DNA from: a bacterium
GTDB lineage: Bacteria > Hinthialibacterota > Hinthialibacteria > Hinthialibacterales > Hinthialibacteraceae
NCBI GenBank assembly: GCA_016125385.1
Contig: WGLV01000032.1
Coordinates: forward strand, 1-64,000
DNA: 64,000 nucleotides
Direction of reading: 5' to 3'
Shown: positions 1-64,000 of the stretch, piece by piece
How the letters are laid out: the number at the start of each line of letters is the position of its first letter
Numbering within the stretch: the first letter of the stretch is position 1
Translations under genes and position numbers: made by a program
The notes under the pieces: generated by a model
What the model was told of the DNA's origin: nothing
Databases searched by the model: none
What the model saw: only the letters and a program-made list of their open reading frames with translations

Positions 1-392
1 CAGCCTTTCAAGGCTGGGTACGAAATTCTCGTTTTTTCGTGTCCTTCTGATATTTCGTGTTTTCGTGTTTCAATGAGCGTAATCACAGATGACCTGAATC
101 TCCGTTAAATTGTAGAACTCGCCGAATGACCAAACCTGAATATCCTTTTCATCCCGCTCATTCTGATTCAGGTGAATGCATCTTGCTTGTTTGCTGTTCG
201 CCCCGAATGGGGCGGGTGCTGATAGCCCAGCCTTTCAAGGCTGGGAACGAAATTCTCGTTTTTTCGTGTCCTTCTGATATTTCGTGTTTTCGTGTTTCAA
301 TGAGCGTAATCACAGATGACCTGAATCTCCGTTAAATTGTAGAACTCGCCGAATGACCAAACCTGATTATCCTTTTCATCCCGCTCATTCTG
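1..392. repeat. Tandem direct repeat, two 165-bp copies at a 227-bp period
   Basis: Positions 1-165 recur almost exactly at 228-392, an offset of 227 bp with no length change; the main visible differences are a few single bases. The 62 bp between the copies ends in a two-hairpin element. The window begins inside the first copy, so the array may extend further left. Within each copy sit smaller modules also seen elsewhere in the window: a CCTGAATATCCTT-type stretch (about 135-173 and 362-398) and a run around TTTCGTGTTTTCGTGTTTCA. No credible gene lies here; a 69-codon frame exists but only translates the repeat. This looks like non-coding dispersed-repeat sequence downstream of the ABC-F gene. 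Confidence 0.9.
199..245. repeat. Two-hairpin dispersed repeat element (copy 1)
   Basis: Two adjacent perfect hairpins: CGCCCC-GAAT-GGGGCG (199-214) and CCCAGCCTT-TC-AAGGCTGGG (226-245), joined by GGTGCTGATAG. The same arrangement recurs at 61717-61762, and the second hairpin is also present at the very start of the window. Palindromic intergenic units of this design behave like REP-type elements; no transposase of the REP-associated family is present in the window, so the mobilising enzyme, if any, is elsewhere. Confidence 0.85.
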
Positions 393-419
393 TTGCAGAC
401 AAAACACGCTGGGTATAGT

Positions 420-2249
420 TTACTGAATCCGCTTGAGATCGAAATTTTCAAAAAACGCTTCCAGTTCCTGCCAGCGAGCGTACGCCGATTCCAGTTCGCC
501 TTCCAGTTCGGCGAGACGGTCTTGCGCTTTCACCACGATGTTCGCCTCTTTTTTATAAAACTCCGGCGATGACAGGTCCTGGTTCAAGCGGTTCATCTCG
601 GCTTCCAGCTGCTCGATCGCGGCGGGCAGGCGTTGAACCTCCTGATATTCCTGTTGCAGCCGCCGTTTTTCGTTATAACTCAGCCGTTTTGAATCGCCCG
701 TATCGCGTGGAGCGGATTCCTTGCTGTCGTTTATTTTCTTTTCCGCCGCGTCGTCCGGCGTCTTGCGTTGCGCCAGCCAGTCGTCGTATCCGCCCACGTA
801 TTCCGCCAGCCGCCCCTCTCCCTCCAGCGCGATTACGCTGGTGACGGCGTTATTGAGAAACGCCCGGTCGTGACTCACCAGCAAAACCGTGCCGGGATAC
901 TCCACCAGCAGGCTTTCCAGCAGTTCCAGCGTCTCCATGTCGAGGTCGTTGGTGGGTTCATCAAGCACCAGCATGTTGGATGGATTGGCGAACAACTTCG
1001 CCAGCAGCACGCGGTTGCGCTCGCCGCCTGACAGGATGCGGATCGGAGACCGGGCGCGTTCGGGCGTAAAAAGATAATCGTTCAGGTAACTGTAGATGTG
1101 TTTGGGCTTGCCGTTGATCGAGATGAATTCCGAGCCGCCCCCCACGTTTTCGATGACGTTTTCATCAAACCGCAACTGGCCGCGCAGTTGATCGAAATAG
1201 GCGATCTCCAGTTTGGTCCCGTGCCGCACGCCGCCTTGTTGCGGTTCGAGTTCTTTCAGCAGTACCTTGAGCAGCGTGGTTTTCCCCGCGCCGTTGGGGC
1301 CGATCACGCCGATCTTGTCACCCCGCATGATGGTGGTCGAAAAATCCCGGATGACGGGCTCTCCGCCATATCCAAAAGTGACGCCTTCCGCTTCGATGAC
1401 CAGGTCTCCCGAGTCGGCCGTTTCCTGCATGGTGATTTTCGCTCCGCCGAGGCGCGCGCGCCGCTGTTTCCGCTCGGACCGCATGCGTTCCAGCGCGCGG
1501 ACGCGCCCTTCGTTGCGGGTGCGCCGCGCCTTGGGGCTTCGCCCCAGCCACTCGGTTTCTTCAGCGATTTTTTTATCCTGCTGCCGATGCTGCATTTCTT
1601 CGATGCGCAAGGCGTCTTCCTTGCGGACGAGATAATCCTGGTATCCGCAGTTCCATGCCAGCAGGGCGCCGCGGTCGATCTCGACGATGCGCGTCGCCAG
1701 TCGTTGCAGAAACGCGCGGTCGTGGGTGACGAACACCAGCGAGCCGCGAAAGCGTGAAAGATAATTCTCCAGCCAGCGGATCGATTCGATGTCGAGGTGG
1801 TTGGTCGGCTCGTCCAGAAGCAGAACGTCGGGATCCGACGCCAGCCCTCGCGCCAGCAGCACGCGGCGCTTCCAGCCCGCCGACAGCGTTTCGGCGCGCG
1901 CGTCGCCGTCGAGGCCCAGCTGTGAGATGACGATATCGGTCTGTTGCAGGTGCTTCCAGTCGTCGTCCTTGCCTTTCGCTCCACTCGCGATGACGTCGAA
2001 TACCTTGCCGCTGAGTCCGGTGGGCACGTCCTGGGGCAGGTACGCCGCGCGAACCTCCGGTTTGCGTGATATCTCGCCCCCGTCGATCTGAAACTCGCCC
2101 GCGATCGCTTTCAGAAAGGTCGATTTGCCAGAACCGTTCCGCCCCAGTACGCAGACGCGCTCGTTTTCTTCGAGTTGAAACGAGACGTGGTCGAGCAGCG
2201 GCGGGTCGGTCAGCCGAATGAGTAGATCGTGTACGGAAAGTAAAGCCAT
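420..2249 (-). CDS. uup: ABC-F family ATPase, Uup-like
   Basis: A soluble tandem ABC ATPase of about 609 residues without membrane segments. It has two nucleotide-binding domains, each with a Walker A (GRNGSGKST, GPNGAGKTT), a signature (LSAGW, LSGGE) and an LLLDEPTNHLD or LVLDEPTNDLD Walker B, separated by a charged linker. The C-terminus (about residues 515-609) is a coiled coil rich in E, K, R and L, the feature that separates Uup from EttA-type ABC-F proteins. ABC-F proteins act on ribosomes; Uup has also been linked to precise transposon excision and DNA junction binding. The frame is open back to 2402, but the natural N-terminus MALLSVHDLL begins at 2249; the extra 51 residues are unlike the family. 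The gene follows the exporter operon on the same strand after a 127-bp gap, so it may be cotranscribed. Confidence 0.9.
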   Translation of the reverse strand: MALLSVHDLLIRLTDPPLLDHVSFQLEENERVCVLGRNGSGKSTFLKAIAGEFQIDGGEISRKPEVRAAYLPQDVPTGLSGKVFDVIASGAKGKDDDWKHLQQTDIVISQLGLDGDARAETLSAGWKRRVLLARGLASDPDVLLLDEPTNHLDIESIRWLENYLSRFRGSLVFVTHDRAFLQRLATRIVEIDRGALLAWNCGYQDYLVRKEDALRIEEMQHRQQDKKIAEETEWLGRSPKARRTRNEGRVRALERMRSERKQRRARLGGAKITMQETADSGDLVIEAEGVTFGYGGEPVIRDFSTTIMRGDKIGVIGPNGAGKTTLLKVLLKELEPQQGGVRHGTKLEIAYFDQLRGQLRFDENVIENVGGGSEFISINGKPKHIYSYLNDYLFTPERARSPIRILSGGERNRVLLAKLFANPSNMLVLDEPTNDLDMETLELLESLLVEYPGTVLLVSHDRAFLNNAVTSVIALEGEGRLAEYVGGYDDWLAQRKTPDDAAEKKINDSKESAPRDTGDSKRLSYNEKRRLQQEYQEVQRLPAAIEQLEAEMNRLNQDLSSPEFYKKEANIVVKAQDRLAELEGELESAYARWQELEAFFENFDLKRIQ

Positions 2250-2376
2250 GAAGTTGAAACCGGAGAGAAATAACGATTCGAATTTTCCACGTGGCGATCC
2301 GCGCGGAAACAATAGCATACGTCCGAACCGGGAGAGTTCAATCTCTGACGCATCGCATGCGGGTTGACGGGTTGAT

Positions 2377-3528
2377 TCACCCCGACTGCTTGCGCCGTTC
2401 AAACAGGGGAATGGTAATCGCCAGTACGAGGATGATGTACAGCGTCAGGTACGCGCATTCCTCCATCACGCCGGAAAACGACTTGCCGAATGACATCACG
2501 TCGTGAACCGCCTGCAGCGCCCAGAAGGTCGGCGTAAACATCGCCGCCGTACGCAGGCCGGTTGAAGCGATTTCGATGGGCCACCAGCATCCTCCCAGCG
2601 CCGAAAAGAGCATGGTGACGAGAATGCCGATACTGGTCACCTGCTTCTCATCTCCGCAGAGCGAACCGATCAATACGCTGATTGAGCCGCACAGCAGGGC
2701 GAAACAGAGCAATACCGGCGCCATCGCGGCGGGATGATCGCCCAGCGGAACGCCGAACATCCAGTAACCCACGACGAGTAACAACGCCGCCTGCAGAAGC
2801 GGTTGAATCGTGCGCCCCAAAATCTTGCCGAGAAACACTTCCAGCGAGGAGACGGGTGCGGCGATGATCCGCGCAAGCTGTTTGTTGCTGCGTTCCACCA
2901 CTAATGTCACGCCGCCGTACATGACGCAGTTCATCATCATGAACATGACCAGGTAACCCGGCAGGGTCAGCGCGAAACCAACCGGCGGTGGACGCAACGA
3001 GGGGTGCTCCTGATTCTCGACGCGCATCTGCATCGGTTTTTTCAGTTCTTCGGCGAACCGTTCTTTTGTGCGGTCCGTCCATCGGTTCGTCACCACGTCG
3101 GCCGCCGCCAGCGCGCCGTTATATTTGACCAGAGTACGAACCAGCCGGGTCTGCGCCGAGAGTGAGCTTTCCTGTCCGCCCTTGCCCCTTACGAACTGTA
3201 CGTGCGCCGGCGTGCCTGCAAGCACGTCGGCTGAAAACGTGGCGGGAATCACGATCGAACACGGCCAGTACTGCACGTTGATCTCATCGGTGGCGGCGCG
3301 CACGTCGACGTAGTATCCGTCGGTGCGCAACTCGTCGATCAACAGGCTCGAAAGTTCGTGTTCGTCGTGGTTGATGACCGGAACCCATACCGTCCGGGTC
3401 TGCGGCGAGTTTAATACCGCGGCGAAGAGATAAATGAAGCCGAGCGGCATCAATCCCCACCACACCGGCAGCATCCGGTCTTTGAACATGCGGCGAAGGT
3501 CGTTCAGTGCGATGCGGAGCACGTTCAT
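2377..3528 (-). CDS. ABC-2 type transporter permease (full length)
   Basis: 383-residue membrane subunit of an ABC-2 exporter. There is one transmembrane helix near the N-terminus (about 22-42), a large extracytoplasmic domain of about 170 residues, then five hydrophobic segments in the C-terminal half (from PGYLVMFMMMNCVMYGG onward), the usual ABC2_membrane_3 layout also seen in YbhS/YhgE-type proteins. Its start overlaps the stop of the previous gene by 4 bp, so it is the last of a translationally coupled four-gene operon. It probably pairs with the split permease encoded upstream to form a heterodimeric pore driven by the ATPase at 4804-5730. The substrate cannot be told from sequence; drugs, lipids or cell-surface glycans are the usual candidates for this class. 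Confidence 0.88.
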   Translation of the reverse strand: MNVLRIALNDLRRMFKDRMLPVWWGLMPLGFIYLFAAVLNSPQTRTVWVPVINHDEHELSSLLIDELRTDGYYVDVRAATDEINVQYWPCSIVIPATFSADVLAGTPAHVQFVRGKGGQESSLSAQTRLVRTLVKYNGALAAADVVTNRWTDRTKERFAEELKKPMQMRVENQEHPSLRPPPVGFALTLPGYLVMFMMMNCVMYGGVTLVVERSNKQLARIIAAPVSSLEVFLGKILGRTIQPLLQAALLLVVGYWMFGVPLGDHPAAMAPVLLCFALLCGSISVLIGSLCGDEKQVTSIGILVTMLFSALGGCWWPIEIASTGLRTAAMFTPTFWALQAVHDVMSFGKSFSGVMEECAYLTLYIILVLAITIPLFERRKQSG

Positions 3529-4139
3529 ACGATTCCGCCTCGCTCAAACCGCCGGGTGTTCAGATAAAAACCCAGTCCCGTCATGACCGCCCCCGCGCTG
3601 AATAGCAGCGCGAGTTCCTGGGCGTATTTCGTGACGGGGTCACCCTCCATAACGCCCTGCAGACAGAGAATGCCCCAACGGATGATGGTCCAGTAACCGA
3701 TGTCGCGCAGAAACGGCGGCATCTCCTGATAAGGGAAAAACGCGCCGCCCAGAAACGAGGAGATCATGATAAACAGGATGATGATGGCGTCCGCGGCGTT
3801 TTTCGATTTCATGAGGGCGTGAATCACCGCCAGAACGCCCGTGATGCAGAGATTGCATGCCCCCGTGACGACGATCAACATGACGAGGTTTCCCCAGTGA
3901 ATGCCGAACGCGACCGTCGTAAACACGACCAGCATCGCTTCGATAATGTAACACAGCAGAAAACTGCGCGCGATTTTCGAGATCACGATCTGGCTCAGCG
4001 TGATCGGCGCCGACGCCATGCGCATCAGCGTTTTCCGCATGCGTTCCTGATTGATGTCGTCCATCGAGGTTTGCGCGATGAAAAACAGCCACATCAACAT
4101 CGTGCCGGGAAACATATATAGAAAGATGTCCTGATTCAT
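3525..4139 (-). CDS. ABC-2 permease, C-terminal half
   Basis: 204 residues with about five hydrophobic helices (starting at FPGTMLMWLFFIAQT and ending near LFSAGAVMTGLGFYL). It corresponds to the C-terminal transmembrane half of an ABC-2 permease and matches the second half of the intact paralogue at 2377-3528. It lacks the N-terminal helix and extracellular domain, which are encoded by the gene immediately upstream (4136-4807). The two are joined by a TGA/ATG overlap (ATGA) in a different frame. Seen: both halves keep ordinary codon use and clean ends. Inferred: they assemble post-translationally, or a -1/+1 frameshift makes a full-length chain. It is less likely to be a recent frameshift mutation, because all four operon junctions share the same ATGA overlap. 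Confidence 0.85.
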   Translation of the reverse strand: MNQDIFLYMFPGTMLMWLFFIAQTSMDDINQERMRKTLMRMASAPITLSQIVISKIARSFLLCYIIEAMLVVFTTVAFGIHWGNLVMLIVVTGACNLCITGVLAVIHALMKSKNAADAIIILFIMISSFLGGAFFPYQEMPPFLRDIGYWTIIRWGILCLQGVMEGDPVTKYAQELALLFSAGAVMTGLGFYLNTRRFERGGIV

Positions 4140-4807
4140 CCCGCGCCTCCCGCCGCTGCCGGGGTGAGGCTGGCGATGAAATCGGCGGCTTTTACCGTAT
4201 CCATTTGCACCAGCGGCGGAAAGAAATACGTCTCAACCGCCTCCATTTTCTGCATGCCCCGGTACACCAGCATCGCCGTCCCCCAACTGGAGGGCATCTG
4301 GTCCTGATCGAACAGATCGATGGCTTGACGAATCTCCGGCCCGGCGAAAGTTAACACTTCCGAAACGCCCACCGCGAGAATGTCGGTCCCCTGTTCGATC
4401 ACCTTGGGTAAAAGCTGCTGCGCGGGATTCTTATAGAGCGGAATAATCACGTCTTTTCCGTCGAGCAGATCGTCCGTCATGTTTTCAGGCATGACGACCA
4501 TCGCCGAAACTTTGCGCTTTTCCAGCAGCAGAATTCCCTCATCCACCGAATCGACGAAATGAAACGACAAGTGACCGCGCGCTTCATTGGATGAATCGCT
4601 CGAACTCATCATGTCCGAAAAAAATCCCTCATCCTGATCCAGCACCGCAACGTCGATATGAATGTCCGGCTCATCGCCTTGCGAACCGAAGGCGATCGAG
4701 ATCAGCCAGACGAGTACGATGGGGATGCACGTCATGATCAGCGTCCCCCAGGGCCGCTTCACGTCGCGCCACAGATCCTTGGCGATCATCGAGAAGATCA
4801 CGTTCAA
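4136..4807 (-). CDS. ABC-2 permease, N-terminal half
   Basis: 223 residues: one N-terminal transmembrane helix (about 20-40, TLIMTCIPIVLVWLISIAF) followed by a soluble extracytoplasmic domain of about 180 residues, ending in a Gly/Ala-rich tail. This is the front half of an ABC2_membrane_3 permease; the rear half is the next gene. The extracytoplasmic part resembles that of the full-length paralogue downstream (a VLDQDEGFFS-type strand-helix start and a VVMPENM motif like the paralogue's IVIPATFS). Start and stop both overlap neighbours by 4 bp, so translation should be tightly coupled to the ATPase gene and to the C-terminal half. Confidence 0.83.
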   Translation of the reverse strand: MNVIFSMIAKDLWRDVKRPWGTLIMTCIPIVLVWLISIAFGSQGDEPDIHIDVAVLDQDEGFFSDMMSSSDSSNEARGHLSFHFVDSVDEGILLLEKRKVSAMVVMPENMTDDLLDGKDVIIPLYKNPAQQLLPKVIEQGTDILAVGVSEVLTFAGPEIRQAIDLFDQDQMPSSWGTAMLVYRGMQKMEAVETYFFPPLVQMDTVKAADFIASLTPAAAGGAG

Positions 4808-5730
4808 TCGCGTAACTCTCTTCCCGTCAGTTTTAGAAATACGCTTTCCAGGCTGGGTTTCTGCAGGCTGAAGTCGTCGAACGAAATCCCGCCCTCCGAA
4901 AGCCGCAACACGATCTGCGACAGATGAATCCCGTCGTTGGGCAGCACGAACTTCGCGGCGCCGTCGCTCAGGCTGAGATAATTGACCTCCACGCCTTCCA
5001 GCGCGGCGCGAAACGCCTCGGCGTTGAACGTTCCATGAACCGACGCCACCTCGCCGTCGCCCGCTTCGCGCGCCAGTTCATCCAGACCGCCGATTTTCAA
5101 AATGCGGCCGTGATCCATAATCGCGATCCGCTCGCACAGCGTTTCGGCTTCTTCCAGATGATGGGTGGTGAAGAGAATGCTGACGCCTTCGCGCGCGATC
5201 TCACGGATGATCTCCATGATGTTGTTGCGCGCCTGTGGATCGATGCCGACCGTGGGCTCATCCAGAAGGACGACTTTGGGGTGATGGATCATGCCCGCCG
5301 CCAGATTCAGCCGGCGTTTCATTCCGCCTGAGTACGTGCTCACCGCGTGGTTCGCCCGTTCGGTGAGTCCGACCCGGTCGAGCCACATGTCGATATTGGC
5401 TTTCAGTTCCTTTGAGGTGAGGCCATATAACCCGCCCCAGAAGCGCAGGTTTTCCCGCCCGGTCAGTTCTTCGTACAGGGCGATGTCTTGTGGAACCAGC
5501 CCCAGGATGCGCTTCGCCGCTTTGGGCTGTTCCCATACGTCAAAATCATCAATGAGAATCCGGCCCTGATCGGGGCGCAACAGGCCCGAGATCATCGACA
5601 GCGTCGTCGTTTTTCCCGCCCCGTTCGGGCCAAGAAAACCAAACAACTCGCCAGTGGGCGTTTCAAATGAAATGCCGTCCACCGCGTGTAATTCACCGTA
5701 ACGTTTGTGCAGATTATCAACCCGAATCAT
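4804..5730 (-). CDS. ABC transporter ATP-binding protein of ABC-2 exporter
   Basis: 308-residue ATPase that powers the ABC-2 exporter. Visible motifs are Walker A GPNGAGKTT, Q-loop (VPQDIALYEELT), signature YSGGMKRR, Walker B VVLLDEPTVGID and an H-loop in LFTTHHLEEAE. After the nucleotide-binding domain (about 1-220) comes a roughly 85-residue C-terminal extension of the DUF4162 type, common in YhaQ/NatA-like exporters. The frame is open to 5811, but ATG at 5730 gives the family N-terminus MIRVDNLHKRYGE and has a GAGGGG ribosome-binding site 5 bases upstream; the longer N-terminus is not conserved in type. It is the first gene of the operon ATPase - permease N half - permease C half - permease, with each junction overlapping by 4 bp. 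Confidence 0.92.
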   Translation of the reverse strand: MIRVDNLHKRYGELHAVDGISFETPTGELFGFLGPNGAGKTTTLSMISGLLRPDQGRILIDDFDVWEQPKAAKRILGLVPQDIALYEELTGRENLRFWGGLYGLTSKELKANIDMWLDRVGLTERANHAVSTYSGGMKRRLNLAAGMIHHPKVVLLDEPTVGIDPQARNNIMEIIREIAREGVSILFTTHHLEEAETLCERIAIMDHGRILKIGGLDELAREAGDGEVASVHGTFNAEAFRAALEGVEVNYLSLSDGAAKFVLPNDGIHLSQIVLRLSEGGISFDDFSLQKPSLESVFLKLTGRELRD

Positions 5731-6103
5731 GCTACCCCTCGCTTGAAGGCGGACCTGCGTTGCAATAAACAGCGAAAAAACAGAGAAATACCTCAGAATA
5801 TACGAACCCAATCCGGGTAATATTCAAAAAGATCGTTATTTTCTTTTCTTGCCGGGTAAAATAGGGGAATCGTCGCTCCCACCCATCCGCCGTAATCGCG
5901 CTATTCAATCACACCGGATACGAAAAGGGCAGGGCGCCAACATGCGATAGAACAGCGGAGAGCGGGATTTTTCGAAATCTTTGATCCTGATTATGGATTT
6001 TCACCGGTTCTGAGTATAATCTTCCAATTTCTCGCCGCCTCCAACTCATTCGGACGCCTCCGGGTGATCGTGATGTTTCAGGATGCCGCGGCCTTGAGTA
6101 GGT
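5731..6103. other. Divergent intergenic region between exporter operon and ATP-grasp cluster
   Basis: 373 bp with no credible gene. It should contain the promoters of both divergent operons. On the plus strand a perfect TATAAT lies at 6015-6020, about 85 bases before the ATG at 6104, but no good -35 box sits 16-18 bases upstream. On the minus strand an AT-rich stretch at 5800-5860 could hold the exporter promoter; no hexamer pair stands out. No hairpin terminator or riboswitch-like fold was recognised. Confidence 0.6.
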
Positions 6104-8659
6104 ATGAGCCTGACGCGCATTAATGACCTGTCTTCGCTGTCCGAGACGGCGTACGCGGCCCAAACCAGCGGCTATGACGAGTGGTTTGACGCGGAAGGAG
6201 AGTTGCGGCCCGATTATCGCCCGCTTGCGGAGGCGATCGCGGGGCTTGGCAAAGACCGCCTGAACGCCGTGTGGGAACGCGCGCGCCTTCAGTTGTTTGA
6301 AAACGGCGTCACTTACAATATCTATCGTGAAGGTCAGGAACTCCGCCGGCCCTGGAGCCTCGACCCCCTGCCCATCGTATTTTCTGAAGACCATTGGCGA
6401 ACCCTCGAACAGGGCCTGCTTCAACGCGCCCAGATCCTGAACCTCCTGCTCGCTGACGTCTACGGTCCTCAACGCCTTCTGCGTGAGCGCATCCTGCCCG
6501 TTGAATTGATCTTCGCCAATCCGGGTTTTTTACGGTCGTGCGCCGGGTTCAATCCAACCCGCGGCATCTGGCTTCATCGCTACGCGGTCGACCTCGGCCG
6601 AAGCGTGGAGGGGCAATGGCTGGCGATCTCCGACCGCACTCAGGCGCCGGCGGGATCGGGGTTCGCACTCGAAAACCGCATTGTCACCCATCGCCTGTAT
6701 CCCCAGGTCCTGCGTGAATCGAATGTTCGCCGACTGGCGGAATTCTTTAAACGATACCTGAACACGCTGGTTGAGTTGCTTCCGCCCGCTCGTCAGGAAG
6801 AACCCCATATCGTTCTGCTGGGGCCAGGTTCCGAGCATGAAGCCTATTTCGAACACTCCTATCTGGCCAAATATCTGGGGCTGAATCTCGTCGAGGACGC
6901 CGATCTGACCGTCCGCGACGAAATCGTCTATCTCAAGACCCTTGAAGGGCTGGTTCAGGTTGATGCCATCATCCGCCGGGTTGAGGATTGGACCTGTGAC
7001 CCTCTCTGGATGAACGACCGCTCCAATTCCGGCATTCCCGGGCTGACGCAGGCGGCCCGCGCGGGCAAGGTGCTGATCGCCAACGCGTTGGGCAGCGGCG
7101 TATTGGAAACCCCGGCGCTTTTGCCTTATCTGCCCGAGTTGTGCCGCTTCTTTCTCGCACAGGAACCGCGCATCCCGTCCGTCCGGACATGGTGGTGCGG
7201 CGACCCCGATTCACTGCGGTTCGTCCTGTCCCGCTTCGACTCGCTGATCATTAAATCGGCGTTCCCCATGCGAACGTTTGAAACCGTTTTCGCCTCCGAT
7301 CTCGATTCAGCCAGCCGTGAAGAACTCAAACTGCGTATTCAGGCCGCCCCGCATACCTTTATCGCTCAGGAAAAACTCAACCTTTCCACCGCGCCCGTCT
7401 GGGACGGCTCGTCGCTCCAGCCTCATCACCTGATGCTGCGTGCTCACGTGGTCGCACGGCCCGACGGTTCGTATGCCGCGATGGCGGGCGGCTTCACCCG
7501 CGTCGCCCCGATCAGCGGCTCTCTGTCGGTGACGCAGAAGCGTGGAGGGGCCTGTAAAGATACCTGGGTCGTATCGACCCGCCCGGTTGAGCAGATTTCC
7601 CTGTTGCCGAAAAGCGGTGAACCGCTCGAATTACGCCGTGCGCCTCGCAACCTGCCCAGCCGGCTCGCCGACAACCTGTTCTGGATGAGCCGCTACCTGG
7701 AACGCGCCGAGGCCGATCTGCGTCTGGTGCGCATGCTGCTGACCCGCTTCACCGATTTGCTTGAATTCACCGAAAACGCCGAGATGCAGATCCTCGCCGG
7801 TCTGATATCGGAACAATTCAACGTTCCGCTGCCCAGCGAGAATCCGCATCAGGAAGGCATTAACGCCGATCAGATGCACGCCTTTCTCTACCAGTTGATC
7901 GATCTTGAAGGAGCCGATCGGAACATCCGTACCACTCTTGGCCGCCTGCGCGCGCTGACCTGGAAGGTCCGCGACCGTATCTCCAGCGACGCATGGCGCA
8001 TCCTGACCGTGCTCGATCGGGACGCCCGCTATGCACCCCAAAACAATCGCCTCTCATTAAACGACTGGCAGGATCGCATCAACCGCATGCTGACCGGACT
8101 GGCGGCGTTCAGTGGTCTTGAGATGGAAAGCATGACGCGCGCCACCGGCTGGCGCTTTCTCGATATGGGACGGCGTCTTGAACGCGCCATGTCCATTCTG
8201 GAGCTGGTCCGGCGTTCGATTACCGATCTCCGCGCCGATGAGGCGATCCTGCTGAAACTCATTCTGGAGATGTTAGACTCCGCCATGACCTATCGTTCGC
8301 GCTACGTGGATGAAATCCAGACCGGCGCCGTGGTCGACCTGATCGTTCTCGATGAAACCAATCCGCGCTCTGTCGCGTTTCAGGTAGAGGCTCTCGCCGG
8401 GCATGCCGCCATGATCCCGCGTAATATCAACCAGGCGGTCCGTTCGCGGGAGGAACGCCTCGCGTTATCCGCCCTCAATCGCCTTCGCATGGTGGAGGTG
8501 TATGATATATGTGAGATCGATCCGGATGGACGACGTGAAAAACTGGAGGATTTCTGTACCAGCGTCGGCGATGAATTGTCTTCATTTTCCGATACGTTAT
8601 CGCTGGCGTATTTCAGTCACGCCGAAGAACTGCGGTTGATGTCGAAACAGAAGAGTTGA
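6104..8659 (+). CDS. Circularly permuted ATP-grasp / alpha-E fusion protein
   Basis: 851 residues. The first ~510 residues match the circularly permuted type 2 ATP-grasp family (DUF404/DUF407), and the last ~330 match the alpha-E helical domain (DUF403), starting at LPSRLADNLFWMSRYLERAEADLRLVRML. These proteins are predicted peptide or amide ligases working with neighbouring transglutaminase-like enzymes; the product is not established. Several ATP-grasp blocks are kept (RGIWLHRYAVDL, GPGSEHEAYFEHSYLA, GGFTRVAP, GGACKDTWVVS). However, the glycine-rich loop seen in the second ATP-grasp of the cluster (ANESGGYGMLVG) is replaced here by SAFPMRTFETVFAS. This may be a subfamily trait, and may mean altered or lost ATP binding. 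The gene starts the cluster and is followed 13 bp later by the transglutaminase gene. Confidence 0.9.
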   Translation: MSLTRINDLSSLSETAYAAQTSGYDEWFDAEGELRPDYRPLAEAIAGLGKDRLNAVWERARLQLFENGVTYNIYREGQELRRPWSLDPLPIVFSEDHWRTLEQGLLQRAQILNLLLADVYGPQRLLRERILPVELIFANPGFLRSCAGFNPTRGIWLHRYAVDLGRSVEGQWLAISDRTQAPAGSGFALENRIVTHRLYPQVLRESNVRRLAEFFKRYLNTLVELLPPARQEEPHIVLLGPGSEHEAYFEHSYLAKYLGLNLVEDADLTVRDEIVYLKTLEGLVQVDAIIRRVEDWTCDPLWMNDRSNSGIPGLTQAARAGKVLIANALGSGVLETPALLPYLPELCRFFLAQEPRIPSVRTWWCGDPDSLRFVLSRFDSLIIKSAFPMRTFETVFASDLDSASREELKLRIQAAPHTFIAQEKLNLSTAPVWDGSSLQPHHLMLRAHVVARPDGSYAAMAGGFTRVAPISGSLSVTQKRGGACKDTWVVSTRPVEQISLLPKSGEPLELRRAPRNLPSRLADNLFWMSRYLERAEADLRLVRMLLTRFTDLLEFTENAEMQILAGLISEQFNVPLPSENPHQEGINADQMHAFLYQLIDLEGADRNIRTTLGRLRALTWKVRDRISSDAWRILTVLDRDARYAPQNNRLSLNDWQDRINRMLTGLAAFSGLEMESMTRATGWRFLDMGRRLERAMSILELVRRSITDLRADEAILLKLILEMLDSAMTYRSRYVDEIQTGAVVDLIVLDETNPRSVAFQVEALAGHAAMIPRNINQAVRSREERLALSALNRLRMVEVYDICEIDPDGRREKLEDFCTSVGDELSSFSDTLSLAYFSHAEELRLMSKQKS

Positions 8660-8672
8660 CGCGGGGCGCGCG

Positions 8673-9572
8673 ATGGCGATCTATCAGATCAAGCACAAAA
8701 CCCAATATCTCTATAATCTCCCCGTCACGTTGTGCGATAACAAGGCGTTGATCGTACCCCGTACCACGACCACACAGCGTCTGCTTGAAAAATTTATTTC
8801 CATTCAACCCGAACCGGTCTATCGCCGCGAGTTTTTTGATTATTTCGGCAACATCGTCCTGTCGTTTTCCGTCCGTGAACCTCACACTGAATTGACCGTC
8901 GTCGCCCAATCGGCCGTCGAATGCTTCCCTCGTCTGCTGCCCGACGCGTCCAAAACCCCCTCGTGGGAGACGGCGGCGCGCAACGTGCGCGACTTTTTCG
9001 AGCGCGAAGCCTTTGACGCGATGCAGTATCTGTACGAGTCGGCTTATGTCCCTCTCGATCGGCGCTTCCGCGAGTACGCCGCTCCATCGTTCCCGCCGGG
9101 ACGCCCGGTGTTGCAGTGCGTTCTCGATCTCACCGCGCGCGTCAACGCCGAGTTCAAGTACGATCCCAACTCCACCGACGTCGCAACGCCGGTTTTCGAG
9201 GTGCTCGAATCGCGCCGGGGCGTCTGTCAGGATTTCGCCCACCTTCAGATCGCTTGCCTGCGCGCGATGGGCGTTCCCGCCAAGTACGTCAGCGGATACC
9301 TCCGCACCACCCCCCCGCCGGGCAAGCCCCGCCTTCAGGGCGCCGACGCGTCTCATGCCTGGGTTTCCGTCTATGTTCCCGGCGCGGGCTGGATCGACGT
9401 CGACCCCACCAACAACGCCGTCGTCTCGACCGACCATATCGTGGCCGCATGGGGGCGCGATTTTGATGAAATCAGCCCCATCAAAGGAATCATCCTTGGC
9501 GGCGGAACCCAGACCATCAGCGTGGCGGTAGATGTAATCCCCGCCGATTCACGCCAACCCGCGACCGTGTAA
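8673..9572 (+). CDS. Transglutaminase-like cysteine protease/amidase
   Basis: 299 residues: an N-terminal bacterial transglutaminase-like beta domain (about 1-90, starting IYQIKHKTQYLYNLPV) and a transglutaminase core. The catalytic triad is readable: Cys185 in GVCQDF, His228 in ASHAW and Asp244 in DVDPTNN. No signal peptide or membrane helix is seen, so it should act in the cytoplasm. Members of this family cluster with circularly permuted ATP-grasp and alpha-E proteins, where they are predicted to cleave or rearrange peptide/isopeptide bonds made by the ligase. The spacing of 13 bp from the upstream fusion gene indicates one transcript. The next 293 bp contain no gene and separate this pair from the rest of the cluster, so a second promoter is possible there. 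Confidence 0.92.
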   Translation: MAIYQIKHKTQYLYNLPVTLCDNKALIVPRTTTTQRLLEKFISIQPEPVYRREFFDYFGNIVLSFSVREPHTELTVVAQSAVECFPRLLPDASKTPSWETAARNVRDFFEREAFDAMQYLYESAYVPLDRRFREYAAPSFPPGRPVLQCVLDLTARVNAEFKYDPNSTDVATPVFEVLESRRGVCQDFAHLQIACLRAMGVPAKYVSGYLRTTPPPGKPRLQGADASHAWVSVYVPGAGWIDVDPTNNAVVSTDHIVAAWGRDFDEISPIKGIILGGGTQTISVAVDVIPADSRQPATV

Positions 9573-9865
9573 AAAAACAGACACCAGAATGGGACGCCCA
9601 TTTGAATATTTGAACAATTTTGTCTGATTCAGAAACTCCAACGACGCATAACAAATAACCAACATCCTGAATCGACTATCTTTATACAGTTTTACGTTTT
9701 TGTCGTGTATTTTGCGATAACCGGTTCGTTTTTTGCTACCATAAAGGGGCGTTCCTGTTGATGACATGAATAACCGCCGGCGTTCGGTTTCGCAAGAAAC
9801 CTATCGTCCGGAAATCATGCAACCCCCTTGAAGTATTGATCTATCTGAATTTTCGGAAGGTTTGT

Positions 9866-12800
9866 ATGGCGATACGAATTGCTTTGCGTCATCAGACGAA
9901 ATACGACTACGACCGTCTGGTCGATCTGGCGCCCCAGGTGGTTCGCCTGCGCCCGGCGCCGCATTGCCGGACGCCAATCCTCAGTTATAACCTTGGCGTC
10001 CAGCCCGAAGATCATTTCATCAACTGGCAGCAGGACCCGCACGGCAATTACCAGGCGCGTCTGGTCTTCCCTGAAAAGACCCGGCTCTTTCATCTCGACG
10101 TCGAAGTCATCGCCGAGATGATCTCGATCAATCCCTTCGATTTCTTTCTGGAAGAATACGCCAACAAGTTCCCGTTTAAATACGCTTCCACCGAACTCGC
10201 TGAGCTGACTCCGTACCTTGAAACCTTCAAAACCGGGCCGAAATTCGATGCCTTTCTGCGTGGAATCGACCGCACCGCCCGCCCCACCATCGATTTTCTG
10301 GTTGAATTGAACCAGAAAATTAACAAGGCGGTCGACTATATCATCCGTCTTGAACCCGGCGTGCAGTCGCCCGAAGAAACCCTGACTCGGGGCAAGGGCT
10401 CATGCCGCGATTCGGCCTGGCTGATGGTTCAGTTGCTTCGCCGTCTCGGGTTCGCCGCCCGCTTCGCCTCCGGCTATCTGATACAACTCACCGCCGATGT
10501 CAAATCGCTCGACGGTCCTTCAGGCCCCGAAGCCGACTTCACCGATCTGCACGCCTGGTGCGAAACCTACCTGCCCGGCGCGGGATGGGTGGGGCTCGAT
10601 CCCACTTCCGGGTTGTTCGCGGGCGAAGGGCACATCCCGCTCGCTTGTACGCCCAACCCTCAAAGTGCTTCGCCGGTGTCGGGGATGGTCGGCAAATGTG
10701 AAGTCGATTTCCACCATCACATGGCGGTGACGCGGATTCATGAAGACCCGCGCGTGACCAAACCCTACACTGAAGATCAGTGGAGCGAAATCGAAACACT
10801 GGGCGATCGGGTCGATGACCATCTCAACCGTAACGGCGTCCGGCTGACGATGGGCGGCGAGCCGACCTTTGTCTCCATTGATGATATGGATGGCGAGGAG
10901 TGGAACGGCGCCGCGCTGGGCCCGAATAAATTCAGACTCGCCAAAACGCTGTATCTGCGCCTGCGCGACCGCTTCGCCAGCGGCGCTCTGTTGCACTTCG
11001 GTCAGGGGAAATGGTACCCCGGTGAGTCGCTGCCGCGCTGGGCGTTATCCTGTTACTGGCGCAAAGACGCCGAACCGGTCTGGAACGATCAATCCCTGTT
11101 CGCCACCGGCGATGAAGACCTCGGTCATACCATCTCGGATGCCCAGCGATTTATCCGCCGTCTGGCTCAACGTCTCGGCGTTGATTACCATTACGCCGTT
11201 CCCGCGTGGGAAGACCCCTATCATTTCATCTTTCATGAGCGCAAGACGCCGGTCAACATCGATCCCCGTTTTTCCAACCTTGATGAACCTGAAGAGCGCC
11301 GACGCCTCGCGCGCATCCTCGAACGCGGCCTCGAAAATGAAGTCGGTTATGTCCTGCCGCTCTCCCGTGGGCCGTTCGGCTTGTCGGCGGAATGGCAATC
11401 CGGCTACTGGGCGGTTCGTACCGAAACCCTGTTCCTGATTCCCGGCGATTCGCCGATGGGTTATCGCCTTCCACTCGACTCGCTCGTCTGGGAGCGTGAA
11501 GAAGACCGCCAGTTCACCGAAGCGTATGATACCAGTGCGCCGCGTGAACCGTTGCCTTCGTATAAAAGGTTGACGGGCGCGCGTCAGCCCAAAATGCAGA
11601 CCGCCGCCCTCGCCGCGTCGATTTCACGGCCCGGCTTCAAGGCCGCCAGCGGCTTCGATCTGGGTGACGCCGATCCGCTTCATCCCGCCGCGCAACTGCC
11701 CGGCGTCGATGCGGCGTTGTCGGGGCTGGTGAGAACCGCTCTGTGCGTCGAGCCGCGTGAAGGCCGCCTGAACGTCTTCATGCCGCCTATGCGTTTTCTT
11801 GAACAATACTTGGAACTCGTCGCCGCAGTGGAACAGACTGCGGCGGAGTGCGACTTGCCCGTTCGGATCGAGGGCTATCACCCGCCGTCCGATCCCCGCT
11901 TGCGGGTGTTCAAGATCACGCCCGACCCCGGCGTCATCGAGGTGAACATCCATCCCTCCGAATCGTGGCGTCAGTTGGTCGATGTCACCACTGGTTTATA
12001 TGAAGAAGCCCGGCTCTCTCGGCTTGGAACCGAAAAATTCATGCTGGATGGCCGCCATACCGGAACCAATGGCGGAAACCATTTCGTGCTGGGCGGAGAA
12101 GTCACGGCGGACAGCCCCTTCCTCCGCCGGCCGGACCTGCTCAAAAGCCTGTTAGGCTTCTGGAACAACCACCCCTCGCTGTCTTACCTCTTTTCATCGA
12201 CCTTCATCGGTCCCACCAGCCAGGCGCCGCGAATCGATGAAGCCCGGCATGAAGCCGTGTATGAGTTGCAACTTGCCTTCGATCAGATTCAGGATGGCGT
12301 TGAATGCCCGCCCTGGCTGGTCGATCGCGTGTTTCGTCATCTGTTGACCGACCTGACCGGCAACACTCATCGCGCTGAATTCTGCATCGACAAACTCTAC
12401 TCGCCCGATTCGGCCAGCGGCCGCCTGGGCCTCGTCGAGTTCCGTAACTTCGAGATGCCCCCTCATTCGCGCATGAGCCTTACCCAGCAGCTTTTGTTGC
12501 GTTCGCTGGTGTCGCTGTTCTGGGAGCAGCCCTATCGCGAACCGCTTGTCCGTTGGGGAACGCAACTGCACGACCGCTATATGCTGCCTCATTTCGTCTG
12601 GCGCGACTTCTGCGACGTGATCCACCGTCTGCGTGAAAATGGATACGCTTTTGAATCCGAGTGGTTCGCGCCTCATTTTGAATTCCGCTTCCCCAGGGTT
12701 GGGGCTGTGGCGTATGACGATGTGGAGATCGAACTGCGTCAGGCGCTTGAACCGTGGCACGTTCTCGGTGAAGAGGTCCACGCCGGCGGGACGTCGCGAT

Positions 12801-13261
12801 ACGTTGACTCTTCACTCGAACGCTTGCAGGTGCTGGTCTCGGGCATGACCCTCCCCCGCCATACGGTTTCCTGCAACGGCGTCGAACTTCCCCTGCATCC
12901 GACCGGGCAGGCGGGGCAATTCTGTTCGGGGGTCCGGTATCGCGCCTGGCGTCCGCCTTCCTGCCTTCATCCCAACATCGATGTGCACTCGCCGCTGACA
13001 TTCGATCTGATCGACAACTGGAACCAGCGCTCGCTGGGAGGCTGCGTTTACCATGTCGTCCATCCCGGTGGACGCAATCACGAAACATTCCCCATCAACG
13101 CGCTTGAGGCGGAAGGCCGCCGCCATGCCCGTTTTTACGTTTTCGGACACACGCCGGGCAAAGTGACGCCGCCCGCTCGATACGATAATCAAGACTATCC
13201 GTTCACGCTCGACCTCCGCGCAACCATGAGACGCTCCTCCGACAGGTTGATGCACATTTAG
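9866..13261 (+). CDS. Transglutaminase-like domain fused to DUF2126 (putative amidoligase)
   Basis: 1131 residues. The N-terminal ~290 residues form a bacterial transglutaminase N domain plus core with Cys180 (GSCRDSAW), His229 (DLHAW) and Asp245 (LDPTSG). The remaining ~830 residues correspond to DUF2126, which accompanies this transglutaminase in many bacteria and has been grouped with predicted amidoligase-type peptide-modifying systems. Conserved-looking stretches include TMGGEPTFVSIDDMDG, HFGQGKWYPGESLPRW, HTGTNGGNHFVLGG and VEFRNFEMPPHSRMSL. A frame is open from 9836, but ATG 9866 has a GGAAGG site 5 bases before it and gives the standard MAIRIALRHQTKYDYDR start. No signal peptide. It is followed after 17 bp by the second ATP-grasp gene. 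Confidence 0.92.
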   Translation: MAIRIALRHQTKYDYDRLVDLAPQVVRLRPAPHCRTPILSYNLGVQPEDHFINWQQDPHGNYQARLVFPEKTRLFHLDVEVIAEMISINPFDFFLEEYANKFPFKYASTELAELTPYLETFKTGPKFDAFLRGIDRTARPTIDFLVELNQKINKAVDYIIRLEPGVQSPEETLTRGKGSCRDSAWLMVQLLRRLGFAARFASGYLIQLTADVKSLDGPSGPEADFTDLHAWCETYLPGAGWVGLDPTSGLFAGEGHIPLACTPNPQSASPVSGMVGKCEVDFHHHMAVTRIHEDPRVTKPYTEDQWSEIETLGDRVDDHLNRNGVRLTMGGEPTFVSIDDMDGEEWNGAALGPNKFRLAKTLYLRLRDRFASGALLHFGQGKWYPGESLPRWALSCYWRKDAEPVWNDQSLFATGDEDLGHTISDAQRFIRRLAQRLGVDYHYAVPAWEDPYHFIFHERKTPVNIDPRFSNLDEPEERRRLARILERGLENEVGYVLPLSRGPFGLSAEWQSGYWAVRTETLFLIPGDSPMGYRLPLDSLVWEREEDRQFTEAYDTSAPREPLPSYKRLTGARQPKMQTAALAASISRPGFKAASGFDLGDADPLHPAAQLPGVDAALSGLVRTALCVEPREGRLNVFMPPMRFLEQYLELVAAVEQTAAECDLPVRIEGYHPPSDPRLRVFKITPDPGVIEVNIHPSESWRQLVDVTTGLYEEARLSRLGTEKFMLDGRHTGTNGGNHFVLGGEVTADSPFLRRPDLLKSLLGFWNNHPSLSYLFSSTFIGPTSQAPRIDEARHEAVYELQLAFDQIQDGVECPPWLVDRVFRHLLTDLTGNTHRAEFCIDKLYSPDSASGRLGLVEFRNFEMPPHSRMSLTQQLLLRSLVSLFWEQPYREPLVRWGTQLHDRYMLPHFVWRDFCDVIHRLRENGYAFESEWFAPHFEFRFPRVGAVAYDDVEIELRQALEPWHVLGEEVHAGGTSRYVDSSLERLQVLVSGMTLPRHTVSCNGVELPLHPTGQAGQFCSGVRYRAWRPPSCLHPNIDVHSPLTFDLIDNWNQRSLGGCVYHVVHPGGRNHETFPINALEAEGRRHARFYVFGHTPGKVTPPARYDNQDYPFTLDLRATMRRSSDRLMHI

Positions 13262-13278
13262 CATGGGAGGACCCGGTA

Positions 13279-14769
13279 ATGTTTGAACAATACGATACCG
13301 AAGGCTTTTTTGACGAACTGTTTGAAAGCGGCGGCAATCCGAGAACTTTTGCCCAGCCGTTGATTCAGCGAATCGATTCCATGCCGAAAGAAGACCTCTT
13401 CCGCCGCCAGACCGAAGCCGACGCCGCCTTCATGAACATGGGCGTGACCTTCACCGTCTATGGCGAAAATGAAGGCACGGAGCGCATCTTTCCCTTTGAT
13501 ATCATCCCCCGTCTGGTCGATGGACGCGAATGGGAAACCGTTGAAAAAGGCCTCAAACAGCGCATCTGTGCGCTCAACCTGTTCATCAACGACGTCTACA
13601 ACGATCAGAAAATACTGAAAGACGGCGTCGTTCCGGCTGACCTGATCCTTTCAGCCGCCAGTTTCCGCGAGCAGTGCATTGGCCTCAAACCGCCGCGCGG
13701 CATCTGGTGTCACATCACGGGGACCGACCTGATCCGCGATAAAGACGGTTCGTTTTACGTCCTTGAAGACAACCTGCGTTGTCCCTCTGGCGTGTCGTAT
13801 GTTCTTGAAAACCGCCACATCCTCAAACGCACGTTCCCGTATGTATTCCAGACCTCACAGATTCGAGCGATTGACGATTACCCAAACCGTTTGCGCGATC
13901 TTCTCGAATATCTCGCGCCCGATCCCGTCGCCAATCCATCCGTCGCGGTGCTTACGCCGGGCGTGTATAACTCGGCGTATTTCGAACACTCGTTTCTCGC
14001 GCGGCAGATGGGCGTCGAACTGGTCGAAGGGCGTGATCTGGTTGTGCGCAACGGCTTCGTCTACATGCGGACGACCAAAGGCTTTCAGCGCGTCAACGTA
14101 CTCTACCGCCGCATTGATGACGACTTCCTCGATCCCAAGGCGTTCAACCCAGAATCGCTGCTGGGCGTACCCGGATTGTTTGATTCCTATCGCCAGGGCA
14201 AGATCGCGCTGGTCAACGCGCCGGGAACCGGAATCGCCGACGATAAGGTCATCTACGCCTTCGTGCCGAAGATCATAAAATACTATCTCGATGAAGACCC
14301 GATCCTGCCCAACGTGCCCACATACGTCTGCTCCGAGCCTGACGATATGAAGTACGTGCTCGAAAATCTCGATACGCTGGTAGTGAAAGCCGCCAATGAA
14401 TCCGGCGGATACGGAATGCTGGTGGGCGTCCATTCCACGGAAGAGCAGCGCGCCGATTTCGCCGAACGCATCAAGGCCAACCCGCGTAATTACATCGCCC
14501 AGCCGACCATCTCGTTATCGCGCGCGCCGGTGATCGTGGGCGACCATTTCGAGGGGCGTCACGTCGATCTGCGGCCCTTCATTCTGTATGGTGAAGACAT
14601 CTTCGTGTTGCCCGGCGGTTTGACGCGCGTCGCCTTGAAAAAAGGCTCGCTGGTGGTCAACTCGTCGCAGGGCGGTGGCAGCAAGGACACCTGGGTCGTC
14701 GCCGACCAATACCAGCCCATGCGGCGCATGGAACAGACGCAAACCGCGTCGATGGCGCAGGCGAGTTGA
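13279..14769 (+). CDS. Circularly permuted type 2 ATP-grasp protein (stand-alone)
   Basis: 496 residues, the full length of the stand-alone circularly permuted ATP-grasp family. Visible blocks are MNMGVTFTVYGENEGTERIFPFD, RGIWCHITGTDLIRDKDGSFYVLEDNLR, TPGVYNSAYFEHSFLA, an intact glycine-rich loop (VKAANESGGYGMLVG), DLRPFILYG, PGGLTRVAL and GGGSKDTWVV. The enzyme is expected to form an amide or peptide bond with ATP; the substrate is unknown. It has a GGGAGG ribosome-binding site and follows the DUF2126 gene by 17 bp. Compared with the fused copy at 6104-8659, this paralogue keeps the nucleotide-binding loop and so is the likelier active ligase. Confidence 0.93.
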   Translation: MFEQYDTEGFFDELFESGGNPRTFAQPLIQRIDSMPKEDLFRRQTEADAAFMNMGVTFTVYGENEGTERIFPFDIIPRLVDGREWETVEKGLKQRICALNLFINDVYNDQKILKDGVVPADLILSAASFREQCIGLKPPRGIWCHITGTDLIRDKDGSFYVLEDNLRCPSGVSYVLENRHILKRTFPYVFQTSQIRAIDDYPNRLRDLLEYLAPDPVANPSVAVLTPGVYNSAYFEHSFLARQMGVELVEGRDLVVRNGFVYMRTTKGFQRVNVLYRRIDDDFLDPKAFNPESLLGVPGLFDSYRQGKIALVNAPGTGIADDKVIYAFVPKIIKYYLDEDPILPNVPTYVCSEPDDMKYVLENLDTLVVKAANESGGYGMLVGVHSTEEQRADFAERIKANPRNYIAQPTISLSRAPVIVGDHFEGRHVDLRPFILYGEDIFVLPGGLTRVALKKGSLVVNSSQGGGSKDTWVVADQYQPMRRMEQTQTASMAQAS

Positions 14770-14876
14770 CGGGTGAGCGTGAACGGATCGTTTTGGGAAT
14801 GTGGGAATGGAATGAAATTCCCGCCTGCGTCGATTGGTGAGGGAGAAAGTAAGACAGGAAGGATAGGGTAAATAAC

Positions 14877-15869
14877 ATGCTCAGCCGCGTCGCCAGCGCA
14901 ATCTATTGGATGAGCCGCTACATTGAACGCGCCGAAAACGTCGCGCGTTTCGTTGACGTCAACTTTAAATTGATGCTTGATATGCCCTCCGGTACGCATA
15001 ACCAGTGGGATCCGCTGGTCAGCATCACTGGCGATCTTGAGTGGTTCAAGAAAAAATACGGTGAACCGACTCAGGCCAACGTCGTCCAGTTCCTGACGTT
15101 CGATTCGGAATACCCGAACTCGATTTATTCCTGCCTGGAGATGGCGCGTGAAAACGCCCGCTCGGTTCGTGAAGTTATTTCCAGCGAAATGTGGGAACAG
15201 ATCAATACCTTTTATCTTTCGACCAAAAAAGCGGCCGGCGTCAAACTGTCGCTCGACCGGATGCACGATTTTTATGCGAAAGTGCGCGATGGCAGCCATC
15301 TGTTCAGCGGAATCACTGATGGAACCATGTCGCATGGCGAAGGATGGAACTTCGCCCGCATGGGCCGCATGTTGGAACGCGCCGACAAGACTTCGCGGAT
15401 CGTGGATATCAAATACTTCATCCTGCTGCCCAGGTCATACGACGTGGGTACGCCGATCGACAACATTCAATGGTCGGCGCTGCTCAGTTCCGCTAGCGGT
15501 TTTCACATGTACAAAAAACAGTACGGCCACATCGACCCCAACAACGTCGCCCAGTTTCTTATCCTCGACCGTCACTTCCCGCGTTCCATTTCTTTCTGTC
15601 TGATCCGCGCTGAACAGTCGCTGCATGAAATTTCCAACACGCCCGTCGGAACCTTCAGCAACGAAGCCGAACAATATCTCGGCCGGCTGCGCTCTGATCT
15701 CAACTTTACCTCGATCAAGGAAATCGTCGGGCAGGGAATGCACGAGTTCCTCGACGGCTTTCAGATCAAACTCAATGAAGTGGGCGAAAAAATTCATCAA
15801 ACCTTTTTCGACCTGTCCGTTGGGCCCAGCGAACACTTCTTCAAGCAGGACCTCTATCAAGTGAATTAA
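14877..15869 (+). CDS. Alpha-E domain protein (DUF403), stand-alone
   Basis: 330 residues, almost entirely helical. It begins MLSRVASAIYWMSRYIERAE, the family hallmark (WMSRYxERAE), which also opens the alpha-E half of the fusion at 6104-8659. Further conserved patches are GEGWNFARMGRMLERADKTSRIVD and HFPRSISFCL. The biochemical role is unproven; these proteins are thought to act as partners or scaffolds for the ATP-grasp ligases next to them. It ends the cluster: the next gene on this strand begins 193 bp later and encodes a secreted enzyme of a different kind. The 107-bp gap before this gene has a stacked purine-rich ribosome-binding region (AGGAAGGATAGGG). Confidence 0.92.
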   Translation: MLSRVASAIYWMSRYIERAENVARFVDVNFKLMLDMPSGTHNQWDPLVSITGDLEWFKKKYGEPTQANVVQFLTFDSEYPNSIYSCLEMARENARSVREVISSEMWEQINTFYLSTKKAAGVKLSLDRMHDFYAKVRDGSHLFSGITDGTMSHGEGWNFARMGRMLERADKTSRIVDIKYFILLPRSYDVGTPIDNIQWSALLSSASGFHMYKKQYGHIDPNNVAQFLILDRHFPRSISFCLIRAEQSLHEISNTPVGTFSNEAEQYLGRLRSDLNFTSIKEIVGQGMHEFLDGFQIKLNEVGEKIHQTFFDLSVGPSEHFFKQDLYQVN

Positions 15870-16062
15870 TTTCTACCGTTCAACCGCAACCCGCTCCAAT
15901 CGCTGCCGGCGCCTCGTCAGGAGCGGATGCATGTAGCACAGCCTTGCATGGCGGGGTACTCTGCGCACAATCCGAAAATATGGGCGCTGCCTGCGGGTAG
16001 GCGTTGGAGAGAGGATGTTTTACAGTAGTTCCCGATTCAGACTTCCATCGGGAGATTGAAAC

Positions 16063-17835
16063 GTGTTATCCAGCCGAGCTATCTTTATTTTCGTGTTTGT
16101 TTGCATCACCGTGCTCACCGCCTCCACCCAGCCGGTCGATTTGTATTCCGATACCTGGGGCGCCACCGATGGCCTGGGCCGCGCCGTTCCCGGCTATGAC
16201 GAATGCGGTCCGCCTGAAGCGGATCGCTGGGTGGGGATCTTTTACTGGACGTGGCATACCGAGGGGCGCGGCGGTCCCAATGACGTGACGAAGATACTCG
16301 CCACGGCGCACGACGGCGTCGTCGATTGGCCTGATAACAACGCGCCCTATCATTGGGGTGAGCCCGAGCTGGGTTATTATGTCATGACCGATCCATTCGT
16401 CATCCGTAAGCACGCGGCGTTGCTGGTTGACGCGGGCGTTGACGTTGTGATCTTCGATACCACCAATCCACCCTTTACCTTCAAGGAAGAATATGAAGCG
16501 CTCTGCCGTGAATATACGGCCATGCGCGCCGAAGGCGCCCGCACGCCGTCCATTGCTTTCATCACGCCCTTTGGCGACCCCACCCCCGTGACGGATCGGC
16601 TGTGGGATGACCTCTACAAGCCGGGTAAGTGGAAGGATCTCTGGTTCCAGTGGGAGGGCAAGCCGCTTCTGCTGGCCAATAAGGAGTACATCCACGATCC
16701 GGAAATGCTCGATTTCTTCACCTTCCGCCGTCCCATGCCCGATTACTGGATCGGCCCCACGGGCCCCGATCAGTGGAGCTGGCTCGAGGTCTTCCCTCAG
16801 CATGTCTTCAAGAACAGCAGCGGTCAGGCGGAACAGATGAGCGTCGGCGTCGCCCAGAATGCGCTCCCCGATACGCCCGGTCCGGCGCCGATGTCGCATA
16901 AGGCGGGCGCGATGGGCCGCAGCTGGCATGACGGCCATAAAGACGAGCGCGAGGGCGCCGTGAACCTCGGTCTCAACTTCACCGAACAATGGAAACGAGC
17001 GTTGCAGGTCGACCCTCACTTTATCTTCGTCACGGGCTGGAACGAATGGATCGCTGGCCGCTACCAGGAATGGAGCAAGTACCGCGAATCCGATTGCTAT
17101 TACCCCGGCGGCCTTTTCGTCGATGAATACACACAGGAATACAGCCGCGATTGCGAACCCATGCGCGGCGGTCACGGCGACGCGTATTACTATCAGCTGG
17201 CCGGTTTCATCCGCCGTTACAAGGGCGTCCGGGCCGCGCCTCGGGCGTCTGGTCCCGCCGCCGTAACCATTGACGGCGTTTTTGATGAGTGGCTGGCCAT
17301 CAAGCCTGAATTCCGCGATGCGCCGGGCGACGTGACTCACCGCGACTGGCGGGGCTATGGCGATCTCGTTTATCGCAACGACTCCGGCCGCAACGATATC
17401 ATTGTGTCCAAGGCGTCGTATGACGAGAAGAACCTGTATTTCTTTGTCAAGACCGCGTCCGCGATGACGCCGTATACCGATCCGTACTGGATGCTGCTTC
17501 TGATCGACGCGGACCAAGACGCCTCCACCGGATGGCTGGGGTACGATTTCGTCGTGAATCTTCAGGTGCTTGATGAATCAAAAACCACAGTCAACGCCTG
17601 GCGCGGCGGAGAGTGGACCGGCGCTGGCCATGCGTCGTATCGTGTGGCGGGCGACTGTATGGAAATCGCGATCCCGCGTGAGACGCTGGGGTTATCCAGC
17701 GGCGATCCGTCATTCGATTTTCACTGGGCGGATGGAATCAGAGGTTTTGACGGAGCGTCCGAACTGGGCCTCAATGGCGACAGCGCGCCCGACCGCCGCT
17801 GGAATTACCATTTTGAGGTGGAGTCCGATCGTTGA
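16063..17835 (+). CDS. Secreted GH99-like (WbsX-type) protein with C-terminal CBM9-like domain
   Basis: 590 residues from a GTG start, with a GGGAG site upstream. An N-terminal signal peptide (about 1-23) precedes a TIM-barrel region resembling glycoside hydrolase 99-like/WbsX proteins: a WVGIFYWTWH strand at the start, a DVVIFDTTNPPF core, and the typical late motif FVTGWNEWIAGRYQEW near residue 325. From about residue 400 a beta-rich module (PAAVTIDGVFDEW, VSKASYDEKNLYFFVKTA, LLLIDADQDASTGWLGYDF) matches the CBM9/DOMON-like carbohydrate-binding fold often attached to such enzymes. Endo-acting alpha-mannan or other glycan cleavage is known for true GH99, but the substrate here is not predictable. 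It probably acts in the periplasm or outside the cell. It opens the glycan region that runs to 31 kb. Confidence 0.8.
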   Translation: MLSSRAIFIFVFVCITVLTASTQPVDLYSDTWGATDGLGRAVPGYDECGPPEADRWVGIFYWTWHTEGRGGPNDVTKILATAHDGVVDWPDNNAPYHWGEPELGYYVMTDPFVIRKHAALLVDAGVDVVIFDTTNPPFTFKEEYEALCREYTAMRAEGARTPSIAFITPFGDPTPVTDRLWDDLYKPGKWKDLWFQWEGKPLLLANKEYIHDPEMLDFFTFRRPMPDYWIGPTGPDQWSWLEVFPQHVFKNSSGQAEQMSVGVAQNALPDTPGPAPMSHKAGAMGRSWHDGHKDEREGAVNLGLNFTEQWKRALQVDPHFIFVTGWNEWIAGRYQEWSKYRESDCYYPGGLFVDEYTQEYSRDCEPMRGGHGDAYYYQLAGFIRRYKGVRAAPRASGPAAVTIDGVFDEWLAIKPEFRDAPGDVTHRDWRGYGDLVYRNDSGRNDIIVSKASYDEKNLYFFVKTASAMTPYTDPYWMLLLIDADQDASTGWLGYDFVVNLQVLDESKTTVNAWRGGEWTGAGHASYRVAGDCMEIAIPRETLGLSSGDPSFDFHWADGIRGFDGASELGLNGDSAPDRRWNYHFEVESDR

Positions 17836-18000
17836 CCCGAATCGCATGAATGTGAAATAATAACGCGTTTTGGGGATCGTCGCGGTCTGGGCTCGTCTTG
17901 ATGTTGATTGCTTAGATGGTTCAGAGCAGCCAACGGGAGCTCTTGGTGCGAATGATCCAATGACTTGCTTCCGGCGCTGCCGGTATAAAGGGGATGAAAC

Positions 18001-19422
18001 ATGAATGACGCCAAGTCTCATGATGCGTTGAACGCCGGTCAGACCGCGCCGGTCGTCGAGGAATACGAGCGCGAACCCGTCCCGCAAAAGGCGCGCCTCG
18101 GTTTTCGCAGTTTCGTCGGCATGTACGCGGGCGAGCATTGCGCCGGTACTGAACTGATGATCGGCCCGCTTTTCGTCGCGGCCGGCGTCAGCGCCTTCGA
18201 CCTGATCGTCGGTCTGCTGATCGGCAACCTGCTGGCGGTGGCGAGCTGGACCTTCATGACCGCGCCCATCGCGACCCGCGCCCGCCTTACGCTGTACTAT
18301 CAGCTCGAAAAAATCTGTGGACGCAACCTGGTCACGCTTTACAACCTCGCCAACGGCGTGATGTTCTGTTTTCTGGCGGGTGCGATGATCACCGTCTCCG
18401 CCACCGCGGCGGGCGTATGGTTTAATTTCCCCATGCCCGGCCTCTCTGATTTATATCCCAACAGCGCCGGATGGGTGATCTCGATTTACGTGATCGGAAT
18501 CCTGATCTCGGTGATCGCCGCATACGGCTACGAGAGCGTCTCGCGTTTCGCCAATATCGCGGCGCCGTGGATGGTGCTGGTCTTTCTCGCGTTCGGTTTC
18601 GTCGCGTTGCCCCAGCTCGGCGTGAAATCGATCGGCGAATTCTGGACCGTCGCCAATCAGAACATCTGGAAGGGCGGCGATCCGCTCCCCGGTCAGATCA
18701 AGTTCACTTTCTGGCACGTCATGTTCTGGTCCTGGTTCTGCAACATGGCCATGCACATCGGTATGTCCGACCTCAGCGTCTTGCGTTACGCCAAAAAATC
18801 ATGGTATGGAATCTCCTCGGGCGCGGGCATGTTCGTCGGTCATTATTTCGCCTGGATCGCGGCTTCGCTTCTCTTCGCGCTTCAGCTTCACCGCGATCCC
18901 TCCAATACAGACGTGCTCCCCGGGCCGATGGCGTATGACGCCTGCGGCGTCGCCGGATTGATTTGCGTCATCATCGCGGGATGGACCACCGCGAATCCAA
19001 CCATCTATCGCGCCGGGCTGGCGTTTCAGGCCATCATGCCGAAAGTGTCGCGTTTCAAGGTGACCATCGCCACCGGCCTGCTCGCCACCACAGCCGGCAT
19101 GTTCCCCGCCATCGCCATGAAGCTGCTCGATTTCGTCGCATTATACGGCCTCGTGCTGATGCCGATGGGCGCGGTGATCTTCGTCGACTTCTGGCTGATC
19201 GACCGTTTCGGACTTCATAAGAACTACGCCGAACTCAGTGGAGTCTCATTTAACTGGGCCGCTGGACTGACATGGTTCCTGACTCTGGCGGTCTGCATGG
19301 GGCTCGTGCTGTATGGTGGAATCCAGCTCTACTTCGTCAGCCTGCCCGGCTGGTTCGTCGCGGCGATCTTGTACGTCGCCCTGAGTACGGTTTATCAGAA
19401 GCCCATCGTTCAAAAGGCGTGA
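18001..19422 (+). CDS. NCS1-type purine-cytosine permease family transporter
   Basis: 473 residues with about twelve hydrophobic segments. The N-terminal sequence (GFRSFVGMYAGEHCAGTELMIGPLF, followed by GLLIGNLLAVASWTFMTAPIATRARLTLYYQLEKICGR in order) and the later TTANPTIYRAGLAFQ patch are those of the nucleobase:cation symporter-1 family (CodB/purine-cytosine permease). This lineage of NCS1 proteins often sits next to catabolic loci, and the substrate need not be a nucleobase. A strong AAAGGGG site precedes the ATG. A small two-helix protein follows 18 bp downstream and is likely cotranslated. In this neighbourhood, transport of a breakdown product of the glycan region is one possible role. 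Confidence 0.85.
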   Translation: MNDAKSHDALNAGQTAPVVEEYEREPVPQKARLGFRSFVGMYAGEHCAGTELMIGPLFVAAGVSAFDLIVGLLIGNLLAVASWTFMTAPIATRARLTLYYQLEKICGRNLVTLYNLANGVMFCFLAGAMITVSATAAGVWFNFPMPGLSDLYPNSAGWVISIYVIGILISVIAAYGYESVSRFANIAAPWMVLVFLAFGFVALPQLGVKSIGEFWTVANQNIWKGGDPLPGQIKFTFWHVMFWSWFCNMAMHIGMSDLSVLRYAKKSWYGISSGAGMFVGHYFAWIAASLLFALQLHRDPSNTDVLPGPMAYDACGVAGLICVIIAGWTTANPTIYRAGLAFQAIMPKVSRFKVTIATGLLATTAGMFPAIAMKLLDFVALYGLVLMPMGAVIFVDFWLIDRFGLHKNYAELSGVSFNWAAGLTWFLTLAVCMGLVLYGGIQLYFVSLPGWFVAAILYVALSTVYQKPIVQKA

Positions 19423-19440
19423 GAGAGGAAACCCAAAACC

Positions 19441-19620
19441 ATGAAACCACTGTACATGTTGATTTCATTCATCGCATTAATCGCTACCGTCGGCCCTTCC
19501 GTTCTGTACTGCATGGGGTCGATGGATTTGAATCTCGTTAAATGGATCATGCTGCTCGCCACCATCGTCTGGTTTATCGTGACTCCGCTGTGGGTCGAAA
19601 AAGAAAAACATCAGGAATAA
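19441..19620 (+). CDS. Small two-helix membrane protein linked to the NCS1 permease
   Basis: A 59-codon gene with ATG at 19441 and a GAGAGGAAA site 9 bases upstream, 18 bp after the permease stop. The product has two predicted membrane helices (MLISFIALIATVGPSVLYCM and LVKWIMLLATIVWFIVTPLW) separated by a short loop and ends in a charged tail (VEKEKHQE). No family recognised. Its position suggests an accessory subunit or stabiliser of the transporter, similar to small proteins paired with other symporters, but that is inference. A bidirectional terminator follows 34 bp later, so the pair forms a unit. Confidence 0.75.
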   Translation: MKPLYMLISFIALIATVGPSVLYCMGSMDLNLVKWIMLLATIVWFIVTPLWVEKEKHQE

Positions 19621-19653
19621 CCATTCATCCGATCCGCATTTCATTAAACGGCA

Positions 19654-19689
19654 AAACGCCCCACGTGGATTCTTCCGCATGGGGCGTTT
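19654..19689. terminator. Bidirectional rho-independent terminator
   Basis: AAACGCCCCA (19654-19663) pairs with TGGGGCGTTT (19680-19689) around a 16-base loop. The arms provide a T run on both strands. It lies between the convergent small membrane gene and the secreted GH-like gene, serving both. Confidence 0.9.
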
Positions 19690-19718
19690 CGATTTCAGGA
19701 CGCTGCCGCTGAATGCTG

Positions 19719-21743
19719 CTACTCATCCAGTATCGCCCTGAGCTGGTTGAGATCGTCTTCGTTATTGGCCGGGTCGAATCCGGTGGCGTTTTCTTCTTCG
19801 ATCAGCTTCGCTCGCGCCGCCTCCAGTTTTTCGATGAGACCTTTGTCATTAGACGTAACGAACACGGTGACGTCGCCAAATTCGCCTGCCAGCCTGACGC
19901 CAGGTTCCATTCGCTCAAAATCCACCGGGACCGCGCCGTCCGCGTCTACGCGGACGATCTCCCGGGGAGTGCGCAAATAGGCGGGCAGGGGAAAAGTCAG
20001 TTCCGCGCGCCGTGGCGGTCCGAATCGAAACACTTTTTTATTTGGATCGGGCTGATACGCCAGATCGAGCACGAACAGTAACGCTCCGTGCGGTGACGTG
20101 ATGACGCATAAATCCCACAGGGGCTTTCCGTCATGCTTGATGCGCTCGTAATGGTACGCCGCGCCGCTGAGATACCAGGGTTCGAGCATCTTGATCTCCC
20201 GGTCGACCCGAGTGATCGGCTCGATCAGATCGGGAAACTTGAGAATCGATTTCAGGCTGAGGTTAAACCAGTACAGAGATGAAATCCGATTCGCCAGCGC
20301 ATGATAGGCCTGTGCCCTGAGTTCATCCGGCGTGGGTGAAGTTCGTTCCCGGCCCCCATAATGGTCCCATCCCTGATGAGCGCCTTGCGACCAATATCCG
20401 ATCCCGTTGGGCCGGTTCAATTCGCGCAGGCTGCGCGTCATATCGCCGATCGTTTCCAGCGGGGCGCCCCAGCGCAGTCGTTCGTCGCCCCAACGTTCGT
20501 ATCGCGGCCAGGCGTCGGGCGAGGGAGCGCACACCCGGTAGGCGTCGTAATGAGGAAAATCAGACAATCCCGCGTAAAAACGCCAGATTCGTTCTTCGCT
20601 GTGGGTAACTGTGGTGGCGAGGCGGGTTCGTTGATATGGCGCCAGTTCCTGCCAGACCTTCATCGGTGGAACCGGCTTCCCGCCTCCGTATTGAGGTTCA
20701 CCAAGAAACTCCACCGCGTGAATTCGGGGAAGCATCGCATCCGTATCGTACCGATCAAAGTCGTCCAGTTTATTGAAATATTTCAGTGGATAGTTCGCGT
20801 ACAAAGCGGCGTCGTCCGTGTAGCCCGGCGTATCGGCGATATGAGCGGTGTTGATGTGCATCCGTTTCAGCGTCTTCAAAAACGGTTCGAAGCTGAGCGA
20901 ATTTTTCCCATGAATGTTCGAGTTGACCCACCCGCCGCTGATGTCGAATTCTTCTTTGCGGATGCGAAGATGTGTCCATAACGTCTTCGCCTCGCCTTTC
21001 TCATCGTGAAGCCTCACTTCAATCGCGGCGTAGGTAAGTGGAAGAACGCCGGTTTTTACTCGGGCGCAGCCTTGATCGCCGGGGGCGATTACGCCGTCAT
21101 GCGGAAAACGCTCCAACGATTCGATCCACTCACCCGGCTTGAAAACCCTCCATGATTCGTTCGAGTCAGGAGTCCATAATCGAACGCCGTCCAGCGTCAG
21201 CGCGTCCGATTGCTGGTTATTGATATGCAGGATGATTTCGCTCGGCGCGATGTCGTCGCTTCCCGGAAAACTGACCGAGGATATCCAGACGGTGGGTTGC
21301 GTGAGTTCAATCGAAATCGATTCCGCCGCCCTCCCATCGGGCGTAATGCTCAACTCCGCGGATGTTCCGATTCCCCAATCTTGATGCCGCCCGTTCCAGC
21401 TCCAGACCGTCATCGCGCCGGGCGGCAGCGTAATCGGATTGTTGGGCCACGCGCCGGGCAGGTCATGCCAAGACCACTCATTCCCGGCCACAAGTTCATC
21501 GGGCGTCTTGCCACGAAGTTGAATCTTCGTTTCCGCTCCATACGTCGTTTCCTGATCCGAATCGTTCCGCAAAAAAATCTGAACGCGGGCGCCCAGGTTG
21601 AAATCCGTCTCCATGCGGTAGCGCATTTCCGTCGATTGCACATGCGGCGTCACCGTAACGCCTTTCAGTGACAATGCGAATAGATCCGCCGCCGTGATAA
21701 ATGAGAGAGAAAGTAGGATGAAAATCCGGAATATCCAATTCAT
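19719..21743 (-). CDS. Secreted protein of unknown function, possible TIM-barrel glycosidase-like
   Basis: 674 residues from ATG 21743, with an AGAGGAA site upstream; the open frame extends to 21815 but the added 24 residues break the signal peptide. A clear signal peptide (MNWIFRIFILLSLSFITAADLFA) is followed by a beta-sandwich-like region (about 25-270), then a segment that looks like a (beta/alpha) barrel (FLKTLKRMHINTAHIADTPGY, YDAYRVCAPSPDAW, GIGYWSQGAHQGW). The C-terminal beta domain resembles those of glycosidases. I do not recognise a specific family and cannot assign catalytic acids. Its place next to the alpha-L-rhamnosidase, on the same strand, suggests a role in the same glycan breakdown. 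Confidence 0.7.
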   Translation of the reverse strand: MNWIFRIFILLSLSFITAADLFALSLKGVTVTPHVQSTEMRYRMETDFNLGARVQIFLRNDSDQETTYGAETKIQLRGKTPDELVAGNEWSWHDLPGAWPNNPITLPPGAMTVWSWNGRHQDWGIGTSAELSITPDGRAAESISIELTQPTVWISSVSFPGSDDIAPSEIILHINNQQSDALTLDGVRLWTPDSNESWRVFKPGEWIESLERFPHDGVIAPGDQGCARVKTGVLPLTYAAIEVRLHDEKGEAKTLWTHLRIRKEEFDISGGWVNSNIHGKNSLSFEPFLKTLKRMHINTAHIADTPGYTDDAALYANYPLKYFNKLDDFDRYDTDAMLPRIHAVEFLGEPQYGGGKPVPPMKVWQELAPYQRTRLATTVTHSEERIWRFYAGLSDFPHYDAYRVCAPSPDAWPRYERWGDERLRWGAPLETIGDMTRSLRELNRPNGIGYWSQGAHQGWDHYGGRERTSPTPDELRAQAYHALANRISSLYWFNLSLKSILKFPDLIEPITRVDREIKMLEPWYLSGAAYHYERIKHDGKPLWDLCVITSPHGALLFVLDLAYQPDPNKKVFRFGPPRRAELTFPLPAYLRTPREIVRVDADGAVPVDFERMEPGVRLAGEFGDVTVFVTSNDKGLIEKLEAARAKLIEEENATGFDPANNEDDLNQLRAILDE

Positions 21744-21831
21744 GTCTGATTCCTCTAAAGCCGCCACGCAGCGCGTCAGCGAGGATTTTAATTCCAATAG
21801 ACTCCAATCGCTCAACCGGCGTGCTCTTCAC

Positions 21832-24639
21832 TTAATGCGCAGTCAATGCCAGATCGAAATCATACGTCCCCGATCCGATCACAATGCGGTATTGGCCGTC
21901 TTCATTCTCCGTGGTCTTGATATCGTCTCGCCCGCTGAGCGGCTTGCCTGATTCACTCGACTGGCCTGGCTCCGCGTTGGCGACTCGAACCTCGGCGCTT
22001 GTATTGGCGGGAATCCGGACGTGCAGCCGCAGGCGTCCATTTTCCTGTTTCCAGTTGGATTCAATGGTTCCCTTCGGCGATTCAAAACTCGCGTTCACCC
22101 ACTCGATGCCGCTCACCAGGTTTGGCGCGATGACGATCCGGTTGTACGCGATAGAATCTTCCGCCTGATCGATGCCCGCCAGCCCGCGATAGAGCCAGTC
22201 CATCAAATGGCCCAGCATGAGGTGATTGTTCGAGACTTCCCGTAATGCCGCCCACGATTCGGTCAGCGCGGTCGCTCCTTTTTTCAGTTGAAAACCATAG
22301 CCGGGCGCGTCGTCGCGCGCGGTCATGTCGTAAAGCAGCTGAGACGCGCCGCCATCTTGCAGCGCCTGCACAAGGTAATGAAACCCCACGTCGCCCGCCG
22401 TCAGCGCGTTCCCCGATTCGTGAATCGATTCAACCAGTTTTTTCATCACCGTGCCGCGGTCGCGTTCATCCACCATCCCGTTACAGAGAGGCATGGCCAT
22501 CGCGGTCTGGCTTCCCGTTGAATAAACGTGTGTTTCCGAATTGTAAAACGTCTCGTTAAATCGTTTTCGAATCGTATCCGCCAGCGCGCGGTATTGCTTC
22601 GCCTCCGCGCCGCGTCCCGAAACATCCGCCATCCGCGACATCAGGTCCGCGTCCTGATAATACGTGGCGGTAGCGGTCAACGCCTTGGGCGTGAGTTGCG
22701 CCTCGCCGGGAAAATTCGGTCCGAGGTCATACCAGTCGCCCAGACCGTGCGAGAGAATATGATCGTCCGCTTTATTGCCGAGGTAGTCCATATAGCGCGT
22801 CATCATCGGCCACGCGTGTTCAATCTCATCCGCGTCGCCATACCATTGATACACCATCCACGGCAGTATCACCGCCGCCGCCCCCCACTCCGGCGAGTCG
22901 CGGAAACCGCCGTCGAAAAAGACGTATTCCGGCGCGATATCGGGAACCAGCCCGTCTTCCGTTTGCGAGTCAATCATGTCTTGAATCAATTGTTTGTAGA
23001 GCAGGTGAATGTTGAAATTATAGTGAATCGCGCTGCCCATCAGGTGGGTTTGTTCGAGCCAACCCAGTTTTTCCCGGTGCGGGCAGTCGGTCACCACGCT
23101 TTGCAGGTTGCTCTTGATCGCCCATTGAATGAGCGAATCGATGCGGTTGAACAACGGGGTTGAACATTCAAATCGCCCCGTCGCCGGTTCGGAGTTGCGC
23201 GTGTGCAGCATCGTCAGTTCGTGGATTCGCGGCGTCTCTGCTGATACATCCCCTCCGGCGGGCGAGGCGCCGTCCGCCTGAATATAACGGAACCCGTAAT
23301 AAGTGAATCGCGGCCGCCAGGTCTCGATCCCCTCGCCCTTCAGAATGTACGTATACTGATGTGGATGACCCGAGGCGTTCTGATTGACGCGCCCGTCGTC
23401 GTTGATCAGTTCGCCGGGCGTCAGCGTCACCGCTTGTCCCTTTTGACCTGAAACTTTCAGTTCGAATACGCCCGACGCGTTCTGACCGAAGTCGTACAGG
23501 GTTGAGCCGCCGCCGATCGTCCGAATCGATTTCACCTCAATGCGTTCTTCCGCCTTGAGTGGAAAATCGATTTCCGCGGTCAGGTCGCCGCCCGGCGCCC
23601 TCACCTCCAGCGCGGGTCTCCAATTCGAATCATCGAAACCCGCTTTGTTCCAGCCGGGCTGTTCGAGCCGCGCGTCGTAATCCTCGCCGCCATAGATGCT
23701 GGTGAAGGTGACAGGAGAGGGCGCCGTTTTCCATTCCGGGCTCGACACGATGGCTTCGTGCGTCCCATCGGCGTAATCGAGGCTGAGCTTGCAGATCGCC
23801 TTCGGCATGCCGTATGCGATGACCAGTTTGCGGTATCGCTCCCGATTGATGTTATAAAATCCGTTGCCCACAATGACGCCCAGCGCGTTGGGGCCGCCGT
23901 GCAGCATGTTTGTTACGTCAAACGTATTATACAAACAGGTCTTTTCGTATCGCGTCCATCCCGGCGCCAGAAACGAATCGCCGATCGTCTCGCCGTTCAG
24001 GCTCGCTTCGTATTGCCCCAGCCCGCAGACGAACAATCGCGCTGAGGCGAGGGGTTTGTCGATTGAAAATTCAGTGCGCAACAACGGGACAACGGGCCGC
24101 TGCTTCCCCTTGTCGCCGAGGCCGTCGCCGGAACCATGTACGCCGGGGAAAACGATCTCATCGGGCGCGAGTTCCTCATAGCCGATCCACCGCGCGCCTT
24201 CCCAGTCGTCCTCGTCGTACAGCCCGGTGATGAATGACGCGGGCTCGCTCCAGTCCGATTCCTCGCCGTTTCCGTTCCAGACTTTGACTTGGCGCCAATA
24301 ACAATGATCCGCTTTCAGCGCGGGGCCTTCATACCGGACCCATGTGCTCTCCTTGCTGGATACTTTCCCTGAATCCCATACGTCGAATCGCCCGTCGAGA
24401 AGAGCTTCTCTGCTGGATGCGATCGCGATGCGCCGCGCCGTCTGCGTTTCTCCGCGTTGATCGGATGAGAGAATCTAGCTGAAGTGAAGATCCGTCGCGG
24501 ACACGCCCGTGGGAGTTGCCTTTCCTTCGCAGAACGTCGAATCGATCCGCATCGCGGCGAAAACGTTTGCGCAGGCGAACACAGCGATGAATAAAACCGT
24601 AATGGAGTAGCGGTGGATGGTTGAGTGAATAGCGTTCAT
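21832..24639 (-). pseudogene. GH78 alpha-L-rhamnosidase interrupted by one amber codon
   Basis: From ATG 24639 (GAAGGGAA upstream) the frame encodes a signal peptide (MNAIHSTIHRYSITVLFIAV), then about 22 residues that end DLHFS, then TAG at 24477-24475. The same frame then stays open for 881 codons to 21832. The total, about 935 residues, fits secreted GH78 enzymes. Downstream parts include the family's N-terminal beta domains (PGWTRYEKTCLYNTFDVT), the (alpha/alpha)6 core (TDCPHREKLGWLEQTHLMG, DGLVPDIAPEY) and the C-terminal beta domain. In GH78 the residue after this DLHFS-like block is normally Trp (TGG), so a single G-to-A change explains the stop. The ORF could restart at a TTG near 24084 but would lack the signal peptide and first domain. 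It may be a recent nonsense mutation, a sequencing error, or a suppressed codon. Confidence 0.88.
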
Positions 24640-24783
24640 TGTGCTTTTCCCTTCGAGAGCGGATGATTTCGATTCAGCATGAATTGTACGGAAAAAAAGG
24701 CCGGGCACGCCAGCCGGGTGAAGCCTTTTCATGTTTTTGATATCATCCTATTGAGACGCGGTCATCGCGCGAGGGAGGATGAT

Positions 24784-25098
24784 ATGATTCGAAAAGCGTT
24801 TCTGATGCGGGTGAATCCCGATCGGCATGAAGAATACCGGCGCCGGCATAATCCAATCTGGCCTGAGCTGGAAGCCGAACTCAAATCTCACGGCGTTCAC
24901 AATTACTCGATCTGGCTGGATGAAGAAAGCAGCCTGTTGTTCGCTTCCGTCGAGATTGAAGACGAAGCCCGCTGGGCCGCCATCGCTCAGACGGAGGCTT
25001 GCAGGCGCTGGTGGGCGTTTATGAAAGACATTATGCCGTCCAATCCGGATAACAGCCCTGTCTCGAAAGAACTGACCGAAGTCTTTCATATTGAATAG
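24784..25098 (+). CDS. rhaM: L-rhamnose mutarotase
   Basis: 104 residues, exactly the usual RhaM length. ATG 24784 follows a GGGAGGATGAT ribosome-binding region; an upstream in-frame start is unlikely. The sequence starts [30 protein letters not shown] and contains the family's Tyr/His residues (the [13 protein letters not shown] block and the HNYSIWLDE block) and the C-terminal tandem Trp ([11 protein letters not shown]). The enzyme interconverts alpha and beta anomers of L-rhamnose so that it can enter catabolism. It is divergent from, and only 144 bp away from, the rhamnosidase gene, which supports a local rhamnose-use function. No rhamnose isomerase, kinase or aldolase lies in the window. 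Confidence 0.92.
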
Positions 25099-25113
25099 CG
25101 CGGTTGAAATAAA

Positions 25114-25245
25114 ATGGGATGCCTGAGAATGCTCATCATCCAGATAATCGCATCAGTTGTTGTCTTCGCCCTGTCAGTGGTGAGAATAATTCGAGCGTTT
25201 CTTCTGCGTAATGTGAAAAAAAACAAATTGGAGTGCGAACGATGA
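25114..25245 (+). CDS. Possible 43-aa membrane peptide coupled to the BNR gene
   Basis: A short frame starts at ATG 25114 and ends with a TGA that overlaps the ATG of the next gene (ATGA at 25242-25245). The predicted peptide has one strongly hydrophobic stretch (MLIIQIIASVVVFALSVV) flanked by Arg and a Lys-rich tail (NVKKNKLECER). The overlap is typical of translational coupling. Its own ribosome-binding site is weak, and an internal ATG at 25129 is an alternative. No family recognised. This could be a real small membrane protein or a chance frame in the leader. Confidence 0.35.
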   Translation: MGCLRMLIIQIIASVVVFALSVVRIIRAFLLRNVKKNKLECER

Positions 25246-26582
25246 TGAATCGACGATGGATGACCTTACTCGTGATCGCCGCCCTGACGTCCTGCGGTTT
25301 GACGGCGGCTGCCGCTGAACTTGAAACCGCGATCTCTCAAATCGGCCTGGGCTGGGCGAAGAATTCCATCAATGCGGTGATCTTCCGCAGAAACTCGCTC
25401 GTAACGCATGGCGAGTTTCAATACGCCGCGTACTATGACGAACAGGGCCGCGTTATTCTCGCCCGCCGCGAACTGGGCTCCGCCGATTGGACGACTCATG
25501 TCACGCAATACAAAGGCGATGTCAATGACGCTCATAATACGATCAGCATCATGGTCGATGGCGGCGGCTATCTCCACATGGCGTGGAACCACCATGTCGA
25601 TCCTCTCCATTATTGCCGGAGCCTCAAGCCTGAAAGTCTCGAACTGGGCGATCCCATGCCCATGACCGGTCTTCATGAAGATCACGTCACCTATCCAGAG
25701 TTCCATCGGCTCGCCGATGGCGGCCTCATTTTCTTTTACCGCGACGGCGCGTCGGGGCGCGGCGATCTCATGATGAATCGGTATGACCTCAAAACCGGAA
25801 CCTGGACTCAGGTGGGAGACGCCTTTATCAACGGCGAGGGGCAGCGCAACGCCTACTGGCAGGCCGCCGTCGATTCACGCGGCGTGATTCATCTCTCCTG
25901 GGTCTGGCGCGAAACCGGCGACGTCGCCACCAATCACGATCTCGCTTACGCGCGGTCCGAAGACGGCGGCGTGACCTGGCTTCGCTCCAATGGAGAGCCG
26001 TACAAACTCCCCATAACGCAGGAAACCGCCGAATACGCATGCCGTATTCCACAGTCGAGTGAACTGATCAACCAGACCTCGATGGTCGCCGATGCGCAGG
26101 GACATCCCTACATCGCGACCTACTGGCGTCCGCCCGATTCGCCGGCGCCGCAGTTTTTTATGGTCTATCATGATGGAACCCGATGGAATACCTCACAGGT
26201 GACTCATCGCACCGAATCCTTTACTCTCAGCGGCGGCGGTACGCGGCGTATCCCCATCTCGCGGCCTCAGATCGTCGCCGACGCCGCGCGGGGAACGGCC
26301 TGCGTGGTCTTTCGCGATGAAGAAATGGGTGAGGGCGTCAACGTGGCGATCTGTTCCGATCTGGCCAACCCCGCGTGGAAGATCGTAAAACTCACCACGC
26401 GACCCGTCGGTTTGTGGGAGCCGACCTACGATACGTTGTTATGGCGGCGAGACAAAATCCTCAGCCTGTTCATCGAAAAGGTGGGGCAGGGAGACGGCGA
26501 AAAACTGGAGGATCTGCCGCCTCAGCCGGTATCGGCGCTCGATTGGAAACCCGCTTCGTTCAATTCAAATTCATCGAATTGA
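25242..26582 (+). CDS. Secreted BNR_4-type beta-propeller protein, possible polysaccharide lyase
   Basis: 446 residues from ATG 25242 (TTGGAG 8 bases upstream; a GTG at 25233 is less likely). Signal peptide or lipoprotein-like start: MMNRRWMTLLVIAALTSCGLTAAAAE, with a possible lipobox Cys. The rest is a repeat-rich beta-propeller of the BNR_4 family with His-rich strands (DAHNTISIMVDGGGYLHMAWNHHVDPLHY and GLHEDHVTYPEFHRL). The same fold and a similar His-His-Tyr-Arg arrangement occur in ulvan lyases of families PL24 and PL25, which cut rhamnose-containing ulvan, but I cannot align the active site with certainty. With a rhamnosidase and rhamnose mutarotase beside it, action on a rhamnose-rich polysaccharide is plausible. 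Alternatively it is a sialidase-like sugar-binding protein. Confidence 0.78.
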   Translation: MMNRRWMTLLVIAALTSCGLTAAAAELETAISQIGLGWAKNSINAVIFRRNSLVTHGEFQYAAYYDEQGRVILARRELGSADWTTHVTQYKGDVNDAHNTISIMVDGGGYLHMAWNHHVDPLHYCRSLKPESLELGDPMPMTGLHEDHVTYPEFHRLADGGLIFFYRDGASGRGDLMMNRYDLKTGTWTQVGDAFINGEGQRNAYWQAAVDSRGVIHLSWVWRETGDVATNHDLAYARSEDGGVTWLRSNGEPYKLPITQETAEYACRIPQSSELINQTSMVADAQGHPYIATYWRPPDSPAPQFFMVYHDGTRWNTSQVTHRTESFTLSGGGTRRIPISRPQIVADAARGTACVVFRDEEMGEGVNVAICSDLANPAWKIVKLTTRPVGLWEPTYDTLLWRRDKILSLFIEKVGQGDGEKLEDLPPQPVSALDWKPASFNSNSSN

Positions 26583-26633
26583 TGTTTATGATCACAATTC
26601 AACATCACTGAATGACCTCGCAGGAGAGACGCA

Positions 26634-28736
26634 ATGAAATACGCATGTCAGTTTTTGATCGCCTTGCTTTTGACTGGAGTTTGTTACGCCGAACCCGCGT
26701 ATGACGTCGTGATTTACGGCGGCACGTCGGCGGGCGTGGCGGCGGCGATTCAGACCGCCCGCATGGGCCGCTCCGTAGTGCTGGTCGCGCCTGAAACGCA
26801 TCTGGGCGGCCTTACCACCAACGGACTCGGTTGGACCGATTCAGGTGATAAATCCGCCATTGGCGGAATCAGCCTCGAGTTTTATCAGCGCGTTCACGAG
26901 TATTACGAAAATCCCGATGCGTGGGTGTATGAAAAGCCGGAAGACCTCAATCGGGGCCGCGGCTCCGGCGTGTTCGATCCCAACGCCGATTCCATGTGGG
27001 TCTTCGAGCCGCACGTCGCCGAGAACATCTATGAAACCATGCTTGCCGAAGCCAAAGTTCCCATTGTACGCGACGCCTGGCTGAACCGTGAAGACGGGGT
27101 CGTCCTGAAAGAGGGGCGCATCCAGTCGATCGCGACGCTGGACGGAAAGACGTATGAGGGAGCGATGTTCATTGACGCCACCTATGAGGGCGACCTCATG
27201 GCCGCCGCCGGCGTGCAATACACCGTTGGCCGCGAGGCGAACGCGAAATACGGCGAGCGTTACAACGGCGTCCAGAAGGCCGCTCGCCATCACGGTCATT
27301 ATTTTACCCACAAGGTCGATCCCTACGTGACGCCGGGCGACCCGGCCAGCGGCGTCCTGCCCCGCGTCAGCGCCGCCGATCCCGGTGAAGACGGCGAGGG
27401 CGACGCGCGCGTTCAGGCTTACTGCTTCCGTATGTGCATGACCACCGTGCCCGAAAACCGCGTCGAATGGCCCAAGCCCGATGACTACGATGATCTGCAA
27501 TACGAAATCCTGCTGCGAAACTTCGAGGCGGGCGACTCGCGCCTACCCCTCAAGATCGACATGATGCCCAATGTCAAAACCGATACGAATAACAACTGCG
27601 CGTTCTCAACGGATAACCTCGGCATGAATTACGATTACCCCGACGCGTCGTATGAGCGCCGCGCGGAAATCCTCGCCGAACATGAATCTTATCAGAAGGG
27701 CCTGATGTGGACCCTCGCCAATCATCCCCGCGTTCCCCAATCGATTCGTGACAAGGTGAGCCGCTGGGGCCTCGCGAAAGATGAATTCACTGACAATGGA
27801 AACTGGCCCCGCCAACTGTATGTGCGTGAAGCGCGCCGCATGATCGGCGAATACGTCATGACCGAACACGATTGCCTGCGCACCGTCGAAACGCCCGGTT
27901 CCGTCGGCATGGGGTCGTATACCATCGATTCCCACAACGTTCAGCGCTACATCGACGCGAACGGTTACGTGCAGAATGAAGGCGATATCGGCGTGGGAAC
28001 CGGTGGACCTTACATGATCGCTTATGGCTCTCTGACGCCCCAAAAAGAACAATGCGCCAATCTGCTCGTCCCTGTCTGTCTCAGCAGTTCTCACTCCGCC
28101 TACGGCTCGATCCGTATGGAGCCGGTATTCATGATTCTCGGCCAGTCGGCCGCTACGGCGGCGGTGTTGTCGATTCAGGATGGCGTGGCCGTTCAGGATT
28201 TACCCTATGACGAGTTAAAAACCCGCTTGCTGGCTGATGGTCAGCGCCTGACGACCAACGCTCAACCCAAAACGCCGCCGGTTTCATCCTCCAGCCTCAA
28301 AGGTGTTGTGGTCGATGACGCCGACGCTCAACTCAGCGGCGCTTGGACAAAAAGCACCAGCATTTCTCCATTCGTGGATGAGGGCTACCAGCATAACGAA
28401 CGCGTCAGCGACGCCTCCGTTTCGGCTCGCTTTCAAACCTCGCTGCCGTCCGGGAAATATGAGGTTCGCTTCGCTTATTCCGCCAACGCCAATCGCGCCA
28501 CCAATATCCGCGTCGCCATCGAACACGCCGATGGACGCAAGGTGGTTGCGCTCAATGAACAGCGGAAACCGGAGATCGACGGTCTGTTTACTTCGCTGGG
28601 GACCTATTCATTTTCGCAGGACAAACCCGCCGTGGTGGAGGTATTGACCCAGGGCGCCAATGGCTACGTGATCATTGACGCGGTTCAGTTTTTGCCCGAA
28701 GGGGACGCCAAAATCCGCGATGACAAACAATATTAG
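26634..28736 (+). CDS. Secreted FAD-dependent oxidoreductase with golvesin-like C-terminal domain
   Basis: 700 residues with a signal peptide (MKYACQFLIALLLTGVCYA). The N-terminal ~530 residues are an FAD-dependent oxidoreductase of the FAD_oxidored type: dinucleotide-binding VVIYGGTSAGVAAAIQTARMG, THLGGLTTNGLGWTD, a DATYEGDLMAAAG motif, and a late QSAATAAVLSIQDG. The last ~150 residues (from about VVVDDADAQLSGAWT) match the beta-sandwich domain found at the C-terminus of golvesin and related xanthan-lyase-like proteins, which probably binds glycans. FAD proteins of this family are common in polysaccharide loci of Planctomycetes- and Lentisphaerae-like bacteria; their reaction is mostly unknown, with sugar oxidation the best guess. 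An AGGAGAG site precedes the ATG. It follows the BNR gene by 51 bp. Confidence 0.86.
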   Translation: MKYACQFLIALLLTGVCYAEPAYDVVIYGGTSAGVAAAIQTARMGRSVVLVAPETHLGGLTTNGLGWTDSGDKSAIGGISLEFYQRVHEYYENPDAWVYEKPEDLNRGRGSGVFDPNADSMWVFEPHVAENIYETMLAEAKVPIVRDAWLNREDGVVLKEGRIQSIATLDGKTYEGAMFIDATYEGDLMAAAGVQYTVGREANAKYGERYNGVQKAARHHGHYFTHKVDPYVTPGDPASGVLPRVSAADPGEDGEGDARVQAYCFRMCMTTVPENRVEWPKPDDYDDLQYEILLRNFEAGDSRLPLKIDMMPNVKTDTNNNCAFSTDNLGMNYDYPDASYERRAEILAEHESYQKGLMWTLANHPRVPQSIRDKVSRWGLAKDEFTDNGNWPRQLYVREARRMIGEYVMTEHDCLRTVETPGSVGMGSYTIDSHNVQRYIDANGYVQNEGDIGVGTGGPYMIAYGSLTPQKEQCANLLVPVCLSSSHSAYGSIRMEPVFMILGQSAATAAVLSIQDGVAVQDLPYDELKTRLLADGQRLTTNAQPKTPPVSSSSLKGVVVDDADAQLSGAWTKSTSISPFVDEGYQHNERVSDASVSARFQTSLPSGKYEVRFAYSANANRATNIRVAIEHADGRKVVALNEQRKPEIDGLFTSLGTYSFSQDKPAVVEVLTQGANGYVIIDAVQFLPEGDAKIRDDKQY

Positions 28737-28920
28737 CTTGAAGGCGTGCTGCCGGAATGCTCCGGTGGGGGCATGCTGAATAAGGCCCAATAGAGCTCGG
28801 GCGAACAGATTGAATCGAATTCAACGAAACAGGCTGTTCGCCTTGAGCTATGTCTTGCTTTTCATATACGCGCCTTGTGAATGGGCGAATGACATTGCGA
28901 ATCATGGGAGGAAAACTCAC

Positions 28921-31065
28921 ATGGCGAATACGACTCCCCACGTTCGATTATGCTTCCGCCTCGCGATGTTGGCGCTTGCGTTTCTTTTCGCGCGGGCCGC
29001 GTGGGTTGAGCCCATCGATCGCCAGGCGTTAACGTCGCGTCATGATCCAGCCCTGACGGAATTTGACGCCTTCGCGCCGCTCTCGGTGGGCAACGGCGGC
29101 TTCGCGTTTACCGTCGGGGTCACCGGATTGCAGACCCTGTCGAAAGAATACGCCGGCGCCATCCCTCTCGGTACGTTGTCGCAGTGGGGCTGGCACACCA
29201 TCCCCGCGCCTGAGCCATACCGTCTCAATGACGCGGTTCAGTGGTTTGACGCGGGCGGTGATAAAAAGCCTTACGTATCTGAAACGAAAAGCGCGGCCGC
29301 CCGCTGGCTGCGCGCCAATCCTCATCGCCTTCACCTGGGTCGTATCGGCTTCGTGCGGTCCGGCGGCTCCCCCGCCGCCATCCAGCGTGGGGATGTTCAG
29401 TCAATTCACCAGAAACTCGATCTCTGGCGCGGAGTGATCGAAAGCCGCTTTCAGCTCGACGGCCAGCCGGTGACGGTTCACACGCTGTGCCATCCCGATC
29501 TCGACCTCGTCGCTGTTCGCATCGAATCGCCCCTGCTTGCCGATCGGTCGCTGGGCGTGGCGTTTGAGTTCCCGTATGGCTCCGATCAATGGGGCCCCGG
29601 CATGGCGGATTGGAACTCGCCCGATCGCCATCAGACCGCGATCGTCCATCAAACCGGCTCCAGTCTCGATCTGTTGCGTACGCTCGATCGTGACCATTAC
29701 GCCGTGCGCATTGCCGCGTCCCCGGGGGGCGTTGTACAGCGTGAAGGCCCGCACCGGTTTGTGATGACCTCGTCCGGCGGCGATACGCTGGAGTTCGTCT
29801 GCGCCTTCGCGCCTGAACTGAACGAGAATCCCCTCCCGTCTTTTGCGCGATGCCTCACCGCCTGCGAAGAACACTGGCGCCGCTTCTGGATGGAGGGCGG
29901 CGCCATCGATTTCAGCGGCAGCCGCGATCCGCGCGCCGCCGAGCTCGAACGCCGCGTCGTGCTGTCCCAATACCTCACCGCGATCCAGTGCGCCGCCTCG
30001 TCGCCCCCGCAGGAATCCGGCCTCACTCACAACAGCTGGTTCGGCAAGTTCCATCTGGAAATGCACTGGTGGCACGCCGCGCACTTCGCGCTGTGGAACC
30101 GGACCGCTTTGCTCGAAAAGAGCCTCGGCTGGTATCGCGATATCCTCCCCGCCGCGCGCGAGACCGCGCGAGCTCAAGGGTATGCCGGTGCCCGCTGGCC
30201 CAAGATGACCTCGCTGGATGGCCGCGAAAGTCCCTCCGGCGTCGGCGTCTTTCTCATCTGGCAACAGCCCCACCCCATTTATTACGCCGAACTCTGTTAC
30301 CGCGCTCATCCCGATCGCGATACCTTGGAGCGCTATCGCGATGTGGTCTTCGCCACTGCTGATTTTATGGCGTCGTACGCCCGGTGGGATGAAAAAACCA
30401 ATCGCTACGTGCTCGGCCCGCCGCTCATCCCCGCGCAGGAGTGCTACCCGCCCGCCTCGACCTTTAACCCCGCGTTCGAACTCGCCTATTGGGCCTGGGG
30501 CCTTGAACGCGCTCAACTCTGGCGCCGCCGTCTGGGCCTCGATCCCGATCCCGAATGGCGAAAAGTCCATGACGCGCTTTCGCCGCTCCCTGAAAAAGAT
30601 GGCCTCTACGTCACCACCGAAGCCACACCCGTTGTGTTTGAAAACGCCGATCTGCGCCGCGATCATCCGTCGCTCGTCGCCGCCCTGGGCATGTTGCCTC
30701 AAACCGGCATGGTGGATCCCGAGACCATGCGTTCGACCTTGCACGCCGTCTTCCGCGATTGGAACTGGGAGAGCACCTGGGGATGGGATTACCCCATGCT
30801 GGCCATGACCGCCGCCCGGCTGGACGAGCCTGGCCTCGCCGTTGACGCCCTGCTGATGGATACGCCGAAAAACCATTTTCTGCCCAATGGACATTGTTAC
30901 CAGCGGCCCAACCTGCCCACCTACCTTCCCGCAAACGGGGGGCTGCTCGCCGCTGTCGCCATGATGGCCGCCGGCTGGGACGGCGCACCCTCCGGAAACG
31001 CGCCGGGGTTCCCCTCGGATGGCTCATGGCGCGTCCATTACGAAAACCTCAAACCCATGCCGTGA
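28921..31065 (+). CDS. Secreted six-hairpin glycosidase-like protein
   Basis: 714 residues from ATG 28921, which has a strong GGGAGGAAA site; a frame is open from 28810 but without that signal. A signal peptide covers about residues 1-33. The N-terminal beta-sandwich (FDAFAPLSVGNGGFAFTVGVTGLQTL) and the following (alpha/alpha)6 barrel region (FGKFHLEMHWWHAAHFALWNR, GARWPKMTSLDGRESPSGVG, NPAFELAYWAWGLERA) match the architecture of GH65/GH95-like six-hairpin glycosidases. I cannot assign a specific family; catalytic acids are not certain. In this locus it could act on oligosaccharides released by the upstream enzymes. A terminator follows 12 bp after the stop. Confidence 0.75.
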   Translation: MANTTPHVRLCFRLAMLALAFLFARAAWVEPIDRQALTSRHDPALTEFDAFAPLSVGNGGFAFTVGVTGLQTLSKEYAGAIPLGTLSQWGWHTIPAPEPYRLNDAVQWFDAGGDKKPYVSETKSAAARWLRANPHRLHLGRIGFVRSGGSPAAIQRGDVQSIHQKLDLWRGVIESRFQLDGQPVTVHTLCHPDLDLVAVRIESPLLADRSLGVAFEFPYGSDQWGPGMADWNSPDRHQTAIVHQTGSSLDLLRTLDRDHYAVRIAASPGGVVQREGPHRFVMTSSGGDTLEFVCAFAPELNENPLPSFARCLTACEEHWRRFWMEGGAIDFSGSRDPRAAELERRVVLSQYLTAIQCAASSPPQESGLTHNSWFGKFHLEMHWWHAAHFALWNRTALLEKSLGWYRDILPAARETARAQGYAGARWPKMTSLDGRESPSGVGVFLIWQQPHPIYYAELCYRAHPDRDTLERYRDVVFATADFMASYARWDEKTNRYVLGPPLIPAQECYPPASTFNPAFELAYWAWGLERAQLWRRRLGLDPDPEWRKVHDALSPLPEKDGLYVTTEATPVVFENADLRRDHPSLVAALGMLPQTGMVDPETMRSTLHAVFRDWNWESTWGWDYPMLAMTAARLDEPGLAVDALLMDTPKNHFLPNGHCYQRPNLPTYLPANGGLLAAVAMMAAGWDGAPSGNAPGFPSDGSWRVHYENLKPMP

Positions 31066-31077
31066 GGAAATTACATG

Positions 31078-31107
31078 AAAAGCCCCTGAAAATTTCCAGG
31101 GGCTTTT
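31078..31107 (+). terminator. Rho-independent terminator after the six-hairpin gene
   Basis: AAAAGCCCCTG (31078-31088) pairs with CAGGGGCTTTT (31097-31107) around AAAATTTC; the T run is built into the arm. It closes the plus-strand glycan operon. Confidence 0.92.
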
Positions 31108-31206
31108 CTATTGGTATTTGGTATCAAATTCAAATCACTGAAATCAATTTCGTGAAAATTGTAAAACAGTAATCGAATCGATCGGAAAAACGCCGGCCGC
31201 TGGCCG

Positions 31207-31812
31207 TTATTGGCTGTGATCGCCGTGATTCGATCGCATAATGTCGCCGTTTGAGATCAGCCCGTTGGTGGGGTGATACGGTACGCGTGACGGGTCCCAT
31301 CCCGGAATATCGAAATGGGGCGCCACCACGTGGCCCACAGCGATGACGCCCACATCGTCGTTACGGTCCGGGCCGAAACTGTACAACACCCAGCGGATGT
31401 TGAGCGGCTTCGCCCAGGTGGGCCAGTAGTTGTTCGGTGAAAACGATTTGTAATCGACGTAGGTATAGCCGTAGTTCCCCGTATCGGTCGCCCCGCCATA
31501 CGCCTCGGGCGCTTCCGAATTGAATGGATCGCTGTCCGGAATGCTGCTCATATACGATACCGGCGAGGTCAGGCGGGCCAGCGCTCCTTTATAACGCCAC
31601 TGGTTGTTCAGATCGTGACGAAACGGCGGATACGCGTTGTGATCGAGAAAATACATCTCCAGCGCGTCGCCCAGCGAACGCATTTCGCTTCGCGCCGCCG
31701 CGACCTTCGCTCTGATCTGCGCGTTCAGAAAGTTCGGTACGGCGATGGCGGCCAGAATGCCGATAATCGCGACGACGATCAACAGTTCAATCAGGGTAAA
31801 CGCTTTTTTCAT
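31207..31812 (-). CDS. Type IV pilin-like / GspG-like pseudopilin
   Basis: 201 residues. The N-terminus MKKAFTLIELLIVVAIIGILAAIAVPNF is a textbook prepilin leader: cleavage before Phe, Glu at +5, and a hydrophobic helix. It continues with the usual helix RSEMRSLGDALEMYFLDHNAYPP. The C-terminal globular part has no recognised catalytic motif; it ends with YHPTNGLISNGDIMRS, a tail often seen in the numerous stand-alone pseudopilins of Sumerlaeota/Hydrogenedentota-like genomes. No secretion or pilus machinery genes are adjacent, so it is an isolated copy. Role: minor pilin or secreted pseudopilin, uncertain. Confidence 0.88.
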   Translation of the reverse strand: MKKAFTLIELLIVVAIIGILAAIAVPNFLNAQIRAKVAAARSEMRSLGDALEMYFLDHNAYPPFRHDLNNQWRYKGALARLTSPVSYMSSIPDSDPFNSEAPEAYGGATDTGNYGYTYVDYKSFSPNNYWPTWAKPLNIRWVLYSFGPDRNDDVGVIAVGHVVAPHFDIPGWDPSRVPYHPTNGLISNGDIMRSNHGDHSQ

Positions 31813-31957
31813 GACTCCTCAAATCCCGCTGGAATCGGCGCTTCGGCTGAAAAAGCGCTCAACCGTGAACGCCAGTCTTTTCGCATTGTAGTAACAAGAT
31901 TCACGCCAAACCACGGAACTCCATTCGATTCATCCTGCGATGAAATCTCTGAAACCG

Positions 31958-31988
31958 CCGCGAGGGAAAAACCGCCCTCGCGGTTTTT
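31958..31988 (+). terminator. Terminator-like hairpin upstream of recG
   Basis: CCGCGAGGG (31958-31966) pairs with CCCTCGCGG (31975-31983) around an 8-base loop and is followed by TTTTT (31984-31988). It points along the plus strand, yet no plus-strand gene ends nearby; the last stop is at 31065, already followed by its own terminator. It may end an unannotated transcript or act as an attenuator in the recG leader, 72 bases before the GTG. Confidence 0.75.
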
Positions 31989-32059
31989 ACTTTACGTCCA
32001 AATCGGGTTACGCTATCGAGTGATATAAACCATACTCAATCCGGCTCAGTGTTGATTTT

Positions 32060-34357
32060 GTGACTGCAAAAGAATCCGATTTTGAACACATCGACCGCTC
32101 CAGCGCTTCCGGCGGGTTAGACACTCCAATCCAGTTCTGCCCCGGCGTCGGGCCTCGCCGCGCCCAGTTGCTCGAAAAAATGGCGATCTACACCGTGCGC
32201 GATCTCCTCTGGCGGTTCCCGCGTGGATATGAAGACTACCAGCATGTCTCGTCTATCGCTCATCTGGCCCCCGGCGGCGCCGCCACCGTGATCGGCGAGG
32301 TGATTTACGTCGAGGCTCGCCGCCCCCGTGGAAAAAGCCGGGTACGTCACATTCTTCAGGCCACCGTGCGCGACCCCGGCGGTGAGCTGGAAGTCGTCTG
32401 GTTTAATCAGCATTATCTCGCGGATAAAGTTCGCCAGGGCGCGCGGCTCCGCCTGCATGGCAAGGTCGATGGACGCGCGCCGTTTTTCAAAATGTCTTCT
32501 CCCAAACTCACCGTGCTGGGAGAAGACGGCGAAGCCGCGCCGGGTGGAATCCAGCCGCTTTATCCACTGACCGAGGGCCTGACTCAGAACGTCGTCCGCA
32601 AAATCGCCCGCTCCGCGCTGGAGCGATTTTCGCCGGATATCGTCGAATGGATTCCCGCGCCGATTCTCGAACAGTATGGCTTCCCGGCGCGGGCCGAAGC
32701 GTTCCGCGTGTTACACGCGCCACGGCCCGATGAAGGCGCTCCGGTCGATTCCGCCCCGCCTGAAGAAGGGCTGTTGTTCGATCCCGCCGCTGATGCGGAA
32801 GAGGAAGGCTCGGGCTATTCGCTCTCCGGCGATCCCGCCCGCGCGTGGGAACGCGCACGCCGCCGGCTGGTATTTGAAGAGTTTCTGCTTCATCAATACT
32901 CGCTTCGCCGCGTTCAGGGCGAGATGAAACAAATCGCCGGCATGGCCCATCCCGCGCCCGTCCCCGACCCCTTCGCTGCTGGCGAACCTCCCGATGAATG
33001 GACCCTGAATTCTTCCGATCCGCTCGCCTGGCCCGCGTGTTTCATCCGTGATTTGCCGTTTGAGTTGACCGCTGAACAGAAAAAAGTCTGCCTCGAGTTT
33101 CAGGCTGACATGCTGTCCGGCGCGCCCATGAACCGCCTTCTTCAAGGCGATGTGGGGTCGGGCAAGACGGTGGTGTCGATATACGCGATGGTTCTCGCGG
33201 CGGCGGGCGGTTCGCAGGCGGCGATGATGGTCCCGACTGAAATCCTCGCCCGTCAACACGCTGCTTCCTTGCGCCGCTTTACCCAATCCATCCCCGCGCT
33301 GCAATCGGTGGTGTTAACCGGGGCGGTGAAGGGCGCCGAACGCCGCGAGATTCTCAACGCCATCAAGACCGGCGCCGCTCAACTGGTTATCGGTACACAC
33401 GCGCTCTTTCAGGAAGGCGTCGAGTTCAATCGTCTCGGCCTGGTGGTGGTCGATGAACAGCACAAGTTTGGCGTCGAACAACGTGAGCGCCTGATCGAAA
33501 AGGGCGAACATCCCGATCTGATCGCCGCCACCGCCACACCCATCCCCCGGACCCTGTCGCTGACCGTCTTCGGCGACATGGATGTCTCCATGATCGCCAC
33601 ACTGCCGCCCGGCCGTCCGCCCGTAATCACCCGCTGGACGCAGTGGTTCAACGAGCGCAAGGTGTGGGGCTTCGTCGATGAAAAACTCGCCTTGGGCCAA
33701 CAGGCGTACATCGTCTGCCCCGCGATCGAGCCGTCCGAAGCCAAACCCGATCTCCCGTCGACCGAAGCGATGTACGAGCGCATCGCCTCTGAATTTCTCC
33801 CCCATCGCCGTATCGCCATGCTTCATGGAAAACAGAGCAATGAAGAAAAAGATTCGCTGATGAATCTGGCGCGCGGGGGCGAACTTGACGCGCTGGTGGC
33901 CACCACCGTCATTGAGGTCGGCGTCGATCTTCCCAACGCGACCCTGATGGTGGTCCTCGGCGCTGACCGGTTTGGTCTCGCTCAACTCCATCAGTTGCGC
34001 GGCCGGGTGGGGCGGGGAACCGAAAAATCGTATTGTATTCTCATCACGCCCGAACAGATCTCGCCCATCGCCGAACAACGCATGCGCCTCATGGAAAAAA
34101 CCCGCGATGGCTTCGTCATCGCTGAAGAAGACCTGCGTCTGCGCGGGCCCGGCGAGGCGTTCGGCGCGCGCCAGAGCGGGCACGTGCGCTTTCATCTCGC
34201 CGACCCTCTGCGTGACGCTGAACTGTTGCGCGACGCGCACCAGTGCGCCCAGAGCCTTTATCGCGCCGACCCGGGGCTTGCCGATCCGGCTCATCAACCG
34301 CTGAAACAGGAAATCGACGGCTTATATGGCCGCATGGAGGCGCGCAGGCCGTCTTGA
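32060..34357 (+). CDS. recG: ATP-dependent DNA helicase RecG
   Basis: 765 residues from a GTG start. RecG rescues stalled replication forks and processes branched DNA. Visible parts are a wedge/OB domain (about 20-180), a less conserved insert with a Pro/Glu-rich stretch (about 215-265), and a superfamily 2 helicase core with motif I GDVGSGKT, motif II DEQHKFGVEQRE, motif III TATPIPRT and motif VI (HQLRGRVGRG). It ends with the RecG C-terminal region (RDGFVIAEEDLRLRGPGEAFG, then QSGHVRFHLADP). The length is slightly above E. coli RecG, mostly from the insert after the wedge domain. The gene is probably transcribed alone or with the kinase downstream, which starts 133 bp later. Confidence 0.97.
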   Translation: MTAKESDFEHIDRSSASGGLDTPIQFCPGVGPRRAQLLEKMAIYTVRDLLWRFPRGYEDYQHVSSIAHLAPGGAATVIGEVIYVEARRPRGKSRVRHILQATVRDPGGELEVVWFNQHYLADKVRQGARLRLHGKVDGRAPFFKMSSPKLTVLGEDGEAAPGGIQPLYPLTEGLTQNVVRKIARSALERFSPDIVEWIPAPILEQYGFPARAEAFRVLHAPRPDEGAPVDSAPPEEGLLFDPAADAEEEGSGYSLSGDPARAWERARRRLVFEEFLLHQYSLRRVQGEMKQIAGMAHPAPVPDPFAAGEPPDEWTLNSSDPLAWPACFIRDLPFELTAEQKKVCLEFQADMLSGAPMNRLLQGDVGSGKTVVSIYAMVLAAAGGSQAAMMVPTEILARQHAASLRRFTQSIPALQSVVLTGAVKGAERREILNAIKTGAAQLVIGTHALFQEGVEFNRLGLVVVDEQHKFGVEQRERLIEKGEHPDLIAATATPIPRTLSLTVFGDMDVSMIATLPPGRPPVITRWTQWFNERKVWGFVDEKLALGQQAYIVCPAIEPSEAKPDLPSTEAMYERIASEFLPHRRIAMLHGKQSNEEKDSLMNLARGGELDALVATTVIEVGVDLPNATLMVVLGADRFGLAQLHQLRGRVGRGTEKSYCILITPEQISPIAEQRMRLMEKTRDGFVIAEEDLRLRGPGEAFGARQSGHVRFHLADPLRDAELLRDAHQCAQSLYRADPGLADPAHQPLKQEIDGLYGRMEARRPS

Positions 34358-34489
34358 CGGGATCGCCCAGGCGAAATGTAAAATGAAAATTGGCGTCGCA
34401 AAAATCCGCGATATACTGAAAACGTGGTGATTGCCCAATCGGATGCTTGACGGCGATTGGTTCTTTTGACCTTTGGGAACATTCGGCGA

Positions 34490-35809
34490 ATGAAGATGGA
34501 AGAATACCAGGAACACCTTGAACGGTTGATTCAACGGATTCGCGCGGGCGACGCCGCCGGCGCCGAAGCCCTCGTTCTCCAGATGCAACCCTGCCGCAAT
34601 CAGTTGGATGCGCTTTCTAAAGAAAACGAACGCCTTGAAGAAGCCGAGCGCATGCGTACCCGTTTCCTCGCGCTCATCTCTCATGAGTTGCGCACTCCGT
34701 TAAACGCGATCATCGGCTACAACTCTCTCCTCGAAGACGGCGTCTATGGCGATCTGAACGATCGCCAGCGCAAGGCCGCCCGCCGCATCGACCGTAACGC
34801 CACCCGCTTGTTGACCCTCATCAACCAGTTGTTGGACCTCTCGCGTCTTGAGGCTGGCGTGACGGCGGTGTTCCATGAAAAAACCGACGTAAAAAAAATC
34901 GTGGATGATGTCATTGGCGATTATCAGGTGGTGGCTGAAGAAAAAGGCGTTGAATTGCTCGTGACCCAGCCGCGCCGCGAGGTCGCCGCCGTCACCGATC
35001 CAGACAAATTTCGTGAAATTCTCCGCCAGCTGATCTCCAACGCGGTCAAATTCACCGATCGTGGCTCCGTGACCGTCGTCATCAGAATCATTGACCGATC
35101 CGTGGTGATCGAAGTCGCTGATTCCGGGCCTGGAATCGAAGCCTCTCGCCGTGAAGCCGTCTTCCGCCTGTTTGAGCGTGATGACAATGCGCCCGCCAGT
35201 CCGGTTGAGGGCGCGGGGCTGGGTCTTGCCATCGTCCGCCGCCTGGCCGATCTGCTGAAGATCGGCGTCTCGCTGCAAAGCGAACCGGGAGGCGGCTCGG
35301 TTTTTCGTCTCGCGCTTCCTCTCGAATGCGATCGCGCAACCGCTGAACCGCATGAAGAACCTCAACCCGCCGCGCCCCCCGAACCTGCGCAAGAGGCTGC
35401 GATTGCTGATTTTGACACCGGTTCACAGTCCGTTCTGATCGTTGATGACGACCCGTATACGGTCGAACTCCTCTCCGATTTTCTCGAAACCCGCGGCCAC
35501 TATCACGTCCACAAGGTGTACAGCGGTGCGCACGCCATGTTGCGTCTGACCGAACAGCGTCCCGATTACCTGCTGGTCGATCTGCTGATGCCCAATATCA
35601 AGGGCGAGCGCGTGATCGAATACTGCGCTCAGATGTGGGGCGCTCAGGTGATGATCGTTGTGATTACCGGAAAAAATCTCGAACCGGGTGAGCGTGAACG
35701 GCTCCTTGCGCAGGGAGTTTCAGATATAATACTGAAAGGGGATTTGCGTGACCGCGCCATGCTGTCCACGCTCGAACGCATCATCCCGATCCCATCTGTT
35801 GCTCCGTAA
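34490..35809 (+). CDS. Hybrid histidine kinase with C-terminal receiver domain
   Basis: 439 residues from ATG 34490; an in-frame TTG at 34457 is possible but lacks a good site. No membrane helix, so cytoplasmic. There is a short N-terminal coiled coil (about 5-60), a HisKA dimerisation domain with the phosphoacceptor in LISHELRTPLNAIIG, and an HATPase domain with N, G1 and G2 boxes (QLISNAVKFTD, VADSGPGIE, GAGLGLAIVRRL). An Ala/Pro/Glu-rich linker leads to a receiver with acidic pocket VDDDP and acceptor Asp in YLLVDLLMP. No sensor domain is visible, so the input is probably through protein partners. It follows recG on the same strand; no obvious response-regulator partner is adjacent. Confidence 0.93.
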   Translation: MKMEEYQEHLERLIQRIRAGDAAGAEALVLQMQPCRNQLDALSKENERLEEAERMRTRFLALISHELRTPLNAIIGYNSLLEDGVYGDLNDRQRKAARRIDRNATRLLTLINQLLDLSRLEAGVTAVFHEKTDVKKIVDDVIGDYQVVAEEKGVELLVTQPRREVAAVTDPDKFREILRQLISNAVKFTDRGSVTVVIRIIDRSVVIEVADSGPGIEASRREAVFRLFERDDNAPASPVEGAGLGLAIVRRLADLLKIGVSLQSEPGGGSVFRLALPLECDRATAEPHEEPQPAAPPEPAQEAAIADFDTGSQSVLIVDDDPYTVELLSDFLETRGHYHVHKVYSGAHAMLRLTEQRPDYLLVDLLMPNIKGERVIEYCAQMWGAQVMIVVITGKNLEPGERERLLAQGVSDIILKGDLRDRAMLSTLERIIPIPSVAP

Positions 35810-36001
35810 ACAACTTATGTATTCCCATTATTTTTATTTCCCTCCGACCTGAACCACCCCATCGGTCTTCATGTTTTTTTCGATCCAGTTCGGTTCAATT
35901 TTAAAAGCGGATGAATCCATTTCGATTGATGGTTCCGCGATACGGCGGGCAAACGGCGGCGAGCGTTTGAACTCCTGCGTCAGCTAGACTCCCGAAATGC
36001 A

Positions 36002-37915
36002 ATGGCGCTGTCTCATCGTCAATCTATGCTTCTGCTGAATGCGTCATCGATTCTGATGATCGTTCTGATATTCATTACAGACCTTCTCTCCCCACAATAT
36101 TTTGCTCACGGATCATTGTTTATCATCCCGATCGCTTTGGCATGGATAGCTCGCGGCGTCCGAATGATGTGGTGCGTCTCGGCTTTGTCGATCTTTCTTA
36201 CGTGGCTCGCTTTCGGACTCACTTTTTCCGATCATTCATTGCCGTTTACGGTGGCGAATCGCCTGATATCGAGTGGAGTCATTGTCGTCCTGACGATGGT
36301 TTTTCATCGATTTCTGTTAAAAGAACGAAGTCTCGAACAAAAAGATGAAGAGTTGATCTCGCAATACCGTTTTTTGAACGCGGTCGTGAACGGCATGGAT
36401 GAAGGCGTGATCGTGTTTAATACAGAGGGCCACGTGATTCTGCAAAATCGAATGGCGATCGGCTTCTTCGATTCGGAATTATGTCTCTTGCCGATTACCC
36501 AATGGCCGGAAGCCTTCCAGTTGATCGAGGCGCAGGGTTCCAAGCCGTTGCCCGGAGATCAATTTCCGATATATCAATCATTCCAAAGCGGCGCGTATTG
36601 CGAAGGCGAGTTCATGATTCGCAATGCGAATTATCCCCAGGGAGCGTGGCTTGAAATGAGGGCGTTCCCCATATTCGATCCCTCGGGTGAAATTGAATTA
36701 TTTGTCTCATTGTTTTCAAATTGTACGGATACGAAAGAATTGGAAAGACAGAAACGTGAGTTTGAAGACTCCCTTCACCAGGCGCGGAAATTGGAAGCGG
36801 TCGGTCAACTGACCGGCGGAATCGCTCACGACTTCAATAACCTGCTCACCGTGATTGTGGGCAACGCTTCCATTCTCGAAAGCCTTCTACCTTCTGATTC
36901 GAATACGAAAAGTCTGGTGATGGAAACTCGCGCCGCGGCGGAACACGCCGCCGAGTTAACTCATCGCTTGCTCGCCTTTTCTCGAAAACAGACGCTTGAG
37001 CCGCGCATGGTGTATGTCAATGACCTGATCGCGAATATGAGGACCCTCTTTTTGCGCACGCTGGGTGAGCAGATCGAAATTCAGTTTATCTTTAAACCCG
37101 ATCTCCCCGAGTTATTCGTCGATCCCTCACAACTGGAGTCGGCTGTCTTGAACCTGGCGATCAACGCGCGCGACGCCATGCCAAATGGAGGCGTGCTTAC
37201 GATTGAAACTCAAACGGCTGTTCTGGATGAAGCGTACGCGGCGCGCCACAATGAAGTGACGGCGGGTGAATATGTGATGATCGCGGTCTCGGATAATGGT
37301 GAAGGCATGAGTCCGGAGGTGAAAGAACGCGCGTTTGAACCATTCTTCACCACCAAGCCGCAAGGCCGGGGAACCGGCATGGGGCTCAGCATGGTTTTCG
37401 GTTTCGTAAAACAATCGAAAGGGCATATCAAGATTTACAGCGAGGCGGGAGAAGGCACGTCGATCAAAATGTATTTCCCCATCCAGAAGGTGGATGCCGC
37501 CGTTCCGGACGCAATTCCCGAAAGTCATCCCATCCCGCGCGGAGAAGGGGAGACGATCCTGCTTGTCGAAGACGACGGCATGGTTCGCGCCTATGCGTGC
37601 CGGGTTCTGTCGAAACTCGGCTACAAAGTGATCGAAGCCGGCTCCGGACCGGAAGCGCTGGATAAGTTACAATCGAATCGCGTCCAGTTGCTGTTCACGG
37701 ACGTGATCATGCCCGGTGGAATGAATGGTGCTGAACTCGCCGAACACGCGCGGAAAATCGACCCTTCCCTCCGGGTTCTGTATACGTCGGGCTATACCGA
37801 AAACGCGATCGCTCACCAGGGCCGTTTAGATTCGGGCGTGATCCTGATTGCAAAGCCGTATTCCATCGAAACCTTGGCGGATAAGATTCGACAGGCTCTT
37901 GAATCAGTAGGCTGA
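36002..37915 (+). CDS. Membrane-bound PAS hybrid histidine kinase with receiver
   Basis: 637 residues. About four transmembrane helices in the first ~110 residues (NASSILMIVLIFITDLL, GSLFIIPIALAWIA, VSALSIFLTWLAFGLTF, LISSGVIVVLTMVFHRFLL) form a compact membrane sensor. A PAS-like region follows (about 120-250: FLNAVVNGMDEGVIVFNTEG). The kinase core has the NtrB-type H-box GGIAHDFNNLLTVI, an N-box LAINARDAMPNGG and G-boxes (DNGEGMSPE, GTGMGLSMVFGFVKQS). A C-terminal receiver (LLVEDDGMVRAYA; acceptor Asp in FTDVIMPGG; K in IAKPYS) completes the hybrid. It probably signals through a separate output. It stands alone between 192-bp and 164-bp gaps. Confidence 0.92.
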   Translation: MALSHRQSMLLLNASSILMIVLIFITDLLSPQYFAHGSLFIIPIALAWIARGVRMMWCVSALSIFLTWLAFGLTFSDHSLPFTVANRLISSGVIVVLTMVFHRFLLKERSLEQKDEELISQYRFLNAVVNGMDEGVIVFNTEGHVILQNRMAIGFFDSELCLLPITQWPEAFQLIEAQGSKPLPGDQFPIYQSFQSGAYCEGEFMIRNANYPQGAWLEMRAFPIFDPSGEIELFVSLFSNCTDTKELERQKREFEDSLHQARKLEAVGQLTGGIAHDFNNLLTVIVGNASILESLLPSDSNTKSLVMETRAAAEHAAELTHRLLAFSRKQTLEPRMVYVNDLIANMRTLFLRTLGEQIEIQFIFKPDLPELFVDPSQLESAVLNLAINARDAMPNGGVLTIETQTAVLDEAYAARHNEVTAGEYVMIAVSDNGEGMSPEVKERAFEPFFTTKPQGRGTGMGLSMVFGFVKQSKGHIKIYSEAGEGTSIKMYFPIQKVDAAVPDAIPESHPIPRGEGETILLVEDDGMVRAYACRVLSKLGYKVIEAGSGPEALDKLQSNRVQLLFTDVIMPGGMNGAELAEHARKIDPSLRVLYTSGYTENAIAHQGRLDSGVILIAKPYSIETLADKIRQALESVG

Positions 37916-38079
37916 AGCGCTGAAAAATTTCCGTCGAAGTATGAGCCGAAAGACGGATGAAAATGAAATGACGTCTGAAGAAAAATGGATTTTAAATAAA
38001 ACTTACCCAACAAAGATTTGAATAAATCTTCTTGAAGTTTGATATCGAATTACATCCGCACTCAATAATATAAAAAAAC

Positions 38080-39138
38080 TCATTCGACGGGAGCCCCGTC
38101 GGCGGTTTCGCTTTCCGGGAGAGAAACGGGAGAAGGTTCCGGCTCGCTGGTGAGCGTTTTCTCCTGCGGCAGATCGCGGTAACTGGTAAGAATCGAATCG
38201 ATCAGGTCTTCGCTGATAGTGACGCCCGCCTTGGAATAGGCGTAGAGAGCCGCGCCGAAGATCGGCTCCATTTTCGGCGGCGCCACCTGCGCTCCCGGCA
38301 GCAGGTAGAGAATCTTGCGCCTCAGCATTTGGTTGTAGTATGAACTGTGAACCAGCAGCCCGCCGCTCATCACCACCGGCACGCTCTCCTTGAACTTCAG
38401 ACGCCGGTGAAGCGCTTCCACTCCCAGCGCCAACAGATCCGCCTGCTGGTTTAACAACTCGTCCGCCGCCGTGTCGTCTTCATTAGCGGCGCGGATCACC
38501 AGCGGCGCCAGTTCGGCGACGCGTTCCCGGGTGGCCTGTTCTGAATTGACCCAGTTCACCAGTTCGTCGGCGTCTTTCAGATTCAGGTGGGTGAGCAGCC
38601 GTTCGCCAAGGCTCGAGGGGCCGTCCAGTCCGTCGCGGCTGCGCAGAATGGCGCGGATCGCTTCCAGCCCGATGCGGTAGCCGCCGCCTTCGTCCGACAC
38701 CAGCGGGCCGTACCCGCCGACCCGTCCGGTCAGGCCGTCTTCGTTACAGCCGAACACCATCGATCCCGTTCCCGCCATCACCAGCATCCCGCTGTCTGAC
38801 AGCGCGCCGCTGGCCAGCGCGATCTCCGCGTCGCTCACCAGCATGAAAGGAATCGTTTCAAACAGATTGTCGAACAGGGGTTTGAGAATGCGGACGTCCG
38901 AGTCGCGGCCCACGCCGGCCAGCCCCATACACACGCCCCGGCATTCCGCCGGTTTGGCGTGCGCCGTCGCCAGCGCTTCTTTGAACAGCCGTGAGATCAC
39001 CCGCGAGGCCTGGCTGGCGCCCACGTTGTGGTAATTCACTGAAGGGCCCCGGCCGGCGTATACGACGCGGCCCGAGTCGGTAATCAAAATCGCCCGGCAG
39101 GTGCTTCCGCCGCCGTCCACGCCAAACACGTATGGCAT
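38080..39138 (-). CDS. BadF/BcrA-type ATPase, N-acetylglucosamine kinase-like
   Basis: 352 residues of the ASKHA fold. The phosphate-1 loop FGVDGGGSTCRAIL, a VSDAEIALASGA block, the phosphate-2 region VMAGTGSMVFG and GGYGPLVSDEGGGYRIG match eukaryotic-type N-acetylglucosamine kinases and the BadF/BadG/BcrA family. Stand-alone members like this usually phosphorylate amino sugars such as GlcNAc or MurNAc-derived glucosamine. The C-terminal ~35 residues are Pro/Glu/Ser-rich and outside the domain. The start lies only 3 bp after the stop of the coiled-coil membrane gene, so the two are cotranscribed on the minus strand together with the lipoprotein gene and perhaps aroB. Confidence 0.85.
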   Translation of the reverse strand: MPYVFGVDGGGSTCRAILITDSGRVVYAGRGPSVNYHNVGASQASRVISRLFKEALATAHAKPAECRGVCMGLAGVGRDSDVRILKPLFDNLFETIPFMLVSDAEIALASGALSDSGMLVMAGTGSMVFGCNEDGLTGRVGGYGPLVSDEGGGYRIGLEAIRAILRSRDGLDGPSSLGERLLTHLNLKDADELVNWVNSEQATRERVAELAPLVIRAANEDDTAADELLNQQADLLALGVEALHRRLKFKESVPVVMSGGLLVHSSYYNQMLRRKILYLLPGAQVAPPKMEPIFGAALYAYSKAGVTISEDLIDSILTSYRDLPQEKTLTSEPEPSPVSLPESETADGAPVE

Positions 39139-39141
39139 CGT

Positions 39142-39648
39142 CTATTCGCCGCCCCGCAGGCTTTTATTTTCGATCTGTAGAATCTTCAGTTTCATTTCCA
39201 GGTCTTTGACCTGGCTTTCATAGCTGTTTTTCAATTCCTGCAGCTTCTGCTGATACTGCTCCCGCTCCTGCTGCAACTTGGTCTGCCAGCGTTCTTCCAC
39301 TTCTTTCACCAGCGCCGGGTTATCGGTCTGCGGCGCCACGTCCATCGGGCCTTGATACACCGATTGCGCTGTTTGTGGATTCGCCGCCGTGTTGGGTTGT
39401 TGTTGCGGCGCCGCTTGCGCTTGCAGTCCGCCCGAACCCTGCGTGGTATTCGCCGCCGTGTCGCCGGTCTTCAGGTTCAGGTTGATCAGTTCGCGGCCTT
39501 TGTCGGCGACGTTCGTCATACCGCCCTGCATCACCCAGCCGACGATCAATAACGCCACCACGCTGACAAGGCCCAGCGTAAACAGGGCGTTGCCGCCGCC
39601 GCTGCTTTCCGTGTTAGCGGGATTGCTCCTGCGTCCTCTCTGATTCAT
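39142..39648 (-). CDS. Membrane-anchored coiled-coil protein, unknown function
   Basis: 168 residues: a basic, Gly/Ser-rich N-terminus, one membrane helix (ALFTLGLVSVVALLIVGWVM, about residues 21-40), a Gln/Ala/Pro-rich linker (about 68-105) and a C-terminal coiled coil (EERWQTKLQQEREQYQQKLQ onward). No family recognised. The first 35 bp overlap the end of the upstream lipoprotein gene, and a GGAGG site lies inside that gene. The layout, a short cytoplasmic tail, one helix and a periplasmic stalk, fits a cell-envelope structural protein, but that is inference. Confidence 0.72.
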   Translation of the reverse strand: MNQRGRRSNPANTESSGGGNALFTLGLVSVVALLIVGWVMQGGMTNVADKGRELINLNLKTGDTAANTTQGSGGLQAQAAPQQQPNTAANPQTAQSVYQGPMDVAPQTDNPALVKEVEERWQTKLQQEREQYQQKLQELKNSYESQVKDLEMKLKILQIENKSLRGGE

Positions 39649-40009
39649 GGTCCGAAGCCTCCACGCTTGGGGTCGGCTCGGCGCGTAGATCCACCTTGAT
39701 GGTTTTGCGGTCTACGACCTTGAAGGGCATGATGGCCACGAAAAAGTCCATGGGAAAAATGCTGTACGCCGGCGCCTTCAGGTCGAGCTCCTGCACCCGC
39801 TGACCATACTCGGGGTGATCGAGCGTGAGCCGGTGTTTTCCGTACCAGTCGATGTTGAATTCGGTGGGAGTCACCCCTTTGGGTTGGAAGTCATAGTGGA
39901 CCTTCGCCCCGGGCGGATCCGATTCGACCCGCACCACGGTGCTTCTGCACCCCTCAACCGAAACCGCCGCAAATGCGAATAAACAGATTATCAGCGTCCG
40001 ACCGATCAT
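39614..40009 (-). CDS. Putative lipoprotein with PEGA-like domain
   Basis: 131 residues from ATG 40009 (GGAG upstream); the frame is open to 40060 but the longer N-terminus blocks the signal peptide. MIGRTLIICLFAFAAVSVEGC is a signal sequence ending in Cys, a weak lipobox (VEGC). The body (VRVESDPPGAKVHYDFQPKG, then TPTEFNIDWYGKHRLTLDHPEYG) matches the PEGA type of short beta domain found in envelope lipoproteins. The C-terminus is charged and disordered. The gene lies 100 bp after aroB and overlaps the next gene by 35 bp. Function unknown. Confidence 0.75.
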   Translation of the reverse strand: MIGRTLIICLFAFAAVSVEGCRSTVVRVESDPPGAKVHYDFQPKGVTPTEFNIDWYGKHRLTLDHPEYGQRVQELDLKAPAYSIFPMDFFVAIMPFKVVDRKTIKVDLRAEPTPSVEASDHESERTQEQSR

Positions 40010-40109
40010 ACGGAATTCTCCGTTAGTGGATATTACAGCCCGTGCAACTGGCGCTGTCAACAGTTTTTACTTGATTTTCCCGCCATCTCCGCGCGATTGG
40101 GCGTGTTCG

Positions 40110-41216
40110 TCACGCGCCGTGATAATTCGCCCAGACTTCTCTGATCAGCTCCAGATCGGTGACCGCTTCGATTTTTACTTCGCCGATTCGCGTGGGCAAA
40201 ACAAACCGAAGCTGCCCCGATTTGACTTTCTTGTCTCGAAACATGCTGTCGATCATCGCGTCCGCCGTCAGTTTGGGCTTCTCCAGTGGAAACCCGGCTT
40301 TCTGAATCAGCCGCCGGATCGCCTTCACCACCCCGGGCGGCGTAACGCCCAGTTTTTCGCCCAGTTCCGCCTCGGCGATCATGCCGATCGCCACCGCTTC
40401 GCCGTGCAACAGCGTCTCATATCCGGTCAGCGCTTCCACCGCGTGGCCGATGGTGTGGCCGTAGTTGAGAATGGCGCGCAAACCGTGCTCGTGCTCGTCC
40501 TGCTCGACCACGCGCGCCTTGATGCGGCAGTTCCACGGCACGATCTCGTTATAAGCGCCGTCTTCGACCGCGAGCAGGGCGTCCAGCGAATCGCCGGTGC
40601 GTTTGAACAACTCCGCGTCCTGAATCACGCCGTGTTTGATGACCTCCGCGAGGCCCGATCTCACCTGGCGCGGGTCCAGCGACTTCAGCGTGTCTGGATC
40701 GATCAGCACCGCGCGCGGCTGATGAAACGCGCCGATCAGGTTCTTGCCTCCCGCGTGATCCACACCGACCTTGCCGCCCACGCTGGCGTCGACCTGCGCC
40801 AGCAGCGTGGTCGGGACCTGGATGAACCGCATTCCGCGCAGATAGGTCGCCGCCACAAAGCCCGCCATGTCGCCCGCCACCCCGCCCCCCAGCGCGATGA
40901 CGCCGCCGTCCCGCTCCGGCTTCAGTTGAACCATGGCGTCGTACAGCGCCGAGATGGTCTGCAGATGTTTGTTGGTTTCGCCAGTGGGGAAGGGAATAAT
41001 CTCCGTCTTGAACCCCGCCGATTCGATCGAGCGTTTGACGCGATCGCCGTAAATTTCCGCGACGGCGTCGTCGGCGATGATCGCCAGGGGAGAGTGGAAG
41101 CCCAGTTTACGCGCGTAGTCTCCAACCTGGTCGATCAGACCGTTGGCGACGCTGATGACGTAGGCCCGGTCGCCCAGGCCCACCGTGATTTCCGACAATT
41201 GAGCGGGTACGGTCAT
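40110..41216 (-). CDS. aroB: 3-dehydroquinate synthase
   Basis: 368 residues, family length. It converts 3-deoxy-D-arabino-heptulosonate 7-phosphate to 3-dehydroquinate, step 2 of the shikimate pathway, in the cytoplasm with NAD and a divalent metal. Conserved blocks are GGGVAGDMAGFVAATYLRG (NAD site), QVPTTLLAQVDASVGGKVGVD, GGKNLIGAFHQP, GLAEVIKHG, LNYGHTIGHAVE (metal His) and HGEAVAIGM. It is isolated from other aro genes. A hairpin lies 9-30 bases before the start codon. Divergent from the parvulin isomerase gene. Confidence 0.97.
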   Translation of the reverse strand: MTVPAQLSEITVGLGDRAYVISVANGLIDQVGDYARKLGFHSPLAIIADDAVAEIYGDRVKRSIESAGFKTEIIPFPTGETNKHLQTISALYDAMVQLKPERDGGVIALGGGVAGDMAGFVAATYLRGMRFIQVPTTLLAQVDASVGGKVGVDHAGGKNLIGAFHQPRAVLIDPDTLKSLDPRQVRSGLAEVIKHGVIQDAELFKRTGDSLDALLAVEDGAYNEIVPWNCRIKARVVEQDEHEHGLRAILNYGHTIGHAVEALTGYETLLHGEAVAIGMIAEAELGEKLGVTPPGVVKAIRRLIQKAGFPLEKPKLTADAMIDSMFRDKKVKSGQLRFVLPTRIGEVKIEAVTDLELIREVWANYHGA

Positions 41217-41224
41217 GCGGCGGG

Positions 41225-41246
41225 CGTCTCTTTCTGTAAAGAGACG
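41225..41246 (-). promoter_or_regulatory. Perfect hairpin just upstream of aroB start
   Basis: CGTCTCTTT (41225-41233) pairs fully with AAAGAGACG (41238-41246) across a CTGT loop. On the aroB transcript it would lie 9-30 bases before the ATG, overlapping where a ribosome-binding site is expected; no other clear site is seen. It may limit translation of aroB or be a protein-binding palindrome. Confidence 0.45.
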
Positions 41247-41556
41247 GCGTTCCTTTCATTCGATTTTGCGTTGCTGGAGTATATCACCCCGCCCGCCGTT
41301 ATTCACCCGGCATAACGCGCCGCGCCCCATCTCGGACGGTAGCAGCGGAACTTTCACCGTGATATGATATGAAAAGGTCTTGTTGTACAATGACCGGATA
41401 AGGCAAAGGCTCCCGATCACCCGTCGATAGCGGCCGCTGATTTGTGAAGAGCGGCTGATATACCCCCCTCCTCTCATCCCCATGAGTTGAGTCCGCACGG
41501 CCCCGGCAGGCTTTCGCTGGATGCAATCAAAAACAATCGATATAAGGAGTATCCGT
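41247..41556. other. Divergent intergenic region between aroB and the parvulin gene
   Basis: 310 bp with no credible gene. It should carry promoters for both directions. AT-rich candidates such as GATATGATATGA (41361-41372) and TACAAT (41386-41391) are present, but no -35/-10 pair with proper spacing is convincing. A good AAGGAG site (41543-41548) precedes the parvulin start. Confidence 0.5.
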
Positions 41557-42633
41557 ATGAAGTCGTTGCGTAACACCATCACCCTGACCGCCGTGGCTCT
41601 GGCGTTGATCGCCTGGGCGGTCCCTGGCTTCGCGGCGGATCAATCCGCTGGAGGCGATAACGTGGTTTTGAAAGTCGACGGTAAGGCGATTTCTGAAAAA
41701 GACATCAAGGAAGACATCGATCAATTCTGCCTGGCGAACGCGGGCCGCATCCCCCCCGCCCAGATGCAGAACAAATACGCTACCTTTTTCTCCGGCGCCA
41801 AGCGCCGCCTCACCCGCGCCGAACTGCTCGACGCTCAGTGCGCCAAACTCAACATCCCCACGCCAACCGATCAGGTCGATGAGCTGATCAACGAAGTCAA
41901 AGGTCAGGTCGGTTCCGATGAACAGTATCAGGCGCTGTTAAAACAGCAGAACATCACTGAAAAAGAGCTGCGCGAGACCTACGCCAAACAACTTCGCTTC
42001 CAGAATCTCCTCAAGCAGGAAGTCAAAGATCCCGCCGAGCCGTCTGAGGAAGAGCTGAAGAAGTTCTACGACACCCAGCAGCAGTTTTTCAAACAGCCCG
42101 AGCAGGTGAAGGCTTCTCACATCCTGCTCATGGTCGATGAAAACGCTTCCGGCGCCGACCGCCAGAAGGCGAAAGACGAGCTCGCCGCCATCCGCAAGGA
42201 TATCGCCAGCGGCAAAACCTCCTTCGCCGACGCCGCTAAAGAACACTCCCAGTGCCCCTCGGCGCCTCAGGGCGGCGATCTCGGGTATTTCGGCCGCGGC
42301 CAGATGGTAAAGCCATTTGAAGACGTGGCGTTTACCTTGAAGCCCGGTGAAATGAGCGACATCGTCGAAACCCAGTTCGGCTACCACATCATCAAGGTGA
42401 CCGACAAAAAAGAGGCGGGCGTCCGCTCTTTTGACGAAGTCAAAGACCGCATCAGCGAGTTTTTGAAACAGCAGGAACAGCAGAAACTGGTTGAGGAATA
42501 CATCGACGGCCTCGAGAAAGACGCCAAAATCGAAACCGTCATGTCGGACGACGCATGGCAGAAAAAGTATGGTGGATCGGCGCCCGCCGCCGGTTCGCAG
42601 CAGATTCAGATCGACCCTGATTCACTGAAATAA
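41557..42633 (+). CDS. Periplasmic parvulin-type peptidyl-prolyl isomerase, SurA/PrsA-like
   Basis: 358 residues from ATG 41557, with AAGGAG 8 bases upstream; an in-frame ATG at 41521 lacks such a site. There is a signal peptide (MKSLRNTITLTAVALALIAW...GFAA, about 1-27), a SurA-like N-terminal helical chaperone region (about 30-165: VLKVDGKAISEKDIKEDIDQF), then a rotamase/PpiC domain (about 185-285) with QVKASHILLMVDE, SQCPSAPQGGDLGYFGRGQM and ETQFGYHIIKVTDKK. The C-terminal tail is Gln- and Glu-rich. It probably assists folding of outer-membrane or exported proteins. A terminator lies 120 bp downstream. Confidence 0.93.
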   Translation: MKSLRNTITLTAVALALIAWAVPGFAADQSAGGDNVVLKVDGKAISEKDIKEDIDQFCLANAGRIPPAQMQNKYATFFSGAKRRLTRAELLDAQCAKLNIPTPTDQVDELINEVKGQVGSDEQYQALLKQQNITEKELRETYAKQLRFQNLLKQEVKDPAEPSEEELKKFYDTQQQFFKQPEQVKASHILLMVDENASGADRQKAKDELAAIRKDIASGKTSFADAAKEHSQCPSAPQGGDLGYFGRGQMVKPFEDVAFTLKPGEMSDIVETQFGYHIIKVTDKKEAGVRSFDEVKDRISEFLKQQEQQKLVEEYIDGLEKDAKIETVMSDDAWQKKYGGSAPAAGSQQIQIDPDSLK

Positions 42634-42752
42634 CCGGGGCATGGCGAGTCGATCGAGTTTCATGAAACAATTCGGCTCAGGTATTTGACGGATCAATCTC
42701 GTTGCTTTGATTGATCCCCATTCCTTCGCATTACCCGGTATTCGCATACCCA

Positions 42753-42784
42753 ACGGAGCGGCCCCTCGCCGCTCCGTTTTTCTT
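42753..42784 (+). terminator. Rho-independent terminator after parvulin gene
   Basis: ACGGAGCGGC (42753-42762) pairs with GCCGCTCCGT (42768-42777) around CCCTC, followed by a T-rich run to about 42783. It is followed directly by repeat sequence. Confidence 0.92.
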
Positions 42785-42800
42785 GCCTCCGATGGAATAT

Positions 42801-42960
42801 CCTGAATATCCTTCTTATCCTGTCCATCCTGATTCAAACAAGATATGTATAGCCAACCTTCATCCGTATGCCTCAGCGCCAACGAGCGCGCTTGACTCGC
42901 ACAACTCAAACAATTGCTTCAGGCGCCGCCTGCGTGTTTTCGTGATTCAAAAACGCCATC
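42801..42960. repeat. Partial, diverged copy of the dispersed intergenic repeat
   Basis: CCTGAATATCCTTCTTATCC at 42801 matches the start of the fuller copy (about 42986), followed by a recognisable but diverged TGCCTCAGCG-type core near 42870. It then shows a GTGTTTTCGTGATTCAA stretch (about 42932-42948) also found in the left-end tandem repeat. It indicates that several repeat modules are concatenated here. No gene. Confidence 0.7.
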
Positions 42961-43000
42961 ATACTCACACCGACGCTTTTTTTATCCTGAATATCCTTCT

Positions 43001-43130
43001 CATCCTGCCTATCCCGATTCAGACAAAATTCGTGCTGCCAGCCTCGATCTCGCGTGCCTCAGCGGCCAACGGAAGCGCTCAATGCCTACATTCCAATACT
43101 GGAAAACCGACACTGTCGGCCGGTGGCCGC
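43001..43130. repeat. 130-bp direct repeat, copy A (left of the isomerase gene)
   Basis: This 130-bp stretch matches 44227-44356 at a constant offset of 1226 bp without gaps, differing at about a dozen positions. Its end carries an inverted GACACTGTCGGCCG/CGGTGGCC-type GC-rich motif. It sits 94 bp before the start of the Tat-exported isomerase-like gene, which lies wholly between the copies. Confidence 0.9.
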
Positions 43131-43223
43131 GCCCCGTTCACCTTTTCCTCGTGGATGCTGTATCATATCACTCCGGCTCGCCCGGAGCCGCCATGCGGTC
43201 ATTCCTTTGGGGGGAGAAGAATC

Positions 43224-44153
43224 ATGGATTCATCCCGACGCCAGTTCATCGCTTCAGCGGGTTGCATTGCCGCAGGCGCCGCGTTGGCGCCTTATGGCGC
43301 CGTCGCCTTCCCGCGTCCAGACAAAAACGCCATCTCGCTTGCGACCTGGTCCATCGTGCGCAGCTTTCACGCGGGCGTATGGAAGCTGACGGATGTCGCG
43401 CGCATCGTCCGCGAAGATTTCGGCCTTGATGGAATCGAGTACGTCAATCAGTTCTTTGAAGTTCCAACCTCGAATTATCTCAACCAGCTCAACAAGGCCG
43501 CCGCCGATCATGGAGTCCGTAACGTCCTGATCATGGTCGATCTCGAAGGCGCGATGGTCGCTCTCGATCCGGCTGAGCGCCGTCAGGCGGTCGTCAATCA
43601 TCGCAAGTGGGTCGACATCGCCGCCTATCTCGGCTGCCACGCGATTCGCTGCAACGCTCACGGCGGCAAGGGAGACCGTCTCGAAGACGATCCCGATTCC
43701 ATTCAGCGCGCGGCGGAATCGTTCACCGCGCTCATGGAATACGCCCGTCCCGCGAAGATCAACGTCATCATCGAAAATCATGGCGGATTGTCGTCCGATC
43801 CGCGCTGGCTTCCGCGCTTGTGCGAAACCATCAACAGCCCCGATTTTGGAATCCTGCCCGACTACGGCAACTACCACAAAGGCGACGATGTGTACGAGGC
43901 CGTCAGGCTGGCTATGCCGTATGCGAAGGGCGTGTCGGTCAAAACCAGCTGGATGCCGGATGGAACCCACCCCGGCTACGATGTCGAAAAGCTGCTCTCC
44001 ATTTCAAAACAGTCGGGTTTCACCGGTTTCTGGGGAATCGAATCGGGCCTGAACGCAGGCCGTCAGCTCACCTCTCCCGATGAGATTAAAGAAGCTGACT
44101 GGAAGGCGGTAATGTTCACCAAGCGGGCGATTCAGAAGATCGTCTTCGCGTAA
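43224..44153 (+). CDS. Tat-exported sugar phosphate isomerase/epimerase-like TIM barrel
   Basis: 309 residues from ATG 43224 with a GGGGGGAGAA site; the frame is open much further upstream (to 42711) only because the repeats are translated. The N-terminus MDSSRRQFIASAGCIAAGAA has a twin-arginine motif and hydrophobic stretch. The rest is the AP endonuclease 2/xylose isomerase-like TIM barrel: SLATWSIVRSFHAGVWKL, GLDGIEYVNQFFE, HAIRCNAHGGKGDR, INVIIENHGGLSSDP, GILPDYGNYHKGDD and GFTGFWGIESGL. The metal-binding Glu/Asp/His pattern is present. Such exported paralogues in glycan-degrading bacteria act on keto-sugars or inositols; the exact reaction is unknown. It is bracketed by 130-bp direct repeats. 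Confidence 0.85.
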   Translation: MDSSRRQFIASAGCIAAGAALAPYGAVAFPRPDKNAISLATWSIVRSFHAGVWKLTDVARIVREDFGLDGIEYVNQFFEVPTSNYLNQLNKAAADHGVRNVLIMVDLEGAMVALDPAERRQAVVNHRKWVDIAAYLGCHAIRCNAHGGKGDRLEDDPDSIQRAAESFTALMEYARPAKINVIIENHGGLSSDPRWLPRLCETINSPDFGILPDYGNYHKGDDVYEAVRLAMPYAKGVSVKTSWMPDGTHPGYDVEKLLSISKQSGFTGFWGIESGLNAGRQLTSPDEIKEADWKAVMFTKRAIQKIVFA

Positions 44154-44226
44154 ACCGATCGCCGGACTTCCCGGACCCGCTAATTCTGATGATCTGGGCG
44201 GTGGAAAACCCTCCACCGCTCATCTT

Positions 44227-44356
44227 CATCCTGCCCATCCCGTTTCAGACAAAATTCGTGCTGCCAGCCTCAATCTCGCGTGCCTCAGCGACCAACGGGA
44301 GCGCTCAATGCGTACATTCCAATACTGGGGAGCCGACACTGTCGGCCGCTGGCCGC
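44227..44356. repeat. 130-bp direct repeat, copy B (right of the isomerase gene)
   Basis: Second copy of the element at 43001-43130, same orientation, no gaps. It begins 73 bp after the isomerase stop, just downstream of a short hairpin (GGTGG-AAAACCCT-CCACC near 44200). The two copies frame a 930-bp gene, as a gene inserted with or between repeats would be. Confidence 0.9.
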
Positions 44357-44473
44357 GTACCGTCTACGAATACAATTTCGCCTCCTGACCGGCATTTTTT
44401 GCACATCCCAACATCCCCCTTTGTGGAAAACCTGTGGAGTACTAAAAAGAGTTAAAAAGCGGAAAATTTTTCC

Positions 44474-44502
44474 TTGACTCGCTTTTGGGGGTAACCTATA
44501 CT
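44474..44502 (+). promoter_or_regulatory. Strong sigma-70 promoter of the flagellar operon
   Basis: TTGACT at 44474-44479 and TATACT at 44497-44502 with a 17-base spacer, close to consensus. An A/T-rich stretch immediately upstream (44449-44471, GTTAAAAAGCGGAAAATTTTT-like) resembles an UP element. The predicted start near 44509 leaves a leader of about 140 bases before the FlgN-like gene. It is the only clear housekeeping promoter in the flagellar block and probably drives the chaperone and regulator genes first. Confidence 0.8.
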
Positions 44503-44650
44503 CAATCCAAAAGATAGGTCGAGTCATCTAAAATGGATTGTGAAGCGCTTTGACTGAAGTCGTTCAAGCCGTTTCTTTCATTTACTGAACTTTTCCGATC
44601 TGGGAATCGATACGAATTTTATAAACAGGCAGTGAGATCGGCGGTTGTAT

Positions 44651-45109
44651 ATGAGTCATCCAGACCTGCTGGATCAACTGATCGCCGCCTTTGAGCAGGA
44701 AACGGCGATTTATCAGGAAATGCTGACGTGTTCCGAAGAACAGGCGCTCATTCTTAAAGAAAAAGCGCCCAATGAAGACGCGTTAGCCCGTCTCATGGCT
44801 CAAAAAGTCAAACTGGCTGAGAGTGCCGAACGGATCGAGGCTGAACATCAGCCGATTAAAGATTCATGGAAAGAAGTCTACACCGCCTTCAGCGATGAAG
44901 AACGCGCCCGGGCGGCTCAGGCCAAAGATCGATTGATGGCGCTGCTTGAGCGCTTGCAGCAATTAGAGAATGACATTGTCATCGGGTTGAATCGTTGTAA
45001 AGACGAAGTCGCGCGCCGGCTGGTCGAGCTCCAGAAGAGCACGGCGATCAGCAAGGCGTACGTACAACGCACGCCGGCTCCCTCGCGCTTTATCGACAAG
45101 CGGCGCTAG
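44651..45109 (+). CDS. FlgN/FliT-like flagellar export chaperone
   Basis: 152 residues from ATG 44651 (a TTG two codons upstream is possible). It is all helical: MSHPDLLDQLIAAFEQETAIYQEMLTCSEEQ, then an amphipathic ALARLMAQKVKLAESAERIEAEHQPI, matching the general layout of FlgN-type chaperones that hold hook-associated proteins before export. Sequence in this family is poorly conserved, so the call rests on length, helical content and position at the head of the flagellar operon, directly before a kinase and sigma-54 activator pair. The C-terminal Arg/Lys-rich tail (FIDKRR) is usual. Confidence 0.72.
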   Translation: MSHPDLLDQLIAAFEQETAIYQEMLTCSEEQALILKEKAPNEDALARLMAQKVKLAESAERIEAEHQPIKDSWKEVYTAFSDEERARAAQAKDRLMALLERLQQLENDIVIGLNRCKDEVARRLVELQKSTAISKAYVQRTPAPSRFIDKRR

Positions 45110-45145
45110 CCGTTTTCGTTTCGCGCGGCGTCCGGCGAACCAGCG

Positions 45146-46369
45146 ATGGTTGAGGGCGAAGTGAACGCACAAGGTCTGCATACCCAGTCTCCCCCCGGCG
45201 CGCCGGCCGACGCCGCCGCGCTGAAGGAGTTGTACGCCCAGTACAACCAGAACACCGAAAAACTGCGCCTCGCCTTCGAGCGGCTCGAACGCCGTTTCCG
45301 TGAAATCGATCCCTACAACATATACAATTCCATTACCGAGGCGCTCATCACCCTCGACCGCGATGAAAACATCCTGACCTGCAACGCCGCCGCCGAACGG
45401 ATCTTTGAACTCAACGCTCATCAGGCCGCCGGGCGGTCTTTCCGCGACGCGTTGCCCATGTGCGTCCGCTCCTTTGAAGACCATGCCGAGCGCGCCGATC
45501 CCGGCGCGCGGTATGAAATCCATTTCCGCAACTCGGGCGGCGATCCCATGTATCTGCGCGGGCGTTATTCGCCCCTGCTTGACCGCAATGGCGACGAAAT
45601 CGGCTATACCTGCCTTTTTACCGACCACAGCGTCGAGCGCCTGCTCGAAGAAAAAGCGCGCCGTCAAGACCGCCTCACCGCGCTCGGCGAACTCGCGGCG
45701 GGCGTCGCCCATGAGATGCGCAATCCGCTGACCACCATTCGCGGCTATCTCCAGATTCTGCCCGATAACAAAGACGATGATGAATTTATTCATGAATTCT
45801 CCGATAATCTGATCCGCGAAATCGACCGCCTGACCCGCCTCACTGACAACCTGCTCAACATGGCCAAACCCATTTCGCCCGAGCTCCGGCGCGTCTGTTT
45901 GTCTGAGACGGTGACAGCGGTGGCTGATTTTCTCGCTGATAAACTGAAGTCCGGCGGTGTTTCGGTCGAAATTGAAGAGAGCGCCGAGTCGTTTCCCGTC
46001 CGCGTCGACGTCGATCGCATCCGCCAGGTCTTTATCAACCTGTTCGTCAACGCCGCCGAGGCCATGTCGGACGGCGGCCGCGTTTTCGTGCGCCTGTCGC
46101 GCCGTACTGAAACCTTCTCGTCCGATGAAGACCCCACCGTCTTCGTCGTCGCCGAGGTGGCGGATAACGGTCCGGGAATTCCGCCGCAACTGATCGACCG
46201 GCTGTTCGACCCGTTTTTTACGACCAAAGATACGGGAACCGGCCTGGGCTTGTCGTTGACCAACCGCATCGTGGAAGAACACGGCGGTTTTATTCGTGTT
46301 GAGAGCGCCGCTGGCGAGGGCGCCCGCTTCTGGGTGTTCTTGCCCGAGGCGGATGAATCGAAAGGGTGA
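45146..46369 (+). CDS. PAS-domain histidine kinase, FlrB/AtoS-like
   Basis: 407 residues, cytoplasmic (no membrane helix). An N-terminal coiled coil leads into a PAS domain (about 60-165: IYNSITEALITLDRDENILTCN), then HisKA with the phosphoacceptor in LAAGVAHEMRNPLTTIRG, and HATPase with NLFVNAAEAMSDGG, DNGPGIPPQLIDRLFDPFFTTK and GTGLGLSLTNRIV. This is the NtrB/FlrB/FleS type of kinase that pairs with sigma-54 activators. ATG 45146 is listed, but a GTG at 45161 with a GAGGG site just before it is a good alternative start. It is followed 15 bp later by its probable partner. Confidence 0.92.
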   Translation: MVEGEVNAQGLHTQSPPGAPADAAALKELYAQYNQNTEKLRLAFERLERRFREIDPYNIYNSITEALITLDRDENILTCNAAAERIFELNAHQAAGRSFRDALPMCVRSFEDHAERADPGARYEIHFRNSGGDPMYLRGRYSPLLDRNGDEIGYTCLFTDHSVERLLEEKARRQDRLTALGELAAGVAHEMRNPLTTIRGYLQILPDNKDDDEFIHEFSDNLIREIDRLTRLTDNLLNMAKPISPELRRVCLSETVTAVADFLADKLKSGGVSVEIEESAESFPVRVDVDRIRQVFINLFVNAAEAMSDGGRVFVRLSRRTETFSSDEDPTVFVVAEVADNGPGIPPQLIDRLFDPFFTTKDTGTGLGLSLTNRIVEEHGGFIRVESAAGEGARFWVFLPEADESKG

Positions 46370-46384
46370 TGAGGGAAAAGGCTG

Positions 46385-47794
46385 ATGCCGCTGAAGAAAC
46401 TGCTGGTCGTGGATGACGAAGTCGGTATTCAAAACCTCCTGCGCCGGGTGCTGAAGGGCGAGGGCTATGACGTACGTACCGCCGGCAGCGGCGAAGAGGG
46501 CGTCTCCATGGCTCAGGACGATGCGCCCGACCTCGTGTTATGCGATATCAAGATGCCGGGCATGGATGGAATCGAAACCCTCGCCGCGTTGAAAGACGTT
46601 TCTGATGAGATCGAAGTCATCATGCTGACCGCCCATTCCACCGTTGAAAGCGCGGTCGCCGCCATGAAACTCGGCGCCGCCGACTACCTCAAAAAACCGT
46701 TCGACGTCGACGAACTCAAAATCACCATCAGCAAATGCCTCGGCGTGGCCGATCTCAAAAAAGAAAACATCCAGTTGCGTGAAGACGCCGGTCTGCGCTA
46801 CGGCCTCGACTGCATCGTCGGCGCCGCACCCAAAATGCAGGAAATCTTCGAACTGATCAAAACCGTCGCCCCCACGCCCAGCACGGTTCTCATCCAGGGC
46901 GAGAGCGGAACCGGTAAAGAACTCATCGCCGGTTCCATCCACTATCTCAGCCCTCGCCGCCATAAACGTTTTATTAAAGTGAATTGCGCGGCGATCTCTG
47001 AAGAACTGCTGGAGAGCGAACTCTTCGGCCATGAAAAGGGCGCTTTTACCGGCGCGGTCCGCTCCGCCGAAGGCAAGTTCGTCATGGCCGACGGCGGCTC
47101 CATCCTGCTCGATGAAGTCTCCGAGATGAGCCCCAAACTTCAGGCGAAACTACTGCGCGTCCTTCAGGAGAAAGAAGTCGACCGCGTCGGGGGGCGGGAA
47201 CCCATTCCCGTCGATGTCCGCGTTATGGCGTCGACCAACCGCGATCTCGAAGAAGCGATCAAAAAAGGCGAGTTTCGCGAAGATCTGTATTACCGGCTCA
47301 ACGTCGTATCCATCGCCTTCCCGCCGCTGCGTGAACGCAAGAGCGATATTCCCGAGCTGGTCACCCATTTCGTCGAGCGCTTCAACCAGGAAATGAACAA
47401 GCGTATCGAAGGCCTCGCGCCCGACGTGGAAGACGCGCTGATGCGTTATTCGTGGCCGGGCAACGTCCGCCAGCTGCAGAACTGCATCGAGCGCGCCATC
47501 GTGTTATGCAAAGGATCGGTGATTCAATTTCAACACCTCCCCCCTGACGTGGCTCAGGGCGGCGCTGCCCCTGGAGCGGGTCCTTCACTCGCGGAACCCT
47601 CCTCCAGCATTGAAGTGGGCGTCACCGTCGCCGAGATGGAACGCCAGCTGATCTTCAAAACCCTTGAACACACCCAGTACAACCGGACCCGCGCGGCGGA
47701 AATCCTCGGCATCAGCATCCGGACGCTGCGCAACAAACTGAACGAGTACAAAAAAACGGGCGATCTGCCCGAGATGGAAAAAGTCGGCGCCTGA
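46385..47794 (+). CDS. Sigma-54-dependent response regulator, FlrC/FleR-like
   Basis: 469 residues. Receiver domain (1-120): VVDDE acidic pocket, acceptor Asp in LVLCDIKMPGMDG, Lys in LKKPFD. AAA+ domain with Walker A GESGTGKE, the sigma-54 contact loop GAFTGA (about 219-224), Walker B ILLDEVSEM and the SWPGNVRQLQNC block. There is a Pro/Ala linker, then a Fis-type HTH (YNRTRAAEILGISIRTLRNKL). It should activate -24/-12 promoters; such a promoter lies before flgB in the same block. A GAGGG site precedes the ATG. The pair with the kinase at 45146 is the likely flagellar class switch. Confidence 0.96.
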   Translation: MPLKKLLVVDDEVGIQNLLRRVLKGEGYDVRTAGSGEEGVSMAQDDAPDLVLCDIKMPGMDGIETLAALKDVSDEIEVIMLTAHSTVESAVAAMKLGAADYLKKPFDVDELKITISKCLGVADLKKENIQLREDAGLRYGLDCIVGAAPKMQEIFELIKTVAPTPSTVLIQGESGTGKELIAGSIHYLSPRRHKRFIKVNCAAISEELLESELFGHEKGAFTGAVRSAEGKFVMADGGSILLDEVSEMSPKLQAKLLRVLQEKEVDRVGGREPIPVDVRVMASTNRDLEEAIKKGEFREDLYYRLNVVSIAFPPLRERKSDIPELVTHFVERFNQEMNKRIEGLAPDVEDALMRYSWPGNVRQLQNCIERAIVLCKGSVIQFQHLPPDVAQGGAAPGAGPSLAEPSSSIEVGVTVAEMERQLIFKTLEHTQYNRTRAAEILGISIRTLRNKLNEYKKTGDLPEMEKVGA

Positions 47795-47856
47795 TCGCCG
47801 CCGGGCCTCCGCGCCCGTAAAATAAAAAAGCGGGTACAACCCCGCGGCATGGAATC

Positions 47857-50800
47857 ATGGCTGATACGTTTGGCGAATCCAAATCGGCTCTCGAACTGGC
47901 GCTTGAGCTCGGCGTGCGCGCTGACGCCGTGCTGGCCGCCATGAATTCGATGGGCATGGAGGCCGATGACCCCACCGTCGCCATCGATCCCATGATCGAA
48001 GACCAGCTGATCAACCAGATGGTCGACTCCGGCTCGTTGCCCACCAGCATGCAATCTGGCAAGGGCCGCCGCAAGCCATCCGATGATCTCTTTGTCGATG
48101 ATGAAATCGTTAAGGCGGGGCTCGGCGCCAGCGAAAACGGCTACAACGATACCAGCATCCCGCGTCAGATCACGCTTGAATCGTCTTTTGACGAACCCGA
48201 AGGGTTCTTCAAAAAGATGTTCGCCAAAAAGAACAATCTGGCCAAATCGCTTAAAAATAACGCCTACTCGCCTGAAGAAATCAATTCGTTCTTCTCCGCC
48301 GGCGTTCCCCGCGAGACGCGTAGCGTTTCGCCGTTCGAAGAACAGGAACGCAAACAGCGCGGTGAAGAACCCTCCGCCGCCGAGCATGAGACGGCGGATG
48401 AAGACCTGATGGACGACGCCGCCCTCGACGAGGCCGGTTCCGATGAAGAATTTGACATGGGCGGCGACGACACCGCCCTGCAGGCCATTGATGATTATGT
48501 CCCCGATGATGGGGAAGAAGGCGTGGACGAAGATGTAAACGCCGATATGGACCTGCTCGGTGAAGCCGATCTGGAGGAGATGGAGCTCGATCCTGATATG
48601 ATGGAAGAGCTCGAAGACGTCGACCTCGGTGACGCGGACCTCGACGCCGACCTGGCCGATCTCAGCGACGAACTCGGTCTTGATGATCTGGGTGAAACCG
48701 AAGAAGTCGGCGATGAAGACCTCGACGCTGAACTGGAAGAAATTTCTCTCGATGACGAAGAAACTGAAATCGGAGAAGGAGAAGCCGAAGAGGGCGAAGA
48801 ACCGGCTGAAGGTGAAGCCAAAGAAGCCCACGAAGAAGAGGAAGATGAAGAAGAGCACGTTCCCGGTTTCATCGAACGCATGCTCAGCCGCGTCCACCTG
48901 ACGCCCACCGAAACCTGGGCGTTGATGGGCGGTTCGCTGGCGCTCATGCTGGTGCTCTTTGGTGTGGTGACCTGGTGGTATCTCTATGACAGCCCCAAGG
49001 CGCGCGCGACCTTATACGACAAAGCCGTGGCCAGCGTGACCGAAGCCAATCAGATCGCCGAAGACCGCGATTACGTCGTCAACGAGATGTGGAAAGAAGA
49101 AGTAGCCAAACTGGAGACCGCCGCGGACGACTTTAAGGAATACGTCGAAACGTTCCCCACCAACCTGAATACGCAGGAGGCGTTTCATCAACTTTGCGAT
49201 ATCACCTTCCGTCTTGCCAATATCTATGAAAAACACGATAAGCCCGATCTCAGCGAAGAAGACTACCGCCAAACCGTTAAACGCTATCAGAGTTTTCTGA
49301 AATACATTGAAGAACGCGCCAACGGACTGGTGAATACCGACGCCCCCGCCTCGGAAAAATACGCGGACGTGGATCTGCAGAAAGAGGCCCATTGGCGCAT
49401 CGCCTTGGCGCAGCGCAAACTCCAGCGCTACGACGAAGCCGTCAAGGAATTCGAAGATTTCATCAACCGCTACCGCACATCGCCCGACGCCATCAGCGCC
49501 GTGGTCGAAATCGGCGATCTCTACGCCGCCTGGGCCAACGTCAATAAAGAAGAAGAACTAGACCTCTTGCAGAGAGCGGTCCAGCGCTACAAAGACGCGC
49601 TCGACATGCTTCCGGCTGAACGTCATCGCCAGCGCTCCGACTTGTACGGGGGCCTCGCCCGCATCGAGTATCGTCTGTATGAACGCAGCCAGGACCAGCA
49701 GCGCAAAGAACAGGCCGACGCCCACCTGCGCGAGTCGATCGGCTTCTACGAACAATCCGAAAACGAAGCCCGCCAGGTTGAAAACCTGACCTCTGACGAG
49801 AAAAACGAAATCTTCAAACCGCTCGCCGATCTCTATCTCAAACGCGGCAAGGAAGCAGGCCGAAAATGGAGCGAATACGAAGAATCCGCTCTGACGTTTC
49901 CCGAGGGAATCGCCTACCGCAAAACTTTGGTCGACGAGGCCAACAAATCCCGCGATGTGGCGCAGGAATTTCTCAACAAAGCCAACAATTTATACGATGA
50001 AATGCTGCCCGGCGCCGGTGAAGACCTCAAGCAGGATATCCTCTACAACAAGACCGAGGCGCTGTTCATCATGCGCAAATATCCGGAAGCGCAGGCCGCC
50101 GGCGAAATGCTGGTCAATTCCGGGTTGCAGCTCAAACCGGAGATCAACGCCAAAATTCACTATCTTCTCGGCCACATCGCGTGGGAGATCGCCAAACAGA
50201 CCGACGATTACACCGACGTGAAAAAATACTACCGCAAGGCGCTTGAAATCGATCCGTTCTATCCCAAAGAAGAAAACGGCGAGATCAGCCACCTCGCCGA
50301 GCTGCGTCTCACCAACGCTTATTTCCTCGTCGATAAAAAATATGAGGACGCCATCAAGCGTTATCAGGCCGCGGTTGAAAATTATCCTTCCACCGATTAC
50401 TCGTTCCTGACGCTTTACTGGTATGGCAAGGCGCTCGACGCCTACGCCGATGAAACCGAAGGGCAGGCGCGCGACGCGGCGAACAAATTCGCCGGCGCGG
50501 GCGGAGAAGCCCAATCTAAAATCCTCCACGATAAAGCGGTCAAACTGTACAACCAGGCCGTTGATATTTATGACCGCGCCATTCAGACGCGCGACGATTC
50601 AAAATACGTCGACGTCCAAAACAAAAAATACCTTATCGAAATCATGTTCAATCGCGGCCACAGCGCTTTTCACGGCGAAAAATACCGCCCGGCTGAAAAG
50701 TACCTCCAGCAGGCGCTGGATGAATACGGCGATGAGCCGCCCGCCAAACAATATATTCCCGGCGCGATCGAACGCCTCGGCGATATCAACGCGATTCTCG

Positions 50801-51612
50801 CCCATTACGACCGCGCGATTGATTTTTACCGCCGCTATCTCAATGACGCGTATCCCGATCCCGACGCCCGCGTCAAAATGAAACTCGCCGACGCCTACAT
50901 GAAACAGTTGTCCGGCGATCAGGCGCGTGAGTGGTATCAGCGCGTCGTGCGAGACTACGGTCTGCCTCCTGAAAAAGGGCCGGGCTTTGAGGCCCTCAAA
51001 AAAATCGCCCAGTCCTACCTGCAGGAAGCCGGTCTGAAAATTGGTGAAGACAACACCGAAGAGATGCAAAAGGTGCTGTCCACCTTCGACGAAATGGCGC
51101 GCGCGTATCCGCTGCCTTCCAATCCCAAGCTGCCCAACGACGCCGACTCGCTCCACACCATCGGCAATATTCAATACAATCTTCAGAATTACCCTGAGTG
51201 CATCGACGCCTACACCGCCTATCTCAATTCAAGTCAGGATCCGGATCGCAAGGGCATCGTCCGTTATCGCATCGCCACCGCCTATCTCGATGAAAAACCT
51301 CCTCAGCCTGCCAAAGCCATCGAGGTCTTGACCAATATCGCTGACGATTCCATGGATAACCCCGGCCAGTACGCCGACTCGCTGATTCTTTTGGGTCAGG
51401 CTTATGAAAAACAGGCCGATATCTTTAAACAGAACGGCGATCAGGCCCTGTATGAAACGTATCTCACCCGCGCCTCTCAGGCCTATGACCGCGTCGGTAT
51501 GACGGGCGTGAAAGAGAAGATACAGCAAGCCAATCTCAGCAAAAAAATGATCGCCTCCATCCTCGCGCGAGAGCGTGAGCTGGCTCAGAATCAACAGCAG
51601 CAGGGAGGCTGA
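47857..51612 (+). CDS. Giant TPR membrane protein with IF2_N-like start, unique to the flagellar operon
   Basis: 1251 residues. The first ~50 residues (LELALELGVRADAVLAAMNSMG) resemble the IF2_N helical domain found at the N-terminus of initiation factor 2. Residues about 150-340 are disordered and very acidic (mostly Asp/Glu). One membrane helix lies near 354-374 (LMGGSLALMLVLFGVVTWWYL). The remaining ~870 residues are periplasmic or cytoplasmic tetratricopeptide-like repeats (RQTVKRYQSFLKYIEE, DEAVKEFEDFINRYRTSPD, PKEENGEISHLAELRLTNAY, CIDAYTAYLNSSQDPD). No enzymatic motif. No known flagellar protein has this architecture. Its place between the sigma-54 activator and flgB suggests a scaffold or regulator for basal-body assembly. 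A consensus -24/-12 promoter begins 94 bp after its stop, so it ends the first transcript. Confidence 0.8.
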   Translation: MADTFGESKSALELALELGVRADAVLAAMNSMGMEADDPTVAIDPMIEDQLINQMVDSGSLPTSMQSGKGRRKPSDDLFVDDEIVKAGLGASENGYNDTSIPRQITLESSFDEPEGFFKKMFAKKNNLAKSLKNNAYSPEEINSFFSAGVPRETRSVSPFEEQERKQRGEEPSAAEHETADEDLMDDAALDEAGSDEEFDMGGDDTALQAIDDYVPDDGEEGVDEDVNADMDLLGEADLEEMELDPDMMEELEDVDLGDADLDADLADLSDELGLDDLGETEEVGDEDLDAELEEISLDDEETEIGEGEAEEGEEPAEGEAKEAHEEEEDEEEHVPGFIERMLSRVHLTPTETWALMGGSLALMLVLFGVVTWWYLYDSPKARATLYDKAVASVTEANQIAEDRDYVVNEMWKEEVAKLETAADDFKEYVETFPTNLNTQEAFHQLCDITFRLANIYEKHDKPDLSEEDYRQTVKRYQSFLKYIEERANGLVNTDAPASEKYADVDLQKEAHWRIALAQRKLQRYDEAVKEFEDFINRYRTSPDAISAVVEIGDLYAAWANVNKEEELDLLQRAVQRYKDALDMLPAERHRQRSDLYGGLARIEYRLYERSQDQQRKEQADAHLRESIGFYEQSENEARQVENLTSDEKNEIFKPLADLYLKRGKEAGRKWSEYEESALTFPEGIAYRKTLVDEANKSRDVAQEFLNKANNLYDEMLPGAGEDLKQDILYNKTEALFIMRKYPEAQAAGEMLVNSGLQLKPEINAKIHYLLGHIAWEIAKQTDDYTDVKKYYRKALEIDPFYPKEENGEISHLAELRLTNAYFLVDKKYEDAIKRYQAAVENYPSTDYSFLTLYWYGKALDAYADETEGQARDAANKFAGAGGEAQSKILHDKAVKLYNQAVDIYDRAIQTRDDSKYVDVQNKKYLIEIMFNRGHSAFHGEKYRPAEKYLQQALDEYGDEPPAKQYIPGAIERLGDINAILAHYDRAIDFYRRYLNDAYPDPDARVKMKLADAYMKQLSGDQAREWYQRVVRDYGLPPEKGPGFEALKKIAQSYLQEAGLKIGEDNTEEMQKVLSTFDEMARAYPLPSNPKLPNDADSLHTIGNIQYNLQNYPECIDAYTAYLNSSQDPDRKGIVRYRIATAYLDEKPPQPAKAIEVLTNIADDSMDNPGQYADSLILLGQAYEKQADIFKQNGDQALYETYLTRASQAYDRVGMTGVKEKIQQANLSKKMIASILARERELAQNQQQQGG

Positions 51613-51706
51613 TTCCGTAAGGTAATTATTGCCTCTCGGATTGCCATTTGACGGTGATTCGATCTGTAAGTGATGATAAACGAGAGTGTTGGTGCTTGGG
51701 TTTGAA

Positions 51707-51723
51707 TTGGAAAGAAAATTGCT
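51707..51723 (+). promoter_or_regulatory. Sigma-54 (-24/-12) promoter upstream of flgB
   Basis: TTGGAAAGAAAATTGCT matches the sigma-54 consensus (YTGGCACGRNNNTTGCW) at 15 of 17 counting degenerate positions; the invariant GG (51709-51710) and GC (51721-51722) are exactly 10 bases apart. The start should fall near 51734, 35 bases before the flgB ATG. The sigma-54 activator encoded 4 kb upstream is the natural regulator. No upstream enhancer site was identified. Confidence 0.85.
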
Positions 51724-51768
51724 TGACTTATCTTTTGCTGAATAATTGAACCCAGGCGAGGTAAGCCA

Positions 51769-52194
51769 ATGATAATAAGCCGATTGTTTGACAACCCGGC
51801 CCTCATTACCCTCAAAAAGGGAATTGAAGGGACCTTGAAGCGGCACGAGGCGATCGCCAACAACATCGCGAACGTCGATACGCCCAAATATCAGCGCGCG
51901 ACCGTCAACTTTGAAGATCAGATCAAACGCGCGTTGCGCAATTCAGACATCAAGGGGCGGCGCAATCACCCTATGCACTTCGTCATCGGCGGCCCTGACG
52001 AAGTGCGCGAGGTAGCGCCTCGAATCGATATCGATAACGAAACGCGGTTCCGCCCCGATAAGAATAACGTTAACATCGATCAGGAGATGGCCGACCTGGC
52101 GGAGAACACTCAACGCAACCAGCAGTTCACCGAGTTGCTCCGCCGCCGCTACAGCGGATTGCTGAACACCATCCGCACCGCGGGGTCCCAGTAA
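51769..52194 (+). CDS. flgB: Flagellar basal-body rod protein FlgB
   Basis: 141 residues, family length. It is the proximal rod protein; it contacts the MS ring through FliE. The conserved helix ANNIANVDTPKYQRA is intact, and the C-terminal heptad region (QEMADLAENTQRNQQFTELLRRRYSGL) fits. GAGGTAAGCC precedes the ATG. It is the first gene after the sigma-54 promoter and is followed 49 bp later by flgC. Confidence 0.96.
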   Translation: MIISRLFDNPALITLKKGIEGTLKRHEAIANNIANVDTPKYQRATVNFEDQIKRALRNSDIKGRRNHPMHFVIGGPDEVREVAPRIDIDNETRFRPDKNNVNIDQEMADLAENTQRNQQFTELLRRRYSGLLNTIRTAGSQ

Positions 52195-52243
52195 GGCCGG
52201 GGCTCGCTGACTGAAGGCGAAACGAGCGCAAAGGAGAAGTGAA

Positions 52244-52687
52244 GTGAGTTATCAGATCAGCGCATCGGGAATGACCGCCCAGCGAATCCGCATGGACGTC
52301 ATCTCCAACAATATCGCGAATGCGAACACGATGGTCACCAACGAAGGCGGCCCGTATCGCCGCCGCGAAGTGATTTTTGAGGCGCCGGGCTCCAAATTTT
52401 CCGAATCGATGTCGACCGCCCGCCGCCGCCTCAATCGCGTGATTGGCTCGGGCGTGAAGATTCAGCGCATCATGGAAGACAAGTCCGAAAACGCCTTTGT
52501 CAAGATTTACGACCCAGGCCATCCGTTCGCCGACCCGAATGGAATCGTGCTGCGGCCCAATATCAATGTCACCGCCGAGATGGTCAACATCGTTGACGCG
52601 TCGCGCGCCTACGAGGCCAACGTGACCACCTTCAACTCGTATAAACAGATGCAATCCAAAGCGCTGACTATCGGCGGCGGGCAGTAA
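52244..52687 (+). CDS. flgC: Flagellar basal-body rod protein FlgC
   Basis: 147 residues from a GTG start with an AAGGAGAAG site 8 bases upstream. Rod protein next to FlgB. Marks: SASGMTAQRIRMDVISNNIANANT (rod N-terminal helix) and the C-terminal PNINVTAEMVNIVDASRAYEANVTTFNSYK, a FlgC-type ending. Standard gene order; the following gene begins 26 bp later. Confidence 0.96.
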   Translation: MSYQISASGMTAQRIRMDVISNNIANANTMVTNEGGPYRRREVIFEAPGSKFSESMSTARRRLNRVIGSGVKIQRIMEDKSENAFVKIYDPGHPFADPNGIVLRPNINVTAEMVNIVDASRAYEANVTTFNSYKQMQSKALTIGGGQ

Positions 52688-52713
52688 ACGGAAACGCTGA
52701 CAGGTAAAAAACG

Positions 52714-53043
52714 ATGAACGATGATCGCATTCATATTCCCCCCGCGCAGGTTGGCGGCATTGGCCCCCAGCCCGCGCAGCCCTCATCCAAAGGCCCCAGC
52801 CCGATTGATGGCGCCTTTCAGGAAAAACTGGTTGAGGCCATGGGGAAAGTCAGTTCCGAAGTCGAAAAAATCCAGAAGGCGTCGCCGGCCAATGTTGAAG
52901 AACTCGACTCCTTGATGGATGCGGCGAAAAGCCTGTACAGCGATACCATGCAGGCTCACCAGCTGATGCAGTCGCTGATGAGCCAGCTGGGCGAGATTAA
53001 CGCCAAAATGACGCCGCCCGATTCCGATACCGGCGAGTCGTAA
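52714..53043 (+). CDS. Unassigned 109-aa flagellar operon protein between FlgC and FliE
   Basis: 109 residues with CAGGTAAAAAACG before the ATG. The N-terminal ~35 residues are Pro/Gly/Gln-rich and likely disordered; the rest is one long helix pair (DGAFQEKLVEAMGKVSSEVEKI and LDSLMDAAKSLYSDTMQAHQLM). It is not FliE, which is encoded next. In type III secretion operons a small helical inner-rod protein (SctI/PrgJ) has a similar size and pattern, so a role as an extra rod or export-rod part is possible; this is inference. Confidence 0.62.
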   Translation: MNDDRIHIPPAQVGGIGPQPAQPSSKGPSPIDGAFQEKLVEAMGKVSSEVEKIQKASPANVEELDSLMDAAKSLYSDTMQAHQLMQSLMSQLGEINAKMTPPDSDTGES

Positions 53044-53071
53044 CGCGCTCGCGGATGAAATGAGAGAGTGA

Positions 53072-53392
53072 ATGGCTGACCCGTTTGACCAGATGCCCGT
53101 CGGACCTTCAGGCCCCACGCCCCGCACCGAAGGGTGGCAGAGCGTGTCCGTGCCCGAACCCGTCCCTCCGGGCGGCTCGTTCGTCGACATGCTCAAGAGC
53201 TCGATTAACGAGGTCAACAACATGCAATGGTCTGCGGGCGACAAGGTCACCAAGCTGGTCACGGGCGAAATCGGCAGCGTGCATGAGGTCATGATCGCCA
53301 CCGAAGAAGCCAGCGTCGCCTTCAACCTGCTCCTGCAGGTCCGCAACCAGTTGATGAAGGCGTGGAGCGAATTAAAACGAACGCCGGTCTGA
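53072..53392 (+). CDS. fliE: Flagellar hook-basal body complex protein FliE
   Basis: 106 residues. The C-terminal half (SFVDMLKSSINEVNNMQWSAG, then VHEVMIATEEASVAFNLLLQVRNQLMKAW) matches FliE, which links the MS ring to the rod. The N-terminal ~30 residues are a Pro-rich extension. GAGAGAG precedes the ATG. Its stop lies in the loop of a short inverted repeat (ACGCCGG/CCGGCGT, 53381-53400), a weak terminator candidate. A 375-bp gap then separates it from the next gene. Confidence 0.9.
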   Translation: MADPFDQMPVGPSGPTPRTEGWQSVSVPEPVPPGGSFVDMLKSSINEVNNMQWSAGDKVTKLVTGEIGSVHEVMIATEEASVAFNLLLQVRNQLMKAWSELKRTPV

Positions 53393-53767
53393 TCCGGCGT
53401 CAACGTATAGTTTTACCTGTTTGAATTTATTTATTTTTTTGACTGAGCTGTTTCGTGAATCGCGCCATGAAACGCGGTTCCAGGGTTTGAGGGACATACC
53501 GCATAATGGACGGAACGAACCTCCGCGTTCGTTCCCGCACACGCGCCTGTATTTCGCGCGCCCTCAATCCCTGTCGTCACATTCTCGAAGATGACCCAAC
53601 GGAGCGGTCTCCATGCTGATGTCCCGTATGGACCTCGGTTGATTCGCCCAATAGCATCAGTCCTGCGTACTTTTCTTCAAATGAAGACGAGCCGGGGGGC
53701 GAGAAAATGAAATCTGTTTGGTTTTGTCGTGGATCGAATGACAAAAAAATGGATGAAGGAGCGCATG
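53393..53767. other. Non-coding gap in the flagellar operon with a strong stem-loop
   Basis: 375 bp, unusually long for this compact operon. No plausible gene lies in it on either strand. A perfect 9-bp hairpin (GGAACGAAC-CTCCGC-GTTCGTTCC, 53512-53535) lacks a T run, so it is more likely a regulatory structure or binding site than a terminator. An A/T-rich stretch (53421-53443) follows fliE. It may carry a promoter or a leader for the FliF-like small gene, but I found no consensus element. Confidence 0.55.
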
Positions 53768-54106
53768 ATGTCCAGATCCAAAACAGACGTCCTTTCGTAC
53801 GTACTATGGGCCATTCCATTCGTCGCCGGATTGTTGATGGCCCTTATTCTCCATGCGCCCGACTCTGAAACGGTCAGCGGCTCCGTTACTTCGCAGGCCC
53901 GCGAAATCGCCGCCTCCGGCTCGGTCATCAGCGAGAAAACATATACGGCAACGTCTCGCCTGCGGGGCGTCTCCAAAACGCCAGGAGTAGCCTCCAATGT
54001 ACAGGAGACGGGCATCGGCGTTGAAACCAGTACAACGCGAGCCGATGTCAAAGAAACGATCGTCAACAAAAAATATCCCTTGAATAATACCAGGGGCGCC
54101 AAATAG
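53768..54106 (+). CDS. Small membrane protein carrying a FliF beta-collar-like segment
   Basis: 112 residues from ATG 53768, which has AAGGAG exactly 6 bases before it; the GTG at 53729 and ATG at 53765 are less good. Layout: short basic N-terminus, one transmembrane helix (residues 8-28: VLSYVLWAIPFVAGLLMALIL), a Ser/Ala-rich linker, then residues 54-104, which align to FliF residues 290-340 with no gaps and 30 of 51 identities (shared ISEKTYT, PGV.SNVQ.TGIG.ET.TT, ETI.N..YP). In FliF this segment belongs to the region expected to form the MS-ring beta-collar. No ring-building or FliG-binding part is present. It lies 67 bp before fliF. It may insert into, cap or regulate the MS ring. A decayed fliF copy is less likely, since the start site and membrane helix are intact. 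Confidence 0.85.
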   Translation: MSRSKTDVLSYVLWAIPFVAGLLMALILHAPDSETVSGSVTSQAREIAASGSVISEKTYTATSRLRGVSKTPGVASNVQETGIGVETSTTRADVKETIVNKKYPLNNTRGAK

Positions 54107-54173
54107 AAGTTTAAACGCGGCACGGAAAACCTGCTCTGCGGGTCGAAATACCGGTTCATAGAGGAGAACCAGG

Positions 54174-55775
54174 ATGAACGAGTTCATTCAGCAATTGCGC
54201 GAACAACTGGCGCGCATGTGGGAGCAGCTGTCGATTCAGCAGAAGGTGATCTTCGTCGCCATCCCCGTCTTGCTCATTATCACCATGGGCATCTCGGTCT
54301 ATTACGTCAGCCGTCCCAAACTGGTGACCCTCCTCTCCAGTAGCGACGCCGGCCAGTTGAGCGAGGTCACTCAGTACCTCGATTCCAAAAACGTCCAATA
54401 CAAGTTATCCGACGATGGCCGTTCCATCTTGGTTGATTCCGAAGTGAAAAGCAAAACCGCGATCGACCTCGCCGGTCAGGGCCTCATCGGCTTTGACGCC
54501 GGCGCGGGCTTTGAACTGTTCGACAAAGTCAATCTCGGCATGACCGACAAACAGTTCGATGTCCAGTACCGCCGCGTCATTCAAAACATGATGGCCGAAA
54601 CCATCGTTGAGGGCGCCCGGATCGATCGCGCCACGGTCACGATTAACCCGGGGCGGCAGGGGTTGTTTGAACGCGACAAGATCGATCCCAGCGCGTCCGT
54701 CAAAGTTGTGGCGCGCCGCGATCTCGATCCGGAAGAAGTGAAGGGAATCCAGAATCTCGTCGCCGCCTCGTGGCCGGGCCTCAAACCCCGCAGCGTCACG
54801 GTGAGCGACAGCCGCAACCGCACTATCAGCGAAGAAACCGATGTCGAGCCCGGCGTGGCCGAAGCCAGCCGACAGTTCCAGGTGCAGGCCACCGTTGAAA
54901 ATTACATCAAGAACAAACTTGAAGCCCAGCTGATGAATTACGTCGGGCCCGATAGTTATGAAGTCACAGTGAACGCCGTGCTTGATTGGGAACAGGAAAA
55001 ACAGAAAAAGATCGAAATCGAAAATCAGTCTCCCGCGCCCATCAGTGAAAAAACCTATACCGAATCGACCAAACAGCAGGGCATCGCGGGACCGCCCGGC
55101 GTGTCTTCCAACGTGCAGGACACCGGCATCGGCGCTGAAACCCAGACCACGGGCACCGATATTGAAGAAACCATCACCAATACCAACTATCCGTGGTCTG
55201 AAACCCTTCGCGAAAAATCGCAGGGCGCCATTCAGGAATTAAAAGTACTGATCTCTATCGATCAGGTTGAACAGGCTGATGGAACCTACGCCGATCGCGA
55301 TCCCGCCGTTATTACCCAGTGGGAAGAAGGGCTCCGACTCGCGGCGGGGCTTCCCGCGACGCCTCAGCCCGGCGAGCCGATCAGCCTGCGCATCGTTCAG
55401 GTGCCGTTCGACCGCTCGCTGGAACAGGCCATGTCGCGCCAGCAGTTCTGGGAATCGATGGGCGCCGGCTTCCGCACCGTTCTTCCGCTCCTCCTGCTGT
55501 TGGCGGTTGGATATCTCGCTTACCTGTTCTTCCAGCGCGCCTTCGCTCCTGCGGAGATCGAAGAAGAAGAGATGGAAGAAGAGGTTCCGATCGAACCGGT
55601 TACCGAGGCTCGCGAGCTGACCTTGCAGCAACTGGGGCTGGCTGAATTCGGCGATATCGCCAACCTGCCGGCTGAAGAACAACGCCGTCTCAAGATGCAG
55701 GAACACGTCATCAACTACGCCGCCGAAAAACCTGAAGAAGTCGCGGCGATCATCAAGGCATGGCTGGCCAGCTAA
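54174..55775 (+). CDS. fliF: Flagellar MS-ring protein FliF
   Basis: 533 residues, family length, with GAGGAGAACCAGG before the ATG. It forms the membrane ring on which the flagellum is built. N-terminal membrane helix (IFVAIPVLLIITMGISVYYV), then ring-building domains (LLSSSDAGQLSEVTQYLDSKNV; NPGRQGLFERDKIDPSASVKV). The beta-collar segment (about 290-340) is the one copied by the upstream small protein. A second membrane helix (FRTVLPLLLLLAVGYLAYLFF) is followed by a Glu-rich stretch and the FliG-binding C-terminal helix (RRLKMQEHVINYAAEKPEEVAAIIKAWL). All parts appear intact. Confidence 0.97.
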   Translation: MNEFIQQLREQLARMWEQLSIQQKVIFVAIPVLLIITMGISVYYVSRPKLVTLLSSSDAGQLSEVTQYLDSKNVQYKLSDDGRSILVDSEVKSKTAIDLAGQGLIGFDAGAGFELFDKVNLGMTDKQFDVQYRRVIQNMMAETIVEGARIDRATVTINPGRQGLFERDKIDPSASVKVVARRDLDPEEVKGIQNLVAASWPGLKPRSVTVSDSRNRTISEETDVEPGVAEASRQFQVQATVENYIKNKLEAQLMNYVGPDSYEVTVNAVLDWEQEKQKKIEIENQSPAPISEKTYTESTKQQGIAGPPGVSSNVQDTGIGAETQTTGTDIEETITNTNYPWSETLREKSQGAIQELKVLISIDQVEQADGTYADRDPAVITQWEEGLRLAAGLPATPQPGEPISLRIVQVPFDRSLEQAMSRQQFWESMGAGFRTVLPLLLLLAVGYLAYLFFQRAFAPAEIEEEEMEEEVPIEPVTEARELTLQQLGLAEFGDIANLPAEEQRRLKMQEHVINYAAEKPEEVAAIIKAWLAS

Positions 55776-55923
55776 TGGACGCCGGTTCTGGAGACGGGAT
55801 CGGCGCGGTTGGAATGATGGGTCGACTGGATGGGTGAGAATATCTCGAAAACTGGGGAATAAATTCGCCTCGGCGCATGGCCGTCGCGATTGAATCTGGT
55901 TGAGGAAACAGGGAGTAAATACC

Positions 55924-56943
55924 GTGCGTTCGACAAAGCCGGCAGGACACATGACAGGGCGCCGAAAGGCGGCGGTTCTCATGCTTTCGCTGGGGCCTGA
56001 AGTCGCGGCCGACGTCTATCGCGGCCTGAGCGATCATGAGATCGAACAGATCACGCTGGAGATCGCCAACCTGCAGGGCGTTCCGCCCGATCAGAAGACT
56101 CAGGTGATCGAAGAGTTTTACCACACCGCGATGGCCAAACAGTACATGAGCCACGGCGGCGTCAACACGGCCAAACAGATCCTTGAAAAAGCGCTTGGAC
56201 CCGGCAAGGCGATGGAAATCCTTGAGCGCCTGCAGGGCGTCATCGCGGGCCGTCCTTTCGATTTCCTCAAACACGTCGGCGCCGGCGAACTGGTCAACTT
56301 CGTCCGCAACGAACATCCGCAGACCATCGCGCTCATTCTGGCTCACCTCAGCCACGATCAGGCCGCCCTAATTCTCACAGAACTTCCCAACGACATTCAA
56401 CAGGAAGTCGTGCTGCGTATCGCGGGCATGGAAAACACCAGCCCCGAAATCATCAGCGACGTCGAGCGCATTCTCGAGAAAAAACTCTCCAACCTGCTGG
56501 CTCATGATTACCGTGAAGCGGGCGGCGTCGACGCGCTCGCCGAGCTGCTCAATCAGGTCGAGCCTTCCGCCAGCAAGAAGATTCTTGAATCGATGCAGAC
56601 TCAGGATCCCGAACTCGCCGCCGAGGTCAAGAGCCGGATGTTCACCTTTGACGATCTCATCATGCTCGACGACCGCGCCATGCAGCGCGTTCTCAGTTCC
56701 ATCGATATGAAAGAGCTCGCCGCCGCGCTCAAGGGCGCCGGAGACGATCTGCGCAAACAGGTCTTCCACAACCTCTCCACCCGCGCCGCGCGCAACCTTC
56801 AGGAAGACATGGAAATGATGGGACCGGTGCGCGTTCAACAGGTGGAGGAATCGCAACAGAAAATCCTCAACCTGCTCAAGAGCATGGAAGAATCGGGCCA
56901 GATCTTTATCGGGCGTCCGGGAAAAGAAGACACCTATCAATAG
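55924..56943 (+). CDS. fliG: Flagellar motor switch protein FliG
   Basis: 339 residues from GTG 55924 with a GGGAG site; a TTG at 55900 is a possible but weaker start. N-terminal FliF-binding domain (RRKAAVLMLSLGPEVAADVYRGLS), middle domain with the EHPQT motif (VRNEHPQTIALILAHLS), and C-terminal torque domain (MFTFDDLIMLDDRAMQRVLSSID, DLRKQVFHNLSTRAA) holding the charged residues that contact the stator. It sits on the cytoplasmic face of the MS ring. Intact and full length. Confidence 0.97.
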   Translation: MRSTKPAGHMTGRRKAAVLMLSLGPEVAADVYRGLSDHEIEQITLEIANLQGVPPDQKTQVIEEFYHTAMAKQYMSHGGVNTAKQILEKALGPGKAMEILERLQGVIAGRPFDFLKHVGAGELVNFVRNEHPQTIALILAHLSHDQAALILTELPNDIQQEVVLRIAGMENTSPEIISDVERILEKKLSNLLAHDYREAGGVDALAELLNQVEPSASKKILESMQTQDPELAAEVKSRMFTFDDLIMLDDRAMQRVLSSIDMKELAAALKGAGDDLRKQVFHNLSTRAARNLQEDMEMMGPVRVQQVEESQQKILNLLKSMEESGQIFIGRPGKEDTYQ

Positions 56944-57036
56944 AGTTCCAGTGCATGGCGCCGCCCCGCCCGCTACAATGAGGGGGGCGAAAAAGCCGGA
57001 TTATTCATGGATAACGGCCTGAGTTGAAAATAAATC

Positions 57037-57762
57037 ATGGGACGAATCATCAAAGCGCCCGATATCAAGATCGAGCGTAACTACAACATCGTTGAGCGTG
57101 AAAAAGTTCTGCGCCACGCCGAAGACGAGGCCGCCGAGCTCATTGACGCGGTGCGAACCGAAGCGGACCGCATCCGTGAAGAGGCCCTTCAGGAAGCGGA
57201 ATCCATGCGCGAGGCGTCGGCGGCTGAGCTGGAAAGCATGCGCGCCGAACTCGAAACCGAAAACGCCGAAATCCGCGAACAGCAGCGTCAACAGGGCCAT
57301 CAGGAAGGCTTGAATCAGGGGCTGGAAGATGCCCGCAAACAGGTCGCGGGGCTGATCGCCGATTTCAAAAAAATGATCGCGGAAGGCCAGCGCATCTATG
57401 AAGGCATGTTTCGCGATCAGGAACCCGAAATCCGCCAACTGGTCTGCGACGTGATCGCGCGCGTCCTTCAACAGAAAATCGAGACCGATGACGAAATCGT
57501 CGTCCGTATCGCGCGTGAATGCCTGAATCAGACCGCCGACCGGAAAACGGTTCGTATTCTCGTGAATCCCGAAGATAAACAAAAGATCGAAGAATGGGTT
57601 CCTGAATTTTTAAGTCACTTCGATGATCTCGAAAAAATCGAAGTCGCAGTCGATCCGCGCGTCGGCCGCGCCGGCGTCATGATTGAGTCGCCTTCCGGCG
57701 GCGTTGACGGGCGGGTCGATAAACAGGTCGATATCCTGACCGACGCGATTTTGGAAGAATAG
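57037..57762 (+). CDS. fliH: Flagellar assembly protein FliH
   Basis: 241 residues. Negative regulator and stator-like partner of the export ATPase. A long Glu/Ala-rich coiled coil (about 20-100) is followed by the typical C-terminal domain (QLVCDVIARVLQQKIETDDEIVVRIARECL; VRILVNPEDKQKIEEW; PRVGRAGVMIESPSGGVDG). The ATG has only a weak ribosome-binding site (GTTGAAAATAAATC). Its stop is 2 bp from the fliI start, so the two are translated together. Confidence 0.92.
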   Translation: MGRIIKAPDIKIERNYNIVEREKVLRHAEDEAAELIDAVRTEADRIREEALQEAESMREASAAELESMRAELETENAEIREQQRQQGHQEGLNQGLEDARKQVAGLIADFKKMIAEGQRIYEGMFRDQEPEIRQLVCDVIARVLQQKIETDDEIVVRIARECLNQTADRKTVRILVNPEDKQKIEEWVPEFLSHFDDLEKIEVAVDPRVGRAGVMIESPSGGVDGRVDKQVDILTDAILEE

Positions 57763-57764
57763 CC

Positions 57765-59132
57765 ATGCCGCTTACCCCGCACCAGATCGATTGGGAAACC
57801 CTGCGCTGGTCGATTGCCAATGCGCATCCGATTCGCCAGCGCGGCTACGTCGACGAACTCGTCGGCGTCGTGATCCTGTCGCGCGGCCCCGGCGGCGCGG
57901 TCGGCGATCTGGTCTACATCCATCCGCCCGGCGGCGCCCCGCCCATCCCGGCTGAAATCGTCGGTTTCCGAAGCGGTCGCGTGATTCTGATGGCCTATGG
58001 CGACGTCGCCGGAATCCGCCCGGGGTGCGAGGTCCTCTCCACAGGCGGCCCCGCGCGTGTCAAATGCACCGAGCGTTTACTGGGCCGGCTTCTCGATGGG
58101 CTGGGCAACCCCGCCGACGGCAAGGGCGTGATCGCCGCGACGAACTTACGGTCGATCTACAATCGCCCGCCCAACGCGTTTACCCGCCGCCGCATCGCCA
58201 AGCCGCTCGCCACCGGCGTAAAGGTAATCGACTCCATGTTGACGTGGGGGCGCGGCCAGCGCGTCGGCGTCTTCGCGGGTTCGGGCGTGGGCAAGAGTAC
58301 CTTGATGGGCATGATTGCGCGGTACACCGAGGCCGAGATCAACGTCATCGCCTTGATCGGCGAACGCGGACGCGAAGTCCGCGAGTTCATTGAAAAAGAC
58401 CTCGGCGAAGAGGGCCTCGCGCGCAGCGTGCTGGTGGTGGCCACCGGCGACACCCCCCCGCTGATGCGCGTCAAAGGCGCGCTGACCGCCATGACTATCG
58501 CTGAATATTTCCGCGACCAGGGCAAAGACGTCCTGCTGATGATGGATTCCGTCACCCGCATGGCGATGGCCCAGCGCGAGGTCGGCCTCGCGGCGGGCGA
58601 GCCGCCCACCACGCGCGGCTACACGCCGTCCGTTTTCGCTCTGCTGCCGTCCTTTATGGAACGCGCCGGTACCACGGAAGGCGAGGGAAGCATCACCGCG
58701 CTGTTTACCGTGCTGGTTGAGGGCGATGACATGAACGAGCCCATCGCCGACGCCACTCGCGGCATCCTCGATGGTCACTTCGTACTCACTCGCGCGCTGG
58801 CTCATCGCAATCACTACCCATCGGTTGATATTCTCCAGAGCATCAGCCGGGTGATGGTCGATATCGTTCCTGAAAATCAGGTCATGTCCGCGCGCCGGGT
58901 CGCTCAGCTGTATTCCGTGTATAACGATGCGGAAGACCTCATCAACATTGGCGCCTACCAGAAGGGCAGTAATCCAGAGATCGATCTCGCCATGGAGATG
59001 AAACCGGCCATCGATTCGTTCCTGCGCCAGGGCATCCGCGAATCGGTCGAGTATGAAAAGTCGGTTCAGCAGATGATGGAGATCGCCGCGATGTGCGAGC
59101 CGCGCGCCCCAGCGCAGGCGGGCGCGAAGTGA
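57765..59132 (+). CDS. fliI: Flagellar export ATPase FliI
   Basis: 455 residues. Hexameric ATPase that drives substrate unfolding at the flagellar export gate. Walker A GVFAGSGVGKST (about residue 171), Walker B VLLMMDSVTRMAMAQREVGLAAGEPPTTRGY (the flagellar/T3SS-specific block), and EGSITALFTVLVEGDDMNEPIADATRGILDGHFVL. The C-terminus contains KGSNPEIDLAMEM and an Ala-rich end. All catalytic parts are present. It follows fliH directly. Confidence 0.98.
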   Translation: MPLTPHQIDWETLRWSIANAHPIRQRGYVDELVGVVILSRGPGGAVGDLVYIHPPGGAPPIPAEIVGFRSGRVILMAYGDVAGIRPGCEVLSTGGPARVKCTERLLGRLLDGLGNPADGKGVIAATNLRSIYNRPPNAFTRRRIAKPLATGVKVIDSMLTWGRGQRVGVFAGSGVGKSTLMGMIARYTEAEINVIALIGERGREVREFIEKDLGEEGLARSVLVVATGDTPPLMRVKGALTAMTIAEYFRDQGKDVLLMMDSVTRMAMAQREVGLAAGEPPTTRGYTPSVFALLPSFMERAGTTEGEGSITALFTVLVEGDDMNEPIADATRGILDGHFVLTRALAHRNHYPSVDILQSISRVMVDIVPENQVMSARRVAQLYSVYNDAEDLINIGAYQKGSNPEIDLAMEMKPAIDSFLRQGIRESVEYEKSVQQMMEIAAMCEPRAPAQAGAK

Positions 59133-59182
59133 GTTCATATCGAACGCTCAACGGCGCGGACGGACGCGGGGTATAACCAGGC

Positions 59183-60415
59183 ATGAGAAATTTCCGTTTT
59201 CGGCTCGATCCCGTACTGCGTCTCAAACGCTACGAGATCGAAGAAAAAGAGCGAGTCATCCAGCGGCTTGAAAATCAGATTCAGGGTCTGCTGAATGAGA
59301 TTGAGGAAGGGCGTCTCGGCGTACAGGCCTTTCGTGAACGCTTGATAGACCGCAGTTCGGATGATGAGTATCTCGCCCTGCAGAAAACGCTCGATATGTA
59401 CCGCGCGTTCATGATGCGCACCGAGCGTGACAAACGCGGCCAGATCGCCCGCATCCGCCAGGAACAGAACGAGCGCCGGCAGGAACTGATCGGCCTTTAT
59501 CAGGAAGAAAAAATCCTCGAAAAATACAAAGAGAAAAAACTGAACGACTGGACGAAAGAAACACAGAAGGAAGAGGCGGCCATAATGGATGAGATCGGAA
59601 CCCGGAAATATATCCGCAATCGGAGGGAGAGCGGCGGCGTACTGCTTTATCTGCTGGTTCCTCTGTTGCTGGTGGGCGCCGCGGCGGGCGTGGCCTGGTA
59701 CATGGGCGTCGTCGATCAGGAAATGCTCAGAAAAATCCCGCTTCCCTATTTTCAGAATCTTGGCGGCCCCGCCAGCGCGACCGCGGCCGTCCAGTCAGCC
59801 ACTTCAATCGCCGTGCCTGAAGCCTACACCGCCAAAGACCTGTTTGGAGACGATCCCAATAAACCGCTGCCTGACATACTGAAAAATATCATCGTCGAAC
59901 AGCAGAAACTGCGCGATCTGAAACTCGCGCTCGACGACAAACAAAAAGAACTTCAGCGCTGGGAAAATTCGCTGCAGAACAAGGAACAGGCCCTGTCCGG
60001 CTACGTGTCCGAAGCCTCTGACCAGCTCATCACCCTTCAGGAACTTGAACGCAAACGGCAGGAACGCGAGAAGAGCGAACTGAGCCAGCTGGAGGACAAG
60101 GTCTCCACCGTGCTGTCGCTCTCCAAGCCGAAAGAGGTTTCCGGCCTGATCGTTCAGATGTACCAAGCCTCTTCCGTTGCGTCGCCCGAGGAACAGCGCG
60201 AGCAGCAATTGCGTGTGATTCGTATTCTAAGGGGAATGCCTGAAAAAGCGTTCAGCTCCATGATGGCTCAACTGCAGAAAGAGAATCCCGTCGTTGCGGC
60301 TCAAATGCTGAATGATTACATGGCGCTTACGACGGAAGAACTGTACGGAGTCACGGCGCCGTCGGCTGCGTCCGCGACTGAATCAGCGACTGATACCGCC
60401 TCATCTGTTCCCTGA
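59183..60415 (+). CDS. FliJ-MotE fusion protein
   Basis: 410 residues. Residues 1-145 are a FliJ-type coiled coil (RFRLDPVLRLKRYEIEEKER; KTLDMYRAFMMRTERDKRG), the ATPase stalk of the export apparatus. A membrane helix follows (152-173: GVLLYLLVPLLLVGAAAGVAWY), then a linker, a periplasmic coiled coil (about 235-305) and a helical MgtE_N/MotE-like end (VSTVLSLSKPKEVSGLIVQMYQASS; VIRILRGMPEKAFSSMMAQLQKENP). In most bacteria fliJ and motE/ylxF are separate adjacent genes; MotE is a periplasmic chaperone for the stator protein MotC. The last 65 bp overlap the convergent glycosyltransferase gene. The fusion would place a stator-related domain on the export stalk through the membrane, so cleavage after synthesis is possible. 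Confidence 0.88.
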   Translation: MRNFRFRLDPVLRLKRYEIEEKERVIQRLENQIQGLLNEIEEGRLGVQAFRERLIDRSSDDEYLALQKTLDMYRAFMMRTERDKRGQIARIRQEQNERRQELIGLYQEEKILEKYKEKKLNDWTKETQKEEAAIMDEIGTRKYIRNRRESGGVLLYLLVPLLLVGAAAGVAWYMGVVDQEMLRKIPLPYFQNLGGPASATAAVQSATSIAVPEAYTAKDLFGDDPNKPLPDILKNIIVEQQKLRDLKLALDDKQKELQRWENSLQNKEQALSGYVSEASDQLITLQELERKRQEREKSELSQLEDKVSTVLSLSKPKEVSGLIVQMYQASSVASPEEQREQQLRVIRILRGMPEKAFSSMMAQLQKENPVVAAQMLNDYMALTTEELYGVTAPSAASATESATDTASSVP

Positions 60416-61559
60416 TTACGACGTCCCAGTCGTACCGGTCTTCGATGCGCGCCCGCGCCGCTTCTCGTAAACGGCGGCGATCGCTCTCGTTCTTCAGCAA
60501 ATCCGCTACGGCGTCGGCGAATCCGCCGTGAAGCTCAGCGGTGCGCAAATGCTCGCCATCCCTCAGGTCGAGTCCCTCGCTCCCGACCGCCGTGCTGACC
60601 ACCGCTCGTCCGCTGGCCATCGCTTCCAGAATTTTTAACCGGATGCCGCCGCCTACCCTCAGCGGGACGATGTACACATGCGCCCGTTTCAGATATACGG
60701 ATATATCGTCAACCCGTCCAGTGACGTGAACCCCGTTTCGACCATCCCGCGCGGCGATGTCGTCCGGCGGTCCAGCCCCCACGATCCAGCACTCGGCGTC
60801 GCTCATCCGCGCCCGGACCCTCGGCCATTCGTCGCGCAGAAACACCCTCACTCCATCGGCGTTGGGGTAATATGACATCGTCCCGGTAAAGACCACCGTG
60901 GGCGGCCCCGCTTCTTCATCCACGCAGGGATACGTTTCCAGATCGACGCCCGGCCGCTGATGTTCGATATCGAGATGGGGTGACAGTTTCAGCAACGCGT
61001 CCCGGTCATCCGGAGAGATGGTCAGAATCCGGTCGAACTTTTCACAGGCCGTTTTTTCAAACCGCCGGGTCCGATGTCCCTCCAGCCATGCCGCCGCTTT
61101 GACCAGAGGGTTGCGTGAGGCCCTGGCGTAGCGCAGCAGAATGTTCCCTTCCACGTTTTCTTTATAGTGAATTTTCAGGCAGGGTTCATCGCCGTGAATG
61201 TACGATGTCGTATAAAAATTCTGCGCGTGAACTGCGTCAAACGCTTCCTCGCGCAATTTCCGCTGAACGTACTTAGCCATCTGGTGGTTATAAAACCGGT
61301 GAGCCTTGTAGGGCCATGTTGATAAAAATGAGCGAATTATGGCGTTAATATCCCATTTCTTTCCTGCGGCGAACGCCTCCGCGCTGGCGCAGACTTTCTG
61401 AACTTCTTCCAGATATTTCAGTTCATCGGGGTGGTGATAAAGGCAAGCGACATGCGTCTCGCATTCCAGGGCGAATCGCTTGATGGTGTTCCATGTGACA
61501 ATACGGCCGCCGCTGTGGGGTGGGTAGGGAATCTGGGGAAGGAGAAATAATATCTTCAC
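60351..61559 (-). CDS. Glycosyltransferase family 4 (GT-B)
   Basis: 402 residues from a GTG start at 61559. The N-terminal Rossmann half begins MKILFLLPQIPYPPHSGGRI. The C-terminal donor-binding half includes VVFTGTMSYYPNADGVRVFL, CWIVGAGPPDD and the GT4 signature region RVGGGIRLKILEAMASGRAVV with its Glu residues, then GSEGLDLRDGEHL. It transfers a sugar, donor unknown, to a lipid or glycan acceptor in the cytoplasm. No other cell-wall or capsule genes flank it in the window. Just before the start is a perfect TCGGCGCGCCGA palindrome (61562-61573); no ribosome-binding site is clear. Confidence 0.9.
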   Translation of the reverse strand: MKILFLLPQIPYPPHSGGRIVTWNTIKRFALECETHVACLYHHPDELKYLEEVQKVCASAEAFAAGKKWDINAIIRSFLSTWPYKAHRFYNHQMAKYVQRKLREEAFDAVHAQNFYTTSYIHGDEPCLKIHYKENVEGNILLRYARASRNPLVKAAAWLEGHRTRRFEKTACEKFDRILTISPDDRDALLKLSPHLDIEHQRPGVDLETYPCVDEEAGPPTVVFTGTMSYYPNADGVRVFLRDEWPRVRARMSDAECWIVGAGPPDDIAARDGRNGVHVTGRVDDISVYLKRAHVYIVPLRVGGGIRLKILEAMASGRAVVSTAVGSEGLDLRDGEHLRTAELHGGFADAVADLLKNESDRRRLREAARARIEDRYDWDVVIREQMRRYQSLIQSRTQPTAP

Positions 61560-61716
61560 GATCGGCGCGCCGAAATTAGATTAGGCAATAATAATTTATT
61601 GATTGGAAACCGGTAACATAACACTTGCCTGATGAAATATCGTTTAGAAAATTCTCTTTCGTTGAGCCCAGCATTACAATTTATTAATCTAACTACCCAG
61701 CTCAATCACGGCTTTC

Positions 61717-61762
61717 GCCCCGCAGGGGCGGGTGCTGCTAGCCCAGCCTTTCAAGGCTGGGT
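61717..61762. repeat. Two-hairpin dispersed repeat element (copy 2)
   Basis: Same order and nearly the same sequence as the element at 199-245: CGCCCC-GCA-GGGGCG (61717-61731) and CCCAGCCTT-TC-AAGGCTGGG (61743-61762). It lies in the 266-bp gap between the glycosyltransferase start and the receiver-HEPN gene end. No gene in this gap is credible. Confidence 0.88.
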
Positions 61763-61825
61763 GCTATCTGGGTTCGATCATATCGCGAATTTGGATGCGG
61801 ATAATCCAAATACCCTGCCCGCTTC

Positions 61826-63061
61826 CTATACCACCTGGCTGACCAGTTGCAGGCAACGCAGCGCGGCCGCTCGTACGGATTCCGTCTTCTCTCGCTCGCT
61901 GAATTCTGGATGAATAAATGGATTGCGCAAATGCTGAAGCCGGATCAATTCGCTCGACAGCTCGGTGACGCCGTCGTCGTCCAGCCCTTTGAGCCCCAGG
62001 GGATTCTTGATGATGACTTTTCCCTTGCGGTTGGCGAACTCATGATTGCGGCCCCAGCAGTAGATAATCACGCCCAGCGCTTTCAAGCCATCCGGTTTGT
62101 ATTTCTCGCCGTGTTTGATGATGCGCTCCAACACCTGGCGGGTAATGTCTGAATTCAGCTCCATGTTCTTTTGCTGCACGGCGCGGATCAGGTATTGGTT
62201 GAAAAACATATCGAGATTGCGCAGCGCGCTGTCGTACAGTTGATCGGCGAGTTTGGAGACGTTATTCGTGGTGAGCAGCCGGTTGACTTTGCGGCCCAGC
62301 CGCTGTTTCACCTCGTTCTCCACCGCGAATGAATATGAAAAGCCGATATTCCGCGCCACCGATACGCTGGAGGCGTTGGCCGATTGTTGCAGGCTTTCCG
62401 CCAGGCCCAGCATGGTACGCGTTTCCTCGTCCATCTGTTTCAGGTTGGGCAGCGTTTCCGCCAGCGCGTCGAGGTAAATCGTGGGGTCTTCCGGCGCGGT
62501 GGCGCCGTCGCCGGGGTGAGATGAATCCAGCAGGTCGATCATTTCATAGACGGCGCTTTTAAAGCCCGCGTCCAGATCCTGACTTTGCAGTTGCGCCTGC
62601 AACTCCTGATTGAGGGCGTCGTCGGCGGGTTGGCCCGACTGGAGACACTCGTCGACCCGCTCGCGCAGGCGCCGCATCCGTTCGATTTGTTCGAAGATCG
62701 CGTCGAGGCCTTTATACAGCGTATCGATTTCCGCGTCGATGCGCGACTTGCTTAATACGAACATGGCGCCGTACTGGCGCGCCAGCGCCCCTTCGTCAAA
62801 CGTCCCCACCGCCGAGATCATGATGATGGGCAGGCTGGGATGAAGCCGTTTAACCTCACGGATCAGGTGCAGGCCCTCGTCGTGGCTGCGCATGTCGAGA
62901 TCGGTTATGACCACGTGCGGGTCCGACTGATGAATCGTCTCCAGCCCCTTGTCGGCGTTTTCCGCCTCCAGCACCTGGTACCCCGCCAGCGTCAGATTGC
63001 GTTTGACCGCGTTCCGGTACTGCGCGTTATCGTCGACCAGTAACAAGCGTTTATCCGCCAT
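61826..63061 (-). CDS. Response-regulator receiver fused to a C-terminal HEPN-like domain
   Basis: 411 residues with GGGAGAATC before the ATG. Residues 1-125 are a receiver: LLLVDDN acidic pair, acceptor Asp in VVITDLDMRSHDEG, Lys in VLSKSRID. A central region (about 140-280) is helical and of unknown family. The last ~130 residues are helical and end with LRNPFIHPEF, which fits the R-x4-6-H motif (Arg379, His384) of HEPN RNase or nucleotide-binding domains, followed by a closing helix (TESVRAAALRCLQLVSQVV). A receiver controlling a HEPN domain is unusual. Cotranscribed with the Gfo/Idh/MocA gene 21 bp upstream. No cognate kinase is adjacent. Confidence 0.82.
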   Translation of the reverse strand: MADKRLLLVDDNAQYRNAVKRNLTLAGYQVLEAENADKGLETIHQSDPHVVITDLDMRSHDEGLHLIREVKRLHPSLPIIMISAVGTFDEGALARQYGAMFVLSKSRIDAEIDTLYKGLDAIFEQIERMRRLRERVDECLQSGQPADDALNQELQAQLQSQDLDAGFKSAVYEMIDLLDSSHPGDGATAPEDPTIYLDALAETLPNLKQMDEETRTMLGLAESLQQSANASSVSVARNIGFSYSFAVENEVKQRLGRKVNRLLTTNNVSKLADQLYDSALRNLDMFFNQYLIRAVQQKNMELNSDITRQVLERIIKHGEKYKPDGLKALGVIIYCWGRNHEFANRKGKVIIKNPLGLKGLDDDGVTELSSELIRLQHLRNPFIHPEFSEREKTESVRAAALRCLQLVSQVV

Positions 63062-63082
63062 GATTCTCCCGTAAGTTTCAGA

Positions 63083-64000
63083 TCAGGCCAGCGGCAGGGC
63101 GGTTGGCTGGCCCGTTTCCGCCGACCGGTAGGCGCCCAGCGCGGCTTCCAGCGCCTTCAAGCCGTCGTTGCCGGTGATGGGAGACGGGGTCTTTCCCTCA
63201 ACGACGTTCAGAAATGATTGAATCAGTCCAAAGTCGATGTCGTCTCCCCAGTACGTCCATTCCGCCTTGACGGCGTCATTGTTATACACGTCGTATTTCT
63301 GATTGAAGGCGTCGACCGTGATCGAGCCTTTTTCTCCGACGATTTCCAGAGTCACGTCGCCCCAGGTGGGGAACGATTTGTTGGGGCGCGACCACGAAGT
63401 GTCGAGCGTGGCGAATATCCCCCCCTCGAATTCCAGTGACAGCGTCCCCGCGTCTTCCACGCTCAGCTCGGGATAAAACTGCGTACCCATTTCGGCGTAC
63501 ACCGAGGTGACCTCGCGTCCGAGAATCCAGCGCCACACGTCCAGCACGTGAACCGTGTGGTCGATCACCGCGCCGCCGCCTGAAAGCGCCTTGTCGACGA
63601 ACCATCCGCCCGGCATGGTTCCGCGGTTCGTTCCCTTCATACCGATGATCTCGCCCAGCTTGCCGTCCTGAATCAACTGCTTCGCCCTGAAAACCGGGGT
63701 GCTGAACCGGCAGGGAAACGCGATCATCAGCGCCGCGCCCGCTTTCTCGCAGGCGTCGATCATGATCCGCGCGTCAGTCAGATTGGTTGAGATCGGTTTC
63801 TCGCAGAGGATGGTCTTTTTCGCCTCAGCGGCTTGCAGGACGAAATCCTTGTGTTTCGAATTCTCGCTGCAGATCACCACGCCGTCGCTCGCGTCGAGCA
63901 GCCCGCCGCACGTTTCGATGAATGAAATGCCCAGTTGCGAGGCGATCTCGCGCCCCCGGGCTGGGTCGTCGTCATACAGACCCGAGATCTCGCATCGGCC
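63083..64000 (-). CDS. Gfo/Idh/MocA family oxidoreductase, 5' end beyond the window
   Basis: At least 305 residues; the frame is open to the window edge, so the N-terminal NAD-binding start is missing. Visible parts are the family's CEKP motif (KTILCEKPISTNLTDARIM), RFSTPVFRAKQLIQDGKLGEIIGMKGTNRG, GGGAVIDHTVHVLDVWRWILG (the catalytic His block) and a C-terminal beta domain (DAGTLSLEFEGGIFATLDTSW). These NAD(P) enzymes oxidise or reduce sugars, inositols or aldehydes. A GTG at 63880 would give a false short start; the codons before it read as coding. Substrate unknown. Confidence 0.9.
   Translation of the reverse strand, partial: GRCEISGLYDDDPARGREIASQLGISFIETCGGLLDASDGVVICSENSKHKDFVLQAAEAKKTILCEKPISTNLTDARIMIDACEKAGAALMIAFPCRFSTPVFRAKQLIQDGKLGEIIGMKGTNRGTMPGGWFVDKALSGGGAVIDHTVHVLDVWRWILGREVTSVYAEMGTQFYPELSVEDAGTLSLEFEGGIFATLDTSWSRPNKSFPTWGDVTLEIVGEKGSITVDAFNQKYDVYNNDAVKAEWTYWGDDIDFGLIQSFLNVVEGKTPSPITGNDGLKALEAALGAYRSAETGQPTALPLA

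Follow-up and report, generated by a model that had tools for sequence, protein, structure and literature searches.

In known MS rings, FliF alone makes sub-rings of differing symmetry (23/11 and 34 in Salmonella), and the hairpins of the Salmonella protein build a collar barrel of 68 strands (PMC8092281). In Salmonella FliF, contacts with FlgB, a protein of the rod, have been reported for residues of the upper collar (R294, S295, Q297, N365 and E367), and contacts with FliE for residues at the base (E276, T278, E280, R370, I372 and H374) (PMC11481574). The nearest small membrane proteins known at the flagellar base are the FlgV proteins, described in Campylobacterota as proteins of about 104 to 118 aa (PMC10655999) and, as a family, in spirochaetes and others, the spirochaete type having a cytoplasmic tail (PMC11607428). 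In SpoIIIAG, a ring protein of the RBM family, the RBM likewise carries an insert (PMC4768692). The literature that we searched held no description of a collar-only relative of FliF.

Here we analyze a gene from a window of 64,000 nucleotides (the whole stretch of DNA under study). An initial annotation had drawn attention to this gene, here called X, as one that lies just before fliF and copies a segment of it. We find that X encodes a predicted single-pass membrane protein of 112 aa with a FliF collar hairpin, and that detached pieces of FliF form a set found throughout the order, with X among them, a membership which that annotation had missed.

Results

X occupies positions 53768 to 54106 (+ strand), between fliE (53072 to 53392, +; PF02049, 1e-21) and fliF (54174 to 55775, +). 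The latter starts 67 bases downstream of X and encodes the only full FliF of this genome, an intact protein of 533 aa (PF01514, 3.3e-42; PF08345, 1.1e-16). The membrane helix and ribosome-binding site that had been claimed for X are both present: a Shine-Dalgarno-like AAGGAG (53756 to 53761, +), read directly, stands 6 nt 5′ of the ATG, and a single hydrophobic peak yields one helix at residues 12 to 30 (53801 to 53857, +; VLWAIPFVAGLLMALILHA), with the charge putting the N terminus inside. An AlphaFold2 model of X placed the helix at residues 6 to 28 (pLDDT of about 90); made from a single sequence, it gave the periplasmic part no fold and is uninformative beyond the helix. A linker for which no similarity was found (residues 31 to 53; 53858 to 53926, +) leads to the collar copy (residues 54 to 104; 53927 to 54079, +), which is the equivalent of the β3-loop-β4 of FliF, residues 290 to 340 (55041 to 55193, +). 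Farther upstream, between flgC and fliE, the window holds a 109-aa open reading frame (ORF) at 52714 to 53043 with no convincing Pfam or NCBIfam match, and several relatives have similar-sized ORFs at the same place.

The copy itself was borne out in full. Residues 54 to 104 of X align without gaps to FliF residues 290 to 340, with 30 of 51 positions identical, and BLASTP returned 31/55 identities (E = 3e-19). The local BLOSUM62 score of 170, set against a best of 56 among 1,000 shuffles, together with the BLASTP result leads us to reject chance similarity. At the DNA level, 106 of 153 positions are identical (37, 42 and 27 of 51 at the three successive codon positions). The remainder of FliF is, as had been stated, absent from X. 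Ungapped and local alignments covered FliF residues 290 to 344 only; X had no match in Pfam, none near the cutoff in NCBIfam, and none in a sequence search of the PDB. Of the collar, the upper hairpin alone is present: X lacks the YscJ_FliF domain (RBM1-RBM2; no Pfam match or alignment), RBM3 and the lower collar strands, as well as the second membrane helix and the FliG-binding tail, the last of which is separately encoded in this genome (G000:C51).

To which part of FliF this segment corresponds can be judged from an AlphaFold2 model of the window's FliF, built from nine sequences (mean pLDDT of 70). The model has strands at residues 276 to 282, 288 to 300, 327 to 338 and 341 to 347, around a disordered loop, and in it the copied residues 290 to 340 form one structural unit, the strand-loop-strand of the upper collar hairpin. 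A profile of these FliFs matches Salmonella FliF, and the copied stretch aligns to the Salmonella collar, in agreement with the original assignment of the segment to that structure. The positions equivalent to the FlgB contacts would lie inside the copied stretch and those equivalent to the FliE contacts outside it, as far as an alignment that is loose in this region can place them.

For comparison, we used nine genomes of the order (Ca. Hinthialibacterota), six of them from the window's family (G000, the window's genome, to G005). Short ORFs with a membrane helix occupy the fliE-fliF gap in 9/9 genomes, most with recognizable FliF parts, and X belongs with them by its location and by its LWxIP-type helix. 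The pattern, LW(A/S/L)IP..(T)W..L, recurs at fliE-fliF in G000, G001, G002, G004 and G005, and a related one occurs in G003. Alignment and tblastn place the helix of X with the other family mini-proteins, the statistics for X itself being weak (E of about 9e-4 to 2e-3 against an 82-aa protein of G005). The periplasmic part varies, comprising the collar, RBM1, RBM1 plus RBM2, or nothing. Close relatives do have homologues of X, for which we looked specifically: collar copies are found in three of the six family genomes, belonging to three genera. In G001, two overlapping genes encode a 213-aa protein (helix, RBM1 and RBM2; PF01514, 4.5e-7) and an 88-aa protein consisting of a helix and the collar hairpin (FliF residues about 285 to 335), the nearest counterpart of X. 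G005 has, besides its 82-aa helix protein, a 203-aa protein in which TM1-RBM1 is joined directly to the collar hairpin (FliF residues 284 to 338) and which is 62 to 76% identical to its own FliF. The remaining genomes have no collar copy: the gap encodes a helix plus RBM1 in G002, a helix plus a remnant in G003, a helix only in G004, and a helix plus part of RBM1 in the second family (G006 to G008). All three collar copies have lost a glycine that is invariant in FliF (G306), which is within chance.

In another family of the class, proteins of 192 to 223 aa are encoded upstream of fliF in G010, G012 and G013 (L024, L026 and L025, respectively). Those of G010 and G012 are RBM1-RBM2-like (PF01514, 6e-11 to 4e-4), that of G013 has no Pfam match, and G009 and G011 lack such an upstream protein. 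Some of these proteins have an apparently cleavable signal. At L020, L021 and L022, the 364 bases from the mini-gene to fliF are free of indels and highly conserved across three species, with no clear gene assigned. A collar profile run against 118 genomes of another phylum, where it is weak, matched 11 FliF collars, each of them within a full-length frame; in a third phylum (three genomes), it gave zero matches of any kind and so was uninformative.

Under a codon model of the 51-codon collar, with branch lengths near saturation, the best tree joins each copy to the FliF encoded in the same genome, and trees grouping the copies fell short of it by 7.8 to about 70 log units. We therefore reject a single ancestral collar copy shared without conversion; because each copy pairs with its own FliF, the copies were made separately or were converted by the neighboring fliF. 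A near-identical stretch of FliF is nevertheless found in all three, despite three different protein contexts. With one rate class, the dN/dS of the three copies is 0.225, which does not differ from that of the FliF collars (0.183), and fixing it at 1 gives a 2ΔlnL of 12.9, a value reached in 0/90 simulated nulls. For X alone, over 51 codons, the result is marginal (ω of 0.30, 2ΔlnL of about 4, P of about 0.05; 0/13 null simulations reached the observed value). Thus, the copies taken jointly reject a dN/dS near 1, raised at the outset as a sign of decay, and X by itself does so only marginally. Likewise, tblastn of all FliFs and mini-proteins against the gaps, in every frame, found no further FliF parts, and so the frameshifted upstream relics that had been suggested as another sign are rejected. 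An 85-aa mini-protein with a helix and partial RBM1, kept at this location by G006 to G008 (three species of another genus of the order), has a dN/dS of 0.19 to 0.24 in three comparisons. Given the low dN/dS of the collar copies, the absence of relics, the constraint on this 85-aa protein and the recurrence of the same stretch in three contexts, the sequences favor retained function over decay for the collar copies. The description of X as a gene and not a leftover holds: the dN/dS of the group is below 1, its frame is unbroken, and homologues lie beside fliF in two other genera.

Parts of the ring are also encoded at other loci. In 9/9 genomes of the order, a profile built on the C-terminal tails of FliF picked out a small stand-alone ORF, away from fliF, that carries the FliG-binding tail, usually behind one membrane helix. 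Its neighbors in all six family genomes are a YhhQ-like transporter gene on one side and purF on the other, the window's genome having it at G000:C51:44052-44360 (L072, L083). A second full FliG is encoded in G000:C13 and G001:C59, and ORFs for the FliG C-terminal domain (open frames of 166 to 205 aa) occur in the window's genome (G000:C57:9183-9482; L086:5971-6498) and in G001, G004, G005, G006 and G007; G002 and G003 have one FliG match each, and G003 has no fliG after fliF. Every genome has one FlhA and several flagellins, which indicates that a flagellar system is present and that the detached FliF and FliG pieces most likely serve one such system. The flagellins of G000 to G009 (four to nine matches each) are mostly open frames of about 800 to 950 aa, longer than usual. 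We also noted a cluster of MotA/ExbB-like and FliM genes in G004 (C120; L081:2804-6561) and one of FliG and FliM genes in G005 (C82; L082:3907-8274). In both, no FliF was seen, and the FliF tail motif is carried by a protein that seems to have several hydrophobic stretches; these could possibly be second switch complexes that do without FliF.

Discussion

We lean toward the view that X is a retained accessory protein of the flagellar base that supplies an extra periplasmic collar hairpin, probably at the MS-ring collar or to FlgB. Made from a piece of fliF and then kept, X would be anchored in the inner membrane by its helix, with its C terminus in the periplasm, as charge and helix prediction suggest. 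The linker of about 23 residues would hold out an additional upper collar hairpin (β3-loop-β4), which might take a place in the collar barrel next to the hairpins of FliF; alternatively, in the course of assembly it might present FlgB, a protein of the rod, with the same surface as FliF does. The membrane helix presumably packs at the ring. If X is expressed, as we infer that it is, docking at the collar could influence ring assembly or stoichiometry. The initial annotation had proposed that X might contribute extra strands, fix the stoichiometry of the ring or compete with FliF. Only half of the family has a collar copy, and so it is not essential in this group. In the 88-aa protein of G001, the linker from helix to hairpin is only about 7 residues, and the hairpin may miss the level of the collar unless the N terminus is a cleaved signal.

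Other explanations deserve consideration. It may be that the helix is the working part, that X belongs to an old fliE-fliF membrane family (LWxIP) that packs on the helices of FliF, and that the periplasmic part is minor cargo. The recurrence of the LW(A/S/L)IP..(T)W..L helix alongside a changing periplasmic part is what one would expect of such a family, and FlgV, in Helicobacter, is somewhat alike in that its predicted contact with FliF is made by membrane helices (PMC10655999). Minor cargo is difficult to reconcile, however, with purifying selection on the collar copies near the level of FliF itself and with the same hairpin in three lineages, and we regard this explanation as rather unlikely. 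Somewhat less likely still is that X is a decaying duplicate, generated by repeated tandem duplication of fliF in which the upstream copy erodes to temporarily open fragments. Every collar copy indeed has its own FliF as its closest sequence, different genomes hold different fragments, and the G005 copy is both young and large (62 to 76% identical to its own FliF). However, X has kept 51 codons without a stop or indel despite 47 nucleotide differences from fliF, the dN/dS of the copies is 0.23 (0/90 nulls), and the gaps hold no other relics; furthermore, the boundaries are near-identical in three lineages, and the mini-protein of the other genus has a dN/dS of about 0.2. Decay of X after duplication is therefore unlikely.

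Finally, X might act as a competitor or assembly chaperone, its hairpin binding transiently to the collar strands of FliF or to FlgB and being absent from the finished ring. The position of X between fliE and fliF would suit such a role, as would the fact that the copied stretch covers the positions aligned with the FlgB contacts (PMC11481574); sequence alone fits permanent incorporation equally, and we consider a purely transient role improbable.

Viewed across the order, the detached FliF pieces suggest a ring that is built or tuned with separate modules. One speculative, and to us doubtful, reading is that these bacteria build the MS/C ring from a kit, in which an intact FliF is joined by detached membrane-anchored modules [TM1-RBM1(-RBM2), TM-collar hairpin and TM2-FliG-binding tail] as separate subunits, so that inner ring, collar and switch ring could each have its symmetry set independently. 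A lineage that has separate collar, ring-building and FliG-binding membrane proteins as well would be a natural experiment on how symmetry mismatch is set, and would supply small parts with which collar assembly and rod docking could be tested.

Like the FlgV proteins, X is a small membrane protein linked to the flagellar base. However, FlgV has two helices and is encoded at other loci, whereas X has one helix and a FliF-derived periplasmic hairpin and precedes fliF; on helix number and locus we reject X as a FlgV member. In SctJ/PrgK and SpoIIIAG, parts of RBM-family rings are likewise separate proteins, but these have an RBM, whereas X is an insert without the ring domain. Compared with FliF itself (PF01514 and PF08345, with the collar inserted in RBM3), X lacks RBM1, RBM2, RBM3, the lower collar strands, TM2 and the FliG-binding tail, although its hairpin is homologous to residues 290 to 340 and is expected on the same side of the membrane. 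A known reduced relative of FliF is the sole FliF where it occurs and keeps RBM-type domains; X, in contrast, accompanies an intact FliF.
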